NCBI RefSeq assembly: GCF_900188205.1
Contig: NZ_FZOH01000002.1
Span: 372,001-436,000, forward strand
DNA: 64,000 nucleotides
Direction of reading: 5' to 3'
Source: Geodermatophilus saharensis
GTDB taxonomy: Bacteria > Actinomycetota > Actinomycetes > Mycobacteriales > Geodermatophilaceae
Shown: in pieces, positions 1 to 64,000 of the stretch
Position numbering within the stretch: the first letter of the stretch is position 1
How the letters are laid out: each line of letters opens with the position of its first letter
Translations under genes and position numbers: made by a program
The notes under the pieces: generated by a model
What the model saw: the letters and a program-made list of their open reading frames with translations, nothing else
Database searches by the model: none
Told to the model about the DNA's origin: nothing

Positions 1-209
1 CCCCCGGTCGGCTGCGCCTCGCCGTCCAGGACCACGAGGTCCACCCCGCCGCCGTCGACGGTGTCGACGACGTCCTCCCCGGTGGCGCACTCGATCCACC
101 GCAGGGGGCCCACGTCGGGCGCCGGGCGGCGGCCCACCGCGGTGCGGACGGCCTCGCGGACCTCGGGCCGGGAGCTGTAGACGAGGACGGTGGCCGGCGC
201 GTCGATCAC
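1..209 (-). CDS. Receiver-like regulatory protein, N-terminal part (partial)
   Basis: The gene runs off the left edge, so only about 69 N-terminal residues are visible. They begin [20 protein letters not shown] and contain a VDLVVLDGE strand-end, which resembles the receiver fold of response regulators, where an Asp at the end of the third strand is the phosphoacceptor. The start is GTG at 209, with TAGGCT 7 bases upstream and no Shine-Dalgarno sequence, which suggests a leaderless transcript divergent from the oxidase operon. The output domain lies outside the window, so its function cannot be told; the receiver call is inference from a short fragment. Confidence 0.6.
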
Positions 210-216
210 GCCCGGC

Positions 217-222
217 AGCCTA
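217..222 (-). promoter_or_regulatory. Leaderless -10 element of the receiver-like gene
   Basis: On the minus strand this reads TAGGCT, followed by a 7-base spacer and the GTG start at 209. It fits the actinobacterial TANNNT-N6-8-RTG leaderless layout. Confidence 0.5.
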
Positions 223-339
223 GTGCCCGGCCGGGGCCGCTCCGGGGGACGCGACGCCCGTCCGGGGGACGGTCTCGGCCTGGTCACGGCGCAGGCACGC
301 CGTGCCACCCACGGTCGGTGCACGTCGTCGACCGATGCC

Positions 340-966
340 ATGATGGACGTCGTGACAACGGCCCCCGTGGCGAGCAGCACCTTCGACACCTCGCGGGTGC
401 ACTCCCTGACCCGACCGAACATGGTCAGCGTCGGCACGATCATCTGGCTCTCCAGCGAGCTGATGTTCTTCGCCGGGCTGTTCGCCATGTACTTCACCGC
501 GCGCGCCCGCGCGACCGAGGGCTGGCCCCCGGAACCGACCGAACTGAACCTGCCCTACGCGCTGTTCTTCACGCTGATCCTGGTGGCGTCCTCGGTCACC
601 TGCCAGATCGGCGTGTTCGCGGCGGAGAGCGGCAACGTCTACGGCCTGCGCCGGTGGTTCACGATCACCTTCGTCATGGGCCTGGTCTTCGTGCTGGCCC
701 AGTTCAACGAGTACCGGGTGCTGGTCACCGAGCACGGGACGTCCATCTCGAGCTCGACGTACGGCTCGGTCTTCTACCTGACGACCGGCTTCCACGCGCT
801 GCACGTCATCGGCGGCCTGGTCGCGTTCGTCTACGTGCTCATCCGGTCCACCATGGGCCGTTTCACGCCGGCACAGGCGACCTCGGCGATCGTGGTCTCC
901 TACTACTGGCACTTCGTCGACGTCGTGTGGGTCGGGCTCTTCGCCACGATCTACCTGATCCGCTAG
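340..966 (+). CDS. ctaE: Cytochrome c oxidase (aa3) subunit III
   Basis: This is subunit III of the membrane haem-copper terminal oxidase, about 208 residues with five hydrophobic helices. The typical actinobacterial N-terminus is clear, with [20 protein letters not shown] and the conserved Glu of the first helix, and the last helices contain [14 protein letters not shown] at 340 was chosen; ATG 343 and GTG 352 are in frame and give the same core. The open frame extends further upstream, but those residues look unlike the family. The gene is followed after 7 bases by qcrC and forms one operon with qcrCAB, as in other actinobacteria, where bc1 and aa3 make one supercomplex. Confidence 0.95.
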
Positions 967-973
967 GGAACCG

Positions 974-1852
974 GTGTCCACTCCGAACCCGCACTCCGAC
1001 ACCCAGCCCGTCGAGGGCGCGCGCCGGTCCCGCTGGTCGCGCCGTCCTGCCGAGGGCACCCCGGCCGCGGCGGCCCGCGTCCGCCGCCGCTCCAAGCAGC
1101 GGCGGCGGCTGGGCAACGTCGCCGGCCTGATGGCCGGCCTCGTCCTCACCGGCGCCCTGTACTCCGTCGTCGCCCCCGGCGCGCTGGCCGCACCCGAGGG
1201 CAGCGAGTCCAGCGCGGAGGCCGCCGGCCGGGAGCTGTACGAGCGCAGCTGCATCAGCTGCCACGGCGAGAACCTCGAGGGCGTGCCCAACCGCGGGCCG
1301 TCGCTCATCGGTGTCGGCGAGGCCGCCGTGTACTTCCAGGTCCACACCGGCCGCATGCCGCTGGTGCGCCAGGACGCGCAGGCCCCCGACAAGCCGGCGG
1401 TCTTCTCCGACGAGGAGATCGACCAGCTGATGGCCTACGTGCAGGCCAACGGCGGCGGCCCGACGCTCCCCTCCGGCGACCTGCGCGACGGCGACCTCGC
1501 CGCCGGCGGTGAGCTGTTCCGGCTCAACTGCGCCTCCTGCCACAACTTCGTCGGCGAGGGCGGCGCGCTGTCCTCGGGCAAGTACGCCCCGAGCCTCGAG
1601 GACGCCAACGACCTCGAGATCTACACGGCCATGCTGACCGGCCCGGAGAACATGCCGGTGTTCGGGGACAACCAGCTCACCCCCGAGGACAAGCGCTCGA
1701 TCATCAACTACATCCAGACCGTCACCGACATGCCCGACCCGGGCGGTGCCGGCATCGGCCGCATCGGGCCGGTGGGCGAGGGCGTCGTGATCTGGGTCGT
1801 CGGCATCTCCGCGCTGATGTTCGGGATCTTCTGGATGGGGAGCAAGGCGTGA
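974..1852 (+). CDS. qcrC: Cytochrome bc1 complex diheme cytochrome c subunit
   Basis: QcrC is the membrane-anchored diheme cytochrome c that replaces soluble cytochrome c in actinobacteria and passes electrons from the bc1 complex to the aa3 oxidase. The 292-residue product has a basic N-terminus, a signal/anchor helix at about 48-70, two c-type haem motifs (CISCH at 93-97 and CASCH at 186-190) and a C-terminal membrane helix at about 270-288. Met residues that could be axial ligands follow each motif. The GTG start has GGGAA just upstream. The stop overlaps the qcrA start in a GTGA tetranucleotide, so translation is probably coupled. Confidence 0.97.
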   Translation: MSTPNPHSDTQPVEGARRSRWSRRPAEGTPAAAARVRRRSKQRRRLGNVAGLMAGLVLTGALYSVVAPGALAAPEGSESSAEAAGRELYERSCISCHGENLEGVPNRGPSLIGVGEAAVYFQVHTGRMPLVRQDAQAPDKPAVFSDEEIDQLMAYVQANGGGPTLPSGDLRDGDLAAGGELFRLNCASCHNFVGEGGALSSGKYAPSLEDANDLEIYTAMLTGPENMPVFGDNQLTPEDKRSIINYIQTVTDMPDPGGAGIGRIGPVGEGVVIWVVGISALMFGIFWMGSKA

Positions 1853-2961
1853 CCACGCACGACACCCGGCCCGGCAGCACCGGCGGGTCGGACACCCCCG
1901 GCCCGCTCTACGGCGGCCCGGACGACGACTACACGCCGGAGCAGCTCGCGGCGATGCCCCGCGAGGACCTCGACCGGCTCGGCGCCCGCTACGACCACGT
2001 CGAGGTCCTCCACGTCGACCCGGGCCCCGAGCCCGGCTCGGCGGTCGAGAAGCGCGCGGTGCGCCAGGTCGGGCTCACCTTCGCCCTGGCCGGGCTGTCG
2101 GCGTTCGCCTTCTGCGTGGTGTACGCCGGCGCCGGCTGGTTCCTGCCCGACTGGCAGTGGGAGCTCGGCAGCAGCACCTTCAGCACCCTCTACACGCCGC
2201 TGCTGGGCCTGCTCATGGGTCTGGCGTTCACCTTCTTCGGTGTCGGGCTGGTGCTCTACACCAAGAAGCTGCTGCCCCACGAGACGGCGGTGCAGGACAA
2301 GCACGACGGGTCGCACTTCGACCGCGTGACCACCGGCGCCACCCTGGTCGGCGGCCTGCACAACTCGGGCCTGGCGCGGCGCAAGCTCATCACCCGGACG
2401 CTGGTGTTCATGGGCGGCGGCCTCGGGCTGATGCTGCTCGCCCCGCTCGGCGGCCTCATCAAGAACCCGAACCGCGGCAACCCGCTGGGCACCACCTCGT
2501 GGGCCGAGGGCGTGCGGCTGGTCCGGGACGACGGCACCCCGATCCGCCCCGGTGACCAGGTGCCCGGCTCGCTGGAGACGGTCTTCCCGGCCGTCCCCGG
2601 CGGCAACCGGCAGACCGACGTCGCCACCATGCTGATCCGGCTGCGCCCCTCCCAGCAGGAAGCCGCGGTGCCGCGGGCGGGCCAGGAGGACTTCGGCTAC
2701 GGCGACTACGTCGCCTACTCCAAGATCTGCACGCACGCCGGCTGCCCGGTGTCGCTGTACGAGCAGGAGACCAGCCGCATCCTGTGCCCCTGCCACCAGT
2801 CGCAGTTCGACGTCACGCAGGGCGCGAAGCCGGTGTTCGGACCGGCCACCCGCTCGCTGCCGCAGCTGCCGATCACGGTCGACGACGAGGGGTTCTTCGT
2901 CGCGCGCAGCGACTACATTGAGGCCGTGGGTCCCACCTACTGGAACCGGGAGCGCATCTGA
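1849..2961 (+). CDS. qcrA: Cytochrome bc1 complex Rieske iron-sulfur subunit
   Basis: This is the Rieske [2Fe-2S] subunit that takes electrons from menaquinol at the outer face of the membrane. The 370-residue product has the long actinobacterial N-terminus, three hydrophobic helices (about 75-97, 113-137 and 182-205) and the cluster ligands C294-T-H296 and C313-P-C315-H316, with the extra disulfide Cys at 299. The start overlaps the qcrC stop by 4 bases, and the stop shares one base with the qcrB ATG. The three bc1 genes are therefore translationally linked. Confidence 0.97.
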
Positions 2962-4679
2962 TGGCTCGCACCGCCACCGCCCCGGGAGCGCCCAAGACGC
3001 TCGTGGGCAAGGCCGCTCTCGAGGTCGACGACCGGCTCATCGTCGCCGGTCCGCTGCGCAGGACGCTGAACAAGGTCTTCCCCGACCACTGGTCGTTCCT
3101 GCTCGGGGAGATCGCGCTCTACTCGTTCATCATCCTGCTGCTCACCGGCACGTACCTGACGTTCTTCTTCCAGGCCTCGATGACCGAGGTCACCTACGAC
3201 GGCTCGTACGCGCCGCTGCGCGGCGTCGAGATGTCGATCGCCTACGCGTCGACGCTCGACATCTCCTTCGACGTCCGCGGCGGGCTGCTGATCCGGCAGA
3301 TCCACCACTGGGCCGCGCTGCTGTTCATGGCGTCGATCGTCTGCCACATGCTGCGGATCTTCTTCACCGGCGCGTTCCGCCGGCCGCGCGAGACCAACTG
3401 GCTCATCGGTGTCGCGCTGCTGATCCTCGGCATCTTCGAGGGCTTCGCCGGCTACTCGATGCCCGACGACCTGCTCTCGGGCACCGGCCTGCGGATCATG
3501 TCGGCGATCATCCTGTCGATCCCGGTCATCGGCACATGGGCGCACTGGGCGGTGTTCGGCGGTGACTACGTCGGTGACCTGATCGTCGGGCGGCTCTACA
3601 TCGCCCACGTGCTGATCATCCCGGCGATCATCCTCGGGCTGATCGCGCTGCACCTGCTGATCCTGGTCAAGCAGAAGCACACCCAGTTCCCCGGCCCGGG
3701 CCGCACGGAGCACAACGTCGTGGGCAACCGGCTCTTCCCGACCTTCGCCGGGAAGGCGACCGGCCTGCTGCTCGTCGTCTTCGGGGTGTGCGCCGCCCTC
3801 GGTGGCCTGGTGCAGATCAACCCGCTGTGGCTGTGGGGTCCGTACAACCCCGCCCAGGTCTCGGCCGCCTCGCAGCCGGACTGGTACGTGATGTTCCTCG
3901 ACGGGTCGACGCGTCTGTTCCCGGCCTGGGACATCTACCTGCCGGGCAACTACAACATCCCGGCGCTGTTCTGGCCGACCGTGGTGCTCCCGGGCATCAT
4001 CTTCACGCTCCTGCTCGCCTACCCGATGCTGGAGCGGAAGCTGACCGGCGACACCGCGTCGCACCACCTGCTGCAGCGCCCGCGCGACGTGCCCGTGCGC
4101 ACCTCGCTCGGCCTGATGGCCATCTCGTTCTACGTGGTGCTGCTGCTGTCGGGCGCCAACGACGTCATCGCCGACAAGTTCGACATCAGCCTCAACGCGA
4201 TGACCTGGATCGGCCGCATCGGCCTGATCATCCTCCCGCCGATCGCCTACGTGATCACCTACCGGATCTGCCTGGGTCTGCAGCAGCACGACCGCGAGGT
4301 GCTCGAGCACGGCATCGAGACCGGTGTCATCCGCCGGCTGCCGCACGGTGAGTTCATCGAGGTGCACCAGCCGCTGGGTCCGGTCGACGAGCACGGCCAC
4401 GGCGAGCTGGCCTACGGCGGCGCTCCGGTGCCCAAGAAGATGAACCAGGTCGGTGGCGCCCGGCGCGCCATCCGCGGGTTCTTCTCCCCCATCGAGGAGC
4501 CGCAGGCGGTCGAGCTCGAGCAGCGCGGCGAGGAGCGGGGCCTGGCCCCGGCCGACCCGCACCGCGAGCTGACGACCAGCGGTCGCCCCGCCGAGGGCGG
4601 CCGCCCGTCCGACGGCGGGCGTCCCTCCGAGGGTGGCCGCCCGTCCGAGGGTGGCCGGCCGCAGGAGCCGCGCGACTGA
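2961..4679 (+). CDS. qcrB: Cytochrome bc1 complex cytochrome b subunit
   Basis: QcrB is the quinol-oxidising cytochrome b, with two b haems in a bundle of N-terminal helices followed by a C-terminal membrane part. The 572-residue sequence shows the helix-B and helix-D histidine regions ([38 protein letters not shown]) and the Qo-site segment [10 protein letters not shown], in the position of the classical PEW motif. It is longer than cytochrome b of most bacteria because of a soluble C-terminal tail, which ends in four six-residue repeats of the type E/D-G-G-R-P-S. The role of that tail is not known to me. Last gene of the ctaE-qcrCAB operon. Confidence 0.96.
4593..4664 (+). repeat. Four 18-bp coding repeats in the qcrB tail
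   Basis: Four consecutive 18-bp units encode [18 protein letters not shown] and EGGRPQ at the C-terminus of QcrB. They preserve the frame and are probably a slippage-expanded disordered tail. Confidence 0.8.
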
Positions 4680-4703
4680 GCACGACGCCCTGAGAAGGGC
4701 GGA

Positions 4704-4744
4704 CAGCAGGGCCCCGGTGGAGTCTCTCCACCGGGGCCCTGCTG
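4704..4744 (+). terminator. Terminator of the ctaE-qcrCAB operon, first hairpin
   Basis: A perfect 19-bp stem with a 3-base TCT loop starts 25 bases after the qcrB stop. The stem is almost all G/C and no T-tract follows, as is usual in high-GC actinobacteria. Confidence 0.85.
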
Positions 4745-4794
4745 CATTGCCGGGCCCCGGTGGAGTCTCTCCACCGGGGCCCTGCTGCATTGCC
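4709..4794. repeat. Tandem duplication of a 43-bp terminator unit
   Basis: Two identical 43-bp units (4709-4751 and 4752-4794) sit head to tail, followed by five bases of a third. Each unit contains the GGTGGAG-TCT-CTCCACC hairpin, so the second copy forms another 14-bp stem at 4752-4782. The result is a double terminator after qcrB. Confidence 0.9.
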
Positions 4795-4799
4795 GGGCC

Positions 4800-5281
4800 G
4801 CGGCGCGGGCACGGACGGGGCCAACCGGTGTGCCGGCCGGTGACCCGCCCGGACTGCACTAGACTCCGCGGCAGGCGCCCGGTGTGCCGGCCCGGCCGCG
4901 CACCGGTCCCAGTCCCCCTCCCCTGCACCGGTCGCCGGTCGCCTCGGCCGCGCCCGTGCCGGGAGGCGTCGGTGGAGGCCCCACGGCCCTCACCGGCTCC
5001 CTCGGACGCCGTCTCCCGTGACCGCCACACCCGGTGCCGGAGCCGGCCACGGGGCTCCGTGCACCCCCCGTCACCTCGCCGCCGTCACCCCGCCCCGCTC
5101 CGGTTCCCCGAGGGGCCGCACGGGGCGCTCCGGTCCGCCCGTGCCGCCTGCCCCTGCCGGCGCGCGGCCGGGCCCACGAGCGCACGACCGGACGGGCCCG
5201 GGACCTCACCACCCGGGGAACTCAGCCTCTCGACGGCCGCGGTGGAGGTCGGCCACCGGCCGCCAGCAGGCCCCGGAGACG
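4800..5281. other. Intergenic stretch without a convincing gene
   Basis: Between the qcrB double terminator and the ctaF terminator I see no credible coding sequence; open frames here are rich in Pro, Arg and Ala and match no family I know. A TAGACT hexamer at 4859-4864 could be a plus-strand -10 element, but no gene with a plausible start follows it. Confidence 0.5.
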
Positions 5282-5318
5282 CACGAGGGCCCTCTCCCGC
5301 GGTGCGGGAGAGGGCCCT
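5282..5318 (-). terminator. Terminator of the ctaC-ctaF operon
   Basis: A perfect 17-bp stem with a 3-base loop (GGT on the plus strand) lies just after the ctaF stop on the minus strand. It could also stop plus-strand read-through from qcrB. Confidence 0.85.
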
Positions 5319-5335
5319 CGAGGAGGTCTGACGGG

Positions 5336-5740
5336 TCAGCTGGACTGCGCGTTCTGCCCGACGTAGTACTCGAACAGCAGGCCGCCGATGGTGATCAGCA
5401 GCGTGACCACGCCGATGGCGATCAGCCAGTAGTACCAGAACGCCATGCCGTAGCCGGTGATGGCCGCACCCAGCGCGATGCCGAACGGCCAGTAGCTGGC
5501 CGGGCTGAAGAAGCCGAGCTCGCCGGCGCCCTCGGCGATCTCGGCGTCCTTGCGGTCCTCGGGCCGGGCGTCGATGCGCCGGGAGATGAACCAGAAGAAG
5601 CCACCGATGAGACCGGTGAGACCCCCGGACAGGATCAGCGCCGTCGTCCCGATCGGCTCACGGCTCCAGAAGCCGTACACGGCCGCGGTGACGATGCAGA
5701 AGACCGCGATGAGGTTGAAGATGAGCGCCTCGACCTTCAC
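5336..5740 (-). CDS. ctaF: Cytochrome c oxidase subunit IV, actinobacterial type
   Basis: CtaF is a small extra subunit of the actinobacterial aa3 oxidase. The 134-residue product has four hydrophobic segments (about 5-24, 32-52, 84-103 and 106-127) and the family landmarks at its start (KVEALIFNLIAVFCIVTA) and in the middle (FFSPASYWPFGIALGAA). It lies 51 bases downstream of ctaC on the same strand, as in other actinobacteria, so the two are one operon. Subunit I (ctaD) is not in the window. Confidence 0.95.
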   Translation of the reverse strand: MKVEALIFNLIAVFCIVTAAVYGFWSREPIGTTALILSGGLTGLIGGFFWFISRRIDARPEDRKDAEIAEGAGELGFFSPASYWPFGIALGAAITGYGMAFWYYWLIAIGVVTLLITIGGLLFEYYVGQNAQSS

Positions 5741-5791
5741 GGTCGTCCTCCCTGCGCAGCGTCGGGGTGGTGGTCGGTTCCGCCGGTCACG

Positions 5792-6664
5792 TCAGTTGGC
5801 TGCCTGCTGGTAGTACCCGTCGCCCACGCGGAAGGGACGGGTGGTGGTGGCCTCGCCGTCCTGGCCGATGGACTCCAGGGCCTCGCGGGTGGTCTGGCCG
5901 GACTCGCGGGCGGCCAGGTAGGCGTCGTAGTCCTCGGCGGTGACCACGCGGACCTCGAAGTTCATGTAGGCGTGGTAGGTGCCGCACAGCTCGGCGCAGC
6001 GGCCCACGTAGGCGCCTGTCTCGTTGGCGCGCACCTCGAAGACGTTGTCCCGGCCGTTCTCGTTGCCCGGGATGACGTCGAGCTTGAAGAGGAACTCCGG
6101 CACCCAGAAGGAGTGGATGACGTCGGCGGAGGCGACCTCGAAGCGGACGTCCTGGTCGACCGGCATGACCAGGATCGGGATCTCGTCGGTGGAGCCCACC
6201 GTGTTCACCGGCTCGCCGTCGTCACCGGTGGTCTCCGGGTAGACGAACTGCCAGTTCCACTTGAAGGCGTTGACGGCGATCGTGGTGCCGGGGTCGTCGC
6301 TGCGCTCCTGGACGTCGTTCTGCACCGAGACGGTGAAGAAGAACAGGACCGCGATGATGACGAACGGGACGATCGAGTACGCGATCTCCAGCGGCAGGTT
6401 GTAGGCGGTCTGCCGCGGCAGCTCGTCGCCCCGCTTCCGGTGGAAGACGACCGACCAGATGATCAGCCCCCACACCAGGAAGCCGACGATGAGCGCGGCG
6501 ATCACCGAGCCGGTCCACAGCTGGCGGATCTGGGTGGCTTCCTCGGTGACGCCCTCGGGGAAACCGAAGCGCCAGAACTCGTTGTTGAGGTCGCATCCGG
6601 TGAGGGTGAGCACCCCCAGGAGACCGAGCGCGGCGACCCGCGCGAGCCTGCTGCGTCGAGCCAC
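5792..6664 (-). CDS. ctaC: Cytochrome c oxidase subunit II (lipoprotein, CuA)
   Basis: Subunit II carries the binuclear CuA centre, which receives electrons from QcrC. GTG 6664 was chosen because AGGAGG lies 10 bases upstream and the product then starts with a clean lipoprotein signal (VARRSRLARVAALGLLGVL) and the lipobox LTGC with Cys at 24. Two membrane helices follow (about 50-75 and 95-115). The CuA ligands are all present: His184, Cys223, Cys227, His231 and Met234. The product is 290 residues. A longer frame to 6739 exists but lacks a ribosome binding site and would bury the signal peptide. Confidence 0.96.
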   Translation of the reverse strand: MARRSRLARVAALGLLGVLTLTGCDLNNEFWRFGFPEGVTEEATQIRQLWTGSVIAALIVGFLVWGLIIWSVVFHRKRGDELPRQTAYNLPLEIAYSIVPFVIIAVLFFFTVSVQNDVQERSDDPGTTIAVNAFKWNWQFVYPETTGDDGEPVNTVGSTDEIPILVMPVDQDVRFEVASADVIHSFWVPEFLFKLDVIPGNENGRDNVFEVRANETGAYVGRCAELCGTYHAYMNFEVRVVTAEDYDAYLAARESGQTTREALESIGQDGEATTTRPFRVGDGYYQQAAN

Positions 6665-6762
6665 TGCCCGCTGCCTCCTCGTTCCTCCGCCCGGGCGTCC
6701 CGGGCGGCTCTGCCGGCGTCGCGCCGGTGGGTGCCCCACCTCGGACTTCGCGCCGGACGCCA

Positions 6763-6784
6763 GTCGGATCCGAGACTATCCGAC
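6763..6784 (-). promoter_or_regulatory. ctaC promoter with overlapping inverted repeat
   Basis: A 7-bp inverted repeat, GTCGGAT-N8-ATCCGAC, spans a minus-strand TAGTCT hexamer at 6773-6778 that fits a -10 box, about 100 bases upstream of the ctaC start. A repeat centred on a -10 box is a typical operator position. The cognate regulator is unknown. Confidence 0.45.
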
Positions 6785-6941
6785 CGCCCACGGGAGCCGC
6801 CGACCGGAGACCCGGGACCGGCGGGTCGGCCGGGGCGGCAGTGACGGCACACGACGGCGGTGACGAGACGCACTGCCCGCGCACCCCCGGTGTCCGGCCG
6901 GAGCCGCCGTCGCACCCGGCGGGGCGGTTAGAGTCGAGGAC

Positions 6942-7307
6942 GTGTGGACGCGGCTGCTGACCCCCAAGTGGGTGCTCCTGCACCTGCTGGTCGCCGCCCT
7001 GTTCGTCGCCACCTTCTTCCTCGGCGCCTGGCAGCTGGGCAAGGCGGAGAACGGCGGCGGTGCGGTCAACTGGAGCTACGCGCTGCAGTGGCCGCTCTAC
7101 GGGTTCATGGGCCTGTGGTTCTACGTGCGCATGGTGCGCGAGGAGCTGCGCCGCGACCCCGACGAGGACGAGCCCGGCAACGCCGTGGTGCTCTACCAGC
7201 GGCCGCGGATCGACACCACCGGTGACCCCGAGCTGGCCGCCTACAACGCCTACCTCGCCGAGCTCAACGAGCGGGCGCTGGGCCAGCGGGGTCCCGGTGG
7301 CCGCTGA
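6942..7307 (+). CDS. Small membrane protein with a SURF1-like N-terminus
   Basis: The 121-residue protein has two hydrophobic segments (about 8-28 and 44-62) and a charged C-terminal part. Its start, LTPKWVLLHLLVAALFVATFFLGAWQLG, resembles the first helix of SURF1-type oxidase assembly proteins, but the large periplasmic SURF1 domain is absent. From memory, similar short actinobacterial proteins are sometimes labelled transcriptional regulators, for which I see no support. GTG 6942 lies 7 bases after TAGAGT (6929-6934), so the transcript is probably leaderless. The next gene overlaps its 3' end by 11 bases. An accessory role in oxidase assembly is only suggested by position. Confidence 0.7.
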   Translation: MWTRLLTPKWVLLHLLVAALFVATFFLGAWQLGKAENGGGAVNWSYALQWPLYGFMGLWFYVRMVREELRRDPDEDEPGNAVVLYQRPRIDTTGDPELAAYNAYLAELNERALGQRGPGGR

Positions 7308-7671
7308 GCACACCGCGGCGTCGTCCCGGCTCCCCCGGGCCCTGGCCCGCCGTGTCGGCAGGGACGTCCCCACGGCCCTGGCCCGGTACCGGGTGATGGC
7401 CTGGATCGTCGGTGTCCTGCTCGTCGCGCTGATCCTGGTCGCCGTCCCGCTGAAGTACGCCGCCGGCCTCGACGGACCGGTCGCGGTCATCGGGACCGCC
7501 CACGGCTGGCTCTACGCGATCTTCTTCCTGACCGCCTGCGACCTCGCGCTGCGCGCCCGGTGGACCCTGCGCGGGACCGCCCTGGTGCTGATCGCCGGCA
7601 CCGTCCCGATCCTGTCCTTCGTCGCCGAGCGGATCGCCACCCGCAAGACCCGCGCCGGCGAGCGCCTCTGA
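7297..7671 (+). CDS. DUF3817 integral membrane protein
   Basis: The 124-residue product has three or four hydrophobic segments and the layout of DUF3817 proteins, including AVIGTAHGWLYAIFFLTACDLAL and a basic C-terminus. Function is unknown. GTG 7297 lies inside the end of the preceding gene, an 11-base overlap, so both are translated from one message. Earlier in-frame starts exist, but the residues before this GTG are out-of-frame shadow of the upstream gene. Confidence 0.8.
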   Translation: MAAEHTAASSRLPRALARRVGRDVPTALARYRVMAWIVGVLLVALILVAVPLKYAAGLDGPVAVIGTAHGWLYAIFFLTACDLALRARWTLRGTALVLIAGTVPILSFVAERIATRKTRAGERL

Positions 7672-7718
7672 CCCCGTCCGGCACCGGCCGGGCACGATCC
7701 CCCGGGAGACCTGCGCCC

Positions 7719-9653
7719 ATGTGCGGCCTGCTGGCCTACCTGTCCACCGACGCGCCCCGGGTCACCGAGACCCACGTCGACGACGTCCGCGAGGCACTGC
7801 ACTGTCTGCACCACCGCGGCCCCGACGACACCGCGGTGTGGTCCGACGGCAACGTCGTCCTGGGCTTCAACCGGCTGTCGATCATCGACGTCGAGGGCAG
7901 CCCGCAGCCGCTGCCCTACGCCGGTGACCGCTACCGGATCCTGTTCAACGGCGAGATCTACAACTACGTCGAGCTGCGCGAGGAGCTGCAGGCGGCCGGC
8001 CTGCAGCTGGCCACCCACGGCGACACCGAGACGATCGTCGCCGGCTACCACCTGTGGGGCCAGGACGTCGTCCGGCGGCTGCGCGGGATGTTCTCCTTCG
8101 TCATCTGGGACACCCACACCGGCACCGCCTTCGGCGCCCGCGACCCCTTCGGCATCAAGCCGCTGTTCACCGCCCGGCTGGCCGACGGCGGGCTGGTCTT
8201 CAGCTCGGAGAAGAAGGCGCTGCTGCAGCTGCTCGGCGGCAGCGCGACGGCCGGCGGCGTCGACCCGGCGTCCCTGCAGCACTACCTGACGCTGCAGTAC
8301 GTGCCCGAGCCCGCGACCCTGCACCGCGGGATCCGGCGGATCGAGAGCGGCACCAGCTTCACCGTCGTCGACGGCGAGCTGGCCACCGCCCGCTACTTCC
8401 ACCCCGCGTGGAAGCCGCAGCCGGTGCCCGCCGGCGGTGAGCAGGAGCTCCACGACCGCATCGCCGCCGTCCTCGACGAGTCGGTGGCCAAGCACATGCG
8501 GGCCGACGTCACCGTCGGGTCGTTCCTCTCCAGCGGCATCGACTCCACGGCGATCGCCGCGCTGGCACACCGCTACAACCCCGACCTGATGACCTTCACC
8601 GTCGGCTTCCAGCGGCAGGCGCAGTCGGAGATCGAGATCGCCGCGGAGTCGGCGTCGATCCTCGGCGTCAAGCACGTGCCGGTGGAGGTGACCGCCGAGG
8701 AGTTCGCCGCGGCCATCCCCGAGGTGGTCTGGTACCTCGACGACCCCGTGGCCGACCCCGCGCTCGTGCCGCTGTACTTCGTCGCCCGCGAGGCGCGCAA
8801 GCACGTCAAGGTGGTGCTGTCGGGCGAGGGCGCCGACGAGCTGTTCGGCGGCTACACCATCTACCGCGAGCCGATCAGCCTGGCCTGGGCGTCGGGGCTG
8901 CCCCCGGCCGCCCGCCGGGCGATGGCCCGCATCGCCGACCTGCTGCCCGAGGGCGTGCGCGGGCAGGACCTGCTGCGGCGCGCGGCGACCCCGCTCGAGC
9001 AGCGGTACTACGGCAACGCCCGCAACATGCGCGACGACGAGCTGGCCGCGCTGCTGCCCGGCCGCGACCCGGACCTGTCGCACGTCGCGGTGACCGAGGA
9101 CCTGTACCGGCGCACCCGCGAGGCCGGCTACGACGACGTGACGGCGATGCAGTACGTCGACCTGTTCACCTGGCTGCGCGGGGACATCCTGGTCAAGGCC
9201 GACAAGATGACCATGGCCAACTCGCTGGAGCTGCGGGTGCCGTTCCTCGACCCCGAGGTGTTCGCGATCGCCAGCTCGCTGCCGGTCGAGCAGCGGGTGC
9301 CGCGGCGGGGGGACGCCACCAAGTACGCGCTGCGCCAGGCGATGCGGCAGATCGTGCCGCCGCGGATCATGAACCGGCGCAAGCTGGGCTTCCCGGTGCC
9401 GACGGCGGAGTTCCTCGCCGGGCCGCTGCACGAGTGGGCCCGCGGGATCGTGATGGACAGCCAGACCCAGCAGTGGCTCGACCGCGACGTCGTCCTGGGC
9501 CTGCTCGACCGGCTGCGCACCGAGGAGGTGCCGAGCAAGCGGGTCGCCCGTCAGCTGTGGTCGGTGCTGGTCTTCATGGTCTGGCACGGGATCTTCGTCG
9601 AGGACCGGATCGTCGTCGACGTCCCGGAGACGGTCTACCCCGTCAAGCTCTAG
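7719..9653 (+). CDS. asnB: Asparagine synthetase (glutamine-hydrolysing)
   Basis: AsnB makes asparagine from aspartate, ATP and glutamine in the cytosol. The 644-residue product begins MCGLLAYL, so the nucleophilic Cys of the class II amidotransferase domain is residue 2 after Met removal, which fixes the start at ATG 7719. The N-terminal glutaminase half is followed by the synthetase half with the pyrophosphate-loop SSGIDS at 271-276. The length fits actinobacterial AsnB. It stands next to the oxidase genes as in mycobacteria, where it also lies beside ctaC. A strong terminator follows. Confidence 0.95.
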   Translation: MCGLLAYLSTDAPRVTETHVDDVREALHCLHHRGPDDTAVWSDGNVVLGFNRLSIIDVEGSPQPLPYAGDRYRILFNGEIYNYVELREELQAAGLQLATHGDTETIVAGYHLWGQDVVRRLRGMFSFVIWDTHTGTAFGARDPFGIKPLFTARLADGGLVFSSEKKALLQLLGGSATAGGVDPASLQHYLTLQYVPEPATLHRGIRRIESGTSFTVVDGELATARYFHPAWKPQPVPAGGEQELHDRIAAVLDESVAKHMRADVTVGSFLSSGIDSTAIAALAHRYNPDLMTFTVGFQRQAQSEIEIAAESASILGVKHVPVEVTAEEFAAAIPEVVWYLDDPVADPALVPLYFVAREARKHVKVVLSGEGADELFGGYTIYREPISLAWASGLPPAARRAMARIADLLPEGVRGQDLLRRAATPLEQRYYGNARNMRDDELAALLPGRDPDLSHVAVTEDLYRRTREAGYDDVTAMQYVDLFTWLRGDILVKADKMTMANSLELRVPFLDPEVFAIASSLPVEQRVPRRGDATKYALRQAMRQIVPPRIMNRRKLGFPVPTAEFLAGPLHEWARGIVMDSQTQQWLDRDVVLGLLDRLRTEEVPSKRVARQLWSVLVFMVWHGIFVEDRIVVDVPETVYPVKL

Positions 9654-9661
9654 AGAGACGG

Positions 9662-9697
9662 AACGGCGCCCGTCCCCCGGAGGGGACGGGCGCCGTT
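9662..9697 (+). terminator. asnB terminator
   Basis: A perfect 15-bp stem (AACGGCGCCCGTCCC and its complement) with a 6-base loop begins 8 bases after the asnB stop and ends in TTT. Confidence 0.85.
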
Positions 9698-9718
9698 TCG
9701 CGGAACGTGCTGGAACGG

Positions 9719-9772
9719 CCCCGTCGCCGCCGGTCCCGGGGCTCGCGGAGCGTGTCCCGGGGGGCGACGGGG
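9719..9772 (-). terminator. Long imperfect hairpin after erpA
   Basis: CCCCGTCGCC at 9719-9728 pairs with GGCGACGGGG at 9763-9772; the inside holds further self-complementary CCCGGGG blocks. It lies just downstream of the minus-strand erpA stop. It resembles the hairpins at 26613 and 36251. Confidence 0.6.
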
Positions 9773-9780
9773 TCCTTCTG

Positions 9781-10137
9781 CTAGTGGAACGAGTCGCCGC
9801 ACGCGCAGGAGCCCTGCGCGTTCGGGTTGTCGATCGTGAAGCCCTGCTTCTCGATGGTGTCGACGAAGTCGATCACCGCGCCGCCCAGGTACGGGCCGCT
9901 CATCCGGTCGACGATGACCTCGACGCCACCGAACTCGTAGGTCTGGTCGCCGTCGAGGAACCGCTCGTCGAAGAAGAGCTGGTAGCGCAGGCCGGAGCAG
10001 CCACCGGGCTGGACGGCGATGCGCAGACGCAGGTCGTCGCGACCCTCCTGGTCCAGCAGCGCCTTGACCTTCGAGGCGGCCGGCTCGCTGAGCAGCACGC
10101 CGGTGCTGCCGGTGGTCTCGGTGTCCTGCACCGTCAT
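9781..10137 (-). CDS. erpA: A-type iron-sulfur cluster carrier (HesB/IscA/ErpA family)
   Basis: A-type carriers hand Fe-S clusters to apoproteins. The 118-residue product has the family fold signature LRIAVQPGGCSGLRYQL and the three cluster-binding cysteines Cys47, Cys111 and Cys113, the last two in the C-terminal GSCACGDSF. ATG 10137 was chosen because GGGAGG lies 8 bases upstream; the frame remains open to 10218 but that extension is not family-like. Fe-S clients nearby include QcrA and LipA. The exact subtype (ErpA versus IscA) cannot be told from sequence alone. Confidence 0.9.
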   Translation of the reverse strand: MTVQDTETTGSTGVLLSEPAASKVKALLDQEGRDDLRLRIAVQPGGCSGLRYQLFFDERFLDGDQTYEFGGVEVIVDRMSGPYLGGAVIDFVDTIEKQGFTIDNPNAQGSCACGDSFH

Positions 10138-10264
10138 GTTGTGTCCTCCCACATCCGAGGGCGTCCGTTGCGGCACTCCCTGCCGCTGCCAACACCGCCG
10201 TGGCGGAGCCTGTTCCACTGTACGGCGCGCGGTCGCTCCGGCCAGTCCCCTGCACGGGGCGCCG

Positions 10265-10270
10265 TAGACT
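10265..10270 (+). promoter_or_regulatory. -10 element of the DUF3043 gene
   Basis: TAGACT stands 8 bases before the GTG at 10279. No Shine-Dalgarno sequence is seen, so the mRNA may be leaderless or nearly so. Confidence 0.4.
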
Positions 10271-10278
10271 GCACGGTC

Positions 10279-10893
10279 GTGAAGCTCCGCCTGCCCGGGC
10301 GCCGGGACCGCGTGACGACGGCGACCCAGACCGCCCCGGACACCGCCGCCGACGGCGTCCAGCTGGTGAAGTCCAGTGGCAAGGGCCGGCCCACGCCCAA
10401 GCGCACCGAGGCCCAGGGGCGCCGTCCCGGCCCGCCGCCGCCTCCGCCCACCACGCGCAAGGAGGCCTACGCACGCGCGCGCCAGCAGCAGGCGCAGCGC
10501 CGGGCCGACACCCGCGCCGGCATGGCCCGCGGCGACGACTCCTACCTGCCGGCCCGCGACCGCGGCCCGGTCCGCCGGCTGGTCCGCGACCTCGTCGACG
10601 CCCGCCGCAACGCCGGCAGCTGGTTCCTGCCGGTCGCCGCGCTCGTCCTCGTCGGCTACTTCATCCCCAGCCCGGCGGTGCAGAACTACACGGTGCTGCT
10701 CTGGTTCCTCTTCTTCCTGGTGATCATCGTCGACTCGGTGTTCCTGGGCCGGCGGATCAAGCGGGCGGTCGCCGAGCGGTTCCCCGACCAGAAGGCGACC
10801 AAGGGCGTGGTCTGGTACGGCGTCAGCCGCGCCACGATGATCCGCCGCTGGCGGTTCCCCAAGCCCGAGGTCGCCCTCGGCGCCGACGTCTGA
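10279..10893 (+). CDS. DUF3043 membrane protein
   Basis: The 204-residue protein has a basic, Pro-rich N-terminal half, with six Pro in a row near residue 58, two hydrophobic helices at about 115-160, and a basic tail with QKATKGVVWYGVSRATMIRRWR. This is the pattern of DUF3043, a family found in actinobacteria, of unknown function. It is divergent from erpA, as in mycobacteria. The GTG start follows a TAGACT hexamer rather than a Shine-Dalgarno site. Confidence 0.8.
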   Translation: MKLRLPGRRDRVTTATQTAPDTAADGVQLVKSSGKGRPTPKRTEAQGRRPGPPPPPPTTRKEAYARARQQQAQRRADTRAGMARGDDSYLPARDRGPVRRLVRDLVDARRNAGSWFLPVAALVLVGYFIPSPAVQNYTVLLWFLFFLVIIVDSVFLGRRIKRAVAERFPDQKATKGVVWYGVSRATMIRRWRFPKPEVALGADV

Positions 10894-10896
10894 CGG

Positions 10897-11082
10897 TCAG
10901 GGCACCGGGGCGCCCACGACGTCGCGCACGGCCGCGGCCACCCTGTCGGGCCGGTCCCACGGCACGAACGTCAGGGCGTCGTCGAGCCAGGTGACCCCCG
11001 TCCCCAGCAGCCGCGCCAGCCGCCCGGCGTCACGGGGCGGGAAGACCCGGTCGGGCCGGCCCCAGACGACGGCGGCCGGCAC
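10897..11082 (-). pseudogene. C-terminal remnant of an alpha/beta hydrolase
   Basis: About 60 codons encode VPAAVVWGRPDRVFPPRDAG and a following WLDDALTFVPWDRPDRVAAA stretch, the last part of an alpha/beta hydrolase, where VWG-x-x-D-x-x-x-P carries the catalytic Asp. The nucleophile elbow and the first 200 or so residues are missing: upstream the frame reaches a stop within about 40 bases without hydrolase-like sequence. The residue normally occupied by the catalytic His is not obvious. It lies between DUF3043 and the aldo/keto reductase with 3 bases and about 43 bases of spacing. I read it as the stump of a deleted gene. Confidence 0.6.
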
Positions 11083-11125
11083 CTGAGCGGGTGGGCGGGG
11101 CGCCGCGGGGCTAGCGTCGGGTCAC

Positions 11126-12109
11126 GTGGAGTACCGACGCCTCGGCCGTTCCGGCCTGACCATCTCCGAGATCGCCTACGGCAACTGGCTCACCCACGGG
11201 GGCCAGGTCAAGGAGGACGCCGCGCAGGCCTGCGTGCGCGCCGCCCTCGACGCCGGCATCACGACCTTCGACACCGCCGACGTCTACGCCGGCACCCGCG
11301 CCGAGGCGGTCCTCGGCCGCGCCCTGGCCGGCCAGCGCCGCGAGGGCCTGGAGATCTTCACCAAGGTCTACTGGCCCACCGGCCCGGGCCCCAACGACCG
11401 CGGCCTGGGCCGCAAGCACATCCAGGAGAGCTGCGAGGCCTCGCTGCGGCGGCTGCAGACCGACCACATCGACCTCTACCAGGCGCACCGCTACGACGAG
11501 ACGGTGCCGCTGGAGGAGACCATGACCGCCTTCGCCGACCTGGTGCGGGCGGGCAAGGTGCTCTACATCGGCGTCTCGGAGTGGCGGGCCGAGGAGATCG
11601 CCGCCGGCGCGGCGCTCGCCCGCGACCTCGGCGTCCAGCTGATCAGCAACCAGCCGCAGTACTCGATGCTGTGGCGGGTCATCGAGGAGGAGGTCGTCCC
11701 GACGTCGCAGCGCGAGGGCGTCTCCCAGATCGTGTGGTCGCCGCTCGCGCAGGGCGTCCTCACCGGCAAGTACCGGCCGGGTGAGCAGCCGCCCGCCGGC
11801 AGCCGCGCCACCGACCCGGAGGCCGGCCGGTTCATCCGGCAGTTCATGACCGACGACGTCCTCACCCGGGTGCAGCAGCTGCGTCCGGTCGCCGACGACC
11901 TGGGGCTGTCGATGGCGCAGCTCGCCGTCGCGTGGGTGCTGCAGAACGAGAACGTCGCTGCGGCGATCATCGGCGCGACCCGTCCCGAGCAGGTGCACGA
12001 CAACGTGAAGGCCGCCGGCGTCCGGCTCGAGGCCGACGTCCTCGCCCGGATCGACGAGGTGCTCGGCGACGCCGTCGAGCGCGACCCCGCCAAGACGTCC
12101 CGCGGCTGA
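11126..12109 (+). CDS. Aldo/keto reductase (potassium-channel beta-subunit-like)
   Basis: The 327-residue TIM-barrel oxidoreductase reduces aldehydes or ketones with NADPH; its natural substrate is unknown. The catalytic tetrad is visible as Asp49, Tyr54, Lys80 and His121, and the C-terminal NADPH-binding part has NENVAAAIIGATRPEQV. Overall it is closest to the Kv-beta/YghZ-like group (LGRSGLTISEIAYGNW start). GTG 11126 follows TAGCGT by 8 bases. A strong hairpin follows the gene. Confidence 0.9.
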   Translation: MEYRRLGRSGLTISEIAYGNWLTHGGQVKEDAAQACVRAALDAGITTFDTADVYAGTRAEAVLGRALAGQRREGLEIFTKVYWPTGPGPNDRGLGRKHIQESCEASLRRLQTDHIDLYQAHRYDETVPLEETMTAFADLVRAGKVLYIGVSEWRAEEIAAGAALARDLGVQLISNQPQYSMLWRVIEEEVVPTSQREGVSQIVWSPLAQGVLTGKYRPGEQPPAGSRATDPEAGRFIRQFMTDDVLTRVQQLRPVADDLGLSMAQLAVAWVLQNENVAAAIIGATRPEQVHDNVKAAGVRLEADVLARIDEVLGDAVERDPAKTSRG

Positions 12110-12120
12110 TCCCCGCCGCC

Positions 12121-12159
12121 CCGGCCTGACCCTCGACGTCGAGTCGAGGGTCAGGCCGG
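12121..12159. terminator. Shared convergent terminator
   Basis: A perfect 17-bp stem with a 5-base loop (GTCGA) lies between the plus-strand reductase and the minus-strand small gene. The stop codon of the small gene (12151-12153) is inside the stem. Confidence 0.85.
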
Positions 12160-12363
12160 GGCGAGCCCCATCGGGCCGTAGGCCTTCACGTCGCCGTCGA
12201 AGAGGGACACCGCCGCCACGCCGCGACCGAGCAGGTCGCGCCAGTTCTCCCCCAGCCACGACTCGGCGTCGCCCTGGTTGTCCGAGCGCGGCACCTCGAC
12301 GCCGAGCGCGGCGGGGTCGATGGTCGCGCCGTCGGGGTCCTCGAGCCGCCAGGTCCAGGTCAT
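12151..12363 (-). CDS. Small conserved actinobacterial-type protein, 70 residues
   Basis: The protein begins MTWTWRLEDPDGATIDPAAL and is acidic, with several Trp and no membrane segment. I recognise the general type from actinobacterial genomes but know no function. ATG 12363 follows a minus-strand TAGCCT hexamer by 6 bases, so it is a good leaderless start. The stop falls within a terminator stem. Confidence 0.7.
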   Translation of the reverse strand: MTWTWRLEDPDGATIDPAALGVEVPRSDNQGDAESWLGENWRDLLGRGVAAVSLFDGDVKAYGPMGLAPA

Positions 12364-12474
12364 GACGAGAGGCTAGTGAGGGCAGCCGTGTCCGGGGTGT
12401 GACCGGCCACCGGGTGTCGGGACCGACCGGCGAGGGCATGGGAGGTCCGACCACCCGTGCCCACCGGAGGACCG

Positions 12475-12915
12475 ATGACCGTGCCGACCACGGGGGGCGC
12501 CTCGCGCGCCACCCCACCACCCCCGACGACCGAGGACGCCTCCACCGGCCAGCTGATCAGCCAGCTGACCGAGCAGGTCTCGCGCCTCGTGCGCGACGAG
12601 GCCCGGCTGGCGCAGGCCGAGATGACGCAGAAGGCCAAGCGCCTGGGCGTCGGCGCCGGTCTCTTCGGCGGCGCGGGGCTGTTCGGCTTTCTGGGACTGT
12701 GCGTGCTCGTCGCCACCGCCGTCCTCGCCCTCGACGTGGTGCTGCCGGCCTGGCTGGCCGCCCTGATCGTGGCCGTCGTGCTGCTCGCCGTCGCCGGTGT
12801 GCTCGCGCTGATCGGCAAGAAGGACGTCCAGCAGGGCACCCCGCCGGTGCCCACCGAGGCCATCGCCAGCACCAAGGCCGACATCGCGACCGTCAAGGAG
12901 AGTGCGCGCCGATGA
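12475..12915 (+). CDS. Phage-holin-like superfamily membrane protein (DUF1469 type)
   Basis: About 146 residues with a Thr/Pro-rich start, an amphipathic helix (LISQLTEQVSRLVRDEARLA), two hydrophobic helices at about 65-90 and 95-115 and a polar tail. This is the layout of putative actinobacterial superfamily holin X (DUF1469) proteins, which are chromosomal membrane proteins and not evidence of a prophage. ATG 12475 has GGAGG 4 bases before it; GTG 12457, with GGAGGT 10 bases before it, is an equally possible start. It overlaps the next gene by ATGA. Confidence 0.8.
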   Translation: MTVPTTGGASRATPPPPTTEDASTGQLISQLTEQVSRLVRDEARLAQAEMTQKAKRLGVGAGLFGGAGLFGFLGLCVLVATAVLALDVVLPAWLAALIVAVVLLAVAGVLALIGKKDVQQGTPPVPTEAIASTKADIATVKESARR

Positions 12916-13472
12916 GCACCCCGTCCGGCAGCTCCCGCCCCGACGGGTCGGACTCCGCCGCCACCGGCCCCTCCGACCCCGACGCCATCAAGGCCGAGAT
13001 CGAGGCGACCCGCGAGCAGCTGGGCCGCACCGTCGACGAGCTCAGCCAGCGCCTCGACGTCCCCGCGCGGGCCAAGGAGGGGGCGGCGCGCGCCAAGGAC
13101 ACCGCAGTCGAGACCTACCGCGAGAGCCCGCCGGCCGTCATCGGCGCCGGTGCCGCGCTCGCCGGGCTGGTCAGCCTGGTGACCTGGCGTCGCCGGCGCA
13201 GGCGCCGCCGCGCCGCCGCCGCCTCCACCGCGTCGGGCGCCGCGCTGGCGCAGGCTCGCGCGGAGGCCCGGCGCGCCCGCGCGCAGGCCGCGCGGGAGGC
13301 CGCCCGGGCGCAGCGGGCCGTCGCCCGGGACGCCCGGCGCAGGGCCCTCGCGCAGGGCGCCGCGAAGAAGGCCGTCGCCACGAAGGCCACCACCGCGAAG
13401 GCCACCACCGCGAAGGCCACGGGCAAGGCCATCGCCAAGAGCGGGGCGGCGAAGGGCAAGGTGCGCCGGTGA
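12912..13472 (+). CDS. DUF3618 protein with a basic Ala/Lys-rich tail
   Basis: The 186-residue product has the DUF3618 core (IKAEIEATREQLGRTVDELS) near residues 25-70, one hydrophobic helix at about 75-92 followed by eight Arg, and then a long Ala/Arg/Lys tail with ATTAKATTAKATGKA-type repeats resembling histone H1-like tails. It is probably a membrane-anchored protein with a nucleic-acid-like or envelope-facing basic tail; function unknown. It overlaps both neighbours by 4 bases, so the three genes are translationally coupled. Confidence 0.85.
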   Translation: MSTPSGSSRPDGSDSAATGPSDPDAIKAEIEATREQLGRTVDELSQRLDVPARAKEGAARAKDTAVETYRESPPAVIGAGAALAGLVSLVTWRRRRRRRRAAAASTASGAALAQARAEARRARAQAAREAARAQRAVARDARRRALAQGAAKKAVATKATTAKATTAKATGKAIAKSGAAKGKVRR

Positions 13473-13744
13473 GCGGGAAGGGCGCCAAGCTGGTCTACCG
13501 CCCGGTCGGCCTCGGCGCCGGCATCCTCGCCGGCGTCGTCTCGGGCGCGGTCTTCAAGCAGGTCTGGAAGCGGGTCTCCGGCGAGGAGGACGCCCCCGAC
13601 GCGCTGCAGAGCGAGTACCGCATGCGCGAGGTCGTGCTGGCCGCGGCGATCCAGGGCGCCATCTTCGCCGCGACCAAGGCCACCATCGACCGGCTGGGCG
13701 CACGCACCTTCACCAAGCTGACCGGCACCTGGCCGGGCGACTGA
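13469..13744 (+). CDS. DUF4235 membrane protein
   Basis: The 91-residue product has a conserved start (GAKLVYRPVGLGAGILAGVV), two hydrophobic stretches and RMREVVLAAAIQGAIFAATKA, the pattern of DUF4235. Function is unknown. DUF1469-like, DUF3618 and DUF4235 genes commonly sit together in actinobacteria. GTG 13469 overlaps the preceding TGA by 4 bases. Confidence 0.85.
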   Translation: MSGKGAKLVYRPVGLGAGILAGVVSGAVFKQVWKRVSGEEDAPDALQSEYRMREVVLAAAIQGAIFAATKATIDRLGARTFTKLTGTWPGD

Positions 13745-13785
13745 CGGACGGCACGGGCGCGCGACGTCGACGGGAGGGACGCACG

Positions 13786-14922
13786 ATGGCCGGGACGAGG
13801 GAGCGCGACAGCGCCGTCGACCGGATCCGACAGCGGGTCGAGGAGAAGGCGGCCCGCCGCGCGGCCGCCCGGGAGGCCGAGGAACGGGCCGCCCGCGGTG
13901 AGGGCCCGCCCGACACGGGCCGGGTCCCCCCCGGTGGTCCCGGCCCCGCTCAGCTGCCCGGTGTGCACGCCGAGTCGCCGACGCAGATCCCGGCGCGCGG
14001 CTGGAAGCAGATCGTCAAGCGGGCGTGGGCCGAGCACAACGCGGACAACATGCCCATCATCGGCGGCGGCGTCGCGTTCTTCGCCTTCCTGGCGATCTTC
14101 CCGGCGCTGATCGCGACCATCTCCATCTACGGCCTGGTCGCCTCGCCGGAGACCGTGGCGCAGCAGGTCGAGGACCTCTCTGCCCAGCTGCCCGACGAGG
14201 CGGCGAGCCTCATCGGCGACCAGCTGACCGCCATCACGGAGAACAGCGGCGGCGCGCTGTCGTTCTCCCTGGCGATCTCCGTCCTCGGTGCCCTGTGGTC
14301 GGCCTCGGGCGGCACCGGCAACCTGATCTCGGCGGTGAACATCGCCTACGACGAGGTCGAGACGCGCTCGTTCGTCAAGCGCAAGGCGCTGGCCCTGGGA
14401 CTCACCCTCGGCGCCATCCTGTTCGTCCTGATCACCTTCACGCTGGTCGCGGTGGTGCCGGCGCTGCTCGACGCGCTGCCGCTGGGCGTCGTCGGCACCG
14501 TGCTGGCGCAGGTCGTGCGGTGGGTGCTGCTGCTCGGCGTCTTCGCCGGGTCACTGGCGGTGCTCTACCGCGTGGCCCCCGACCGCGACGCCCCGCGGCT
14601 GAAGTGGGTCAGCCTCGGCGCCATCGTCGTCACGGTCATCTGGGCGCTGGTCAGCCTCGGGTTCAGCTTCTACGTGAACGCCTTCGGGTCCTACGACAAG
14701 ACCTACGGCGCCATCGCCGGCGTCATCGTCCTGATGCTGTGGCTGTACCTCACGTGCTATCTGGTGCTGTTCGGGGCGGAGATCAACTCCGAGGCCGAGC
14801 ACCAGACCGCCGAGGACACCACCGAGGGCGAGCCGGTCCCGATGGGGCAGCGCAACGCCACCATGGCCGACGAGCTGCCCGACCCGCCCGAGCCGACGAA
14901 GGAGTCGAAGCAGAAGGCCTGA
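13786..14922 (+). CDS. YihY/BrkB-family inner membrane protein
   Basis: The 378-residue protein has a charged N-terminal region of about 85 residues and then six hydrophobic helices with the YihY/BrkB signatures, including NMPIIGGGVAFFAFLAIFPA and FGSYDKTYGAIAGVIVLMLW. The once-proposed RNase BN role for the family is not accepted; transport or envelope functions are suggested. GGGAGG lies 8 bases before the ATG. It closes the holin-DUF3618-DUF4235 group 41 bases after DUF4235. Confidence 0.9.
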   Translation: MAGTRERDSAVDRIRQRVEEKAARRAAAREAEERAARGEGPPDTGRVPPGGPGPAQLPGVHAESPTQIPARGWKQIVKRAWAEHNADNMPIIGGGVAFFAFLAIFPALIATISIYGLVASPETVAQQVEDLSAQLPDEAASLIGDQLTAITENSGGALSFSLAISVLGALWSASGGTGNLISAVNIAYDEVETRSFVKRKALALGLTLGAILFVLITFTLVAVVPALLDALPLGVVGTVLAQVVRWVLLLGVFAGSLAVLYRVAPDRDAPRLKWVSLGAIVVTVIWALVSLGFSFYVNAFGSYDKTYGAIAGVIVLMLWLYLTCYLVLFGAEINSEAEHQTAEDTTEGEPVPMGQRNATMADELPDPPEPTKESKQKA

Positions 14923-14931
14923 GCCGGCGTG

Positions 14932-16041
14932 CTACCGCACGTGGGAGGGCACGAACGGCGGCTTGACCACCTCGACCGGCTGCGGGCGCCCCCGGACGTC
15001 GACGGCGAGGGCGGCCCCCTCGGCCGGCTGCGCGGCGGTGTCGAGCAGGGCCAGCGCGATGCCGGTGCGCAGGGTCGGCGAGAAGGTGCCGCTGGTGACC
15101 TCGCCGACGCGCGCCCCGCCGTCGTCGAGGACCGCCATGCCCGGGCGCGGGATGCCGCGGCCGGGCGCCCGCAGGCCCCACAGCAGCCGCGCGGGACCGG
15201 CCTCCCTCTCGGCCAGCAGGGCCTCCCGCCCCCAGAACGCCGGCTTGCGCCAGCCCACCGCCCAGCCGCTGCGCGCCTGGTTGGGGGTGATCGAGCGGGA
15301 CAGCTCGTGGCCGTGCAGCGGGTAGCCCATCTCGGTGCGCAGCGTGTCGCGGGCGCCGAGGCCGCACGGGCGGATCCCCTCGCCCGCGCCGGCCGCCAGC
15401 AGCCGGTCCCACAGCTCCCCGGCCCGGTCGGCGGCGACGAGCAGCTCGTAGCCGTGCTCGCCGGTGTAGCCGGTGCGGCAGACGGTGACCTCCTGCCCCT
15501 CCCCGCCGGCGAAGGCCATGTAGGACAGGTCGGCGGCCAGCCCGGCGGCGCTCAGGACGGCGGCCGAGCGCGGCCCCTGCACGGCCAGGACGGCGACCTC
15601 CTCGTGCCGGTCGGTCACCGTCACCCCCGGCGGCGCCGCGTCGGCCAGCCGGGCGAGCACCTCCTGCGCGTTGGCCGCGTTGGGCACGAGCAGGACGTCG
15701 TCGTCCCCGTGCAGGTAGACGATCAGGTCGTCGACGACGCCGCCCGCGTCGGGCTCGCCGTCGGGGACGCAGCAGAGCGTGTACTGCGCCTTCCCCGGGC
15801 CGATGCGGGACAGGTCGTTGCTCAGGCAGGCGTCGACCAGCGCCGCGGCGCCCGGGCCCCGCACCGTGCCGGTGCCCAGGTGGGACACGTCGAACAGGCC
15901 CACCGCCTCGCGCACGGCGGCGTGCTCGGCGAGGACGCCGCCGCCGGCGTACTCGATGGGCATCGACCACCCGCCGAAGTCGGCCAGCTTGGCGCCGGCC
16001 GCGACGTGCCGGTCGTGCAGGGGCGAGGTCCGCGCGGTCAC
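14932..16041 (-). CDS. gcvT: Aminomethyltransferase, glycine cleavage system T protein
   Basis: GcvT transfers the methylene group from the lipoyl-bound intermediate of the H protein to tetrahydrofolate and releases ammonia. The 369-residue product has the family marks [30 protein letters not shown] and GYPLHGHEL. The start is GTG 16041, 6 bases after a minus-strand TACGGT. The frame stays open far upstream by chance. No H, P or L protein gene is adjacent, so this is a solitary gcvT as in mycobacteria. It is divergent from pepA. Confidence 0.93.
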
Positions 16042-16047
16042 CCCCGC

Positions 16048-16053
16048 ACCGTA
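16048..16053 (-). promoter_or_regulatory. Leaderless -10 element of gcvT
   Basis: The minus strand reads TACGGT, a 6-base spacer, then the GTG at 16041. The pepA promoter faces it 58 bases away. Confidence 0.5.
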
Positions 16054-16110
16054 GCGACGGCCGCCCGCCGACTCCTTCGCCGTCCTCACGACCCTGTCGA
16101 GGGCGCCCCC

Positions 16111-16116
16111 TACGAT
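16111..16116 (+). promoter_or_regulatory. Leaderless -10 element of pepA
   Basis: TACGAT is followed by six bases and the GTG start at 16123. Confidence 0.5.
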
Positions 16117-16122
16117 GCAGCG

Positions 16123-17634
16123 GTGCCGCCGACGATCACCGCCACCGACCGCCCGCTCGAGAAGACCTCCGCCGACGCCGTCGTGGTCGGCGTCGGCAAG
16201 GGCGCCTCCGGCCTGCTGCCCACCCCCGGCGCCGAGGCCGTCGACCGCCTGCTCGGCGGCCGGCTGCTGCCCGCGCTGGCCGACCTCGGGGCCCGCGGGG
16301 CCGAGGACGAGGTCACCCGGGTCGCCAGCCTCGGCCAGGGCCCCTTCCCCGTCGTGGCGGCCGTCGGCCTCGGTACCCCGGAGGCCGCCGGTGGGTACCC
16401 CGCCGAGGCGGTCCGCCGCGCCGCCGGTGCCGCCAGCCGCGCGCTGGCCGGCCGCGCCTCGGTGGTCACGCTGCTGGCCGCGGTGGGCGGCACGCCCGAC
16501 GCCGAGCGGCTGCACGCCGTCGGCGAGGGCTCGCTGCTGGGCGCCTACGAGTTCACCGCCTACCGCTCCGACCTGCCCGCCGACCGGCCGACGCCGCCGC
16601 GTGAGTTCACCGTCGTCGTGCCGGACGCCGGTGCGGCCAAGGCGCCGCTGAACCGGGTGCGCGCCGTCGCCGACGCGGTGGCCCTCGTGCGCGACCTGGT
16701 CAACACCCCGCCCAACGACCTCTACCCGGCCGAGCTCGCCGCCCGCGGCGCGGCGGCCGGCAAGGCCGCGGGCCTGTCGGTCGAGGTGCTCGGCGAGGCC
16801 GAGCTGGCCGCCGGCGGCTACGGCGGCGTCCTCGCCGTCGGCGGGGGCTCCGCGCGGGGCCCGCGGCTGCTGCGGCTGACCCACCGCCCCCGGAAGGCGC
16901 AGAAGAAGGTGGCCCTGGTCGGCAAGGGCATCACCTTCGACAGCGGCGGCCTGTCGATCAAGCCCGCCGCGAACATGCACCACATGACCAGCGACATGGC
17001 CGGCGCGGCCGCCGTGATCGCCACCGCCTGCCTGGTGGCCCGGCTCGGCCTGCCGGTGGAGCTGACCGCCACCGTGCCGATGGCGGAGAACCTGCCCAGC
17101 GGCACCGCCTACCGCCCGGCCGACGTGGTCACCTTCCGCAACGGCAAGAAGGCCGAGATCACCAACACCGACGCCGAGGGCCGCGTGATCCTCGCCGACG
17201 CCATCGCCCGCGCCGCCGAGGACTCCCCCGACGTCCTGCTGGAGACCTCGACGCTGACCGGCGCGCAGCTGGTCGCCCTCGGGGCCCGCACCGCCGGCGT
17301 CATGGGCAGCGACGAGCTGCGCGACGCCGTCGTGGCCGCCAGCCGGCGCAGCGGCGAGCCGATGTGGGCGATGCCGATGCCCGAGGAGCTGCGGCGGGGC
17401 ATCGACTCCCCGATCGCCGACTTCGTCAACGCCAACGCCGACCGCATGGGCGGGATGCTCGTCGGGGCGCACTTCCTCGCCGAGTTCGTGCCCGCCGGCC
17501 TGCCCTGGGCGCACATCGACATCGCCGGCCCGAGCTACAACACCGGGTCCCCGTGGGGCTACACGCCCAAGGGCGGCACCGGCGTCCCGGTCCGCACGCT
17601 GCTGGCCACCATCGAGGACCTGCTGACCCGCTGA
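16123..17634 (+). CDS. pepA: Leucyl aminopeptidase (M17)
   Basis: This cytosolic di-zinc peptidase removes N-terminal residues. The 503-residue product has a variable N-terminal domain and a catalytic domain with [16 protein letters not shown] (Lys and Asp metal ligands), [11 protein letters not shown] (Asp ligand) and the M17 signature NTDAEGR. GTG 16123 was chosen because it follows a TANNNT box by 6 bases and gives the usual length; the frame is open a further 1.2 kb upstream, opposite gcvT, by chance. Confidence 0.95.
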
Positions 17635-17790
17635 GCACCCGCCGGCCGGGCCGCCGGCGTCGCGCCCGCGACCCGCGCCCGGCCGGTGGTCGGCGCCCCG
17701 GGCCTGCAGTTCTCCGGAGTGGCAGGATGGGCCAGGACCATCCCCCCGCCCGCACCGGCGGGGAAGGCCGAGATCAACGAGGAGCACGTC

Positions 17791-19170
17791 GTGAGCGCAC
17801 CCACCACCCCCGCCGACCTGGTCATCCTCGGCGGTGGCTCGGGTGGCTATGCCGCCGCACTGCGGGCGGCGGAGCTGGGCCTGTCGGTCGTCCTGATCGA
17901 GAAGGACAAGGTCGGCGGCACCTGCCTGCACCGGGGCTGCATCCCCACCAAGGCGCTGCTGCACAGCGGTGAGATCGCCGACCAGGCCCGCGAGGGCGAG
18001 CAGTTCGGCGTCAAGACCTCGCTGGCCGGCATCGACATGGACGGCGTCAACGCCTACAAGGACGGCGTCATCGCGCGGCTCTACAAGGGCCTGCAGGGCC
18101 TGGTCAAGAGCCGCGGCATCACCTACGTCGAGGGCGAGGGCCGGCTGGTCTCCCCCACCGCCGTGTCGGTGAACGGGCAGACCTACGAGGGCCGGCACGT
18201 CCTGCTGGCCACCGGGTCCTACTCCCGCAGCATCCCCGGCGTCGAGCTCGACGGTGTCCGCGTGATCGACAGCGAGCAGGCGCTGGCGCTCGACCGCGTC
18301 CCGACTTCGGCGATCATCCTCGGCGGCGGTGTCATCGGCTGCGAGTTCGCCAGTGCGTGGAAGTCCTTCGGCGTCGACGTGACCATCATCGAGGGCCTCA
18401 AGCACCTCGTGCCGCTGGAGGACGAGAGCTCCTCCAAGCTGCTGGAGCGGGCGTTCCGCCGCCGCAAGATCAACTTCGAGTTGGGCAACCTGGTGTCCGG
18501 GGTGGCCCACACCGAGAACGGCGTCAAGGTCAGCCTGCAGAACGGCAAGGAGTTCGAGGCCGAGATCGTCCTCGTCGCGGTCGGCCGCGGTCCGGTCAGC
18601 CAGGGCCTGGGCTACGAGGAGGCCGGCGTCGCGATGGACCGCGGCTACGTGCTGGTCGACGAGTACTGCCAGACCAACGTCCCGACCATCTCCGCCGTCG
18701 GCGACCTCATCCCCACCCTGCAGCTGGCCCACGTCGGCTTCGGCGAGGGCATCCTCGTCGCCGAGCGGCTCGCCGGGCTCCCGGTCGTGCCGCTGGACTA
18801 CGCCGGCGTCCCGCGGGTGACCTACTCCGAGCCCGAGGTGGCCTCGGTGGGCCTCACCGAGGTGCAGGCCCGCGAGAAGTACGGCGACGTCGAGACCCTC
18901 GTCTACGACCTCGGCGGCAACGGCCGCAGCCAGATCCTCAAGACCCAGGGCGCGGTCAAGCTCATCCGCCAGAAGGACGGCCCCGTGGTGGGCGTGCACA
19001 TGGTCGGCAGCCGGGTCGGCGAGCTGATCGCCGAGGCGCAGCTGATCTTCAACTGGGAGGCCCTGCCCGACGAGGTGGCCGCCCTGATCCACCCGCACCC
19101 GACCCAGAGCGAGGCCATCGGCGAGGCCCACCTCGCGCTGGCCGGCAAGCCGCTGCACGCCCACAGCTGA
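17791..19170 (+). CDS. lpdA: Dihydrolipoyl dehydrogenase (E3)
   Basis: E3 reoxidises dihydrolipoyl groups on E2 or H protein with FAD and NAD. The 459-residue product has the FAD-binding [20 protein letters not shown], the redox disulfide C45-x4-C50 in [13 protein letters not shown], a second nucleotide-binding [11 protein letters not shown], and the C-terminal HPHPTQSEA with the active-site His. GTG 17791 has GAGGAG upstream; the longer frame to 17686 is not family-like. The E2 gene follows after 66 bases, so the two are probably one operon. Confidence 0.95.
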
Positions 19171-19236
19171 CGCCGCTCCCCGCGTCGCCGACCGCCGTCT
19201 CCCCCATCCTCGCGACCCCGAAGGAGCCCTCTCCCG

Positions 19237-21150
19237 ATGCCGACCTCCGTCACCATGCCCGCCCTGGGCGAGAGCGTCACCGAGGGCACGGTCACCCGCT
19301 GGCTCAAGCAGGAGGGTGAGCAGGTCGAGGTCGACGAGCCGCTCCTCGAGGTGTCCACCGACAAGGTCGACACCGAGATCCCCTCCCCGGCCGCGGGCGT
19401 GCTCACCCGGATCCTGGTGTCCGAGGACGAGACGGTCGAGGTCGGCGCCGAGCTCGCGGTCATCGGCGGCGAGGGCGACGGCGACGCCGGGAGCGGTCCC
19501 GCGTCCGCCGACGACGCCGACACCCCGCAGACCCCGACCGAGCAGGTCGAGGACGCGGGCCCCGGCCCGTCGGACGCGCCTGCGGCCGCGGCGCCGTCGT
19601 CCGGCGGGCAGGACTCTGGCCAGGGTGGTGGCCAGGGTGGTGGCCAGGGTGGTGGCGAGGGGACGCCGGTGACCATGCCGGCGCTCGGCGAGAGCGTCAC
19701 CGAGGGCACCGTGACCCGCTGGCTGAAGGCCGTCGGCGAGGAGGTGACCGCGGACGAGCCGCTGTTGGAGGTCTCCACCGACAAGGTCGACACCGAGATC
19801 CCGGCTCCGGTGTCGGGCACGCTGCTGTCGATCAGCGTCCAGGAGGACGAGACGGTCGAGGTCGGCGCTCAGCTCGCGGTGATCGGCAGCGGGGCCGCGC
19901 CGAGCGCACCCGCCCCGCAGGAGGCCCCCGCCCAGCAGCAGGCTCCGGCCCCGCAGCAGGCCCAGCAGCAGACGCCCGTGCAGCAGCCGCCGGCACCGCG
20001 CCAGGAGCCGCCGGCCACCGCTCCCCCCGGGCCCCCGCCGTCGGTGCCCGCCGGTGCCGACTACGGCTCCGGCGCCGCCGAGACGGTCGCCGAGCAGCGC
20101 AGCACCCCGCCGACCCAGCCGCGCCCGGCTCCCTCCGGTGGCCAGGCCCCGGCTCCGGCGGCCACCCCGGCGCCCGCCGACGGCGGCGGCACCTACGTGA
20201 CGCCGCTGGTCCGCCGTCTGGCCGCCGAGCACGGTGTCGACCTCACCGCCATCGAGGGCACCGGTGTCGGGGGGCGGATCCGCAAGCAGGACGTCCTCGC
20301 CGCGGCCGAGTCGGCGAAGGCCCCCGCGGAGGCCCCGGCCGAGGCGCCGGCCGCTCCGGCACCCAGCGCTCCCGCCGCCGGCCGGCCCGCCGCGCCCTCT
20401 CCCGCGGCGCAGCCCGATCCGTCGCTGCGCGGCCGCACCGAGAAGATGTCGCGGCTGCGCGGGGTCATCGCCCGGCGCATGGTCGAGTCGCTGGCGATCA
20501 GCGCACAGCTGACCACCGTCGTCGAGGTCGACGTCACCCGGATCGCCCGGTTGCGCGACCGGGCCAAGCGGGACTTCCAGACCCGTGAGGGCGTCAAGCT
20601 GTCGTTCCTGCCGTTCTTCGCCAAGGCGGCGGTCGAGGCGCTCAAGGTCCACCCGGCGGTGAACTCCTCGGTCGACCTGGAGGCCGGGACGGTCACCTAC
20701 CACGACGCCGAGAACCTCGGCATCGCCGTGGACACCGAGCGCGGCCTGCTGGTGCCGGTCATCCACGGGGCCGGCGACCTCAGCCTGGGGGGTCTCGCCC
20801 GCAAGATCGCCGACCTCGCCGAGCGGACCCGCATCAACAAGGTCACGCCGGACGAGCTCGGCGGGGGCACCTTCACGCTGACCAACACCGGCAGCCGCGG
20901 CGCCCTGTTCGACACCCCGATCATCAACCAGCCGCAGGTGGCCATCCTGGGCACCGGCTCGGTGGTGAAGCGGCCCGTCGTGGTGCAGGACCCCGACCTC
21001 GGCGAGGTCATCGCCGTCCGGTCGATGGTCTACCTGGCGCTGACCTACGACCACCGGATCGTCGACGGCGCCGACGCGGCGCGGTTCCTCGGGACCGTGA
21101 AGGAGCGCCTGGAGGCCGGTCAGTTCGAGGGCGAGCTCGGTCTCGCCTGA
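19237..21150 (+). CDS. sucB: 2-oxo acid dehydrogenase E2 (dihydrolipoyl acyltransferase), two lipoyl domains
   Basis: The 637-residue E2 has two nearly identical lipoyl domains (about 1-78 and 144-220) with lipoylated lysines K43 and K183 in TDKVDTE, a long Ala/Pro/Gln-rich linker, a peripheral subunit-binding domain at about 319-357 ([17 protein letters not shown]) and a catalytic domain with [14 protein letters not shown] (His606, Asp610). In actinobacteria this E2 serves pyruvate and possibly 2-oxoglutarate dehydrogenase, so dlaT is an equally good name. AAGGAG lies before the ATG. It follows lpdA, with lipB and lipA near by. Confidence 0.93.
19618..19653 (+). repeat. Three 12-bp repeats in the E2 interlipoyl linker
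   Basis: The unit GGCCAGGGTGGT occurs three times in a row and encodes GQGG between the two lipoyl domains. It is a flexible linker, probably grown by slippage. Confidence 0.8.
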
Positions 21151-21222
21151 CGTCCCCCGGTCGGGTCCCGGCGTCCGCGCCGGGACCCGGCCACATCCGT
21201 GCCTGGGGGGACGAGGAGCGTC

Positions 21223-22134
21223 ATGAAGATCGCGGTCACCGGGGCCTCGGGCCTCATCGGGCAGGCGCTGGTCCCGGCGCTGCGCACTGACGGGCACGAG
21301 GTCATCCGACTCGTGCGCCGGACCCCTCGCACTGCCGACGAACACCGCTGGGACCCCCAGCACCGGCGGATCGACCCGGTGCTCCTGCAGGACGTCGACG
21401 CGGTGGTGAACCTCGCGGGCACGCCCATCCGGCCGCGCCCGTTCACGGCCGGCTACAAGCGCGACCTGGTGACCAGCAGGATCGACAGCACGGCCACCGT
21501 GAGCGAGGGGCTGGCCGCGGCGGTGGCCGCCGACCCCTCCCGGCCGCGGGTGCTGCTGTCGGCCTCGGCGGTCGGCTACTACGGCGACACCGGGGATCGC
21601 GTCGTGGAGGAGGACGCCGGACCCGGGGAGGACTTCCTCGCCCGGCTGTGCGTGCAGTGGGAGCAGGCCACCCGCCCCGCCGCCGATGCCGGCGTCCGTG
21701 TGGCCACCCTGCGCACGGGCCTGGTGATCGACCGCGACGCCATGCTCGTGCGGATCCTCGGCACGGTGTTCCGCCTCGGCCTCGGCGGCCGGATGGGGTC
21801 GGGACGGCAGTACTGGCCGTGGATCGGCCTGGCCGACGAGGTCGGCGCCATCCGGTTCCTGCTCACGGCCGGCGACGTCAGCGGACCGGTGAACCTGACC
21901 GGGCCCGCGCCGGTGCCCAACAGCGAGTTCGTCCGCGACCTCGCCGCCGCCGTCTCCCGTCCCGCCGTGCTCCCCGTGCCGGCGGTGGCCCTGCGCCTCG
22001 CGCTCGGGGAGTTCGGGCGCTCGAGCGTGCTGGCCGGCCAGCGCGCGGTGCCTGCCCGCCTGCAGGCGGCCGGCTACCGGTTCACCCACGCCACGCTCCC
22101 GTCGGCGCTGCGCGAGGCCCTGGGCCGCGGCTGA
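21223..22134 (+). CDS. TIGR01777-family epimerase (YfcH/SDR39U1 type)
   Basis: An extended SDR-like protein of 303 residues with the nucleotide-binding start [19 protein letters not shown] and [20 protein letters not shown] in the catalytic region. The substrate of the family is not established. GAGGAG precedes ATG 21223. Its position directly after the E2 gene matches mycobacterial gene order. The stop lies 3 bases from the end of the convergent kinase gene, leaving no room for a separate terminator. Confidence 0.88.
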
Positions 22135-22137
22135 CCG

Positions 22138-23838
22138 TCACGACAGGCGGCCGGCGGAACCGATCCGCCACCCCGACGGGCCGGGGACCAGCACCATCTC
22201 CACCCGGGCCGGCGCCCGGCCGGCCTCGGTGCGCAGCACCGGGCCGTCCGGGACCGCTGCCGAGACGACGGCGCACTCCGGCCAGCTGTCGAGCAACTGC
22301 ACCCGCACGGTCCCGTCGCCACCGGCCACGCCCGTGACGGCCACCTCCGCCACCGTCGGGCGGAACCCGCGCAGCACCTCCCCCGCCGCGTCCAGCGCCG
22401 CCAGGTACGCGCGGTCCGCCGTGAGCAGCGGGCTGTCGGCGGTGTAGACCTCCGCCAGCAGGTCCGCGTCCCCCGTGCCGAACGCCTCGGCGCGCCGCTC
22501 GTAGAGGGCGGTGAGGACCGCCGTCCAGTCCGGCTCCTCCGCGGTCGGTACCGGAGAGGGGACCGGCGGGGACGGGGCCGGCGGGGACGGGGCCGGCGGG
22601 GACGGGGCCGGCGGGGACGGGGCCGGCGGGGACGGGGCCGGCGGGGTGGCTCCAGGCTCCGGCGGGGTCGACGGGCTCGCCGGCGGCGTCGACCCCCCGG
22701 CCGCGGGGACCGGTGCGGCGCCGGGCCCGGACCGCGACCACACCAGGCCGCCCCAGACGGCCACGACCACCAGGGCCGCCGTGCCCGCCCCGGCCGCGAC
22801 ACGGCGCACGGCCGACCGGCCCGGCCACCGGAGCCCGCGGCCCGTCGACCGGACCTCCCGCGGGGCCGGCCTGCGGTGGCGGCCGGGCACCTGGTGGGTC
22901 AGCTCCGTCCGCGGTCCCCGGCCGGTGCGCGCGAGGTCGGTGTCGGGGCTGCCGGCCCGCGGCAGCCGCACGGGCTCGGGACGGCAGGCGTGCCGCAGGT
23001 CCAGGGCGAACGCGGCGGCCGACCCGCGGGCGTGCGGGTCCTCCGACAGCCCCCGGGCCACCACCTCGAGCAGCGCCGGCGGGGCGTCGGGCGCCAGCGC
23101 GGCGAGGTCGGGCAGGTCGCCGCTCGCCGCGACCGTGAGGGTGTCCGCCGGCGTGGCCGCGTTCCACGGAGCGACCCCGGTCAGTGCGTGGAAGGCCGCC
23201 GCGGCCACCCCGAAGACGTCGGACGCGGGGCCGGGCGCCCCGCCGCGCGCCACCGCGGGGTCGACGTAGGCCGGCGTCACCTCACCGGCCGCCTCCTCCC
23301 CCAGGACGCGGGCCACACCGAGGTCGGTGAGGACGGGGCGGCCCTCGGCGGTGAACACGACGTTGCCCGGCGACAGGTCGCCGTGGACGACCCCCTCCTC
23401 GTGCGCCCGGGCCAGCGCCGCCGCGACGGGAGCCAGGGCGGTGACGACCTCACCGGGACGCAGCCGGCCGCGTCGCGCCAGCAGCGCGGCGAGGCTGCCC
23501 CCCTCGAGCAGGTCGAGGACCAGCGCCACGCGGGGCGGGCCCCCACGCCGGGGCTGGTGCACCACCTCGTGCAGCCGGACCAGGTGCGGGTGGTCCAGCG
23601 CGCCGAGCAGCGCGGCCTCGCGCGCCTGCCGCTCGGCGTCCCCGGCGACGAGCACCTTGACCGCCACCGGCGGCCCGCCGTCGCGGGGGTGGGCGCGCCA
23701 CACCTCCCCGGACCCGCCCCGCCCCAGCAGCCGGTCGAGGCGGTACCCGGGCACCGCCGGCGGAGCCGGGGACCCGGGTCCGGCATCGGGGTCGGAGGCG
23801 GGACGCTCGGCGTCGTCGGCATCGCGCAGCGGGGACAC
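22138..23838 (-). CDS. Membrane-anchored Ser/Thr protein kinase with an extracytoplasmic NTF2-like domain
   Basis: About 566 residues: a kinase domain (roughly 30-290) with LLGRGGSGEVWRA, the VAVKVL lysine, HGDLSPGNVVF as the catalytic loop and DLG in place of DFG; a juxtamembrane stretch; one membrane helix near 370-395; a Pro/Ser repeat stalk; and a C-terminal region (DWTAVLTALYERRAEAFGTGDADLLAEVY) that looks like an NTF2/SnoaL-type fold. PASTA repeats are absent, so the signal differs from PknB-type kinases. GTG 23838 is a guess; the frame is open to 23943. No phosphatase or substrate gene is adjacent. Confidence 0.88.
   Translation of the reverse strand: MSPLRDADDAERPASDPDAGPGSPAPPAVPGYRLDRLLGRGGSGEVWRAHPRDGGPPVAVKVLVAGDAERQAREAALLGALDHPHLVRLHEVVHQPRRGGPPRVALVLDLLEGGSLAALLARRGRLRPGEVVTALAPVAAALARAHEEGVVHGDLSPGNVVFTAEGRPVLTDLGVARVLGEEAAGEVTPAYVDPAVARGGAPGPASDVFGVAAAAFHALTGVAPWNAATPADTLTVAASGDLPDLAALAPDAPPALLEVVARGLSEDPHARGSAAAFALDLRHACRPEPVRLPRAGSPDTDLARTGRGPRTELTHQVPGRHRRPAPREVRSTGRGLRWPGRSAVRRVAAGAGTAALVVVAVWGGLVWSRSGPGAAPVPAAGGSTPPASPSTPPEPGATPPAPSPPAPSPPAPSPPAPSPPAPSPPVPSPVPTAEEPDWTAVLTALYERRAEAFGTGDADLLAEVYTADSPLLTADRAYLAALDAAGEVLRGFRPTVAEVAVTGVAGGDGTVRVQLLDSWPECAVVSAAVPDGPVLRTEAGRAPARVEMVLVPGPSGWRIGSAGRLS
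22561..22650 (-). repeat. Six 15-bp coding repeats in the kinase stalk
   Basis: Six 15-bp units, the middle four identical, encode PPAPS repeats on the minus strand just outside the membrane helix. The copy number is likely to vary between strains. Confidence 0.85.
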
Positions 23839-23944
23839 GGCCGGGACGGTAGGACGCCCGGCCGCCGGCCCGCCCCGGTTGTCCACAGGCGCCGGCTGCG
23901 TCCACAGCCACCGGCCCGGACAGGTGCGCGGGCCCCGCTGCACC

Positions 23945-23950
23945 TAGGTT
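23945..23950 (+). promoter_or_regulatory. Leaderless -10 element of the FAD oxidoreductase gene
   Basis: TAGGTT is followed by six bases and the ATG at 23957, with no Shine-Dalgarno sequence. Confidence 0.5.
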
Positions 23951-23956
23951 CGGGCC

Positions 23957-25204
23957 ATGCCACCACCTCCCCGCGCCGAGGTCGTGGTCGTCGGCGCCGG
24001 GCTGGCCGGGTTGTCGGTGGCCACCCGGCTGGTCGCCGCCGGCTGCGACGTCCACGTGCTCGAGGCCGCGGGTCACGTCGGCGGGCGGCTGGCCACCGAC
24101 CGGGTCGACGGTTTCGTCGTCGACCGCGGCTTCCAGGTCTTCAACACCGGCTACCCCCGCGCCGCCGACCTCGACCTGGACGCGCTCGACCTGGGCTACT
24201 TCGCGCCCGGCGCGGTCGTCCGGGCCGGCGGGCGGGCCCACCGGGTGGTCGACCCGCGGCGGGTGCCCACGGCGCTGCCGGACACGCTGCGCGCCCCCGT
24301 CGGGTCGCTGCGCGAGAAGCTGGCCATCGCCGCCTTCTCCGCCCGGGCGGGCTACTGGCCGGTCCCCCGGCTGCTCGCCGCACGGGAGACCACGGCGGCC
24401 GAGCACCTGCGACAGGCCGGGGTCGGGACGGCGGCCCTGGAGCGGTTCTTCGGCCCGTTCCTCGCCGGTGTGCTGCTTGAGGACCGGCTGGAGACGTCGA
24501 GCCGCTACCTGGACCTGCTGTGGCGCAGCTTCGCGCGCGGCGCGACCGGCCTGCCGGCGCAGGGCATCCAGGCCATCGGCGAGCAGCTGGCCGGCCGGGT
24601 CGGCGCCGAGCGGGTGCACACCGGCGTCGCTGTCACCGCGGTGAGCGGCACGGAGGTCGCCACCCGGGCCGGACCGGTCCGGGCCGAGGCCGTCGTGGTG
24701 GCCACCGACCCCGACACCGCCGCCGGCCTGGTCCCGGCCGTCGAGGCCGCCGCAGCACGGCAGGTGACCACCCACTACCACGTGCTGCCGGCCTCGCCCT
24801 GGACCGAGCCGCTCATCGTCCTGGGCACACCGGGCGGGCGACTGGTCAACAGCGTGGTGCTCACCGACGCCCAGCCGGGCTACTCCCCCGACGGGCGGGC
24901 GCTGCTGGCCAGCAACTCGCTCGCACCGACCCGCGAGGCCGACGTCCGCGACGAGGTCGCCCGGCTGCACGACGTCGCCGCGGCCGACCTCGAGCACCTG
25001 ACCACGGTCACCGTGACCGGAGCGGAGCCGGCCGCGCTGCCCCCGCTGCGGCACCGCCGGCCGGTCGACCTCGGCGGCGGCCTGTACGTGTGCGGCGACC
25101 ACCGCGACACCCCGTCCATCCAGGGCGCCATGGCCAGCGGCCGGCGCACCGCCGCCGCCGTCCTCCGCGCGCTGCGGCCCGCCCTCGCGACCGGAGCCGC
25201 CTGA
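23957..25204 (+). CDS. FAD-dependent oxidoreductase (flavin amine oxidase/phytoene desaturase-like)
   Basis: The 415-residue flavoprotein has an N-terminal dinucleotide fold (VVVVGAGLAGLSVATRL with EAAGHVGGRL) and a C-terminal FAD-contact segment near VCGDHRDTPSIQGAMASG. This is the pattern of the protoporphyrinogen oxidase/amine oxidase/carotenoid desaturase superfamily; the substrate is unknown. It shares one base with the next gene, so they are co-translated, and is divergent from the kinase. Confidence 0.88.
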   Translation: MPPPPRAEVVVVGAGLAGLSVATRLVAAGCDVHVLEAAGHVGGRLATDRVDGFVVDRGFQVFNTGYPRAADLDLDALDLGYFAPGAVVRAGGRAHRVVDPRRVPTALPDTLRAPVGSLREKLAIAAFSARAGYWPVPRLLAARETTAAEHLRQAGVGTAALERFFGPFLAGVLLEDRLETSSRYLDLLWRSFARGATGLPAQGIQAIGEQLAGRVGAERVHTGVAVTAVSGTEVATRAGPVRAEAVVVATDPDTAAGLVPAVEAAAARQVTTHYHVLPASPWTEPLIVLGTPGGRLVNSVVLTDAQPGYSPDGRALLASNSLAPTREADVRDEVARLHDVAAADLEHLTTVTVTGAEPAALPPLRHRRPVDLGGGLYVCGDHRDTPSIQGAMASGRRTAAAVLRALRPALATGAA

Positions 25205-25938
25205 TGCCCGCCGACGCCCCCACCGTCCTGGCCACGAGCATCGGCTTCGACTCCCGCCGGCGCGGCCCCTACGACTGGGCGCCGGGGCCGGTGTTCGACC
25301 TCGCCGTCGAGCTGGCCGGCGCGCCGGAGCACCCGCGGCTGTGCTACCTCGGCACCGCCACCGGCGACGACCCGGCCCGGCTGGCGGCCGTCTACGGCGC
25401 CTTCGCCGGCAGCGCCGTCCGGATGAGCCACCTGAGCCTGTTCCCCATGCCCACGGTGGCCGAGGTGCGGGCGCACCTGCTGGCCCAGGACGTCGTCTGG
25501 GTCGGCGGCGGCAGCGTGGCCAACCTGCTGGCGGTGTGGCGGGTGCACGGCCTCGACGAGGTGCTCGCCGAGTGCTGGCGGGCCGGGGTGGTGCTCGGCG
25601 GGGTGTCGGCCGGGTCGCTGTGCTGGCACGTCGGGGGCACCACCGACTCCTACGGCCCCGACCTGCGGCCGGTCACGAACGGGCTGGGGCTCATCCCGAC
25701 GTCCAACGGCGTCCACTACGACTCCGAGGAGCAGCGCCGCCCGCTGTACCACCGGCTGGTGGCCGACGGGACGCTGCCGGGCGGGCACGCCACCGACGAC
25801 GGCGTGGGCCTGGTCTACCGCGGCACCGACCTGGTCGAGGCCGTCGCCGACCGGCCGGGCGCGGCCGCCTACCGGGTCGAGCGCGGACCCGACGGCACGG
25901 CCGTGGAGACCCGCCTCGAGCCCCGGCGGCTCCGCTGA
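25204..25938 (+). CDS. Peptidase S51 (dipeptidase E-like)
   Basis: The 244-residue protein has the S51 core: [20 protein letters not shown] before the nucleophile elbow [11 protein letters not shown], where Ser is the expected nucleophile. It is related to peptidase E and cyanophycinase; aspartyl dipeptide or other Asp-containing peptides are the family substrates, but specificity here is open. ATG 25204 overlaps the preceding TGA by one base. Confidence 0.87.
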
Positions 25939-25947
25939 GCGCGGGCC

Positions 25948-25953
25948 TAGGCT
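25948..25953 (+). promoter_or_regulatory. Leaderless -10 element of lipB
   Basis: TAGGCT is followed by seven bases and the GTG at 25961. Confidence 0.5.
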
Positions 25954-25960
25954 GGGAGCC

Positions 25961-26602
25961 GTGACCGAGTTGCACGTCGTCCGGGCCGGCACCGTCCCCT
26001 ACGAGGAGGCCTGGGCGCGGCAGCGCGAGATCCACGCCGCGCGGGTCGCCGGCGAGGGTCCCGACACGCTGCTGCTCCTGGAGCACCCGTCGGTCTACAC
26101 CGCCGGCCGCCGCACCGAGCCCCACGAGCGTCCCTTCGACGGCACGCCGGTCATCGACGTCGACCGCGGCGGCAAGATCACCTGGCACGGGCCGGGTCAG
26201 CTCGTCGGCTACCCGATCGTCGCGCTGCCCGACCCGGTCGACGTCGTGGCGCACGTGCGGCGGCTGGAGGCCGCGCTCATCGAGGTCTGCGCCGGCCTCG
26301 GGCTGGCCACCGAGCGGGTCGAGGGCCGCAGCGGCGTATGGGTGCGCGCCGACGACCGCGGCCCCGACCGCAAGATCGCCGCGATCGGGGTGCGGGTGGC
26401 CCGGGGCGTGACCATGCACGGGTTCGCGCTCAACGGCGACCCCGACATGTCGGCGTTCGCCAACATGATCCCGTGCGGCATCGCCGACGCCGGGGTCACC
26501 TCGCTGAGCGCCGAACTCGGCCGCGACGTCCCCGTCACCGAGGTGATCGACGCCGCCGAGGCCGCGGTGCGCCGCGTCCTCACCCTCACGCCCGCCGTCT
26601 GA
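25961..26602 (+). CDS. lipB: Octanoyl-[acyl carrier protein]:protein octanoyltransferase
   Basis: LipB moves octanoate from acyl carrier protein onto the lipoyl lysine of E2 or H protein; LipA then inserts sulfur. The 213-residue product has [17 protein letters not shown], the catalytic lysine K138 in [10 protein letters not shown] and the catalytic cysteine C172 in [14 protein letters not shown]. The start GTG 25961 follows a TAGGCT box. In mycobacteria lipA is adjacent; here leuS, a GGDEF-EAL gene and a helical protein intervene before lipA. Confidence 0.95.
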
Positions 26603-26612
26603 CCCGCGCCGG

Positions 26613-26661
26613 CCCCGTCCAGAGGCTCGCCGCGAGCCTGCGAGCGCTGAGGGGGACGGGG
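26613..26661 (-). terminator. Long hairpin after leuS
   Basis: CCCCGTCC (26613-26620) pairs with GGACGGGG (26654-26661); a nested 7-bp stem with CCG loop sits at 26623-26639. It lies at the end of leuS and after lipB, which converge. Similar in layout to the elements at 9719 and 36251. Confidence 0.6.
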
Positions 26662-26668
26662 TCCTTCC

Positions 26669-29569
26669 TCAGGCGACGACGAAGTTCACCAGCCGCCCCG
26701 GGACGGCCACGACCCGCCGCACCGTCCTGCCGGCCAGCTGCGCGGCGACCCGCTCGTCGGCCCGCGCCGCCTCCTCCAGCACCGCGGCGTCGGCGTCGGC
26801 CGGCACCGTCACCTGCGCCCGCACCTTCCCGTTGACCTGGACGGCGACCTGCACGGTGTCCTCGGCCAGCCACCGCTCGTCGGCCACCGGGAACGGCGCC
26901 CACGCCACCGAGTCCGTGTGGCCCAGCCGCGCCCACAGCTCCTCGGCCAGGTGCGGCGCCAGCGGCGCGACCAGCAGCACCAGCGGCTCGGCCACCGCCC
27001 GCGGCACCGGCGAGTCCGCCCCGTAGGCGGCGGTCAGCGCGTTGGTCAGCTCGGCGATCCGGGCGATGGCCACGTTGAACCGCAGCGTCACCATGCCGTC
27101 GCGCACCCCGGCGATCGCCCGGTGCAGCGCGCGCAGCACGTCGTCGGACGGCGTCGCGTCCCCCGCGCGCACCGCGCCGGTCTCCTCGTCGACGACGACC
27201 CGCCAGATCCGCTGCAGCAGCCGCTGCGAGCCGACGACGGCCTTGGTGTCCCACGGCCGCGACTGCTCCAGCGGGCCGGTCGACATCTCGTACACCCGGA
27301 ACGTGTCGGCGCCGTAGGCCCCGATCATCTCGTCGGGCGTGACCATGTTCTTCAGGCTCTTGCCGATCTTGCCGTACTCGCGGGTGACCGGCTCGCCCTC
27401 GTAGAAGAAGCGCCCGTCCTCCTCGACCACGTCGGCGGCGGGCACGTAGAACCCCCGGGCGTCGGTGTAGGCGTAGGCGGAGATGTAGCCCTGGTTGACC
27501 AGCCGCCGGAACGGCTCCTCGCTGGAGACGTAGCCCAGGTCGTGCAGCACCTTGTGCCAGAAGCGCGCGTACAGCAGGTGCAGCACCGCGTGCTCCATCC
27601 CGCCCACGTACAGGTCGACACCGCCGACGTCGCCGGGCGACTGCGCGCCCAGCCAGTAGCGCTCCAGCTCGGGGTCGACCATCTGCGTGTCGTCACCCGG
27701 GTCCAGGTAGCGCAGGTAGTACCAGCACGAGCCGGCCCAGTTGGGCATGGTGTTCGTCTCGCGGCGGTAGGTCCGCAGGCCGTCGCCCAGGTCCAGCTCG
27801 ACCGTCGTCCACTCGGTCACCCGCGACAGCGGCGGCTCGGGCACGGAGTCGGCGTCGTCGTCGGGGAAGGTCTTCGGCGAGTAGTCGTCGACCTCCGGCA
27901 GCAGCACCGGCAGCAGCGACTCGGGCACCGCCCGCGGCAGGCCGGCGTCCTCGCCGTCGACGGCGTAGACGATGGGGAACGGCTCGCCCCAGTAGCGCTG
28001 CCGGCTGAACAGCCAGTCGCGCAGCTTGTAGGTGGTGGTGGCCTCGCCGGCGCCGCGCCGGACCAGCCAGTCGGTGATCGTCGCGATGGCGGTGGCCTTG
28101 TCCAGCCCGTCCAGGGAGATCTCGTCGTTGGACGAGTTGATCATCGCGCCGCTGCCGGTGAACGCGCCGCCCTCGAAGCCCTCCGGCGGCTGCACGGTGC
28201 GCACCACCGGCAGGCCGAAGGCCTCGGCGAACTCCCAGTCGCGGGTGTCCTCGCCCGGCACCGCCATGATCGCGCCGGTGCCGTAGCCGGTCAGCACGTA
28301 GTCGGCGATGAAGACCGGCAGCTCGCGGCCGTTGACCGGGTTGTCGGCGGTGACGCCCAGCCACACGCCGGTCTTCTCCCGGCTCTCGTTCTGCCGGTCC
28401 AGCTCCGACCGGCGCGAGGCCTGCCGCTGGTAGGCCTGCACCGCCTCGCGAGGGGTCGCCGCGCCGCCGGTCCAGCGCGGGTCGGTGCCGCCGGGCCACG
28501 CCTCGGCGGTCAGCTCCCCGACCAGCGGGTGCTCGGGGGCCAGCACCACGTACGTGGCGCCGAACAGCGTGTCGGGGCGGGTGGTGAACACCTCGATGGT
28601 GCGCTCACCGGCCGGGAAGCGGATGCGGGCGCCGGTGGAGCGGCCGATCCAGTTGCGCTGCACCTGCTTGACCGAGTCCGACCAGTCCAGCCGGTCCAGG
28701 TCGGCCAGCAGCCGCTCGGCGTAGGCGGTGATCCGCATCATCCACTGCGTCAGCGGGCGCCGGAACACCGGGAAGTTGCCGCGCTCGGAGCGGCCGTCGG
28801 GGGTGACCTCCTCGTTGGACAGCACCGTGCCCAGCCCCGGGCACCAGTTGACCGGCGCCTCGTGCCGGTAGGCCAGCCGGTGCGCGTCGACGACCTGCCG
28901 CTTCTCCACGGCCGACAGCTCCGCCCACGGCCGCCCCGCGGGATTGGTGCCCGGCGCCGGCGCGCGGGTGCCGGCGTCCAGCTCGGCCACCAGCTCCTCG
29001 ACGGGGCGGGCCCTCCCGGCCTGCTCGTCGAACCAGGAGCCGAAGATCTTCAGGAAGATCCACTGCGTCCACCGGTAGTAGCCCGGGTCGATCGTGGCGA
29101 AGGTGCGGCGCTCGTCGTGGTCGAAGCCCAGCCGCCGCAGCTGCGCGCGGATCGCCGCGATGTTGGCCTCGGTGGTGACCCGCGGGTGCTGCCCGGTCTG
29201 GACGGCGTACTGCTCGGCGGGCAGGCCGAAGGCGTCGTAGCCCATCGGGTGCAGCACGTTGTCGCCGTCCATGCGGCGGAACCGGCTGGTCACGTCGGTG
29301 CCCAGGTAGCCCAGCGGGTGCCCGACGTGCAGGCCGGCGCCCGAGGGGTAGGGGAACATGTCCATGACGAAGGACTTGGGCCGCCCGGCGACCCGCTCGA
29401 AGCCCTCCGAGAGCCGGCCCACCGGGTTGGGCGTGTGGAAGGTGCCCTCCCGCTCCCACCGGTCCTGCCACGCCAGCTCGATGCGCTGGGCCAGCGCGGG
29501 CGTGTAGCGGTGCGGCGGCACACCGTCCTCGGCAGGCTCGGTCGTGGTCTGGCTCGCCGTCTGGCTCAT
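26669..29569 (-). CDS. leuS: Leucyl-tRNA synthetase
   Basis: This class I synthetase charges tRNA-Leu. The 966-residue product has the HIGH-type motif as H81-V-G-H84 in [12 protein letters not shown] and the KMSKS-type motif as KIGKS at 734-738, with the editing domain between them. It is somewhat longer than E. coli LeuS. ATG 29569 has GGAGC 7 bases before it. Upstream lie a hairpin, an intrinsic terminator and a Leu-rich leader peptide, so expression is probably controlled by leucine supply or charging. Confidence 0.96.
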
Positions 29570-29604
29570 CGAGGTGCTCCCGGGGTCATCCGTCGGCGGA
29601 CACG

Positions 29605-29629
29605 AAAAAACCCCTCACACAGGAGGGGT
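29605..29629 (-). terminator. Attenuator terminator in the leuS leader
   Basis: On the minus strand ACCCCTC-CTGTGT-GAGGGGT forms a 7-bp stem followed by a T-run that ends in five further T. It lies 36 bases before the leuS ATG. Its classical U-tract is unlike the other terminators here. Confidence 0.85.
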
Positions 29630-29630
29630 C

Positions 29631-29663
29631 GCCGTGCTGACTGCTCGATCAGGTCAGCACGGC
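29631..29663 (-). promoter_or_regulatory. Upstream hairpin of the leuS attenuator
   Basis: GCCGTGCTGAC pairs perfectly with GTCAGCACGGC across an 11-base loop, immediately before the terminator. Its 5' arm overlaps the last codons and stop of the leader peptide, where a ribosome would disturb it. Confidence 0.7.
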
Positions 29664-29689
29664 CGGAGAAGCAGGCGCCCGCCGGTCAC
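29654..29689 (-). CDS. Putative leuS leader peptide with three consecutive Leu codons
   Basis: GTG at 29689 opens an 11-codon frame, MTGGRLLLRPC, whose codons 6-8 are CTG CTT CTC. CTT is a rare leucine codon in this GC-rich window. TAGGCT lies exactly 6 bases before the GTG, so the transcript would start on the start codon. The frame ends within the arm of the following hairpin. The arrangement is that of ribosome-mediated attenuation. Translation has not been shown and the name leuL is avoided. Confidence 0.65.
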   Translation of the reverse strand: MTGGRLLLRPC

Positions 29690-29695
29690 CCCTCC

Positions 29696-29701
29696 AGCCT
29701 A
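29696..29701 (-). promoter_or_regulatory. Leaderless -10 element of the leuS leader
   Basis: TAGGCT on the minus strand, 6 bases before the leader GTG at 29689. Confidence 0.55.
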
Positions 29702-29747
29702 GCGCGCGGCGCCGTCTCACCCGGAGGGGTCGGCCCGGGCCGCCGGG

Positions 29748-32060
29748 GTGCACCCGGGCGCGCTGCCCGCCGATGCAGTACCCGTGCGCGCCGCAGCGGT
29801 GTCCCCCCGGTCCCCGGGAGCCGGCCCCCGCGACCATCTGCTGGTGGTCGCGGTCCTCGGCGTGGCCACCTTCACCACCGGCATCGGGCCCCGCCCCGGC
29901 GGGGCGGTGTGGGACGTCCTCTACGACGTCGTCGTCTACCACGTGCCGTGGCTGGCCGCCGGCGCCGCGTGCTGGCTGACCGCCCGCACGGCACCGCGCG
30001 AGGCCCTGGCCTGGCGGGCGCTGGCCACGACGCTCGTCATCGGGGCGCTCGGCAACGTCGTCCGGATCCTGCAGACCGGGCAGGCCGGCACCACGCCGTC
30101 GCTGCTCGGCGACTCCAGCGTCGCCGTCGCCTACGGCAGCCTCTACGTGGCGCTGTTCGTCTTCATCCGCGCCCGCGTGGCCCGCTTCCTGACCAGCATG
30201 TGGCTCGACGGCGTCGTCGTCGCCCTGGGGACGACGGCCGTGGGCATCGGCTTCGTGCTCGGTCCCTTCCTCGGCGCCGACGGCGACGTCTCGCTGCTGC
30301 AGCTGGCCTGGCCGGCCGCCGACGTCCTGCTGCTGGCCCTGGTCGCGGGCGTGTGCGCCATCCTCGGCGTGCACGCCGACCGCACGCTGCTGCTGGCCGC
30401 CGGGGCCGTGGCGTTCTTCGCCGTGGCCGACGCCGCCCTGTTCGCGCTCAGCGTCGCCGGCCGCTACACCGACGGCGGCCCGCTGGAGCTGGTGTGGCTG
30501 GCCGGCGTCCTGTGCGCCGCGGTCGCCGCGCAGCGCACCACCGGCGACCCGGCGCCGCGCGGCGACGACGGCGGGGTGCGGATCACCTGGCGCCTGGTCG
30601 CCCTCCCGCTGGCCGGCACGCTGGCCGCGCTCGCCGTCCTGGCCGCCGGCTACGGCGACGACCTGCCGGGCAGCGCCGGCTGGCTCGCCGTCGGCTGCGT
30701 GCTCGCCGCGCTGGCCCGCACCGCGGTCACCTTCCGCGAGGTCCGCTCGTTCGCGGCGGTCCGCCAGGAGGCCCGCACCGACGAGCTGACCGGCCTGCCC
30801 AACCGGCGCGCGCTGCTCGAGTCCGCCCGCACCGTGCTCGCCGGGGCCACCACCGCCCGCCCCGCGGCGCTGCTGCTGCTCGACCTCGACGGGTTCAAGG
30901 AGGTCAACGACAGCCTCGGGCACGGCTCCGGCGACCAGCTGCTGCGCCAGGTCGGCCCGCGCCTGGCCCCGGCGCTGGCACGCGGTGAGCTCCTCGCCCG
31001 CCTCGGCGGCGACGAGTTCGCCGTCCTGCTGCCCGACGCCGGCCTGTCCACCGCCGCCGAGCGCGCCCGCGCCGTCCACGACCTGCTGCGCCGGCCGTTC
31101 ACCGTCGACGGCGTCCGGCTGCACGTCGGGGTGAGCATCGGCGTCTCCACCGCGCCGGTCCCCGCCGACGACGTCCAGGAGCTGCTGCGCTGCGCCGACG
31201 TCGCCATGTACGCGGCCAAGACCGAGCGGACCGGCGTGCACGTCTACGTCCCCGACCCCACCAGCGGCTCCGGCGAGCGGCTGCGCACGATGGAGGAGCT
31301 GCGCACCGCCCTCGTGGCCGGGGAGCTCGACGTCCACCTGCAGCCGCAGGTCGCCATGGACGACGGCCGGGTGGTCGGCGTCGAGGCGCTGCTGCGCTGG
31401 CACCACCCGGTCCGCGGGCTGCTGGGGCCAGCCGTGGTCCTGCCCGCCGCCGAGCAGGCCGGCCTGCTGCGCCCGCTCACCGACGCCGTCCTCGAGCGCT
31501 CGCTCGACGCGGTGTCGCGCTGGTGGGCCGAGCACCGCGTCCCGGTGTCGGTGAACCTGTCGGCGGCCAACGTGGCCGACCTCGACCTGCCGGGGAAGGT
31601 CGCCGCCCAGCTGGCCCACCACGGGCTGCCGGCCGCGGCGCTGACCCTCGAGCTGGTCGAGGACACCCTGATGGCCGACCCCGAGCGCGGCCGCACCGTG
31701 CTCGCCGAGCTGCGGCGCCTGGGCGTGCGCACCTCCATCGACGACTACGGCACCGGCTACAGCTCACTGGCCTACCTGCGCCGCCTGCCGGCCGACGAGC
31801 TCAAGCTCGACCGCAGCCTCACCGCCGACGTCGCCGAGGACGAGCGCGCCGCGGCGATCGTGCGGCACACCGTGGCGCTGGCCCACGACCTCGGGTTGAG
31901 CCTGGTCGCCGAGGGCGTCGAGGACGCGGTCACCGCCGCCCGGCTGGCCGCCCTGGGGTGCGACGTCGCGCAGGGCTACGCCGTCGCCCGGCCCATGCCG
32001 GTCGGGGACCTGCTGCGCTGGCTGGCCGCCGAGCGGCAGCCGCTGGTGCGCACCGCCTGA
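29748..32060 (+). CDS. Membrane-bound GGDEF-EAL protein (cyclic di-GMP turnover)
   Basis: The product of up to 770 residues has about eight to ten hydrophobic helices in the first 340, then a GGDEF domain with intact GGDEF at 420-424, then an EAL domain with EALLRW at 546, DDYGTGYSSL, ELKLDR and VAEGVED. Both catalytic signatures look complete, so it could make or degrade cyclic di-GMP; which activity dominates cannot be read. GTG 29748 lacks a good ribosome site; GTG 29784 or 29802 are possible starts. Divergent from leuS. Confidence 0.88.
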   Translation: MHPGALPADAVPVRAAAVSPRSPGAGPRDHLLVVAVLGVATFTTGIGPRPGGAVWDVLYDVVVYHVPWLAAGAACWLTARTAPREALAWRALATTLVIGALGNVVRILQTGQAGTTPSLLGDSSVAVAYGSLYVALFVFIRARVARFLTSMWLDGVVVALGTTAVGIGFVLGPFLGADGDVSLLQLAWPAADVLLLALVAGVCAILGVHADRTLLLAAGAVAFFAVADAALFALSVAGRYTDGGPLELVWLAGVLCAAVAAQRTTGDPAPRGDDGGVRITWRLVALPLAGTLAALAVLAAGYGDDLPGSAGWLAVGCVLAALARTAVTFREVRSFAAVRQEARTDELTGLPNRRALLESARTVLAGATTARPAALLLLDLDGFKEVNDSLGHGSGDQLLRQVGPRLAPALARGELLARLGGDEFAVLLPDAGLSTAAERARAVHDLLRRPFTVDGVRLHVGVSIGVSTAPVPADDVQELLRCADVAMYAAKTERTGVHVYVPDPTSGSGERLRTMEELRTALVAGELDVHLQPQVAMDDGRVVGVEALLRWHHPVRGLLGPAVVLPAAEQAGLLRPLTDAVLERSLDAVSRWWAEHRVPVSVNLSAANVADLDLPGKVAAQLAHHGLPAAALTLELVEDTLMADPERGRTVLAELRRLGVRTSIDDYGTGYSSLAYLRRLPADELKLDRSLTADVAEDERAAAIVRHTVALAHDLGLSLVAEGVEDAVTAARLAALGCDVAQGYAVARPMPVGDLLRWLAAERQPLVRTA

Positions 32061-32159
32061 CGCGTCGCGGCCGGCGGTGCGCGGGCGCACCGCCCCGGGA
32101 TGTGCCGATCCGGCCGAGCGGGCAGGATGGCCGGAGTCGATCAACCGGAGGTGCATCCC

Positions 32160-33302
<1,143 letters not shown>

Positions 33303-33322
33303 GCCCCGCCGGGACGTCCCCC

Positions 33323-33359
33323 ACCGCCCCCGCTGCCTCCCGCAGGCAGCGGGGGCGGT
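33323..33359 (+). terminator. Terminator before lipA
   Basis: A perfect 16-bp stem with loop CCCGC starts 20 bases after the preceding stop. Confidence 0.85.
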
Positions 33360-33372
33360 GTGCGTCCGGGGG

Positions 33373-33378
33373 TACCGT
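33373..33378 (+). promoter_or_regulatory. -10 element of lipA
   Basis: TACCGT stands 7 bases before ATG 33386, just after the upstream terminator. Confidence 0.45.
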
Positions 33379-33385
33379 GCAGGTC

Positions 33386-34357
33386 ATGAGCGAGACGGCG
33401 GCCCCCACGTCCTCCCCTGCCAAGGTCGAGCCCGCCGGTCGCAAGCTGCTGCGCCTGGAGGTGCGCAACAGCCAGGTCCCGATCGAGCGCAAGCCCGACT
33501 GGATCAAGACCCGGCTCAAGACCGGCCCGGAGTACACCGAGCTCAAGTCGCTGGTCCGCCGCGAGGGCCTGCACACCGTGTGCGAGGAGGCCGGCTGCCC
33601 CAACATCTACGAGTGCTGGGAGGACCGGGAGGCCACCTTCCTCATCGGCGGTGACCAGTGCACCCGCCGGTGCGACTTCTGCCAGATCGACACCGGCAAG
33701 CCTGCCGACTTCGACGCCGACGAGCCCCGCCGCGTGGCCGAGAGCGTCGCCGCCATGCAGCTGCGCTACGCCACGGTGACCGGCGTCGCCCGCGACGACC
33801 TGCCCGACGGCGGCGCCTGGCTCTACGCCGAGACGGTGCGCCAGATCCACGCCGCCGTCCCCGGCTGTGGCGTCGAGCTGCTCATCCCCGACTTCAACGC
33901 CGACCCGGCCCAGCTGGCCGAGGTGTTCTCCTCCCGGCCGGAGGTGCTCGCCCACAACGTCGAGACCGTGCCGCGGATCTTCAAGCGGATCCGGCCGGGC
34001 TTCCGCTTCGAGCGGTCGCTGGCGGTCATCACGGCGGCCCGCGAGGCCGGCCTGGTCACCAAGTCCAACCTCATCCTCGGCATGGGCGAGGAGCCGCACG
34101 AGGTGGTCGACACCATGCGGGCCCTGCACGAGGCCGGCTGCGACCTGCTGACCATCACCCAGTACCTGCGCCCCTCGCCGCGGCACCACCCCGTCGTCCG
34201 CTGGGTCAAGCCCGACGAGTTCGTCGGCTTCCAGCAGCAGGCCGAGGAGATCGGCTTCCCCGGCGTGCTGGCCGGTCCGCTGGTGCGCAGCTCCTACCGC
34301 GCCGGGCGGCTCTACCAGCAGGCGATCGAGGCGCGCGGTCTCGCTCCTCGGGGCTGA
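33386..34357 (+). CDS. lipA: Lipoyl synthase (radical SAM)
   Basis: LipA inserts two sulfurs into the octanoyl group placed by LipB. The 323-residue product has both clusters: the auxiliary cluster cysteines C66, C71 and C77 ([14 protein letters not shown]) and the radical-SAM C92-x3-C96-x2-C99 (CTRRCDFC). The terminal RSSYRAG carries the Ser that ligates the auxiliary cluster. ATG 33386 is preferred to GTG 33377 because of the TACCGT box. A DUF4191 gene follows, as in mycobacteria. Confidence 0.96.
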
Positions 34358-34397
34358 CCGGCACCACCATCTGAGCGGACGGGCGCCCGCGCGCCCC

Positions 34398-34403
34398 TAT
34401 CCT
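34398..34403 (+). promoter_or_regulatory. Leaderless -10 element of the DUF4191 gene
   Basis: TATCCT followed by six bases and ATG 34410. Confidence 0.55.
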
Positions 34404-34409
34404 GGGGGC

Positions 34410-35279
34410 ATGGCACGCAGCAAGCCCACCGACTCCTCCGCGCCCCCCGGCCGCGGCAAGGCCGCGACCGGCCCCGGCACCGCAGGGCGCGGCCGGTCGA
34501 GCGGGGGTGCCACCGCGGCCGGGGCGACCGCCGCGAGTGAGAAGGGCCGGCAGGGCAAGGCCCCGAAGCTCGGCAAGGACGGCCAGCCGAAGGTCGGCCG
34601 GCTGAAGCGGGTCGGCAACCAGTTCCGCATGATCAAGCAGGCCTACTCGCTGACGCGGAAGAACGACCCGCGGCTGCCCTGGCTGATGCTCATCGCCTTC
34701 GTGGCGGTGGCCGGCGTCGTCGAGCTGCTCGCCGTCCTCTTCGGCGCGCCGTTCCTGATGCTGCCGCTGGCGATCGTCCTCGGCGTGCTCGCGGCCATGA
34801 TCGTCTTCGGCCGGCGGGCGCAGGGCTCGGCCTACCGCCAGGTCGAGGGCCAGCCCGGCGCCGCGGCGTGGGTGCTCGAGGGCATGCGCGGCGACTGGCG
34901 GGTCACCTCCGGCGTCGCGGGCACCGCCCAGCTCGACACCGTCCACCGCGTGCTCGGCCGGCCCGGGATCGTGCTCGTCGGTGAGGGCTCCCCCGCCCGC
35001 GTCCGCGGCCTGATCGCGCAGGAGAAGAAGAAGATCGCCCGCGTCGTCGGCGACACCCCGATCTACGACCTCACCGTGGGCGACGAGGAGGGCCAGGTCC
35101 CGCTGCGCAAGCTCAGCACCCACGTGATGAAGCTGCCGCGCAACCTGTCCGCCGCCGAGGTCAACACCCTCGGCCGGCGCATGGCCGCCCTGGGCGGTCC
35201 GAAGATGCCCGTCCCCGGCGGCCCGCTGCCCGGCGGGCGGCAGATGTCGGTGAGCCAGCGGCAGGTCCGCCGCCGCTAG
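34410..35279 (+). CDS. DUF4191 membrane protein
   Basis: The 289-residue protein has a basic, Gly/Ala-rich N-terminus, two hydrophobic helices at about 90-130, and a soluble C-terminal domain with WVLEGMRGDWRVTSGVAGTA and NTLGRRMAALGGPKMPVPGG, the DUF4191 pattern. Function is unknown, but its place after lipA is conserved in actinobacteria. The start follows a TANNNT box and has no Shine-Dalgarno site. Confidence 0.85.
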   Translation: MARSKPTDSSAPPGRGKAATGPGTAGRGRSSGGATAAGATAASEKGRQGKAPKLGKDGQPKVGRLKRVGNQFRMIKQAYSLTRKNDPRLPWLMLIAFVAVAGVVELLAVLFGAPFLMLPLAIVLGVLAAMIVFGRRAQGSAYRQVEGQPGAAAWVLEGMRGDWRVTSGVAGTAQLDTVHRVLGRPGIVLVGEGSPARVRGLIAQEKKKIARVVGDTPIYDLTVGDEEGQVPLRKLSTHVMKLPRNLSAAEVNTLGRRMAALGGPKMPVPGGPLPGGRQMSVSQRQVRRR

Positions 35280-35301
35280 CGTCCCTGGGGGTCCGTGCGC
35301 C

Positions 35302-35799
35302 TCAGAGCCGGTCGAAGGGCGCGGCGTAGCGGAAGGTGCCGCGCGGGGCGGCGTCGGCCAACGCCCGAGCCTGGAAGTGCACGCCCCAGGCGGGGTCGGG
35401 CGACCCAATCCCCAGGTCGGCGGCGGGCAGGAAGCCGAACCGCCGGTAGTAGTCCGGGGACCCCAGCAGGACGGCCAGGCGCTCACCGGCCGCCTCGGCG
35501 ACGGCGAGCAGGGCGTGCACCAGGACGGTGCCCACGCCCGCGCGCTGCCGGTCGGGCCGCACGCCGACCGGCCCGATGCCCAGCGCGGGCGCGCCGGCCG
35601 GCTGCACCCGGCCGCGGGTGGCGATCACGTGCCCGATCACCTCCCCACCGTCGACGGCGACCAGCGACAGGTGCGGCAGGAAGCCGGCGTCGCGCCGCAG
35701 CTCCCCGACCAGCCGGGCCTCGACGTGGGTGGGGAAGGCCGCCCGGTGGACGGCGTCCACGGCGACGGAGTCCGCCGGCCGCTCCCGGCGCACGATCAC
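35302..35799 (-). CDS. GNAT-family N-acetyltransferase
   Basis: The 165-residue protein has the acetyl-CoA-binding segment GIGPVGVRPDRQRAGVGTVL, where the R/Q-x-x-G-x-G/A loop reads RQRAGVG, and the C-terminal SPDYYRRFGFLPA. It resembles YhbS-type acetyltransferases; the substrate is unknown. GTG 35799 lies 10 bases after the stop of the RDD gene, so they form an operon. Confidence 0.85.
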   Translation of the reverse strand: MIVRRERPADSVAVDAVHRAAFPTHVEARLVGELRRDAGFLPHLSLVAVDGGEVIGHVIATRGRVQPAGAPALGIGPVGVRPDRQRAGVGTVLVHALLAVAEAAGERLAVLLGSPDYYRRFGFLPAADLGIGSPDPAWGVHFQARALADAAPRGTFRYAAPFDRL

Positions 35800-35809
35800 C
35801 GGCGGACCG

Positions 35810-36232
35810 TCAGCGGTCCCGGACGACGGCGGTGTCGGTGACCCGGTCGTGCAGGCCGCGGCCGTCGGCGTCGACGACGAGAGCGGGCACCAGCAGCATG
35901 AGCAGCCCGGTGCGCACGACGGCGCGCCACAGCGCCAGACGGGCCGCCGGCCGCGGGTGGGCCAGCCGCAGCCCGAGCAGGCGCATGCCCGGCGTCTGCC
36001 CCACCGCCACGAGGAACACCACGTAGACGACGGCGAAGGACAGCAGGCTCCAGTTGCCCGGCAGGTCGGGCGCGGTGAACAGGCCGGCGACGACGGCGGA
36101 GAGGACGGCGTCGACGAGGAAGGCCAGGACGCGGGTGCCGAAGGGGGCGAGCGAGCCCGGACCGTCACCGGGCAGACCCAGGGAGGCGCCCCGCCGGCGC
36201 TCCTGAGAGGGTGGCTGCGCGTCCCCGACCAT
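35810..36232 (-). CDS. RDD-family membrane protein
   Basis: The 140-residue protein has the RDD start (APFGTRVLAFLVDAVLSAVVAGL) and helices with VGQTPGMRLLGLRLAHP. In actinobacteria an RDD gene commonly stands between DUF4191 and glnA. Function unknown. ATG 36232 follows a minus-strand TAGGCT by 6 bases. Confidence 0.88.
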   Translation of the reverse strand: MVGDAQPPSQERRRGASLGLPGDGPGSLAPFGTRVLAFLVDAVLSAVVAGLFTAPDLPGNWSLLSFAVVYVVFLVAVGQTPGMRLLGLRLAHPRPAARLALWRAVVRTGLLMLLVPALVVDADGRGLHDRVTDTAVVRDR

Positions 36233-36250
36233 GCGACAAGCCTAGTTGGA

Positions 36251-36306
36251 GGACCCTCCTGCCCCCCGCCCCTCGCGCGCTCGCGACGGGACCCTGCAGG
36301 AGGGCC
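36251..36306. repeat. Imperfect palindromic intergenic element
   Basis: GACCCTCCTGC at the left pairs with GCAGGAGGG at the right around a GC-rich centre holding TCGCGCGCTCGCGA. It lies between the RDD start and the glnA promoter. Read on the minus strand it aligns with the element at 9719, sharing GGAACGGCCC and GGGTCCT ends. Confidence 0.55.
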
Positions 36307-36365
36307 GTTCCCGTTCGTCACCCGGGCCCGTCCGAGAACGGCCCGTGCGACACGCCGGGGCCGTT

Positions 36366-36403
36366 GTTACCGCCCCGAAACAGTCGGGACACCCCCGGGC
36401 AAC
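36366..36403 (+). promoter_or_regulatory. Putative GlnR double box upstream of glnA
   Basis: GTTAC-N6-GAAAC (36366-36381) is followed after 6 bases by GACAC-N6-GCAAC (36388-36403). The first half matches the actinobacterial GlnR a/b-site pattern exactly, the second imperfectly. It ends 10 bases before the likely -10 box, overlapping the -35 region, as for known GlnR-controlled glnA promoters. Confidence 0.65.
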
Positions 36404-36413
36404 CGCCCGGCCA

Positions 36414-36419
36414 TAGCGT
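36414..36419 (+). promoter_or_regulatory. glnA -10 element
   Basis: TAGCGT, 33 bases before the ATG, leaving room for the CGGAGG ribosome site. Confidence 0.5.
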
Positions 36420-36452
36420 TCCAGCGGCTGTCCGCCCACTCCCGGAGGATCG

Positions 36453-37889
36453 ATGTTCACCAGTCCCGACGAGGTCGCCGCCTACATCCGCGACAACGAC
36501 GTCGAGTTCGTCGACGTCCGCTTCTGCGACCTGCCCGGCGTCATGCAGCACTTCACCATCCCGGCGTCGGCGTTCGGTGAGGACACCTTCTCCGACGGTC
36601 TCGGCTTCGACGGGTCCTCGATCCGCGGCTTCCAGGCCATCAACGAGTCGGACATGCTGCTGCTGCCCGACGCCAACAGCGCCTTCGTCGACCCGTTCCG
36701 CAAGAGCCGGACGCTCAACGTCAACTTCTTCATCCACGACCCGATCACGCGGGAGGCCTACAGCCGCGACCCGCGCAACGTGGCGAAGAAGGCCGAGGCG
36801 TACCTGGCCAGCAGCGGGATCGCCGACACCGCCTACTTCGGGCCGGAGGCGGAGTTCTACATCTTCGACTCGATCCGCCACTCGACCGGGATCAACGAGG
36901 GCTACTACCACATCGACTCGGTCGAGGGCTCCTGGAACTCCGGCTCCCCCACCGGCGAGAACGGCGTCGGCCCGAACCTCGGCTACAAGACCCGCGCCAA
37001 GGGCGGTTACTTCCCGGTCGAGCCCTACGACCACTACAGCGACCTGCGCGCGGACATGATGAGCAACCTGGCCGGCGTGGGGCTCGAGCTCGAGCGCGGG
37101 CACCACGAGGTGGGCACCGCCGGGCAGGCGGAGATCAACTACAAGTTCGACACGCTGCTGCGTTCCGCCGACAGCCTGATGCTGTTCAAGTACGTCATCA
37201 AGAACACCGCCTGGCAGGCGGGCAAGACCGTCACCTTCATGCCCAAGCCGCTGTTCGGTGACAACGGCTCGGGCATGCACTGCCACCAGAGCCTCTGGAA
37301 GGACGGCGAGCCGCTCTTCCACGCCGAGACCGGCTACGCGGGGCTGTCCGACACCGCCCGCCACTACATCGGCGGCCTGCTGGCCCACGCCCCGTCGCTG
37401 CTGGCCTTCACCAACCCGACGGTGAACAGCTACCACCGGCTGGTGCCCGGCTACGAGGCGCCGATCAACCTCGTCTACTCCGCCCGCAACCGCTCGGCCT
37501 GCTGCCGCATCCCGATCTCGGGTGACAACCCCAAGGCCAAGCGCATCGAGTTCCGGGTGCCCGACCCGTCGGCCAACCCCTACCTCGCCTTCTCGGCGAT
37601 GCTCATGGCCGGCCTCGACGGCATCAAGAACAAGATCGAGCCGCCGGCGCCGGTCGACAAGGACCTCTACGAGCTGCCGCCCGAGGAGGCCCTGGGCATC
37701 GAGAAGGTGCCCGCGTCGCTGGACGCCGTCCTCGACCGGCTCGAGGTCGACCACGAGTACCTCGTCGACGGCGGGGTGTTCACGCCGGACCTGATCGAGA
37801 CGTGGATCGAGTACAAGCGGGAGAACGAGATCGACCCGATCCGGCTGCGGCCGCACCCGCACGAGTTCGCGATGTACTACGACATCTGA
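36453..37889 (+). CDS. glnA: Glutamine synthetase, type I beta
   Basis: GlnA makes glutamine from glutamate, ammonia and ATP. The 478-residue product has the N-terminal [14 protein letters not shown], the metal/glutamate region EAEFYIFD, the ATP-binding [18 protein letters not shown], and the adenylylation site Tyr406 in DLYELPPEE, so it is under GlnE control. CGGAGG lies just before ATG 36453. The GlnE gene lies 22 kb downstream rather than next to it, as it does in mycobacteria. Confidence 0.97.
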
Positions 37890-38491
37890 TCCCCGGGGGC
37901 GCCACCGCCCCTGACCTGCACGTCCACACGGCCCCCGCCAGGATCTCCCCCGGGTCCCTGGCGGGGGCCCCCGTCACAGGCCGGGATCACGCCGTGGACG
38001 GTGCTCGCCTCCCCCGGCGCCGGCCACGCGATCGCGGCGGCCGGCTCCTCCGGCCGGGCGATCGGCGGGGTGGTGGCCTGCCCGACGGGACCGACGACGT
38101 GGCCGGCGAGCGCCGAGCGCCCGAGCGCCTCGATGGCGGTGGCCACGGGTCCGGGGGCGACGACGTCGCACCGGATCCCCTGCTCCCGGTGGGAGAGCGC
38201 GGTGCTCCTGGCCAGGCCGTCGACGGCGACCGTCGAGGCGGCGTGCGCGACTCCGGACGCGGAGGCGCGGGACCCGGCCCCGGACGACACGTCGACGATC
38301 ACCCCCTCGCCGGCGACGGGGACCAGCGGCAGCCCGGGGATCCTCTCGAGCAACGGCTCCAGGCGCTGCTCGGAGATGTCCGGGGCCACGACGTGCGGGC
38401 CCTCCCGCGCCAGGCGCAGCGCGGTGGCTCGACCGATGCCGGATCCGGCGGCGGTGCGTCCCGCGAGGCGGTCGGGGTCGATCTCGGACAC
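37877..38491 (-). pseudogene. Degenerate short-chain dehydrogenase remnant
   Basis: The frame from GTG 38491 (GGGAGG 7 bases before it) starts SDR-like (LAGRT then AAGSGIGRATALRLAREG), but the usual ALVTG strand before the glycine loop is missing. About 60-70 residues including the NNAG strand are absent between GLPLVPV and GVIVDVSSGAG, and the catalytic Tyr-x3-Lys reads HAAST. The C-terminal GVIPACDGG is still recognisable, after which the frame runs into the glnA terminator and stops inside glnA at 37877. No stop codon breaks it, so deletions were in frame. It is unlikely to be an active SDR. Confidence 0.7.
37930..37969 (+). terminator. glnA terminator
   Basis: A 13-bp GC stem with a 14-base loop lies 40 bases after the glnA stop. 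Confidence 0.8.
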
Positions 38492-38504
38492 GGGTCCCTC
38501 CCGG

Positions 38505-38843
38505 CTAGAAGGCTCGTTCGAAGTCCGTCTGCTCCTGCACGCCGCAGCGGCGGCAGGTGTGCACCTGCTGCAGCTTGAGCAGGAAGCTGTCCGGGCCGAC
38601 GTACTGCCACGGCCCCCACCGGTGCAGGACGCGAGCCTCCGCCCGGCCGCACCGCCGGCACCGGCGCTCCTGCTCACAGCGATCGGCGGTCAGGTACTCG
38701 AACTCCCCCCAGGCGTGCTCCTGCTCCTGCTCGACCTCGCCACAGCGCCTGCACGTCCGGACACGCAGACATCCCCCGCCGAGACACGTCCAGGCCCCGG
38801 TGTGCCCGAGGACCCGGCACGACGTCCTGGCCAGCCGACCCAC
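38505..38843 (-). CDS. Cys-rich protein with repeated CxxCG zinc-ribbon knuckles
   Basis: The 112-residue product carries three near-identical knuckles, TCRRCGEVE, RCRRCGRAE and TCRRCGVQE, with additional Cys/His (CRVLGH, CLGGGC) and aromatic HAWGEFEYL and HRWGPWQYV segments. Repeated CxxCG pairs suggest structural zinc sites; a role in nucleic-acid or protein binding is only inference. GTG 38843 is the best start but lacks a well-spaced ribosome site. It lies 13 bases upstream of the SDR remnant on the same strand. Confidence 0.65.
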   Translation of the reverse strand: MGRLARTSCRVLGHTGAWTCLGGGCLRVRTCRRCGEVEQEQEHAWGEFEYLTADRCEQERRCRRCGRAEARVLHRWGPWQYVGPDSFLLKLQQVHTCRRCGVQEQTDFERAF

Positions 38844-38893
38844 CTCCTCGACCCGTCGACGGCCGGGCCCCGCAGCCGGCGTCGCACACCGGC

Positions 38894-38912
38894 GGTGCGG
38901 TGGTACCGCACC
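38894..38912. promoter_or_regulatory. Inverted repeat upstream of the Cys-rich gene
   Basis: GGTGCGG-TGGTA-CCGCACC, a perfect 7-bp inverted repeat 51 bases before the start at 38843. It could be an operator. Confidence 0.35.
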
Positions 38913-39022
38913 ACGAGGATGAGCCACCCGGAGGCACGGGGCGAGCGGTGACCGGCTGCCGCCTGCGGCCGGTCGCCGCCCCGCCGTCCGCTCCGCTCCG
39001 CTGACCGGCACCCGCGGCGGGA

Positions 39023-41584
<2,562 letters not shown>

Positions 41585-41719
41585 GACCGCCCGGGGCGGG
41601 CGTCGCGGGCTCGCCGCACCGGGAGTCTCCCCGTCTGCGGTCGCGGCACCCCGGGGCACTTCGGCCCCTCCGGCGCCGCATCGGTCACCGCTGACGGGAG
41701 CGTGTGACGGCCGGTGGCC

Positions 41720-41732
41720 GGGACCAACGGCC
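41720..41732. promoter_or_regulatory. DosR/DevR-like box, PPOX/CPBP intergenic
   Basis: GGGACCAACGGCC fits the GGGAC-Y-N3-G-N-CC core of mycobacterial DosR sites. A weaker second copy, GGGACCTTTCCC, starts 22 bases further on at 41742. The pair sits between divergent genes. Confidence 0.45.
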
Positions 41733-41763
41733 GGTCGCCGGGGGACCTTTCCCGCTCCAGGCC

Positions 41764-41782
41764 GGTCCCGGCTGCCGGGACC
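41764..41782. promoter_or_regulatory. Perfect 9-bp inverted repeat before the CPBP gene
   Basis: GGTCCCGGC-T-GCCGGGACC ends 9 bases before ATG 41792. A protein bound here would cover the start region; it could also be an mRNA hairpin hiding the start. It shares GGGACC with the neighbouring boxes. Confidence 0.45.
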
Positions 41783-41791
41783 CTGAGCGTC

Positions 41792-42658
41792 ATGACCGGC
41801 TCCCCGCAGGCGCGGACGCTGCCCGACACCGCCTCGCCGGCGGCAGGGTGGGTGGCCCGCCACCAGCTGCCCGCGTTCTTCCTCCTGGCCTTCGGCGGCG
41901 CGTGGCTGCTGTGGCTGCCCGGCCTGGTCGGTGTCGGCGGCGCCGGCGGCTTCCTGCTGCTGGCCCTGGGTGCGCTGGCCCCGTTCGCCGCTGCCGTGGT
42001 CGTCATCCGGTCCAGCGGTGGAGATCTGCGCGGCTGGCTGCGCGGGCTGCTCGTCTGGCGGGTCCCGGCCCGGTTCTGGGCCTTCGCCCTCGGCGTGCCC
42101 GTGGCCCTGCTGGTGGTCGTCAACGCGGTGCTGGCGCTCACCGGCACCCCGATCGACCTGGGGCTGCTGGCGCAGCGGACACCGGCCTACCTCGCCGGGT
42201 TCGCCGTCGTGGCCACCGTCGGCGGCGGTCTGGAGGAGCCCGGCTGGCGCGGCTTCGCCCTGCCCCGGCTGCAGCGACGCTTCTCCCCGCTGGGCGCGAC
42301 CGCCGTCCTCGGCCTGGCCTGGGGCGTCTGGCACGTGCCGCTGTACGGGCCGCTGGGGTTCGTGCTCCCGGCCTTCCTCGCCGTCTACTACACGTGGCTG
42401 TACAACCGGACCGGCAGCGTGCTGCTGTGCGTGCTGCTGCACGGCAGCTTCACCCCCGCGATCGACGACCTGGTGCTGACCGCGGACTCGCTCGCGGTGG
42501 ACCTGGTCGTCCTGGGCACCGTCGTGGCCGGCGCCGCCGTGCTGGCGGTCGCCACGCGGGGCCGCCTCGGCCTGCCCCGCGCCGAGCCGGCGCTGCCCGG
42601 ACCACGGCCTGGTCAGGTGCCGGGCGCCTCGGCCCACCCCGACGGAGGTGTGGCATGA
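41792..42658 (+). CDS. CPBP/CAAX-type intramembrane protease
   Basis: The 288-residue membrane protein has about eight helices and the CPBP motifs: EEPGWRGF (EExxxR), LGLAWGVWHVPLY (with the conserved His) and LLHGSF. Family members are type II CAAX prenyl endopeptidase-like or bacteriocin-immunity-type proteases; substrate unknown. ATG 41792 lies just after a 9-bp inverted repeat. The last bases overlap the next gene by ATGA. A second CPBP gene lies at 48947. Confidence 0.9.
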   Translation: MTGSPQARTLPDTASPAAGWVARHQLPAFFLLAFGGAWLLWLPGLVGVGGAGGFLLLALGALAPFAAAVVVIRSSGGDLRGWLRGLLVWRVPARFWAFALGVPVALLVVVNAVLALTGTPIDLGLLAQRTPAYLAGFAVVATVGGGLEEPGWRGFALPRLQRRFSPLGATAVLGLAWGVWHVPLYGPLGFVLPAFLAVYYTWLYNRTGSVLLCVLLHGSFTPAIDDLVLTADSLAVDLVVLGTVVAGAAVLAVATRGRLGLPRAEPALPGPRPGQVPGASAHPDGGVA

Positions 42659-43190
42659 CCACGGCGGACAGGTCCCGCCCGGCCGGTGGCGACCGGCCGC
42701 TGCTGGGGCTGCGGCGCAGGCCCGGCCGGCTGGCGCGGGCGGTGTTCCGGCTACCGCTGAAGGCCTATCAGCACGACGCCGGGCCGGCGGTGGGCCGCAC
42801 GTTCCTGGCGTTCACCCACCTCGGCCGCAGGACCGGCCGGCCGCACCAGACGGTGGCGATGGTGCTGCGCCACGACGAGGCGACCGGCGAGGCCGTCATC
42901 TGTGCCGCCTGGGGACCGCAGACCGACTGGTACCGCAACCTGCAGGCACACCCCGCGACGACGGTGCAGCTGGGCGGGGCGACGTTCACCCCGCGGCAGC
43001 GGTTCTTTCTGACGACGAGGCCGTCGACGTCGCCCGCCGGTTCCGCCGGGAGCACCCGCACCGGCTGAGGTTCTTCAGCCGCGTCCTGGGCTGGGGCGAC
43101 CTGCGCGACGACGCCGCCCTGCGGCGGTTCGTCCGCGGCCACCCGTTCGTCGCCTTCCGGCCGGCGGAGCCGGGGCCGCCCGCGGAGTAG
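42655..43190 (+). pseudogene. Deazaflavin (F420)-dependent nitroreductase-like gene (DUF385) with a frameshift
   Basis: From ATG 42655 the frame encodes a DUF385 protein: FTHLGRRTGRPHQTVAMVLR, then WGPQTDWYRNLQAHP and VQLGGATFTPRQRF. At about 43003-43010 the conserved sequence jumps to the next frame (LSDDEAVDVARRFRREHPHR, then LGWGDLRDDAALRRFV), which runs to 43190; the first frame ends at 43068. One missing base explains it. The site does not match a canonical -1 slippery heptamer. Either a recent mutation or a sequencing error; otherwise the gene is complete and coupled to the CPBP gene by ATGA. Confidence 0.85.
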
Positions 43191-43214
43191 CGCGGACCAG
43201 GGACCGGTGACCGG

Positions 43215-43883
43215 TCAGCCGACCGCGGCCAGGTCCCCGGCGGTCGTCGCCTCCGCCCGCGTCCTCACCCCGCGCAGCATCTGCCGGGCCATGACGAAGT
43301 CGGCCGGGACGACGACGGCCAGGTAGAGGGCCTCCACCCACCACGGCCGCAACCGGAGCCGGCTGCGCAGCAGGAACCGGGTCCGGTCGCCGGGCAGCCG
43401 GTCGAGCACGAACGCCCAGGTCCAGTCGATGGTGGCGCCGTACCTCTCGGCCCACCCCGGGGGCAGGTGCTCCCGGGAGTGCAGCACCAGCTGCCGGGAC
43501 GGCTCGAGCAGCCGCACGACGAACCCGGTGTGCTTCTCCGGGGAGCCGTCGAGGACGCGGTCGCCGACCCGCAGGTCCTGCCACTCGGCCACCAGGTGGT
43601 CGGCGCTGGGCCCGTTGTCCGGGAACAGCAGCAGGTCGACCCAGCGGGCGGTGTACCACTGCGCGCGTCCCCAGCCCATCTGCACCAGCCACGGCCACAC
43701 CCGCTCGGGCGGGGCGTCGACGGTGATCGCGTGCGTGGTGGTCGCCTGCGGCGCGGCGACCAGGTCGTCCCCCGGCAGGCGCCGTCGGCGTTCCTCCCGG
43801 GTCGCGCCGTGTGTCCGGCCGAGCCACTGCAGGCCGACGTGGCCGGCGACCGCCGCTCCCGCGGTCACGGCGGCCGGTCTCAC
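43215..43883 (-). CDS. SRPBCC-family protein
   Basis: The 222-residue protein has a hydrophobic N-terminus, then a START/SRPBCC ligand-binding fold with ITVDAPPERVWPWLVQMGWG and a C-terminal hydrophobic helix near ALYLAVVVPADFVMARQML. SRPBCC proteins bind hydrophobic ligands; the ligand here is unknown. GTG 43883 has GGAGG before it and overlaps the preceding stop in GTGA. A second, related SRPBCC gene lies at 49644. Confidence 0.87.
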   Translation of the reverse strand: MRPAAVTAGAAVAGHVGLQWLGRTHGATREERRRRLPGDDLVAAPQATTTHAITVDAPPERVWPWLVQMGWGRAQWYTARWVDLLLFPDNGPSADHLVAEWQDLRVGDRVLDGSPEKHTGFVVRLLEPSRQLVLHSREHLPPGWAERYGATIDWTWAFVLDRLPGDRTRFLLRSRLRLRPWWVEALYLAVVVPADFVMARQMLRGVRTRAEATTAGDLAAVG

Positions 43884-44665
43884 GGGTCCTCCACCGGCGT
43901 GGTCCCCGCGCCGGCACCGGTGGCGGCCGCCGGGGCGTCGCCGGCGGTCATCGCCCGGACGAGCTGCTCGGTGCGCTCCCGGGTGACCCGCCAGCGGCGC
44001 TCGTTGTCGTGCACCAGCTCGGCGGACTCGCAGCACAGGTCCGCGGCGCGGGAGACGACCTCGGCGGTGGCGTACAGCCGGCGGGGAGCGACCCGGGGCC
44101 CGGCCAGGTCGGCGCGCACCGCCGCGGGGGTGAGCTCGATGCGCTCGAGCATGTCGGCGGCGCGGGCCAGCAGCGTGGCGATCAGCGTCTGCACGTGCGC
44201 GGCCAGCCAGTCGTTGCTGATGATGCGGTGCCGCTCGCCCATCACGTCGGCCAGCTCGTCGAACTGCAGCATGGTCGCGGCCGTCTGCCAGGAGGCGGCC
44301 ATCGCGTCGGCCAGCCACCGCCCCCCGCCGGCGAAGGTCTCGGCGTCGGCGCGCAGCTCGCCGATCATCGCGGTGAGCTCGGCCGGACGGCCCTCGCCCT
44401 CCATGAACAGCACCCCGTCCAGTGCGGTCGCGGCCTCGCTGTCGAGGTCCTAGGCTCCCGCGAAGGGGCTCACGGCCCGGGAGGCCGCGGGCTCGACGGT
44501 GGTCCACCGGTCCGCGAGCGCCAGCAGGGCACGGGCGTGCCGCTGCAGCCGCAGCGCCGTCTCCAGCGGAGCCGAGGCGTAGAAGCGCTCGTGCTCCCCG
44601 TGGAACCGGGCCAGGTTCAGCGCCGCGTCCAGCAGCGGGTCCGGTCGCGCCGGTCCGGCGCTCAC
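43880..44665 (-). pseudogene. Helical protein gene interrupted by one in-frame TAG
   Basis: Two frames on the minus strand, 44450-44665 (71 codons, GTG start overlapping the previous gene in GTGA) and 43880-44449, are in the same phase and separated only by a TAG at 44450-44452. The first begins VSAGPARPDPLLDAALNLAR and ends AVSPFAGA; the second continues directly with DLDSEAATALDGVLFMEGEG and a long helical region to the end. Read through, it would be a 261-residue protein of a type I recall from actinobacteria, with Glu near the TAG position, so GAG to TAG would explain it. The second half could restart at GTG 44413. Function unknown. Confidence 0.65.
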
Positions 44666-45774
44666 CGGCGTGCCTCCGTTGCGGCGGGGCCCGCGTGCGC
44701 GGCTCCCCGGGTGCCCGGGTCCGGCCGCAGGCCCGCGACCAGCACGGCGGCCGCCCCGGTGATGGCTGCGGCGATGAACGGCTCCTGCGGATCGAACGCC
44801 GTGGCGCCGGGGATGCGGGCCGCCGCCTGGGCGGCGAGGGCGAGCACGTAGTCCACCTGGACGACGGCGCTGGCGACGAGCAGCACGGCCCCGAGCACGT
44901 ACCCCCACGGCCGCCGCCGCCAGAGCAGCACGGACGCGGTGGCGTAGCCCGGCACCAACGTCGTCAGGTCCATCGCGTAGCCCAGGTGGCCGACCGGGGC
45001 AGGCTGGAGCAGGAGCCCCTCCTCCGGCGGGGCGCCGGTCACGGCGAACCGGAGGGAGAACCAGGTCCACATCCCCCCGAGCGAGGCAGCCAGCAGTCCC
45101 AGCACGGCGCTGACCGCGCGGACCGGCGTCCGCGGCCGGATCCGGTCGGCGATCGCCGCGACGTCGAGGGACCGCAGCGCCAGCACCAGCGCCACGGCCG
45201 CCAGCCCGAACAGCGCCACGTGGACCAGGAAGAGCGCGTTGAACGCCGCCCCGAAGACGTGGTAGGCGTACGTGTAGACGACGGAGGCGAGCATCCCCGC
45301 CCACAGCAGCTCGGCCCGGGGAGAGCCTCGTCGGGCGCGGGCCAGGGCTCCTGCCAGCAGCGGGGTGGCGACCGTCAACGACCCCAGGTCGTAGGCGCGG
45401 AAGGTGGCCGCGTTGGCCGGTGCGTCCCGGTACAGCCCCCGCCAGGTCAGCCCGGCCACCGACGATGCCGCCATCAGCCCGGCGACGGCGACCGACAGGC
45501 GCCGCGCGAGGCGCCGGTCGGCGGCCCCGGTCGTCCCGGCGCCCGCGGCGGCGGCGGTCACCCCCTCGGCCGGGACGGGGTCCGACCCGCTGCCCACGAC
45601 GGGGTCTGCCGCACGGCGCAGGAGATGCCGCAGCGCGGCGGTCCCGCGCGCGACCGACGTGCGCAGCGCGCGGCGCAGCGACGCGGCGCCGTCGCCGATC
45701 GCGGACCGGAGCCGCTGCCCGAGCTGCCCGCCCCGCAGCGAGCCCGGCCGGGGACACGTCGTCGACGAGGTCAT
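44662..45774 (-). CDS. Polytopic membrane protein of unknown function
   Basis: The 370-residue product has a charged N-terminus of about 90 residues and then eight or so hydrophobic helices, with the Tyr-rich segment GMLASVVYTYAYHVFGAAFN and WTWFSLRFAVTG. I recognise no named family with certainty. ATG 45774 is close behind GGTGGTGGAG. It heads the operon that continues with the TAG-interrupted gene and the SRPBCC gene, both joined by GTGA overlaps. Confidence 0.75.
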   Translation of the reverse strand: MTSSTTCPRPGSLRGGQLGQRLRSAIGDGAASLRRALRTSVARGTAALRHLLRRAADPVVGSGSDPVPAEGVTAAAAGAGTTGAADRRLARRLSVAVAGLMAASSVAGLTWRGLYRDAPANAATFRAYDLGSLTVATPLLAGALARARRGSPRAELLWAGMLASVVYTYAYHVFGAAFNALFLVHVALFGLAAVALVLALRSLDVAAIADRIRPRTPVRAVSAVLGLLAASLGGMWTWFSLRFAVTGAPPEEGLLLQPAPVGHLGYAMDLTTLVPGYATASVLLWRRRPWGYVLGAVLLVASAVVQVDYVLALAAQAAARIPGATAFDPQEPFIAAAITGAAAVLVAGLRPDPGTRGAAHAGPAATEARR

Positions 45775-45907
45775 CGCTCCACCACCCCTCCCGGTCAGCC
45801 TCCAGGGCGGGGACCGGCCGGCCCAGGGCTGGTGGTCATCCCCACGAGGGTCGGACGACTCCTCGCGGGCGAGCCCACCAGCGCCCCCGCCGGCGCCCAC
45901 GGACCCG

Positions 45908-47344
45908 TCACCCGGTGTCCGGTCGCACCGCGAAGACCGGGAACCGGTCGGCCACGGCGGCGATCTCCTCGGCGGCGAGGTCCGGGCCGACGCCGAAGAA
46001 GGCGCGCGCCTCCCGGGCGACCGCCGTCGAACCGGGCCGGCGAGCCGCTCGCAGCACGTAGGAGCGGATCACCGGCGCACGCTCCGCGGGAGGCACCTCC
46101 ACCAGCGTCACCGCCTGACGCCGCCGGTGGCGGGCGAGCACCACCCGGCCACCCGCCGCGCGGACGTTGCGCACCCACTCGGACTCACCGGTCAGCGAGA
46201 CCAGGTGGCCCTGCCCCTCGTACCGGGCCAGCACCAGGGTGGTCCGCCGGATCACGCCGCTGCGGCGGCCCGGGACCTCGAGGGTTACCACGTAGCCGGG
46301 GCTGAGCCCCAGGGCGGTCAGGACGTGTCCCAGCCACTGCAGCCGGGCGTAGAGCCGCGGCGGTGGCCGGTACCGCTCCGGGCCGGGGGCCCCGAGGGGC
46401 ACGAGGACGCGGTCGAGCCGCGGGCGGCGATCGAGCTCCTCGCGGTCGAAGGAGCGCAGCGCCTCCGCCGTCCCGGCCGCCAGCGGGTACCCGTGCCCGG
46501 GGAGCAACGTCCGGGGTCCCAGCGCGGCCAGCGCCGCCACGGACCGCCGGGCCGTCTCCCGGTCCCAGGTCGTGTACCAGGGCGGTCCGGCCAGCCGGTG
46601 CCGCCCGCCGAGCAGCCCTGACGCCGCGTTCAGGTCCACGGTCACCAGCGCGTCCCCGGAGACCAGCACGCCGTCGGCACGGCGCAGGTAGGCGACGGAC
46701 CCGGGCGTGTGCCCGGGTGCGGCGGTCCACTCCCAGTCGGGCAGCCCGGGCACGACGCCGTCGGGGTCGAGGGGACGGGTGACGTCGGTGATGTCGCCCG
46801 CGGCCTCGATGCGGGACCGGGTCCTGGCCGGCAGCAGGTGCATGATCGGCACGAGGACCCAGTGGTCGAGTGGCATGTCGAAGTCGGGGAGGTACTTCCC
46901 GGCGGCCATCGGCAGCTCGTCCGGGTGGACGTACACCGGCACGTGCCAGGCGCGGGCGAGGTCGCCGGCGGCGCCGGAGTGATCGGGGTGGACGTGGGTG
47001 AGCAGGATCGCGGTCGGGCGCGCGGCGGGACCGAACAGTGACTCGGCCGCCCGCCGGATCTCGCCCGCGTCGCCGGCCCACCCGGCGTCGATGAGGACCC
47101 ACGACCCGCTGGAGCGGACCAGGTAGGCGTTCGAGGCCGGCGTCCCGCAGCCCACCGTGACCACGTGCACGTCGGCAGCGACCGTGAGGGGGCCCCGCCG
47201 GTCGGCCCGAGGTGGCCAGCGGCCGGGACGCCGTTCCGGGTGGGCCTCGAGGCCGGCCCGGACCCGCCGCTCCGACCGGGCACCGCCGAACCGCTCGAAC
47301 ACCGTCAGGCGGGGGCGGGTCTCGTGCCGTTCGTCGGCCCGCAT
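45908..47344 (-). CDS. Metallo-beta-lactamase-fold hydrolase fused to a DUF385 domain
   Basis: About 478 residues. Residues 55-290 form an MBL-fold domain with a complete metal site: H117-V-H119-P-D121-H122, H213 (APGHTPGS), D232 (SGDAL) and H285 (LPGHGYP). Residues 350-476 look like a DUF385/deazaflavin-dependent nitroreductase domain (VTLEVPGRRSGVIRRTTLVL and ESEWVRNVRAAGGRVVL). Such a fusion suggests a hydrolase step coupled to F420 or quinone chemistry, which is inference. ATG 47344 has GGAGGAG 6 bases before it. It is the last gene of the 48736-45908 run. Confidence 0.85.
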   Translation of the reverse strand: MRADERHETRPRLTVFERFGGARSERRVRAGLEAHPERRPGRWPPRADRRGPLTVAADVHVVTVGCGTPASNAYLVRSSGSWVLIDAGWAGDAGEIRRAAESLFGPAARPTAILLTHVHPDHSGAAGDLARAWHVPVYVHPDELPMAAGKYLPDFDMPLDHWVLVPIMHLLPARTRSRIEAAGDITDVTRPLDPDGVVPGLPDWEWTAAPGHTPGSVAYLRRADGVLVSGDALVTVDLNAASGLLGGRHRLAGPPWYTTWDRETARRSVAALAALGPRTLLPGHGYPLAAGTAEALRSFDREELDRRPRLDRVLVPLGAPGPERYRPPPRLYARLQWLGHVLTALGLSPGYVVTLEVPGRRSGVIRRTTLVLARYEGQGHLVSLTGESEWVRNVRAAGGRVVLARHRRRQAVTLVEVPPAERAPVIRSYVLRAARRPGSTAVAREARAFFGVGPDLAAEEIAAVADRFPVFAVRPDTG

Positions 47345-47364
47345 CGCGTCTCCTCCGTCCGCGG

Positions 47365-48249
47365 TCAGGGCGCGGTGGCCGCCCACAGCTCCAGCGTGGT
47401 GGTGGGGTCGGGCCGTCGCGGGCGGTCCACGACGGCGCGCAGCAGCCAGCGGAGGGTGAACTCCGGCGCGCTGATCGACGGGGCGGGCAGCGGCAGCGGA
47501 GGCCGGAGGGTGAAGGGCAGCCGCAGCACCGCGCCGGGTTCCAGGTCGAGGGGTCCGGCCACCGCCGCGGTGGCGACCACGGTCGTCGCGGCGCGGTCCT
47601 CCTCCAGCGGCATCTCCGGCGAGCGGGCCGGCACCTGCTCGGCGAGCACCAGCTCGACCCGCACGCCACGGGCGCGACCGGTGCGGCAGGGGGTCACGGT
47701 CACCGTCCCGGTCAGCGGGACGCCGCCGGACAGCCGCCGGCCGGTCACGTCCTCGATGCCGAGGACGGCCACGCCGGCGTCGTCGACGACCGCCGTCGTG
47801 TCGGCCACCCAGCTGCGTTCCGCGGCGCGCGAGGTGACGCGCACCGCGGTACCCGCCTCCGCGCCGCGGCCGTGGGACACGTCGAGCCGGGCGCGGACCG
47901 CGTACGCCTGCTGCACGAGGTAGCCGTCGACACTGGCCTCCCCCGCCGGCACGGCCAGCGTCACCGAGCGCACCAGGTGCTGCCCGGCGACCAGCGGCCC
48001 GGCCGGGTCGACGTCGGCGCGGTCGAGGACGGCGGAGCGGCGGAGGCTCACCGTGGCGCCGGCGCCCATCCAGCCCCGCTCGGCGTGGGCCACCATCCCG
48101 TGCCGTACCAGCTCCACCTGCCCGCCGGTGACCTCGGTCGGGCGGTCGGCGGCGAACCGGACGGTGACCTCCAGCGGCTGCCCGGCCTCCACCGTCGCCT
48201 CCGCTGCGCTCACCGTGAGTCCGGGCGCCCGCAGCGGCGCCGTCACCAC
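47365..48249 (-). CDS. Beta-rich arrestin-like protein of unknown function
   Basis: The 294-residue product alternates short hydrophobic beta strands with polar turns (VTVRFAADRPTEVTGGQVEL; TTVVATAAVAGPLDLEPGAV) and ends in FTLRWLLRAVVDRPRRPD, which recalls the last strands of arrestin/Spo0M-like folds. No signal peptide, membrane segment or catalytic motif is seen. It stands 20 bases before the MBL fusion gene. The arrestin comparison is a pattern impression and would need a structure search. Confidence 0.6.
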   Translation of the reverse strand: MVTAPLRAPGLTVSAAEATVEAGQPLEVTVRFAADRPTEVTGGQVELVRHGMVAHAERGWMGAGATVSLRRSAVLDRADVDPAGPLVAGQHLVRSVTLAVPAGEASVDGYLVQQAYAVRARLDVSHGRGAEAGTAVRVTSRAAERSWVADTTAVVDDAGVAVLGIEDVTGRRLSGGVPLTGTVTVTPCRTGRARGVRVELVLAEQVPARSPEMPLEEDRAATTVVATAAVAGPLDLEPGAVLRLPFTLRPPLPLPAPSISAPEFTLRWLLRAVVDRPRRPDPTTTLELWAATAP

Positions 48250-48325
48250 GAGTGCCCTCGCGACCGCCGCGAGGGGTGGCGCAAGCGCGCTCGCGCCGGC
48301 CGTGGCGGCGTCCCGGCGCGGCGCG

Positions 48326-48736
48326 TCACCGGCCGGCTCCGGCCGTCCACGGCTGCGCCGGCGGTCGGGCGGGCTGGTCGTCCGGCCCGGCGACCAGGTA
48401 GAGGACCATCCCGACGATGCCGAGGCTGACCAGACCGGTGACCAGCAGCACGAGGAACCAGGTCTTGTCCTCCAGCCGGGCGGTGACCACCAGTGCCGCC
48501 ACCCAGGCGACCAGCAGCCCCACCCCGGCCGCCAGCAGCACCAGGACGCCGACGATCGCCAGGGCGATCAGCACCCAGCCGCCCGCGCCCGCGTCCACTC
48601 CCACCACGTCGGGGCCGCGGGTGACGAGCACGTCGTTGGCGATGGCCAGTCCGCCGCCCAACGCCATCAGCGCCAGTCCCGCCACCACGGCGAGCAGGCT
48701 CCCGACGAACAGCCGGGCGATCTGCCGCTTGCCCAT
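48326..48736 (-). CDS. Small membrane protein, three predicted helices
   Basis: The 136-residue protein has hydrophobic segments at about 8-30, 52-85 and 90-112 and a Pro-rich tail (GPDDQPARPPAQPW). No family recognised. ATG 48736 has GGAGGT 7 bases before it, which settles the start against the GTG at 48745. It appears to be the first gene of the operon with the arrestin-like and MBL-DUF385 genes, behind a DosR-like box. Confidence 0.7.
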   Translation of the reverse strand: MGKRQIARLFVGSLLAVVAGLALMALGGGLAIANDVLVTRGPDVVGVDAGAGGWVLIALAIVGVLVLLAAGVGLLVAWVAALVVTARLEDKTWFLVLLVTGLVSLGIVGMVLYLVAGPDDQPARPPAQPWTAGAGR

Positions 48737-48913
48737 CCGAACCACCTCCAGGACTCCCCGCCAGGCTCGCGGGCGGAGGCGGTGGCCGGGCAGGGGCGCG
48801 GGTCCCGCGCCAACCGGAGGGTCCGTCCCTGCAGCCGAGGACCTCCGCCCCTGCCCGTTCCGGGACGTCGGGGGATCGGGTGCGACCGGCCCTCCGTTCG
48901 CCGGGGCGGTGCC

Positions 48914-48926
48914 GGGCCACGGTCCC
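48914..48926 (-). promoter_or_regulatory. DosR/DevR-like box upstream of the membrane protein operon
   Basis: The minus strand reads GGGACCGTGGCCC, matching GGGAC-Y-N3-G-N-CC. It lies in the 210-bp gap before the start at 48736. Confidence 0.45.
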
Positions 48927-48946
48927 CGGTCGGCGCGGGCCCGGAA

Positions 48947-49585
48947 TCAGCGGCCCAGCCAGAAGCGGGCCACGCGGACGCCGCAGGCGTCGGTGAGCAC
49001 GTGCGGCAGCAGGACGGACCGCAGCCCGCCGGTGCGCCAGGCGACGGCGGTCGACGCCGCACCGACCACCGCCGCGCCGAGCAGGAACCCGGCACGGCCG
49101 CGGGAGGACGGCAGGACCAGCTGCGGAGCCAGGTGCCAGGCGGTGAACCCGGCCAGCGGCCACAGCGCGCCGCGCACGACGTCGTCCGGGAACTCGGCGA
49201 GGAACAGCCCCCGCCACAGCACCTCCTCGCCCACGGCGTTGACCGCGGCGGTGCCGGCCATGACCGCGGCGACCTGCCCGTCGACCAGACGGCGGTCCGG
49301 CAGCAGCGCGGCACCGACGGCGCCGGCCACCGGGAACGCCAGGATCGCGACGTCGACCGGGCCCGGTCGGCGTCCGGCGCGCAGCACGCGTGCGACGCCC
49401 CGCGGCCCGAGCACCCACAGCGGGAAGCCGAGGCACCAGCCGGCCCAGTAGACGGCGAAGCCGACGACGTACGCCGGCCTCGGCGGCAGCAGGCGCCGCA
49501 GGACGGCGAAGGCCGCGGCCATCGTCACCGGTACCGCCACCGGGGCGGCCAGCGTCGCCTCCCGACGGCAACGGTCGGCCGTCAC
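48947..49585 (-). CDS. CPBP/CAAX-type intramembrane protease, second copy
   Basis: The 212-residue membrane protein has six or so helices and the CPBP motifs EEVLWRGLF (EExxxR) and FTAWHLAP (conserved His), then LLPHVLTDA. It is shorter than the copy at 41792. GTG 49585 is the probable start; the frame is open to 49639. It follows the SRPBCC-membrane gene on the same strand after 58 bases. Confidence 0.85.
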   Translation of the reverse strand: MTADRCRREATLAAPVAVPVTMAAAFAVLRRLLPPRPAYVVGFAVYWAGWCLGFPLWVLGPRGVARVLRAGRRPGPVDVAILAFPVAGAVGAALLPDRRLVDGQVAAVMAGTAAVNAVGEEVLWRGLFLAEFPDDVVRGALWPLAGFTAWHLAPQLVLPSSRGRAGFLLGAAVVGAASTAVAWRTGGLRSVLLPHVLTDACGVRVARFWLGR

Positions 49586-49643
49586 CTGGGGGTCGGCCCC
49601 AGTCGCCGGACCACCTCCACCGCCAGGCGGGAGGTCCACGCGG

Positions 49644-50702
49644 TCAGCGTCCGCGGTGCAGAGCGCGCCGGTGCAGCCAGCCGATGAGCACCAGCAGCGG
49701 CAGGTGGATCGCCGGCAGGTTCGCCGCGAACCACCGCGGCAGGTAGATGTCGGTCACCGAGCCACTGGTCGCACCGGCCCGCTCGGCCAGGCCGGTCAAC
49801 GGGCAGCGGAAACCGCCGGCGGCGAAGACCAGGCACTCGCCGGCGACGACCGCGGCGGCGGCGGCCGCCCGCCGGTCGCTGCGGCCCCGCAGGCCCGACC
49901 AGACCAGGTAGCCGACGCAGGACTCGATCGACGCCCAGGCCGCGGTGTGCACCGCCCTGATCGCGGCCAACCGCCGTGGGCGGACCGGGAGCGGGACGCG
50001 GCGGCGGTGCTCGGCCTCGGCACGCTCCCGGATGCCACGCAGCATCCGGCGCACCATGGGCCAGTCGCCCAGCTCCAGGAGCACGATCCCGGCCGGGTGC
50101 CGCCAGTCGTAGGCGAACCGCAACCGCGAGACCAGCCGGGTCCGGCCGTCGGGCAGCGGCGTCAGACGCCAGGCCCAGGTGCTGGACGGCGTCCGCCACA
50201 GCATCCACTCCGGCGCCTGGAAGGAGTCGACGACGAAGGCCGTCGTCTCCGTCGGCTGCGGTGCCATCGGCAGCCACCGGCCGACCTCGAGGTCCTGCAG
50301 CTCCGGCACGATCTGCCGGGCGCTGGGGTGCGCGAGGTCGTCGAGCAGGTCGTCGGCGTACCAGCCGGCGCGCAGGCAGCCGACCTGCACCAGCCAGGGC
50401 CACACCTCCGCCGGCGGCGCGGCGACGGTGATCGCCCGGGTGGCCTGCAGCTGCGCCCGCGGGAACACGTCGTCGCCGGGCATCGGCGCGGCGACCTCCG
50501 CGCGGGTCGCCCCCCAGCGGCGGTGCCAGGGCCGCAGCAGCGGCGCCAGCACGAACCGGGGCAGGTCGGCGACGACGTCACGGACCTGGCGGGCCAGGTC
50601 GGCCGCGGTCGGCCGCAGCGGCACCCAGCCCGGCGGCTGCGGGGCGGGCGGGGTGTCGGCGGCGGGGCCGGCCACGACCCGGGTACCGGTCACCGGTCCC
50701 AC
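49644..50702 (-). CDS. SRPBCC domain fused to a C-terminal membrane region
   Basis: The 352-residue protein has an SRPBCC domain at about 90-240 (AITVAAPPAEVWPWLVQVGC; DGRTRLVSRLRFAYDW), closely like the protein at 43215, followed by about three membrane helices (AVHTAAWASIESCVGYLVW; FAANLPAIHLPLLVLIGWLH). Probably a lipid- or isoprenoid-binding membrane protein, by inference. GTG 50702 lies 5 bases after the flavodoxin stop, so both are in one operon. Confidence 0.82.
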   Translation of the reverse strand: MGPVTGTRVVAGPAADTPPAPQPPGWVPLRPTAADLARQVRDVVADLPRFVLAPLLRPWHRRWGATRAEVAAPMPGDDVFPRAQLQATRAITVAAPPAEVWPWLVQVGCLRAGWYADDLLDDLAHPSARQIVPELQDLEVGRWLPMAPQPTETTAFVVDSFQAPEWMLWRTPSSTWAWRLTPLPDGRTRLVSRLRFAYDWRHPAGIVLLELGDWPMVRRMLRGIRERAEAEHRRRVPLPVRPRRLAAIRAVHTAAWASIESCVGYLVWSGLRGRSDRRAAAAAAVVAGECLVFAAGGFRCPLTGLAERAGATSGSVTDIYLPRWFAANLPAIHLPLLVLIGWLHRRALHRGR

Positions 50703-50707
50703 CGGCC

Positions 50708-51241
50708 TCAGCTGCTCACGGACCGGGACGCCACCAGCTCGGCGAGGGTGGCGCCCCAGGCGCGGGCGCGCTCCTCCTCACCGGCGACCAGCGGGCCCTT
50801 CGTGTCGACGACGGAGAAGTGCTCGGAGGGGGTGACGACCCGCGCCCCCAGCTTGCCGAGCAGTTTCTCCTCCGTCCGCGACGCGTGGTCCATCCTGGTC
50901 AGCACCGGGTGGCCGCTGCCCCGGGTGTCGAACGCGGCCGCGGCGATCCCGGCCGGTGCCCGGACGGCCTCCAGCCACTCGTGCAGACCGCGACCGGTGT
51001 CGGCGATGTCGGCGCCGTACTGCTGCACCGCGCTCTCCCGGGTGGAGGGGCGGGGCATCCCGAAGGCGTGGTTCGGCCCGCCCACGACCAGCAGCCCGAC
51101 GTCGGGGCCGAGCTCCGCCGGGGCCTCGGCGGCCGCGACGACGTCCGCCGGGAGGGAGGCCGACAGCCCCTCGGCGATCGCGTGGGCGATCGTGCGGGCG
51201 TCACCGAACACGGACTCGTAGACCACCATCGCGCGGGTCAT
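50708..51241 (-). CDS. Flavodoxin-family protein
   Basis: The 177-residue protein has the flavodoxin FMN phosphate loop in MVVYESVFGDARTIAHAIAE and VGGPNHAFGMP in the second loop, so it probably binds FMN and carries electrons. ATG 51241 was chosen because the upstream extension to 51424 is Arg/Pro-rich and not family-like. It starts an operon with the SRPBCC-membrane and CPBP genes, behind the best DosR-like box of the region. Confidence 0.88.
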   Translation of the reverse strand: MTRAMVVYESVFGDARTIAHAIAEGLSASLPADVVAAAEAPAELGPDVGLLVVGGPNHAFGMPRPSTRESAVQQYGADIADTGRGLHEWLEAVRAPAGIAAAAFDTRGSGHPVLTRMDHASRTEEKLLGKLGARVVTPSEHFSVVDTKGPLVAGEEERARAWGATLAELVASRSVSS

Positions 51242-51331
51242 GCGCTCACCACCTCGTCCCTCGGCTGTTGACCGGTACGACGCTAGGCAGCGGCCGCACG
51301 GTGCCCCACCGGCGAAGGACCCGGTCGGCGG

Positions 51332-51345
51332 GGGCCGACGGTCCC
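51332..51345 (-). promoter_or_regulatory. DosR/DevR-like box upstream of the flavodoxin operon
   Basis: The minus strand reads GGGACCGTCGGCCC, a full match to GGGAC-Y-N3-G-N-CC-Y, about 90 bases before the flavodoxin ATG. Confidence 0.5.
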
Positions 51346-51479
51346 GCGGAGCGCGGAGGAGGTCCGGCGGGCCGCGGGATCGCAGGCTGGACGGGCCGTC
51401 GGGCCGCGTCCGGCCCCCGGCCACCGACGTGCGGACGCCTCCTCACCGGGGTCGTCCGGGCGGGCCGCGACCCCCGACA

Positions 51480-51526
51480 CGGCGACGGGCCGGTGACCCC
51501 GCGAGGAGGTCACCGGCCCGTCGCCG
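51480..51526 (-). terminator. Terminator of the dicarboxylate symporter gene
   Basis: A perfect 19-bp stem with a 9-base loop lies 13 bases after the symporter stop on the minus strand. Confidence 0.85.
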
Positions 51527-51538
51527 GTGGTGCTGCGG

Positions 51539-52891
51539 TCAGACGGCCGCGGGCGCGCGCAGGTCGGCGTCGAAGCCGCCGGTCTGCTCGGGCAGCGGGC
51601 CGGCCGCGCGGCCGGAGCGGAACCGCTCGACGTCGAGGATGCCCTCGCGCTTGGCGACGATCGTGGGCACCAGCGCCTGGCCGGCCACGTTCACCGCGGT
51701 GCGGCCCATGTCGAGGATCGGGTCGATGGCCAGCAGCAGGCCGACGCCGGCCAGCGGCAGCCCGAGGGTGGACAGCGTCAGCGTCAGCATGACCACCGCG
51801 CCGGTGACCCCGGCGGTGGCGGCGGAGCCGACGACCGACACCAGCGCGATGAGCAGGTAGTCGGTGACCGACAGGTCGACGCCGAAGAACTGGGCCACGA
51901 AGATCGCCGCCAGCGCCGGGTAGATCGCCGCGCAGCCGTCCATCTTCGTCGTCGCGCCCAGCGGCACGGCGAAGGAGGCGTAGGACCGCGGCACCCCGAG
52001 GCTCTGCTCGGTGACCCGCTCGGTCACCGGCAGGGTGCCGATCGAGGACCGGGAGACGAAGGCCAGCTGGATCGCCGGCCACGCACCGGCGAACCACCGC
52101 AGCGGCGAGAGGCCGTGCAGGCGCAGCAGCACCGGGTAGACGACGAAGAGCACCAGCGCCAGACCGGCGTAGACGGCGCCGGCGAAGACGCTCAGCGAGC
52201 CCAGCGACTCCCAGCCGTAGCTGGCCACGGCGTTGCCGATGAGACCGACGGTGCCGATCGGGGCCAGCAGGATGACCCACCAGAGGATCTTCTGGACGAT
52301 CGCCAGGGCGGAGCGGACCAGCCGCAGGAACGGCTCGGCCGGCTCGCCGACCTTGAGGACGGCGACACCGACGGCGACCGCGATGACGATCAGCTGCAGC
52401 ACGTTGAACGACAGCCCGATCGAGCCGTCGTCGGCGGCGGAGGCCTGCAGGCCGAGGACGTTGCCGGGCACCAGGCCGGTGAGGAAGTCCCACCAGCCGC
52501 CGGTGGTGCCGGGGTCGGTGGCGCTGGCCGCGTCGACGGAGCTGTTGCGGCCGGGCTGGGTCAGCAGGCCCAGGCCGATGCCGATGGTGACGGCGATGAG
52601 CGCGGTGATCGCGAACCACAGCAGCGTCTGCCCGGCCAGCCGGGCGGCGTTGGACACCTGCTTGAGGTTGGCGATGCTGACGATGACCGCGGTGACGATC
52701 AGCGGCGGGACCAGCGCCTTCAGCAGCGTGACGAAGGTGCCGCCGACGGTCTGCAGGGTGCTGGTGAGCCAGTTGGGCGTGCCGTCGGCGACGGGGCCCA
52801 TCTCGCGGGCCACGAGGCCCAGGGCGACGCCGACCACGAGGGCGAGGAGGACCTGCGCCGCGAACGGGACGCGGCGGAGACGTGCGAGCAC
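51539..52891 (-). CDS. Dicarboxylate/amino acid:cation symporter (DAACS/GltP family)
   Basis: The 450-residue transporter has the DAACS helices and signatures: a Ser-rich re-entrant loop FVSRSSIGTLPVTERV, the conserved TKMDGCAAIYPALAA, and DPILDMGRTAVNVAGQAL with the substrate-binding Asp/Arg/Asn. It should import glutamate, aspartate or C4-dicarboxylates with cations. GTG 52891 has GGAAGG before it. It stands alone between terminator and promoter. Confidence 0.93.
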   Translation of the reverse strand: MLARLRRVPFAAQVLLALVVGVALGLVAREMGPVADGTPNWLTSTLQTVGGTFVTLLKALVPPLIVTAVIVSIANLKQVSNAARLAGQTLLWFAITALIAVTIGIGLGLLTQPGRNSSVDAASATDPGTTGGWWDFLTGLVPGNVLGLQASAADDGSIGLSFNVLQLIVIAVAVGVAVLKVGEPAEPFLRLVRSALAIVQKILWWVILLAPIGTVGLIGNAVASYGWESLGSLSVFAGAVYAGLALVLFVVYPVLLRLHGLSPLRWFAGAWPAIQLAFVSRSSIGTLPVTERVTEQSLGVPRSYASFAVPLGATTKMDGCAAIYPALAAIFVAQFFGVDLSVTDYLLIALVSVVGSAATAGVTGAVVMLTLTLSTLGLPLAGVGLLLAIDPILDMGRTAVNVAGQALVPTIVAKREGILDVERFRSGRAAGPLPEQTGGFDADLRAPAAV

Positions 52892-53116
52892 GGACGTGCC
52901 TTCCGGGAGGGAGGAGGGGATGACGACGCGCGGGCGGCACCGGTCAGCCGGCGCTCGTCACCCGGCACAGGTCCACCTCACGGCAGCGCGTGAGACCCCA
53001 GACGTTCCGCACGAGGAGGTCAATGCGGCCGGCCCCGCGCCGCATCCCGGCTGTGGGCGGTCTCACGCCGGGTCAGCGCGGGGCGCGTGCCGCGGTGTCC
53101 GGCCGCGGGTCCCGCG

Positions 53117-53515
53117 TCAGGCGGCGTCGTCCTCGGCGACGGTCCCGTCCCCGAGGCCGACCATCACCTCGTTGGTCTGCAGGGTGACCAGCCAGGCCAG
53201 CGCGTGGTCCTCCACCGACCGGCCGGTGACGCGGGCGATCGCGTCGAGCTGGGCGGCCACCAGGCCGCGGGCGGCCTGGTAGACGTCGGCGGCGCTGACC
53301 TCCACCTGCTGCTCGGTCAGCCACAGCCCGCCGTCGGGCAGGACGCGGACGCGGGGCTGGTCGCCGACGCCGAGGTCGGCGGCGGCGCTGCTGAGCACGG
53401 ACATGCCGGCGCGCAGCTCGGTCAGCCGGTGGTCGGGCTGTGCCGGCTGCGGGGACGACGGCTGAGGGGACGACGGCTGGGGGGACGACGGCTGGGGGGA
53501 CGACGGCACGGTCAT
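53117..53515 (-). CDS. Small protein with SSPQP repeats, unknown function
   Basis: The 132-residue product has four SSPQP repeats near its N-terminus and then a helical domain (ITELRAGMSVL-like LTELRAGMSVLSSAAADLG; VSAADVYQAARGLVAAQLDAIARVTGRSV). No family recognised. ATG 53515 has GGAGG 7 bases upstream, a clear start. No membrane segment is seen. Confidence 0.7.
   Translation of the reverse strand: MTVPSSPQPSSPQPSSPQPSSPQPAQPDHRLTELRAGMSVLSSAAADLGVGDQPRVRVLPDGGLWLTEQQVEVSAADVYQAARGLVAAQLDAIARVTGRSVEDHALAWLVTLQTNEVMVGLGDGTVAEDDAA
53445..53504 (-). repeat. Four 15-bp coding repeats (SSPQP)
   Basis: Four 15-bp units, nearly identical, encode the SSPQP repeats of the preceding protein. Confidence 0.8.
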
Positions 53516-53701
53516 CGGGTGCCTCCTGGAACGGGCCCGCGGGCCTGGGGTCGTGTCCCCAGGTTCGGCAGTCCCGCCACCGGAGCCGGGCACCCGTGGG
53601 GCGGGAGGGAGCGCACGGGACGGGCGGGACGAACCGTTGCACGCACGACGCGCGCGGGCGGACCTTCCGCCCGCGACGGGTGCCGTGCACCATGCCGCCC
53701 C

Positions 53702-54097
53702 GTGATCAACCGCCCGGGCTGCACCCGACGCCGAGCCTCCCGACGGTCCCGGCGCTCCGGCGGCTCCTCCTGGGACGGCTGCGACGAGGGCTGCGACGCC
53801 CTGAGCCTGTTCAGCCTGCTGTGGTCGGCGCTGCCCGCGGCCCTGGTCGCGCCGGCTCCGGTCGGGACGCCGTGGGCCGCGCGGTGGCCGGCCCGGCTCG
53901 TCGTCGGCTACCGGCAGCGGGTCAGCCCCACCCGCCCGCCGGTGTGCCGGTTCACCCCCACCTGCTCCACCTACGGCCTGCAGGCGCTGCGCACCCACGG
54001 CCTCCTGCGCGGCGGGCGGCTCACCGTGCGCCGGCTGCGCCGCTGCCGGCCGGGCGCGGGCGGCAGCGACCGGGTCCCGGCACCGCGGGGCGGATGA
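53702..54097 (+). CDS. yidD: Membrane protein insertion efficiency factor-like protein
   Basis: The last 70 residues carry the YidD core: LVVGYRQRVSPTRPPVCRFT, then PTCSTYGLQALRTHGLLRGG, with the Cys pair and the C-terminal Arg/Cys-rich stretch. YidD helps YidC insert membrane proteins. Here an unusual N-terminal part of about 60 residues with an Arg-rich and Asp/Cys stretch (GSSWDGCDEGCDALSLF) precedes the core. GTG 53702 is the most likely start but has no clear ribosome site. rnpA, rpmH and yidC are not nearby, so this is a solitary copy. Confidence 0.82.
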   Translation: MINRPGCTRRRASRRSRRSGGSSWDGCDEGCDALSLFSLLWSALPAALVAPAPVGTPWAARWPARLVVGYRQRVSPTRPPVCRFTPTCSTYGLQALRTHGLLRGGRLTVRRLRRCRPGAGGSDRVPAPRGG

Positions 54098-54099
54098 GG

Positions 54100-54648
54100 T
54101 CAGCGGGCCCGCCGGCCTCTACCCCGGCGCCGCGACCACGGCCGCACGCCCGAGCTGCCCGAGACCAGCCGCTCGGCGGCGGCGTAGACCAGCAGGCCCG
54201 GGACGACCACCACGGACGGCAGCACCAGCGGGGTGGCCAGCAGCGACACGGCGAGGACGCCGGGCGCCGTCGCCAGCCAGCCGCGGCGGCGCTGCGGATC
54301 GGCCAGCGCCCCCCACCGGACGCCGGTCCACATCAGCCAGCGCAGCAGCACCGGGACGTCGGCCTCGCGCATCGCCCGGCGGAAGAGGCCGTCGGCCTGC
54401 CGGGAGGTGACCACGCCGGTGGCGATGCCGACGGTGCACAGCCAGTCGTGCAGCACCGCCGCCAGCGTGTAGCGCCCGGCCTCGGGCACCAGCCACAGCA
54501 CCGGCCGCGGCACGGTGGCCAGGTCGGTCTCGAAGCCGGCCGGGACGACGAACCGCTCCTCCCGGCCCCGGTAGGCCAGCGGCTCGACCAGCGTCCAGCC
54601 GCCGGCGCCGGTGGTGCGCAGCACGGCCGACGGCGGGTCGAAGGGCAC
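54100..54648 (-). CDS. DUF1353 protein with C-terminal membrane helices
   Basis: The 182-residue protein has the DUF1353 core FVVPAGFETDLATVPRPVLW and AAVLHDWLC, best known from phage-associated genes of unknown function, and a hydrophobic C-terminal region of two helices. No other phage gene is near. GTG 54648 is the chosen start. It converges with yidD with a 2-base gap. Confidence 0.8.
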   Translation of the reverse strand: MPFDPPSAVLRTTGAGGWTLVEPLAYRGREERFVVPAGFETDLATVPRPVLWLVPEAGRYTLAAVLHDWLCTVGIATGVVTSRQADGLFRRAMREADVPVLLRWLMWTGVRWGALADPQRRRGWLATAPGVLAVSLLATPLVLPSVVVVPGLLVYAAAERLVSGSSGVRPWSRRRGRGRRAR

Positions 54649-54686
54649 CCCTCGATCCTGCCGCCGGCCGGCGACCGCCGCCCGGG

Positions 54687-56192
54687 TCAGGACCGCGGCC
54701 GGGCGGCGCCCTCGACCCGCGTGCCGGGACGGCGGGCGGCCAGCGGCGTGGCGACGTCCTCGAGGGACTTGCCCTCGGCGTCCACACCGAGGAAGGCGGC
54801 CACGACGCCACCGAGGACCATCACGCCGGCGCCGATGAGGTAGCCGACGAACAGCGGCCCGGTGCTCTCCCCCTCGCCGATGAGCTTGCCGTAGAACCAC
54901 GGGCCGAAGGCGCCGAAGAGCTGGGCGATGGCGAAGAAGACGGCGATGGCCTTGGCCCGGACCTCGAGCGGGAAGATCTCGCTGACGGTGAGGTAGGCCG
55001 AGCTGGCCCCGGCGGAGGCGAAGAAGAAGATGATCGACCAGGCGATGGTCTGGGTGATCGCGTTGAGCACCCCGGCCTGGAACAGCACGGCGGTGATCGC
55101 CAGGAGCACGCCGGACAGGACGTAGGTGAACGCGATCATCCGGCGGCGGCCGACGGTGTCGAACAGGTGGCCGAGCACGAACGGGCCGGCCAGGTTGCCG
55201 ACGGCGAAGGCGATGAAGAACAGCGGCACCGACCCGCTGTCGACGTCGAAGAAGTCGGTCAGCACCAGCGCGTAGGTGAAGAAGATCGCGTTGTAGAGGA
55301 ACGACTGGGTGATCATCAGGGTGGCGCCGAGGACCGCGCGGCCGGGAAACTCGCGGAAGAGCACCCGCAGCAGCGCGAGGTAGCCGATGTCGGTGGCCGG
55401 CGTGAGCTCGATGGCCCTGCTCTCGTCGACCTCCGGCAGCCGGGTCCCGCCGTGCTCGACCTCCCGCTCGATGAGGCTGATCGACTCCTCGGCCTCCCGC
55501 TCGCGGCCGTGCATGACCTGCCAGCGGGGGCTCTCGGGCAGGTGCCGGCGGACCACCAGGATCACCAGGCCGAGCACCGGGCCGAGCAGGAAGGCCAGCC
55601 GCCAGCCCAGGCTGACGTCGACCACGTTGAGGAACACGAAGGTGCCCAGCGTCCCCAGGACGGCGCCGCCCCAGTAGGTGCCGTTGACGGCGATGTCGAC
55701 CCGGCCGCGGTAGCGCGCCGGGATGAGCTCGTCGATGGCGGAGTTGATCGCCGCGTACTCACCGCCGATGCCCATGCCGGCGACGAACCGGGTGAGGTAC
55801 AGGAACCACACCCAGCCGGTGCCGTTGCCCAGGGTGAGGGCGGTCAGGCCGCTGCCGACGAGGTAGACCGCCAGCGTGATCATGAACAGGTTCCGCCGGC
55901 CCAGCCGGTCGGAGAGGTTGCCGAACAGCAGGGCACCGAAGACCTCGCCGAGCAGGTACACCGTGGCGATCAGGCCGGCCTGCGCCGCGGTGAAGTCCAG
56001 CGTGTCCGGCTCGGTGAGCACGGCGGTGACGGAGCTCGCGACGGTGATCTCCAGGCCGTCGAGGATCCAGGCGACCCCGAGGGCGACGACCATCCGCGTG
56101 TGGAACGGCGACCACGGCAACCGGTCGATCCGCGCGGGGATGAGGCTGCGGATGGCGCCGGGCGCCTCCGCCGGCTTGGACACACTCGTCAT
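54687..56192 (-). CDS. MFS transporter, sugar-porter/metabolite:H+ symporter type
   Basis: The 501-residue permease has 12 predicted helices and the MFS loops GNLSDRLGRRNLF (between helices 2 and 3) and FDTVGRRRMIAF in the second half, with GMGIGGEYAAINSAIDELIP and HLPESPRW of the sugar/metabolite porter group. Substrate unknown. ATG 56192 has GGAGG before it. A 6-bp inverted repeat lies upstream. Confidence 0.92.
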   Translation of the reverse strand: MTSVSKPAEAPGAIRSLIPARIDRLPWSPFHTRMVVALGVAWILDGLEITVASSVTAVLTEPDTLDFTAAQAGLIATVYLLGEVFGALLFGNLSDRLGRRNLFMITLAVYLVGSGLTALTLGNGTGWVWFLYLTRFVAGMGIGGEYAAINSAIDELIPARYRGRVDIAVNGTYWGGAVLGTLGTFVFLNVVDVSLGWRLAFLLGPVLGLVILVVRRHLPESPRWQVMHGREREAEESISLIEREVEHGGTRLPEVDESRAIELTPATDIGYLALLRVLFREFPGRAVLGATLMITQSFLYNAIFFTYALVLTDFFDVDSGSVPLFFIAFAVGNLAGPFVLGHLFDTVGRRRMIAFTYVLSGVLLAITAVLFQAGVLNAITQTIAWSIIFFFASAGASSAYLTVSEIFPLEVRAKAIAVFFAIAQLFGAFGPWFYGKLIGEGESTGPLFVGYLIGAGVMVLGGVVAAFLGVDAEGKSLEDVATPLAARRPGTRVEGAARPRS

Positions 56193-56232
56193 CGAGCACC
56201 TCCGGGTCGGGAACCGGACCGCCCTCTACCCC

Positions 56233-56251
56233 GTTGGTTGATGCCACCAAC
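56233..56251. promoter_or_regulatory. Inverted repeat in the MFS promoter region
   Basis: GTTGGT-N7-ACCAAC, 41 bases before the MFS ATG. It could bind a regulator, for example of the GntR or LacI type, but no regulator gene is adjacent. Confidence 0.35.
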
Positions 56252-56281
56252 CTCAGGTCTGCCCGACCGGGTGAGCACCGG

Positions 56282-57127
56282 TCAGCCGGTCCGCCGCTCG
56301 ACCATCCGCGCGGCGACCCGCCGGATCCGGTCGGCCTGCCGCGACAGCACGGCGTCGAGCACCCGGTCGACCGGGAACACCTCCCCCAGCCGCGCCAGGC
56401 CCATGACCCGCGGGACGGCGACCGAGCGCGACCGGGACGAGGTCAGGCAGCCGGCGACGCGGTCGGCCACCCGCCCGGGAGCGATGCCCGGGGTCAGCCG
56501 GCCGCGGGCGTCGTCGTCGGAGACCGGTGCCGCCCCGTGCCCGCGGGCCATCCACTCGGTGGCCACCGGGCCGGGCATGACCGAGTGCACCCGCACGCCG
56601 CGGGCGGTGACCTCCCGCCGCAGCCCGGAGACGAACCCCTGCACGCCCGCCTTGGTGGCCGAGTAGACCGTCAGCGGCGGCACCTGGGACAGCCCGGCCA
56701 CGGAGCTCACCACCAGCAGGTCCCCCCGCCCGCGCAGGGCCGCCGCGGCGAGGAGGTGCGGCAGCGCCAGCAGGGTCAGGTCCACCACCCCGGTGAGGTT
56801 GGTGGCCACCATGCCCTCGACCGCCGCGCGCGGGGTGTCCTCCACCAGCGCGGCGTGGGCCAGCCCCGCGTTCAGGACGACGGCGTCGAGCCGGCCGTGC
56901 TCGGCGAGCACCCGCTGCACCAGCAGCTCCCGGTCGCCGGCGTCGGCGACGTCGGCGACCACCCCGGTGACGCCGGGCAGGGCGCCACACGCCTCCTGCA
57001 GCCGGTCGCCGCCGCGGGCGCAGGTGACCACCCGGGCGCCCGCGCCGGCCAGCCGGGCCACGGTGGCCCGCCCGATGCCGGCGCTGCCGCCGGTGACGAG
57101 GACGACGCGATCGCGCAGGTCTGCCAT
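56282..57127 (-). CDS. Short-chain dehydrogenase/reductase
   Basis: The 281-residue classical SDR has TGGSAGIG, NAG in VLNAGLAHA, catalytic Ser in VVSSVAGLS and YSATK. It therefore looks active, in contrast to the remnant near 38 kb. The substrate is unknown; a C-terminal extension with Arg-rich helices (QADRIRRVAARMVERR) suggests membrane association. No strong ribosome site before the ATG. Confidence 0.9.
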   Translation of the reverse strand: MADLRDRVVLVTGGSAGIGRATVARLAGAGARVVTCARGGDRLQEACGALPGVTGVVADVADAGDRELLVQRVLAEHGRLDAVVLNAGLAHAALVEDTPRAAVEGMVATNLTGVVDLTLLALPHLLAAAALRGRGDLLVVSSVAGLSQVPPLTVYSATKAGVQGFVSGLRREVTARGVRVHSVMPGPVATEWMARGHGAAPVSDDDARGRLTPGIAPGRVADRVAGCLTSSRSRSVAVPRVMGLARLGEVFPVDRVLDAVLSRQADRIRRVAARMVERRTG

Positions 57128-57202
57128 GGCCCGCCACTACCCGGTGCGACATCCCATAGTGCGCGGTGCATCGAAGTCGCGGCCAGTGGGCATGCCGTGC
57201 CC

Positions 57203-58213
57203 ATGCGCCTGCCCGAGCCACGGGGTCCCCTGACGACCGCCCTCCGCGACGACCTGCTCGCCGGCGAGGTCTCCGCCGCCGCCGTCGAGCTGGCGCGCGC
57301 CACCGCGGAGGCGGCGGCCGAGCCGCTGCTCGACGAGGACCTGCAGCTGGCCCTGGCGGTCTGCTACGAGCTGCACTACCGCGGGTTCGACGGCGTCGAC
57401 GACGTCCTGGAGTGGGACCCCGACATGCTGACGCTGCGCGCGCACCTCGAGCGCCGGCACCTGGCCGCGCTCCGCGACCTCACCGGCCCGACGCCGGCCA
57501 CCGGTGACCCGGTGGACCAGCAGCTCACCGCGCTCATCGCCGCCGACGACGGCCCGTCGCTGTCGCGGTACATGGCCCGCCACGGCACTCCCGAGCAGTG
57601 GCGCGAGTACCTGACCCTGCGGTCGGTCTACCACCTCAAGGAGGCCGATCCGCACACCTTCGCCATCCCGCGGCTGTCGGGGCGGGCCAAGGCCGCGATG
57701 GTGGAGATCCAGGCCGACGAGTACGGCGGCGGCTCGGCCGAGCGCATGCACAGCGAGCTGTTCGCCGGGATGATGCGCGACCTCGGCCTCGACGCCGGCT
57801 ACGGCGCGCTGTGGGACGCCGCCCCGGCGGTCGCCTTCACCGCGGTCAACACCATGTCGCTGTTCGGGCTGCACCGGCGCTGGCGGGCCGCGGCCCTGGG
57901 GCACCTCGCCTGCGTGGAGATGACCTCCTCCGAGCCCAGCCGCCGCTACTCCTCGGGCCTGCGCCGCCTCGGCCACGGCGAGGGCACCACCGTCTTCTAC
58001 GACGAGCACGTCGAGGCCGACGCCGTCCACGAGCAGATCGCCGCGGTGGACATGTGCGGGTCGCTGGTCGCCGAGGACCGCTCGCTCGCCGACGACGTCC
58101 TGTTCGGCGCCGCCTGCTCGCTGGCGCTCGACGGGCTGGCGGCCGGCCACCTGCTCGGCGCGTGGGAGGCCGGCCGCTCGGCGCTGCGCGCAGAGCCGGC
58201 CCTCGCCGCCTGA
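57203..58213 (+). CDS. Iron-containing redox enzyme (heme-oxygenase-like diiron family)
   Basis: The 336-residue all-helical protein has the spaced Glu/His/Asp residues of heme-oxygenase-like diiron proteins: [31 protein letters not shown] and [17 protein letters not shown]. Members oxidise or cleave small molecules or bind metal; the substrate here is unknown. ATG 57203 was chosen; the open frame extends a further 1 kb upstream, opposite the SDR gene, by chance. Confidence 0.82.
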
Positions 58214-58311
58214 ACCGGAGCCCGACTGCACATCCGGGCGCCGGCTGCCGATCCTCCCCGGGCACGGACCGCGGGCCAGCGCCCGTGGCACCCCCGACCG
58301 CGGAGGACCCC

Positions 58312-59871
58312 ATGTGGCGGCGCACCGACCCCGTCCCCGTCAGCAGCACGCCTCCGCCGCCGACCCCGCGTGACATCGAGACGCTCGAGGCGGTGGTCGC
58401 CGCCCTCGACGCGTCGGTGCGCACGCAGCTCGACGCCCACGTCGCGGTGGTCCGCACGATCACCGAGACCAACGGCCTGGACTACGGCGCCGTGTGGGCG
58501 CCCACGGGCAGCGGCGCGTTCACCCTCGCCCACGAGACCGGCCCCCTGGCGCCGGCCATCCGCGCCGGCTGGCGGCAGGACCTGCCGCTGACGGAGTCGG
58601 CGGGCATGGGCGGCAGGGCGCTGCGGGAGCGCCGGACGGTGCACATGGACAGCGCGCCGGCCGGGCGCGGCAGTTGCGTGCGGTGGGAGAACGCCTGGGC
58701 CGCCGGCGCGCGGGAGGGGTGCTTCATCCCCGCCGTCGACGGCGGGCGGGTCACGGCCGTCCTGGAGTACCACCACCGCGGCCGGCTGCCCTTCTTCGGT
58801 GCCCGCCGCGAGAAGTGGGAGGCCATCCACCGGCTGCTCGACCACATGCGCGCCGCCGCGCTGGCGACGGCGGCGGTGCGCGAGACCGTCGACGACCGGG
58901 CGGCCGTCACCGCCGTCGTCACCTCCGTGGGCGAGGCCGCCGACGAGGCCGCCGCCCTCCAGACGGCGCTGGAGACCGTGCGCGCCGCGTTCGGCTGGGA
59001 CTACGGCTCGTTCTGGGCGCTCGACGACGCGGAGCGGCTGCTGCGCTTCCGCACCGAGTCCGGCACGGCCGGCGAGGAGTTCCGGCGGGTCACCCTGACG
59101 GCCACCTTCGCCGAGGGCGTCGGCCTGTCCGGGCGGGCCTGGCGGGAGCGCGACCTGGTCTTCGTCCGCGACCTGGCCGAGGTCACCGACTGCGTGCGGG
59201 CCCCGGCCGCCCATCGGGCCGGGGTGCGGTCGGGCGTCTGCTTCCCGATCACCGTCGGCGGTGAGGTCATCGGCACCATGGACTTCTTCACCACCGACAC
59301 GATCGAGCTGTCGGAGTCGCGGGCCGACGCGCTGCGCACCGTGCAGCGGCTGGTCTCCCAGCGGCTGGACGCGCTGCGCCGCGCCGAGGCCGACGCGCAG
59401 CGCTCCCGCGAGCTGCTCGACAGCGTCGACCGGCTGCGCTCGGCGGCCGCGGCCGCCGGCGAGGTGGCCGACAGCGCCGTGACGCAGGCCTCGGCGATGA
59501 CCACCGAGGTGGCCACGCTGACCGAGTCGTCGACGTCGATCGGCGAGGTCATCCGGATCATCTCCGGCATCGCCGACCAGACGAACCTGCTGGCCCTCAA
59601 CGCCACCATCGAGGCCGCCCGCGCCGGGGAGCTCGGTCGCGGCTTCGCGGTCGTGGCCAGCGAGGTCAAGGACCTGGCGCGGGAGACCGCGGCGGCCACC
59701 CAGCGGGTGTCGGACCAGATCGCCGGCATCCAGGCCAGCAGCGAGCAGGTCACCGCGGGCATCCACGCCACCAGCGAGGTGATCGGCCGCCTCGACGCCG
59801 TCCAGGCGCGGATCACCGACGTGCTGGAGGAGCAGGTCCGGATGGCGCGCGCCATCCGGACCGACCGCTGA
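58312..59871 (+). CDS. Soluble GAF-domain methyl-accepting chemotaxis-like protein
   Basis: The 519-residue protein has no membrane segment. Two GAF-like domains (about 30-185 and 195-350; [38 protein letters not shown]) precede a short MCP signalling part whose hairpin tip is around residues 416-445 ([20 protein letters not shown]). It lacks HAMP and most of the adaptation helices, so it is a compact cytosolic receptor. GGAGG lies 6 bases before ATG 58312. No che genes are in the window. Confidence 0.88.
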
Positions 59872-59874
59872 GGC

Positions 59875-59909
59875 GGGCGCGGGCCGGGCACGGGGGCCGG
59901 CCCGCGCCC
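59875..59909. terminator. Convergent terminator after the chemoreceptor
   Basis: A 13-bp perfect stem with a 9-base loop, between the plus-strand chemoreceptor and the minus-strand CDGSH gene. Confidence 0.8.
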
Positions 59910-59915
59910 CCTCGG

Positions 59916-60239
59916 TCACTCCTGCGGGGCTCCCCCGGGCCGCTGCGCCGAGCGCAGGATCGTCGCCGCCGGGCGCGGCCGGCTCGGCGCGCTGGGCGCG
60001 GAGAAGCCCGAGCGCTTGTGCGAGCCGTCGCAGAACGGCTTGATGCCGGACTTGCCGCACCGGCACAGCGCCACCGTCCGGCGGCCGGGGTCGATCTCGG
60101 CGCCGTCCTGGTCGACCAGCCGGAAGTCCCCGCGCACGATCAGCGGCCCGTCGCGGTAGGGCGTGATGGTGGCCCCGGCGTCGGCACGGGGCAGGTCGTC
60201 GTCGGCGGGCGGGTCGTCGGCGGGCACGGCTGAGCTCAC
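59916..60239 (-). CDS. CDGSH iron-sulfur domain protein
   Basis: The protein of about 107 residues has the CDGSH signature complete: C59-x-C61 and CDGSH with C70 and H74 (CRCGKSGIKPFCDGSH), which ligates a [2Fe-2S] cluster by three Cys and one His. Its role is unknown; family members carry electrons or clusters. GTG 60239 or 60227 could be the start. It lies 40 bases after glnE on the same strand. Confidence 0.9.
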   Translation of the reverse strand: MSSAVPADDPPADDDLPRADAGATITPYRDGPLIVRGDFRLVDQDGAEIDPGRRTVALCRCGKSGIKPFCDGSHKRSGFSAPSAPSRPRPAATILRSAQRPGGAPQE

Positions 60240-60279
60240 TCCCCCAGCGTGCCCCGCCGCCGGGGGCGGCGCACCCGGG

Positions 60280-63200
60280 TCAGCCGGCCGGCTGACCGTA
60301 GAAGACCTGCTCGACGACGCCGCGGGCGCGCCGGGTGGTGCGGCGGTAGTCGTCGAGGAAGCGGCCGGGGTCGACGTCGGGGCCGCAGCCGCTGGCCCGC
60401 GCCACCCCGGCCAGCTCCAGCCCGGGCCGGGGCAGCTGGTCGCTGGGCCGGCCGCGGACGAGGAAGACGGCGTTGCGCGCCCGGCCGGCCACCTCCCACG
60501 CCTCGCGCAGCGCGTCGGCCTGCGCCGGCTCCAGCAGCCCGGCGGCGGCCAGCCGCTCCAGCGCCGCGACCGTCGAGGGCAGCCGCAGCTCCGGCAGCCG
60601 CCCGGCGTGCTGCAGCTGCAGCAGCTGGACGGTCCACTCGACGTCGGCCAGCCCGCCACGGCCGAGCTTGGTGTGCGTGGCCGGGTCGGCGCCGCGGGGC
60701 AACCGCTCCCGCTCCACGCGGGCCTTGATGCGGCGGATCTCGGCGACCTGGGCGTCGGTGAGGCCGTCGGCCGGGTAGCGCAGCGGGTCGGCCAGCGCGA
60801 CGAAGGCGGCCCCGAGCTCCGGGCTGCCGGCCACCGGCACCGCCCGCAGCAGCGCCTGCACCTCCCACACCGACACCCAGCGCTCGTAGTACTCCCGGAA
60901 CGCGTCGAGGCTGCGCACCAGCGCGCCCTGCCGGCCCTCCGGGCGCAGGTCGGCGTCGATCTCGAAGGCCGGGTCGGGCGCGGGCTCGGCGAGCAGCCGG
61001 CGCAGCGTGTGCGCGATCGCGTTGGCCGCCTGGGTGGCCCGGGACTCCTCGACGCCGGCCCGCGCCCGGTGCACGAACAGCACGTCGGCGTCGGAGCCGT
61101 AGCCCATCTCGCCGCCGCCGAGCCGGCCCATCCCGATGACGGCGAGGTCCACCGGCACGTCCTCGGCGGCCACGCCGGCCTCCCGGCCCCACGCCCGCAC
61201 GGCGACGTCGAGGCCGGCCTGCAGGGTGGCGACGGCGACGTCGGTGAGCGCCTGACCGACCCGGACGACGTCGAGGCGGCCGAGCAGGTCGGCCGAGGCG
61301 ATGCGCAGCAGCTCCTGGCGGCGCTGGGCCCGCAGCACCCCGACGGCGGCCTTCGGGTCCCCGGAGCGGGCGGCGGCGGCCCGCCAGGCGCCGGCCAGGG
61401 TGGCGGCGGTGCGCGGCTCGAGCTCGGCGTCGTCGGCGAGGATGCGCAGCGCCTCGGGGGTGCGGGTGAGCAGCGCGGCCACGTACTGGCTCGAGCCCAG
61501 CAGCCGGGCCAGCCGCTCGGCCACCTGGCCCTCGTCGCGCAGCAGCCGCAGGTACCACTGGTTGCCGCCGAGGGCCTCGCTGACCTGCCGGTAGGCCAGC
61601 AGCCCGGCGTCGGGGTCGGCGCAGTCGGCGAGGGTCTGCAGCACGACCGGGAGCAGGTACTTCTGCATCGACGCCGAGCGCGACACCCCGCCGGTGAGCG
61701 CCGCCATGTGCCGCAGCGCGCCCTGCGGGTCGGCGAAGCCCAGCGCCCGCAGCCAGTCGCCGGCGGCCTCGCTGCCCAGCTGCGCGGCCTCGGCCGGCAC
61801 GCGCGCCACGGCCGACAGCAGCGGCCGGTAGAAGAGCTTCTCGTGCAGCCGGCGCACCTCGCGGGTGTGCAGCGCGAGCTCGGCGCGCAGCACGTCGACG
61901 GCGCCGCCGCGGGCGTCGGGCTTGTAGCCCAGCGACCGCGCCAGCCAGCGCAGCTGCTGCTCGTCGCTGGGCAGCAGGTGGGTGCGCCGCAGCCGCAGCA
62001 GCTGCAGCCGGTGCTCCACCGTGCGCAGGAACCGGTAGGAGGCGATGAGGGTGTCGGCGTCGTCCCGGCCGACGTAGCCGCCGGACCGGAGCGCGGCCAG
62101 CGCGGGCAGCGTGCCGCCGACGTGCAGCCGGACGTCCACCCGCCCGTGCACCAGCTGCAGCAGCTGCACGGCGAACTCCACGTCGCGCAGCCCGCCGCGA
62201 CCGAGCTTGAGCTCCCGGTCGGCCTGCGCGGGCGGGACGTGCTCCTCGACCCGGCGGCGCATCGCCTGGATCTCGCCGACGAAGCCGGGCCGGTCACCGG
62301 CCTGCCAGACCAGCGGGAACAGCTCGTCGACGTACCCGCGGCCGAGGTCGGGGTCGCCGGCGACCGGGCGCATCTTGAGCAGGGCCTGGAACTCCCAGGT
62401 GCTGGCCCACTGCCGGTAGTACGCGGCGTGGCCGGCCAGCGTGCGCACCAGCGGCCCGGCCTTGCCCTCCGGGCGCAGCGCGGCGTCGACCTCCCAGGCG
62501 GCCTGCCCGCAGATCCGCATGAGCGCGGCGGCCACCCGGGTGGCGCTCTGCACGGCCGCCTGCTCGCCGTCCCCGACCTCGACCGGCTCGGCCACGAAGA
62601 CGACGTCGACGTCGCTGACGTAGTTGAGCTCCCGGCCGCCGCACTTGCCCAGACCGATGACGGCCAGCCGGCAGGCCGCGGCGCTCTCGGGCTGCTCGGC
62701 GACGGCGATGGCCAGCCCGGCGGTGAGCACCGCGGCGGCGATGTCGGCGAGCTCGCCGGCGACGTCCTCGGCCGGCAGCCCCTCCCCCAGGTCGCGCCCG
62801 GCCAGGCTCAGCACGGCCCGCCGGTGGGCCAGCCGGAGCGCGGCGACCCGCTGCGGCGAGGCGTCGGGCGCGGCGCGGCCCAGCCGGACGCCCCACGGCG
62901 GGTCGTCGGGGTCGGCGCCGACGGCGACCAGCAGCTGCCGCTCCAGCGCCAGCGCGGTGGGCCGCGTCGGGCCGCGGGTGTCGTCGTCGAGGACGGTCCA
63001 GTCGCCGGGGTGGGCGGCGAGGTGGTCGGCCAGGCCGGCGCTGGCGCCCAGGACCGACAGCAGCCGGGCGCGCAGCGTCGCCGAGCCGCGCAGCCGGGCG
63101 AGCAGCGCGGCCGCCGACCCGCCGGTGGGGTCGGCGGCGTCGAGCGCCTCGACCAGGCGGGTGAGCGAGCGGACGGCGAGGTCGGGGTCGCCGGCGCGCG

Positions 63201-63372
63201 CCAGCGCGGACACCACCGGGCCGGCCTCGGGGTCGGCCGGCTCGTTGCGGTCGAGGTCCCACAGCCCCAGGGCGGGGTCGGACAGCAGCAGCGCCGCCCG
63301 CTCGCCGTCGAGGAAACCGAAGCGGACCAGCCGCACGACCGCGGGGCGGGGCACCTCCCGCGCGGTGGTCAC
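60280..63372 (-). CDS. glnE: Bifunctional glutamine synthetase adenylyltransferase/adenylyl-removing enzyme
   Basis: GlnE adds AMP to the conserved Tyr of glutamine synthetase and removes it again. The 1030-residue product has the two nucleotidyltransferase halves: D254-V-D256 in YVSDVDVVF (N-terminal, removing) and D761-A-D763 in YGSDADVLF (C-terminal, adding). Length is normal for actinobacteria. GTG 63372 lies 4 bases after the stop of the amidotransferase gene. Its substrate gene glnA is at 36453, with about 22 kb of other genes between. Confidence 0.96.
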   Translation of the reverse strand: MTTAREVPRPAVVRLVRFGFLDGERAALLLSDPALGLWDLDRNEPADPEAGPVVSALARAGDPDLAVRSLTRLVEALDAADPTGGSAAALLARLRGSATLRARLLSVLGASAGLADHLAAHPGDWTVLDDDTRGPTRPTALALERQLLVAVGADPDDPPWGVRLGRAAPDASPQRVAALRLAHRRAVLSLAGRDLGEGLPAEDVAGELADIAAAVLTAGLAIAVAEQPESAAACRLAVIGLGKCGGRELNYVSDVDVVFVAEPVEVGDGEQAAVQSATRVAAALMRICGQAAWEVDAALRPEGKAGPLVRTLAGHAAYYRQWASTWEFQALLKMRPVAGDPDLGRGYVDELFPLVWQAGDRPGFVGEIQAMRRRVEEHVPPAQADRELKLGRGGLRDVEFAVQLLQLVHGRVDVRLHVGGTLPALAALRSGGYVGRDDADTLIASYRFLRTVEHRLQLLRLRRTHLLPSDEQQLRWLARSLGYKPDARGGAVDVLRAELALHTREVRRLHEKLFYRPLLSAVARVPAEAAQLGSEAAGDWLRALGFADPQGALRHMAALTGGVSRSASMQKYLLPVVLQTLADCADPDAGLLAYRQVSEALGGNQWYLRLLRDEGQVAERLARLLGSSQYVAALLTRTPEALRILADDAELEPRTAATLAGAWRAAAARSGDPKAAVGVLRAQRRQELLRIASADLLGRLDVVRVGQALTDVAVATLQAGLDVAVRAWGREAGVAAEDVPVDLAVIGMGRLGGGEMGYGSDADVLFVHRARAGVEESRATQAANAIAHTLRRLLAEPAPDPAFEIDADLRPEGRQGALVRSLDAFREYYERWVSVWEVQALLRAVPVAGSPELGAAFVALADPLRYPADGLTDAQVAEIRRIKARVERERLPRGADPATHTKLGRGGLADVEWTVQLLQLQHAGRLPELRLPSTVAALERLAAAGLLEPAQADALREAWEVAGRARNAVFLVRGRPSDQLPRPGLELAGVARASGCGPDVDPGRFLDDYRRTTRRARGVVEQVFYGQPAG

Positions 63373-63376
63373 CGGG

Positions 63377-64000
63377 TCACACCGCGCGGCGGGCGGCGCG
63401 CACCAGGTCGGCGAAGCGGGCGGCGAACGGCGCCCAGATCTCCTCCAGGTCCGGGTGCACCGCGTCGGTCAGCCGGACCAGCGTCTCGCGGTCCCACGGG
63501 CTCGCCGCGACACCGACGGTGTCCCGCTCGGCCCACTCGCGGACGATCTCCGGCGTCGTCTCGATGTGGAACTGCACCCCGTAGACGTGCCGGCCCACGC
63601 GGAAGGCCTGGTGGGCGTACACCGGGCTGCTGGCCAGCAGCGTGGCGCCGGTGGGCAGCTCGCAGATCTCGTCGTGGTGGAACTGGACGACGTCCGGTGA
63701 GAGCGGGAGGGGGCCGAAGACCGGGTCCCCGGCGGCGGCGTCGCGCTTGGCCACGAGCAGCGCCCCGACCTCCGGGCCCTCGACCCCCTCGCGCACCCGC
63801 CCGCCGCCGGCCTGCGCCAGCAGCTGCGAGCCCAGGCACACGCCCAGGGTCGGGACGTCGTCGGCGAGCGCCTTGGCCAGCAGCGCGCGGACCGGCTCCA
63901 GCTCGGTGGCGGCGTCGTCGACGCTGGACTGCGGCCCGCCCGTCACGAGCAGCCCGTCGTGGCCGGTGAGGTCGGCGGGGACCTCGTCGCCGGCGTCGAG
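63377..64000 (-). CDS. Class I glutamine amidotransferase, C-terminal part (partial)
   Basis: The gene runs off the right edge; 207 residues are visible. They show VTGGPQSSVDDA, the nucleophile elbow LGVCLGSQLLA with the catalytic Cys and the catalytic His-x-Glu in VQFHIETTP. The GMP-synthase-like stand-alone amidotransferase type is the best fit. It is followed by glnE after 4 bases, so nitrogen metabolism is a plausible context, by inference. Confidence 0.88.
   Translation of the reverse strand, partial: LDAGDEVPADLTGHDGLLVTGGPQSSVDDAATELEPVRALLAKALADDVPTLGVCLGSQLLAQAGGGRVREGVEGPEVGALLVAKRDAAAGDPVFGPLPLSPDVVQFHHDEICELPTGATLLASSPVYAHQAFRVGRHVYGVQFHIETTPEIVREWAERDTVGVAASPWDRETLVRLTDAVHPDLEEIWAPFAARFADLVRAARRAV

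Follow-up and report, generated by a model that had tools for sequence, protein, structure and literature searches.

What does a short, leucine-rich reading frame do ahead of a leucyl-tRNA synthetase gene? This question is raised by a 64,000-nucleotide stretch of Geodermatophilus saharensis DNA (the window), in which leuS lies on the minus strand (26669..29569) and encodes a leucyl-tRNA synthetase of 966 aa (TIGR00396, scoring 867 bits where the cut-off is 548). A Leu-rich leader frame combined with a terminator before leuS points to attenuation. From the sequence and its conservation, we consider it highly probable that this leader is a ribosome-mediated transcription attenuator of leuS, likely sensing leucine tRNA charging.

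All parts of the leader lie on the minus strand. The -10 element of the predicted promoter, TAGGCT (29696..29701), is separated by 6 nt from the leader GTG at 29689. This GTG opens an 11-codon frame (29657..29689, GTG to TGC) that encodes VTGGRLLLRPC, the GTG being read as M, and ends at a TGA (29656-29654). Its three Leu codons, CTG CTT CTC, occupy 29674-29666, and the central CTT (29669..29671), the putative sensing codon, ends 5 nt upstream of the base of a hairpin that we call hairpin A. The 5' arm of this hairpin, GCCGTGCTGAC (29653..29663), overlaps the final leader codons and the stop codon, and it forms a perfect 11-bp stem with the 3' arm, GTCAGCACGGC (29631..29641). Abutting hairpin A is an intrinsic terminator, ACCCCTC-CTGTGT-GAGGGGT plus a T run (29605..29629), with a stem at 29629-29610 of 7 bp (8 with a G-U pair) and a T run that extends to 29605. 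The leuS ATG at 29569 follows 35 bases from the end of the T run and is preceded by GGGAG (29577..29581), judged from the sequence to be the likely Shine-Dalgarno site. An earlier sequence-only reading had described TAGGCT six bases before a GTG, the frame MTGGRLLLRPC with CTG CTT CTC, and an 11-bp perfect hairpin over the frame end followed by a 7-bp terminator with a T-run before leuS; we found all of these on the minus strand, the hairpin and terminator together spanning 29663-29605. The folded leader was more stable than all 200 dinucleotide shuffles (z -3.2, 0/200 as good). A terminator scan of 351 bases around the leader returned two overlapping matches, both to the same hairpin, against a shuffle mean of 0.0.

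We examined leader conservation in 151 leuS upstream regions: 27 from the same genome and near relatives, 24 more loci of the same order, and 100 stretches, 52 of them also belonging to that order and 48 to the 76 genomes of the same class in which a match was obtained. Three fragmentary matches (L030-L032), L044 and partial matches were left out. Leaders were sought as short frames containing LL with TANNNT 4-10 nt before the start and were then chosen by eye, and by this combination 112 of the 151 regions carried one. Reading of the remaining 39 regions revealed two more leaders, one missed by the LL rule (L146) and one missed in the choice by eye (L055), and a further leader in a named genome (L185) was recognised later by eye. 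All 19 genus members examined (L001, L004-L021) carry the leader. No such leader precedes 37 of the 151 leuS genes, including all 11 of family f8, which indicates that LeuS can be run without it.

The element is also specific to its place. A strict signature occurred once in the window, at the leader, when both strands were scanned, and was absent from both strands of 400 kb of this genome; among the leuS upstream regions it was found in the sense direction in 106 of 151 and in the antisense direction in none of 151. The core CTYN5GCCGYGCTGA has a single occurrence in the 4.9-Mb genome. With both hairpin arms included, the strict pattern matched 15 of 396 genomes of the phylum, once each, compared with one match for the reversed pattern, and we attribute this low yield to the strictness of the pattern. 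Every one of the 15 matches has CTT, with CTC permitted, and lies directly upstream of leuS. Three of them belong to one family in another class, where LeuS is ~40% identical (L369, L370 and L371; the leader of L369, for example, reads MAAALLLSPPR), which suggests either great age or transfer. The leader of the window is thus not a product of chance, and as a predicted element it is conserved ahead of leuS in many families of the class, as well as in one family that belongs to another class. Because the Leu codons and the terminator are kept in relatives, together with the -10 spacing, the earlier proposal of ribosome-mediated attenuation sensing Leu-tRNA charging gains support.

The spacing of the -10 element also bears on where translation would begin. 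In the 112 leaders, which had been preselected for TANNNT 4-10 nt before the start so that the counts fall inside that range, the hexamer stands 6 nt (64 leaders), 7 nt (43), 8 nt (4) or 9 nt (1) from the start codon, that is, 6-7 nt ahead in 107 of 112. A simple scan around the leader yielded no sigma-70 -35/-10 pair that passed, so the promoter call is based on the -10 hexamer together with the conservation of its spacing. With this spacing, the message is expected to begin on the start codon itself (predicted transcription start, 29689). The leuS leader of S. lividans, leuL2, is reported as a leaderless transcript (PMC8079986). From these two lines we infer that the leader of the window starts leaderless, its start codon being the first mRNA codon. 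The sequence-only reading had regarded such a start as unusual, which the S. lividans report contradicts. Just ahead of the leader GTG, GGAGGG resembles a Shine-Dalgarno site but is present in only two of the 112 leaders (L001 and L013). Pairing of GGAGGGG with ACCCCTCC of the terminator was rejected, since the former lies mostly upstream of the predicted start and GGAGGG is so rarely kept. At L028, where no leader was found, leuS itself may be leaderless; TATAGT stands there 6 nt ahead of an ATG that shares its frame with the LeuS match. On the other side of the promoter, a divergent gene for a GGDEF-EAL protein (770 aa; window positions 29748-32060, plus strand) begins 59 positions away from where the leader is predicted to start, so that a single short intergenic region would hold both promoters.

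We then asked which part of the leader frame is most strongly kept. For the codon-position count, leaders were aligned on the hairpin base GCCG and not on the Leu run. The codon ending 5 nt upstream of the hairpin base was CTT in 101 leaders, CTC in 10 and out of frame in one, and CTG was found there in none of the 112. Among the named genomes, where 79 of 80 loci were scanned and gave 68 matches, CTT occupied this position in 66 and CTC in one of the 67 in-frame matches. The window leader has a third Leu codon (CTC) after its CTT, and the CTT is still at the fixed place. These 112 leaders are related sequences and represent fewer independent events; the pattern nonetheless spans many families. 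What is most conserved in the leader is therefore not its run of Leu codons but a single CUU/CUC codon placed at a fixed distance from the hairpin. The earlier reading's remark that CTT is rare was borne out: it accounts for 40 of 7,614 Leu codons (0.53%), against 62% for CTG, in 150 genes that a crude frame-and-GC3 filter predicted in 400 kb of the genome. CUU and CUC are taken to be read by tRNA-Leu(GAG). Among 46 tRNA matches, all of them read by ARAGORN, there was one tRNA-Leu gene each for the anticodons GAG, CAG, UAG, CAA and UAA.

The Leu run is followed by four codons ahead of the stop in 99 of the 112 leaders. In six leaders the stop comes no more than one codon after the run, so that the ending P-[RC]-stop is lost. 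Five of these six still keep CTT 5 nt before GCCG, which indicates a constraint on the RNA; selection acting on the end of the peptide was rejected on these grounds.

The codon content of leuS itself showed a corresponding peculiarity. In the window, leuS contains 75 CTG, one CTC and no CTT among its 76 Leu codons, while CTC and CTT together make up about 36% in sampled genes (median 37%, lowest 13.7%, in 123 genes with at least 30 Leu codons). Its CTG share stands at the 100th percentile, above all 149 sampled genes. For non-Leu amino acids, the share of the top codon in leuS ranged overall from the 7th to the 85th percentile of the same sample (Val 8th, Arg 29th, Thr 36th, Ala 41st, Pro 82nd and Ser 85th). 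The codon bias of leuS is thus specific to Leu, and its other amino acids are ordinary. High expression was rejected as the cause, as rpoB has 30 CTC among 105 Leu codons (stop-to-stop frame) and the tuf frame 15 of 27.

Across genomes, the median CTC+CTT share in leuS was 2.6% with a leader (106 genes) and 28% without (18 genes), a comparison in which 7 of 80 named loci were left out as incomplete, L055 and L185 were counted among the 18 although their leader is present, and an out-of-frame match put L175 among the genes with a leader. Val usage was similar in the same two groups (0.63 and 0.59 C-ending). When leuS was compared with a control gene of the same genome, valS or ileS (19 of 30 over the valS cut-off), the shares were 1.9% against 31.5% with a leader (16 genomes) and 27.5% against 46.8% without (14). 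The difference between leuS and its control gene separated genomes with and without a leader (rank test without correction for relatedness, p=0.003). In four further leuS genes, with neither leader nor control gene, the CUC+CUU share was 18-59%. There were exceptions in both directions. G039, G269 and two Nocardia loci (L208 and L217) have a purged leuS with no visible leader and have perhaps lost the sensor or use a different one. The leader-bearing L055 and L185 have 20% and 30% CUC+CUU in leuS, G177 combines a one-Leu leader with a leuS only partly purged (20%), and within the genus the share reaches up to 15.6% (L009). The purging of CUC and CUU from leuS thus goes with the presence of the leader mostly, but not always.

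Hairpin A and the terminator were parsed automatically in 101 of the 112 leaders; the other 11 did not pass the parse. In 100 of the 101, hairpin A starts ahead of the stop codon by 7 nt (85 leaders) or 8 nt (15), and 0-5 nt separate it from the terminator in every one of the 101. Furthermore, in 52 aligned sequences chosen from 93 usable references, one pair of hairpin A showed a compensatory change, being U-A in 38 and C-G in 14, and this exchange turns the last amino acid of the peptide from Cys to Arg.

These features allow a working model. The ribosome would start at the first base of the message and read on. With enough charged tRNA-Leu(GAG), it would pass CUU and reach the stop codon inside the 5' arm of hairpin A; a ribosome at this stop must have opened hairpin A, so the terminator could form and leuS would be cut off. 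With too little charged tRNA-Leu(GAG), the ribosome would wait at CUU with hairpin A just ahead. A CUU codon in the ribosomal A site puts the hairpin base at about +12, near the mRNA entry, so that hairpin A may survive while the ribosome waits. As hairpin A abuts the terminator, the intact hairpin, flush with it, would be expected to hinder its closure, and RNA polymerase would read into leuS. That hairpin A itself acts as the antiterminator is our preferred guess, though a tentative one, made because it lies flush with the terminator and no conserved competing helix was found.

The main competitor to this assignment is the classical trp-type arrangement, in which hairpin A would serve as anti-antiterminator: stalling at the Leu codons would place the ribosome over the 5' arm, and the freed 3' arm (GCRCGG) would pair with the terminator loop (CUGYGY) to give a 2:3 antiterminator. 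In the window, 6 pairs can be drawn for such a helix, the loop CUGYGY recurs in several families, and classical leuS attenuators, antiterminators included, were predicted for S. coelicolor and S. avermitilis by Seliverstov et al. (PMC1262725). Over the 101 parsed leaders, however, the 2:3 helix was no better than in shuffles (mean z +0.4), and its mean energy was -4.4 kcal/mol compared with -13.2 kcal/mol for the terminator. In the alignment, 76.2% of its cells were paired against 77.2% in shuffles, one pair failed in 38 of 51 sequences, and no covariation was seen. When the ribosome footprint was masked in folding, the terminator persisted in 22 of 23 leaders (exception L009). We therefore regard a classical 2:3 antiterminator as a possibility that the sequences do not favour. 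Two other pairings were set aside. Pairing between the hairpin loop and the 3' arm of the terminator reached p<0.1 against shuffles in 22 of 101 leaders and could form at -10 to -13 kcal/mol in L009, L011, L013, L017, L019 and L021, but at -1.4 kcal/mol in the species of the window; being strong in part of the genus and absent in the window, it was rejected as a general switch. The Leu-run region was the best upstream partner of the terminator 3' arm in 58 of 101 leaders, a count made with no shuffle control, and a stalled ribosome would cover the Leu run.

Three further explanations were weighed. Since a terminator before a gene can lower expression with no sensor, and translation of the leader is a prediction, the frame might have no regulatory translation, the hairpin and terminator merely fixing the level of leuS or ending upstream transcription. 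The joint conservation of the Leu codons, the frame, CUU at a fixed distance and the -10 spacing makes this improbable, and chance would not keep a codon that makes up 0.5% of Leu codons in 101 of 112 leaders. Still less probable is translational control, in which the Leu run (CUCCUU), complementary by eye to AGGAG-type sites, would pair with the leuS Shine-Dalgarno site in the manner described for the LEU element of leuA (PMC1262725). This would leave the conserved terminator with its T run, situated between the Leu run and the Shine-Dalgarno site, in need of a role, and pairing with AGGAG would not seem to require a preference for CTT. Most aminoacyl-tRNA synthetase genes of Firmicutes use T-boxes (PMC1262725), so a tRNA- or metabolite-binding RNA (T-box or riboswitch) was also considered. 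No Rfam family reached its gathering score anywhere in the 64-kb window, T-box covariance models included, and the element holds a conserved reading frame instead; we judge this explanation extremely improbable.

The kind of device is already described in Streptomyces, and the leader of the window is a further case. The 12-aa leuL2 leader of S. lividans TK24 precedes the same gene and likewise has an LLL run, a hairpin and a U run (PMC8079986). Its peptide, MRAVRLLLSEPR, recurs identically among the Streptomyces loci examined, and the window peptide, VTGGRLLLRPC, differs from it at the start and the end. A fixed CUU, its distance from the hairpin and the codon content of leuS are not mentioned for leuL2 in the available portions of that report (PMC8079986). 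The attenuators that Seliverstov et al. (2005; PMC1262725) predicted resemble the present leader in having a Leu-codon leader peptide and a terminator upstream of leuS; in the available text they are marked with an antiterminator hairpin, whereas no conserved 2:3 helix was found here, and they cover two species, compared with 112 of 151 regions in this study.

Similarities also extend to Corynebacterium, where the ilvBNC attenuator (PMC11857589) and the ilvB-II motif (PMC10272879) are described with a leader frame, a hairpin after the control codons and an adjacent terminator, the bases of antiterminator and terminator being adjacent. For ilvBNC, CUU is among the control codons and leaderless initiation is discussed (PMC11857589). 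In C. glutamicum, its adjacent, slightly overlapping hairpins are assigned antiterminator and terminator roles on mutational evidence (PMC11857589). Those two hairpins overlap by GCC, whereas the hairpins of the leuS leaders abut without shared bases; similarly, the pairing between loop and terminator arm proposed for ilvB-II (PMC10272879) is not general in leuS leaders.

The leu operon leader of E. coli and Salmonella is not known to be leaderless, relies on another codon and precedes another gene. It is like the leuS leader in using rare Leu codons as sensors, CUA in that case, and selective charging theory expects sensitive codons in sensors (PMC1183508).

We found no paper that states the fixed CUU or the leuS codon purge, in a library that lacks most subscription journals; Lopatovskaya et al. 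2010 may overlap. As far as this search shows, the fixed CUU/CUC position, the breadth of the leader and its apparent link to the codon content of leuS would be new, and this breadth and codon logic make the leader informative beyond one more case. A more speculative reading, which we hold only as a conjecture, combines these features: the leader may be a one-isoacceptor sensor that responds only to tRNA-Leu(GAG) through a single CUU/CUC codon 5 nt before an antiterminator hairpin, while leuS, purged of CUU and CUC, would still allow LeuRS to be made from CUG when that tRNA empties. If true, the sensor and its output would use different Leu isoacceptors, and the system would offer a natural case in which to test selective tRNA charging in an organism other than E. 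coli. Likewise, if hairpin A is the antiterminator, attenuation without a trp-type antiterminator would be extended to an aminoacyl-tRNA synthetase.
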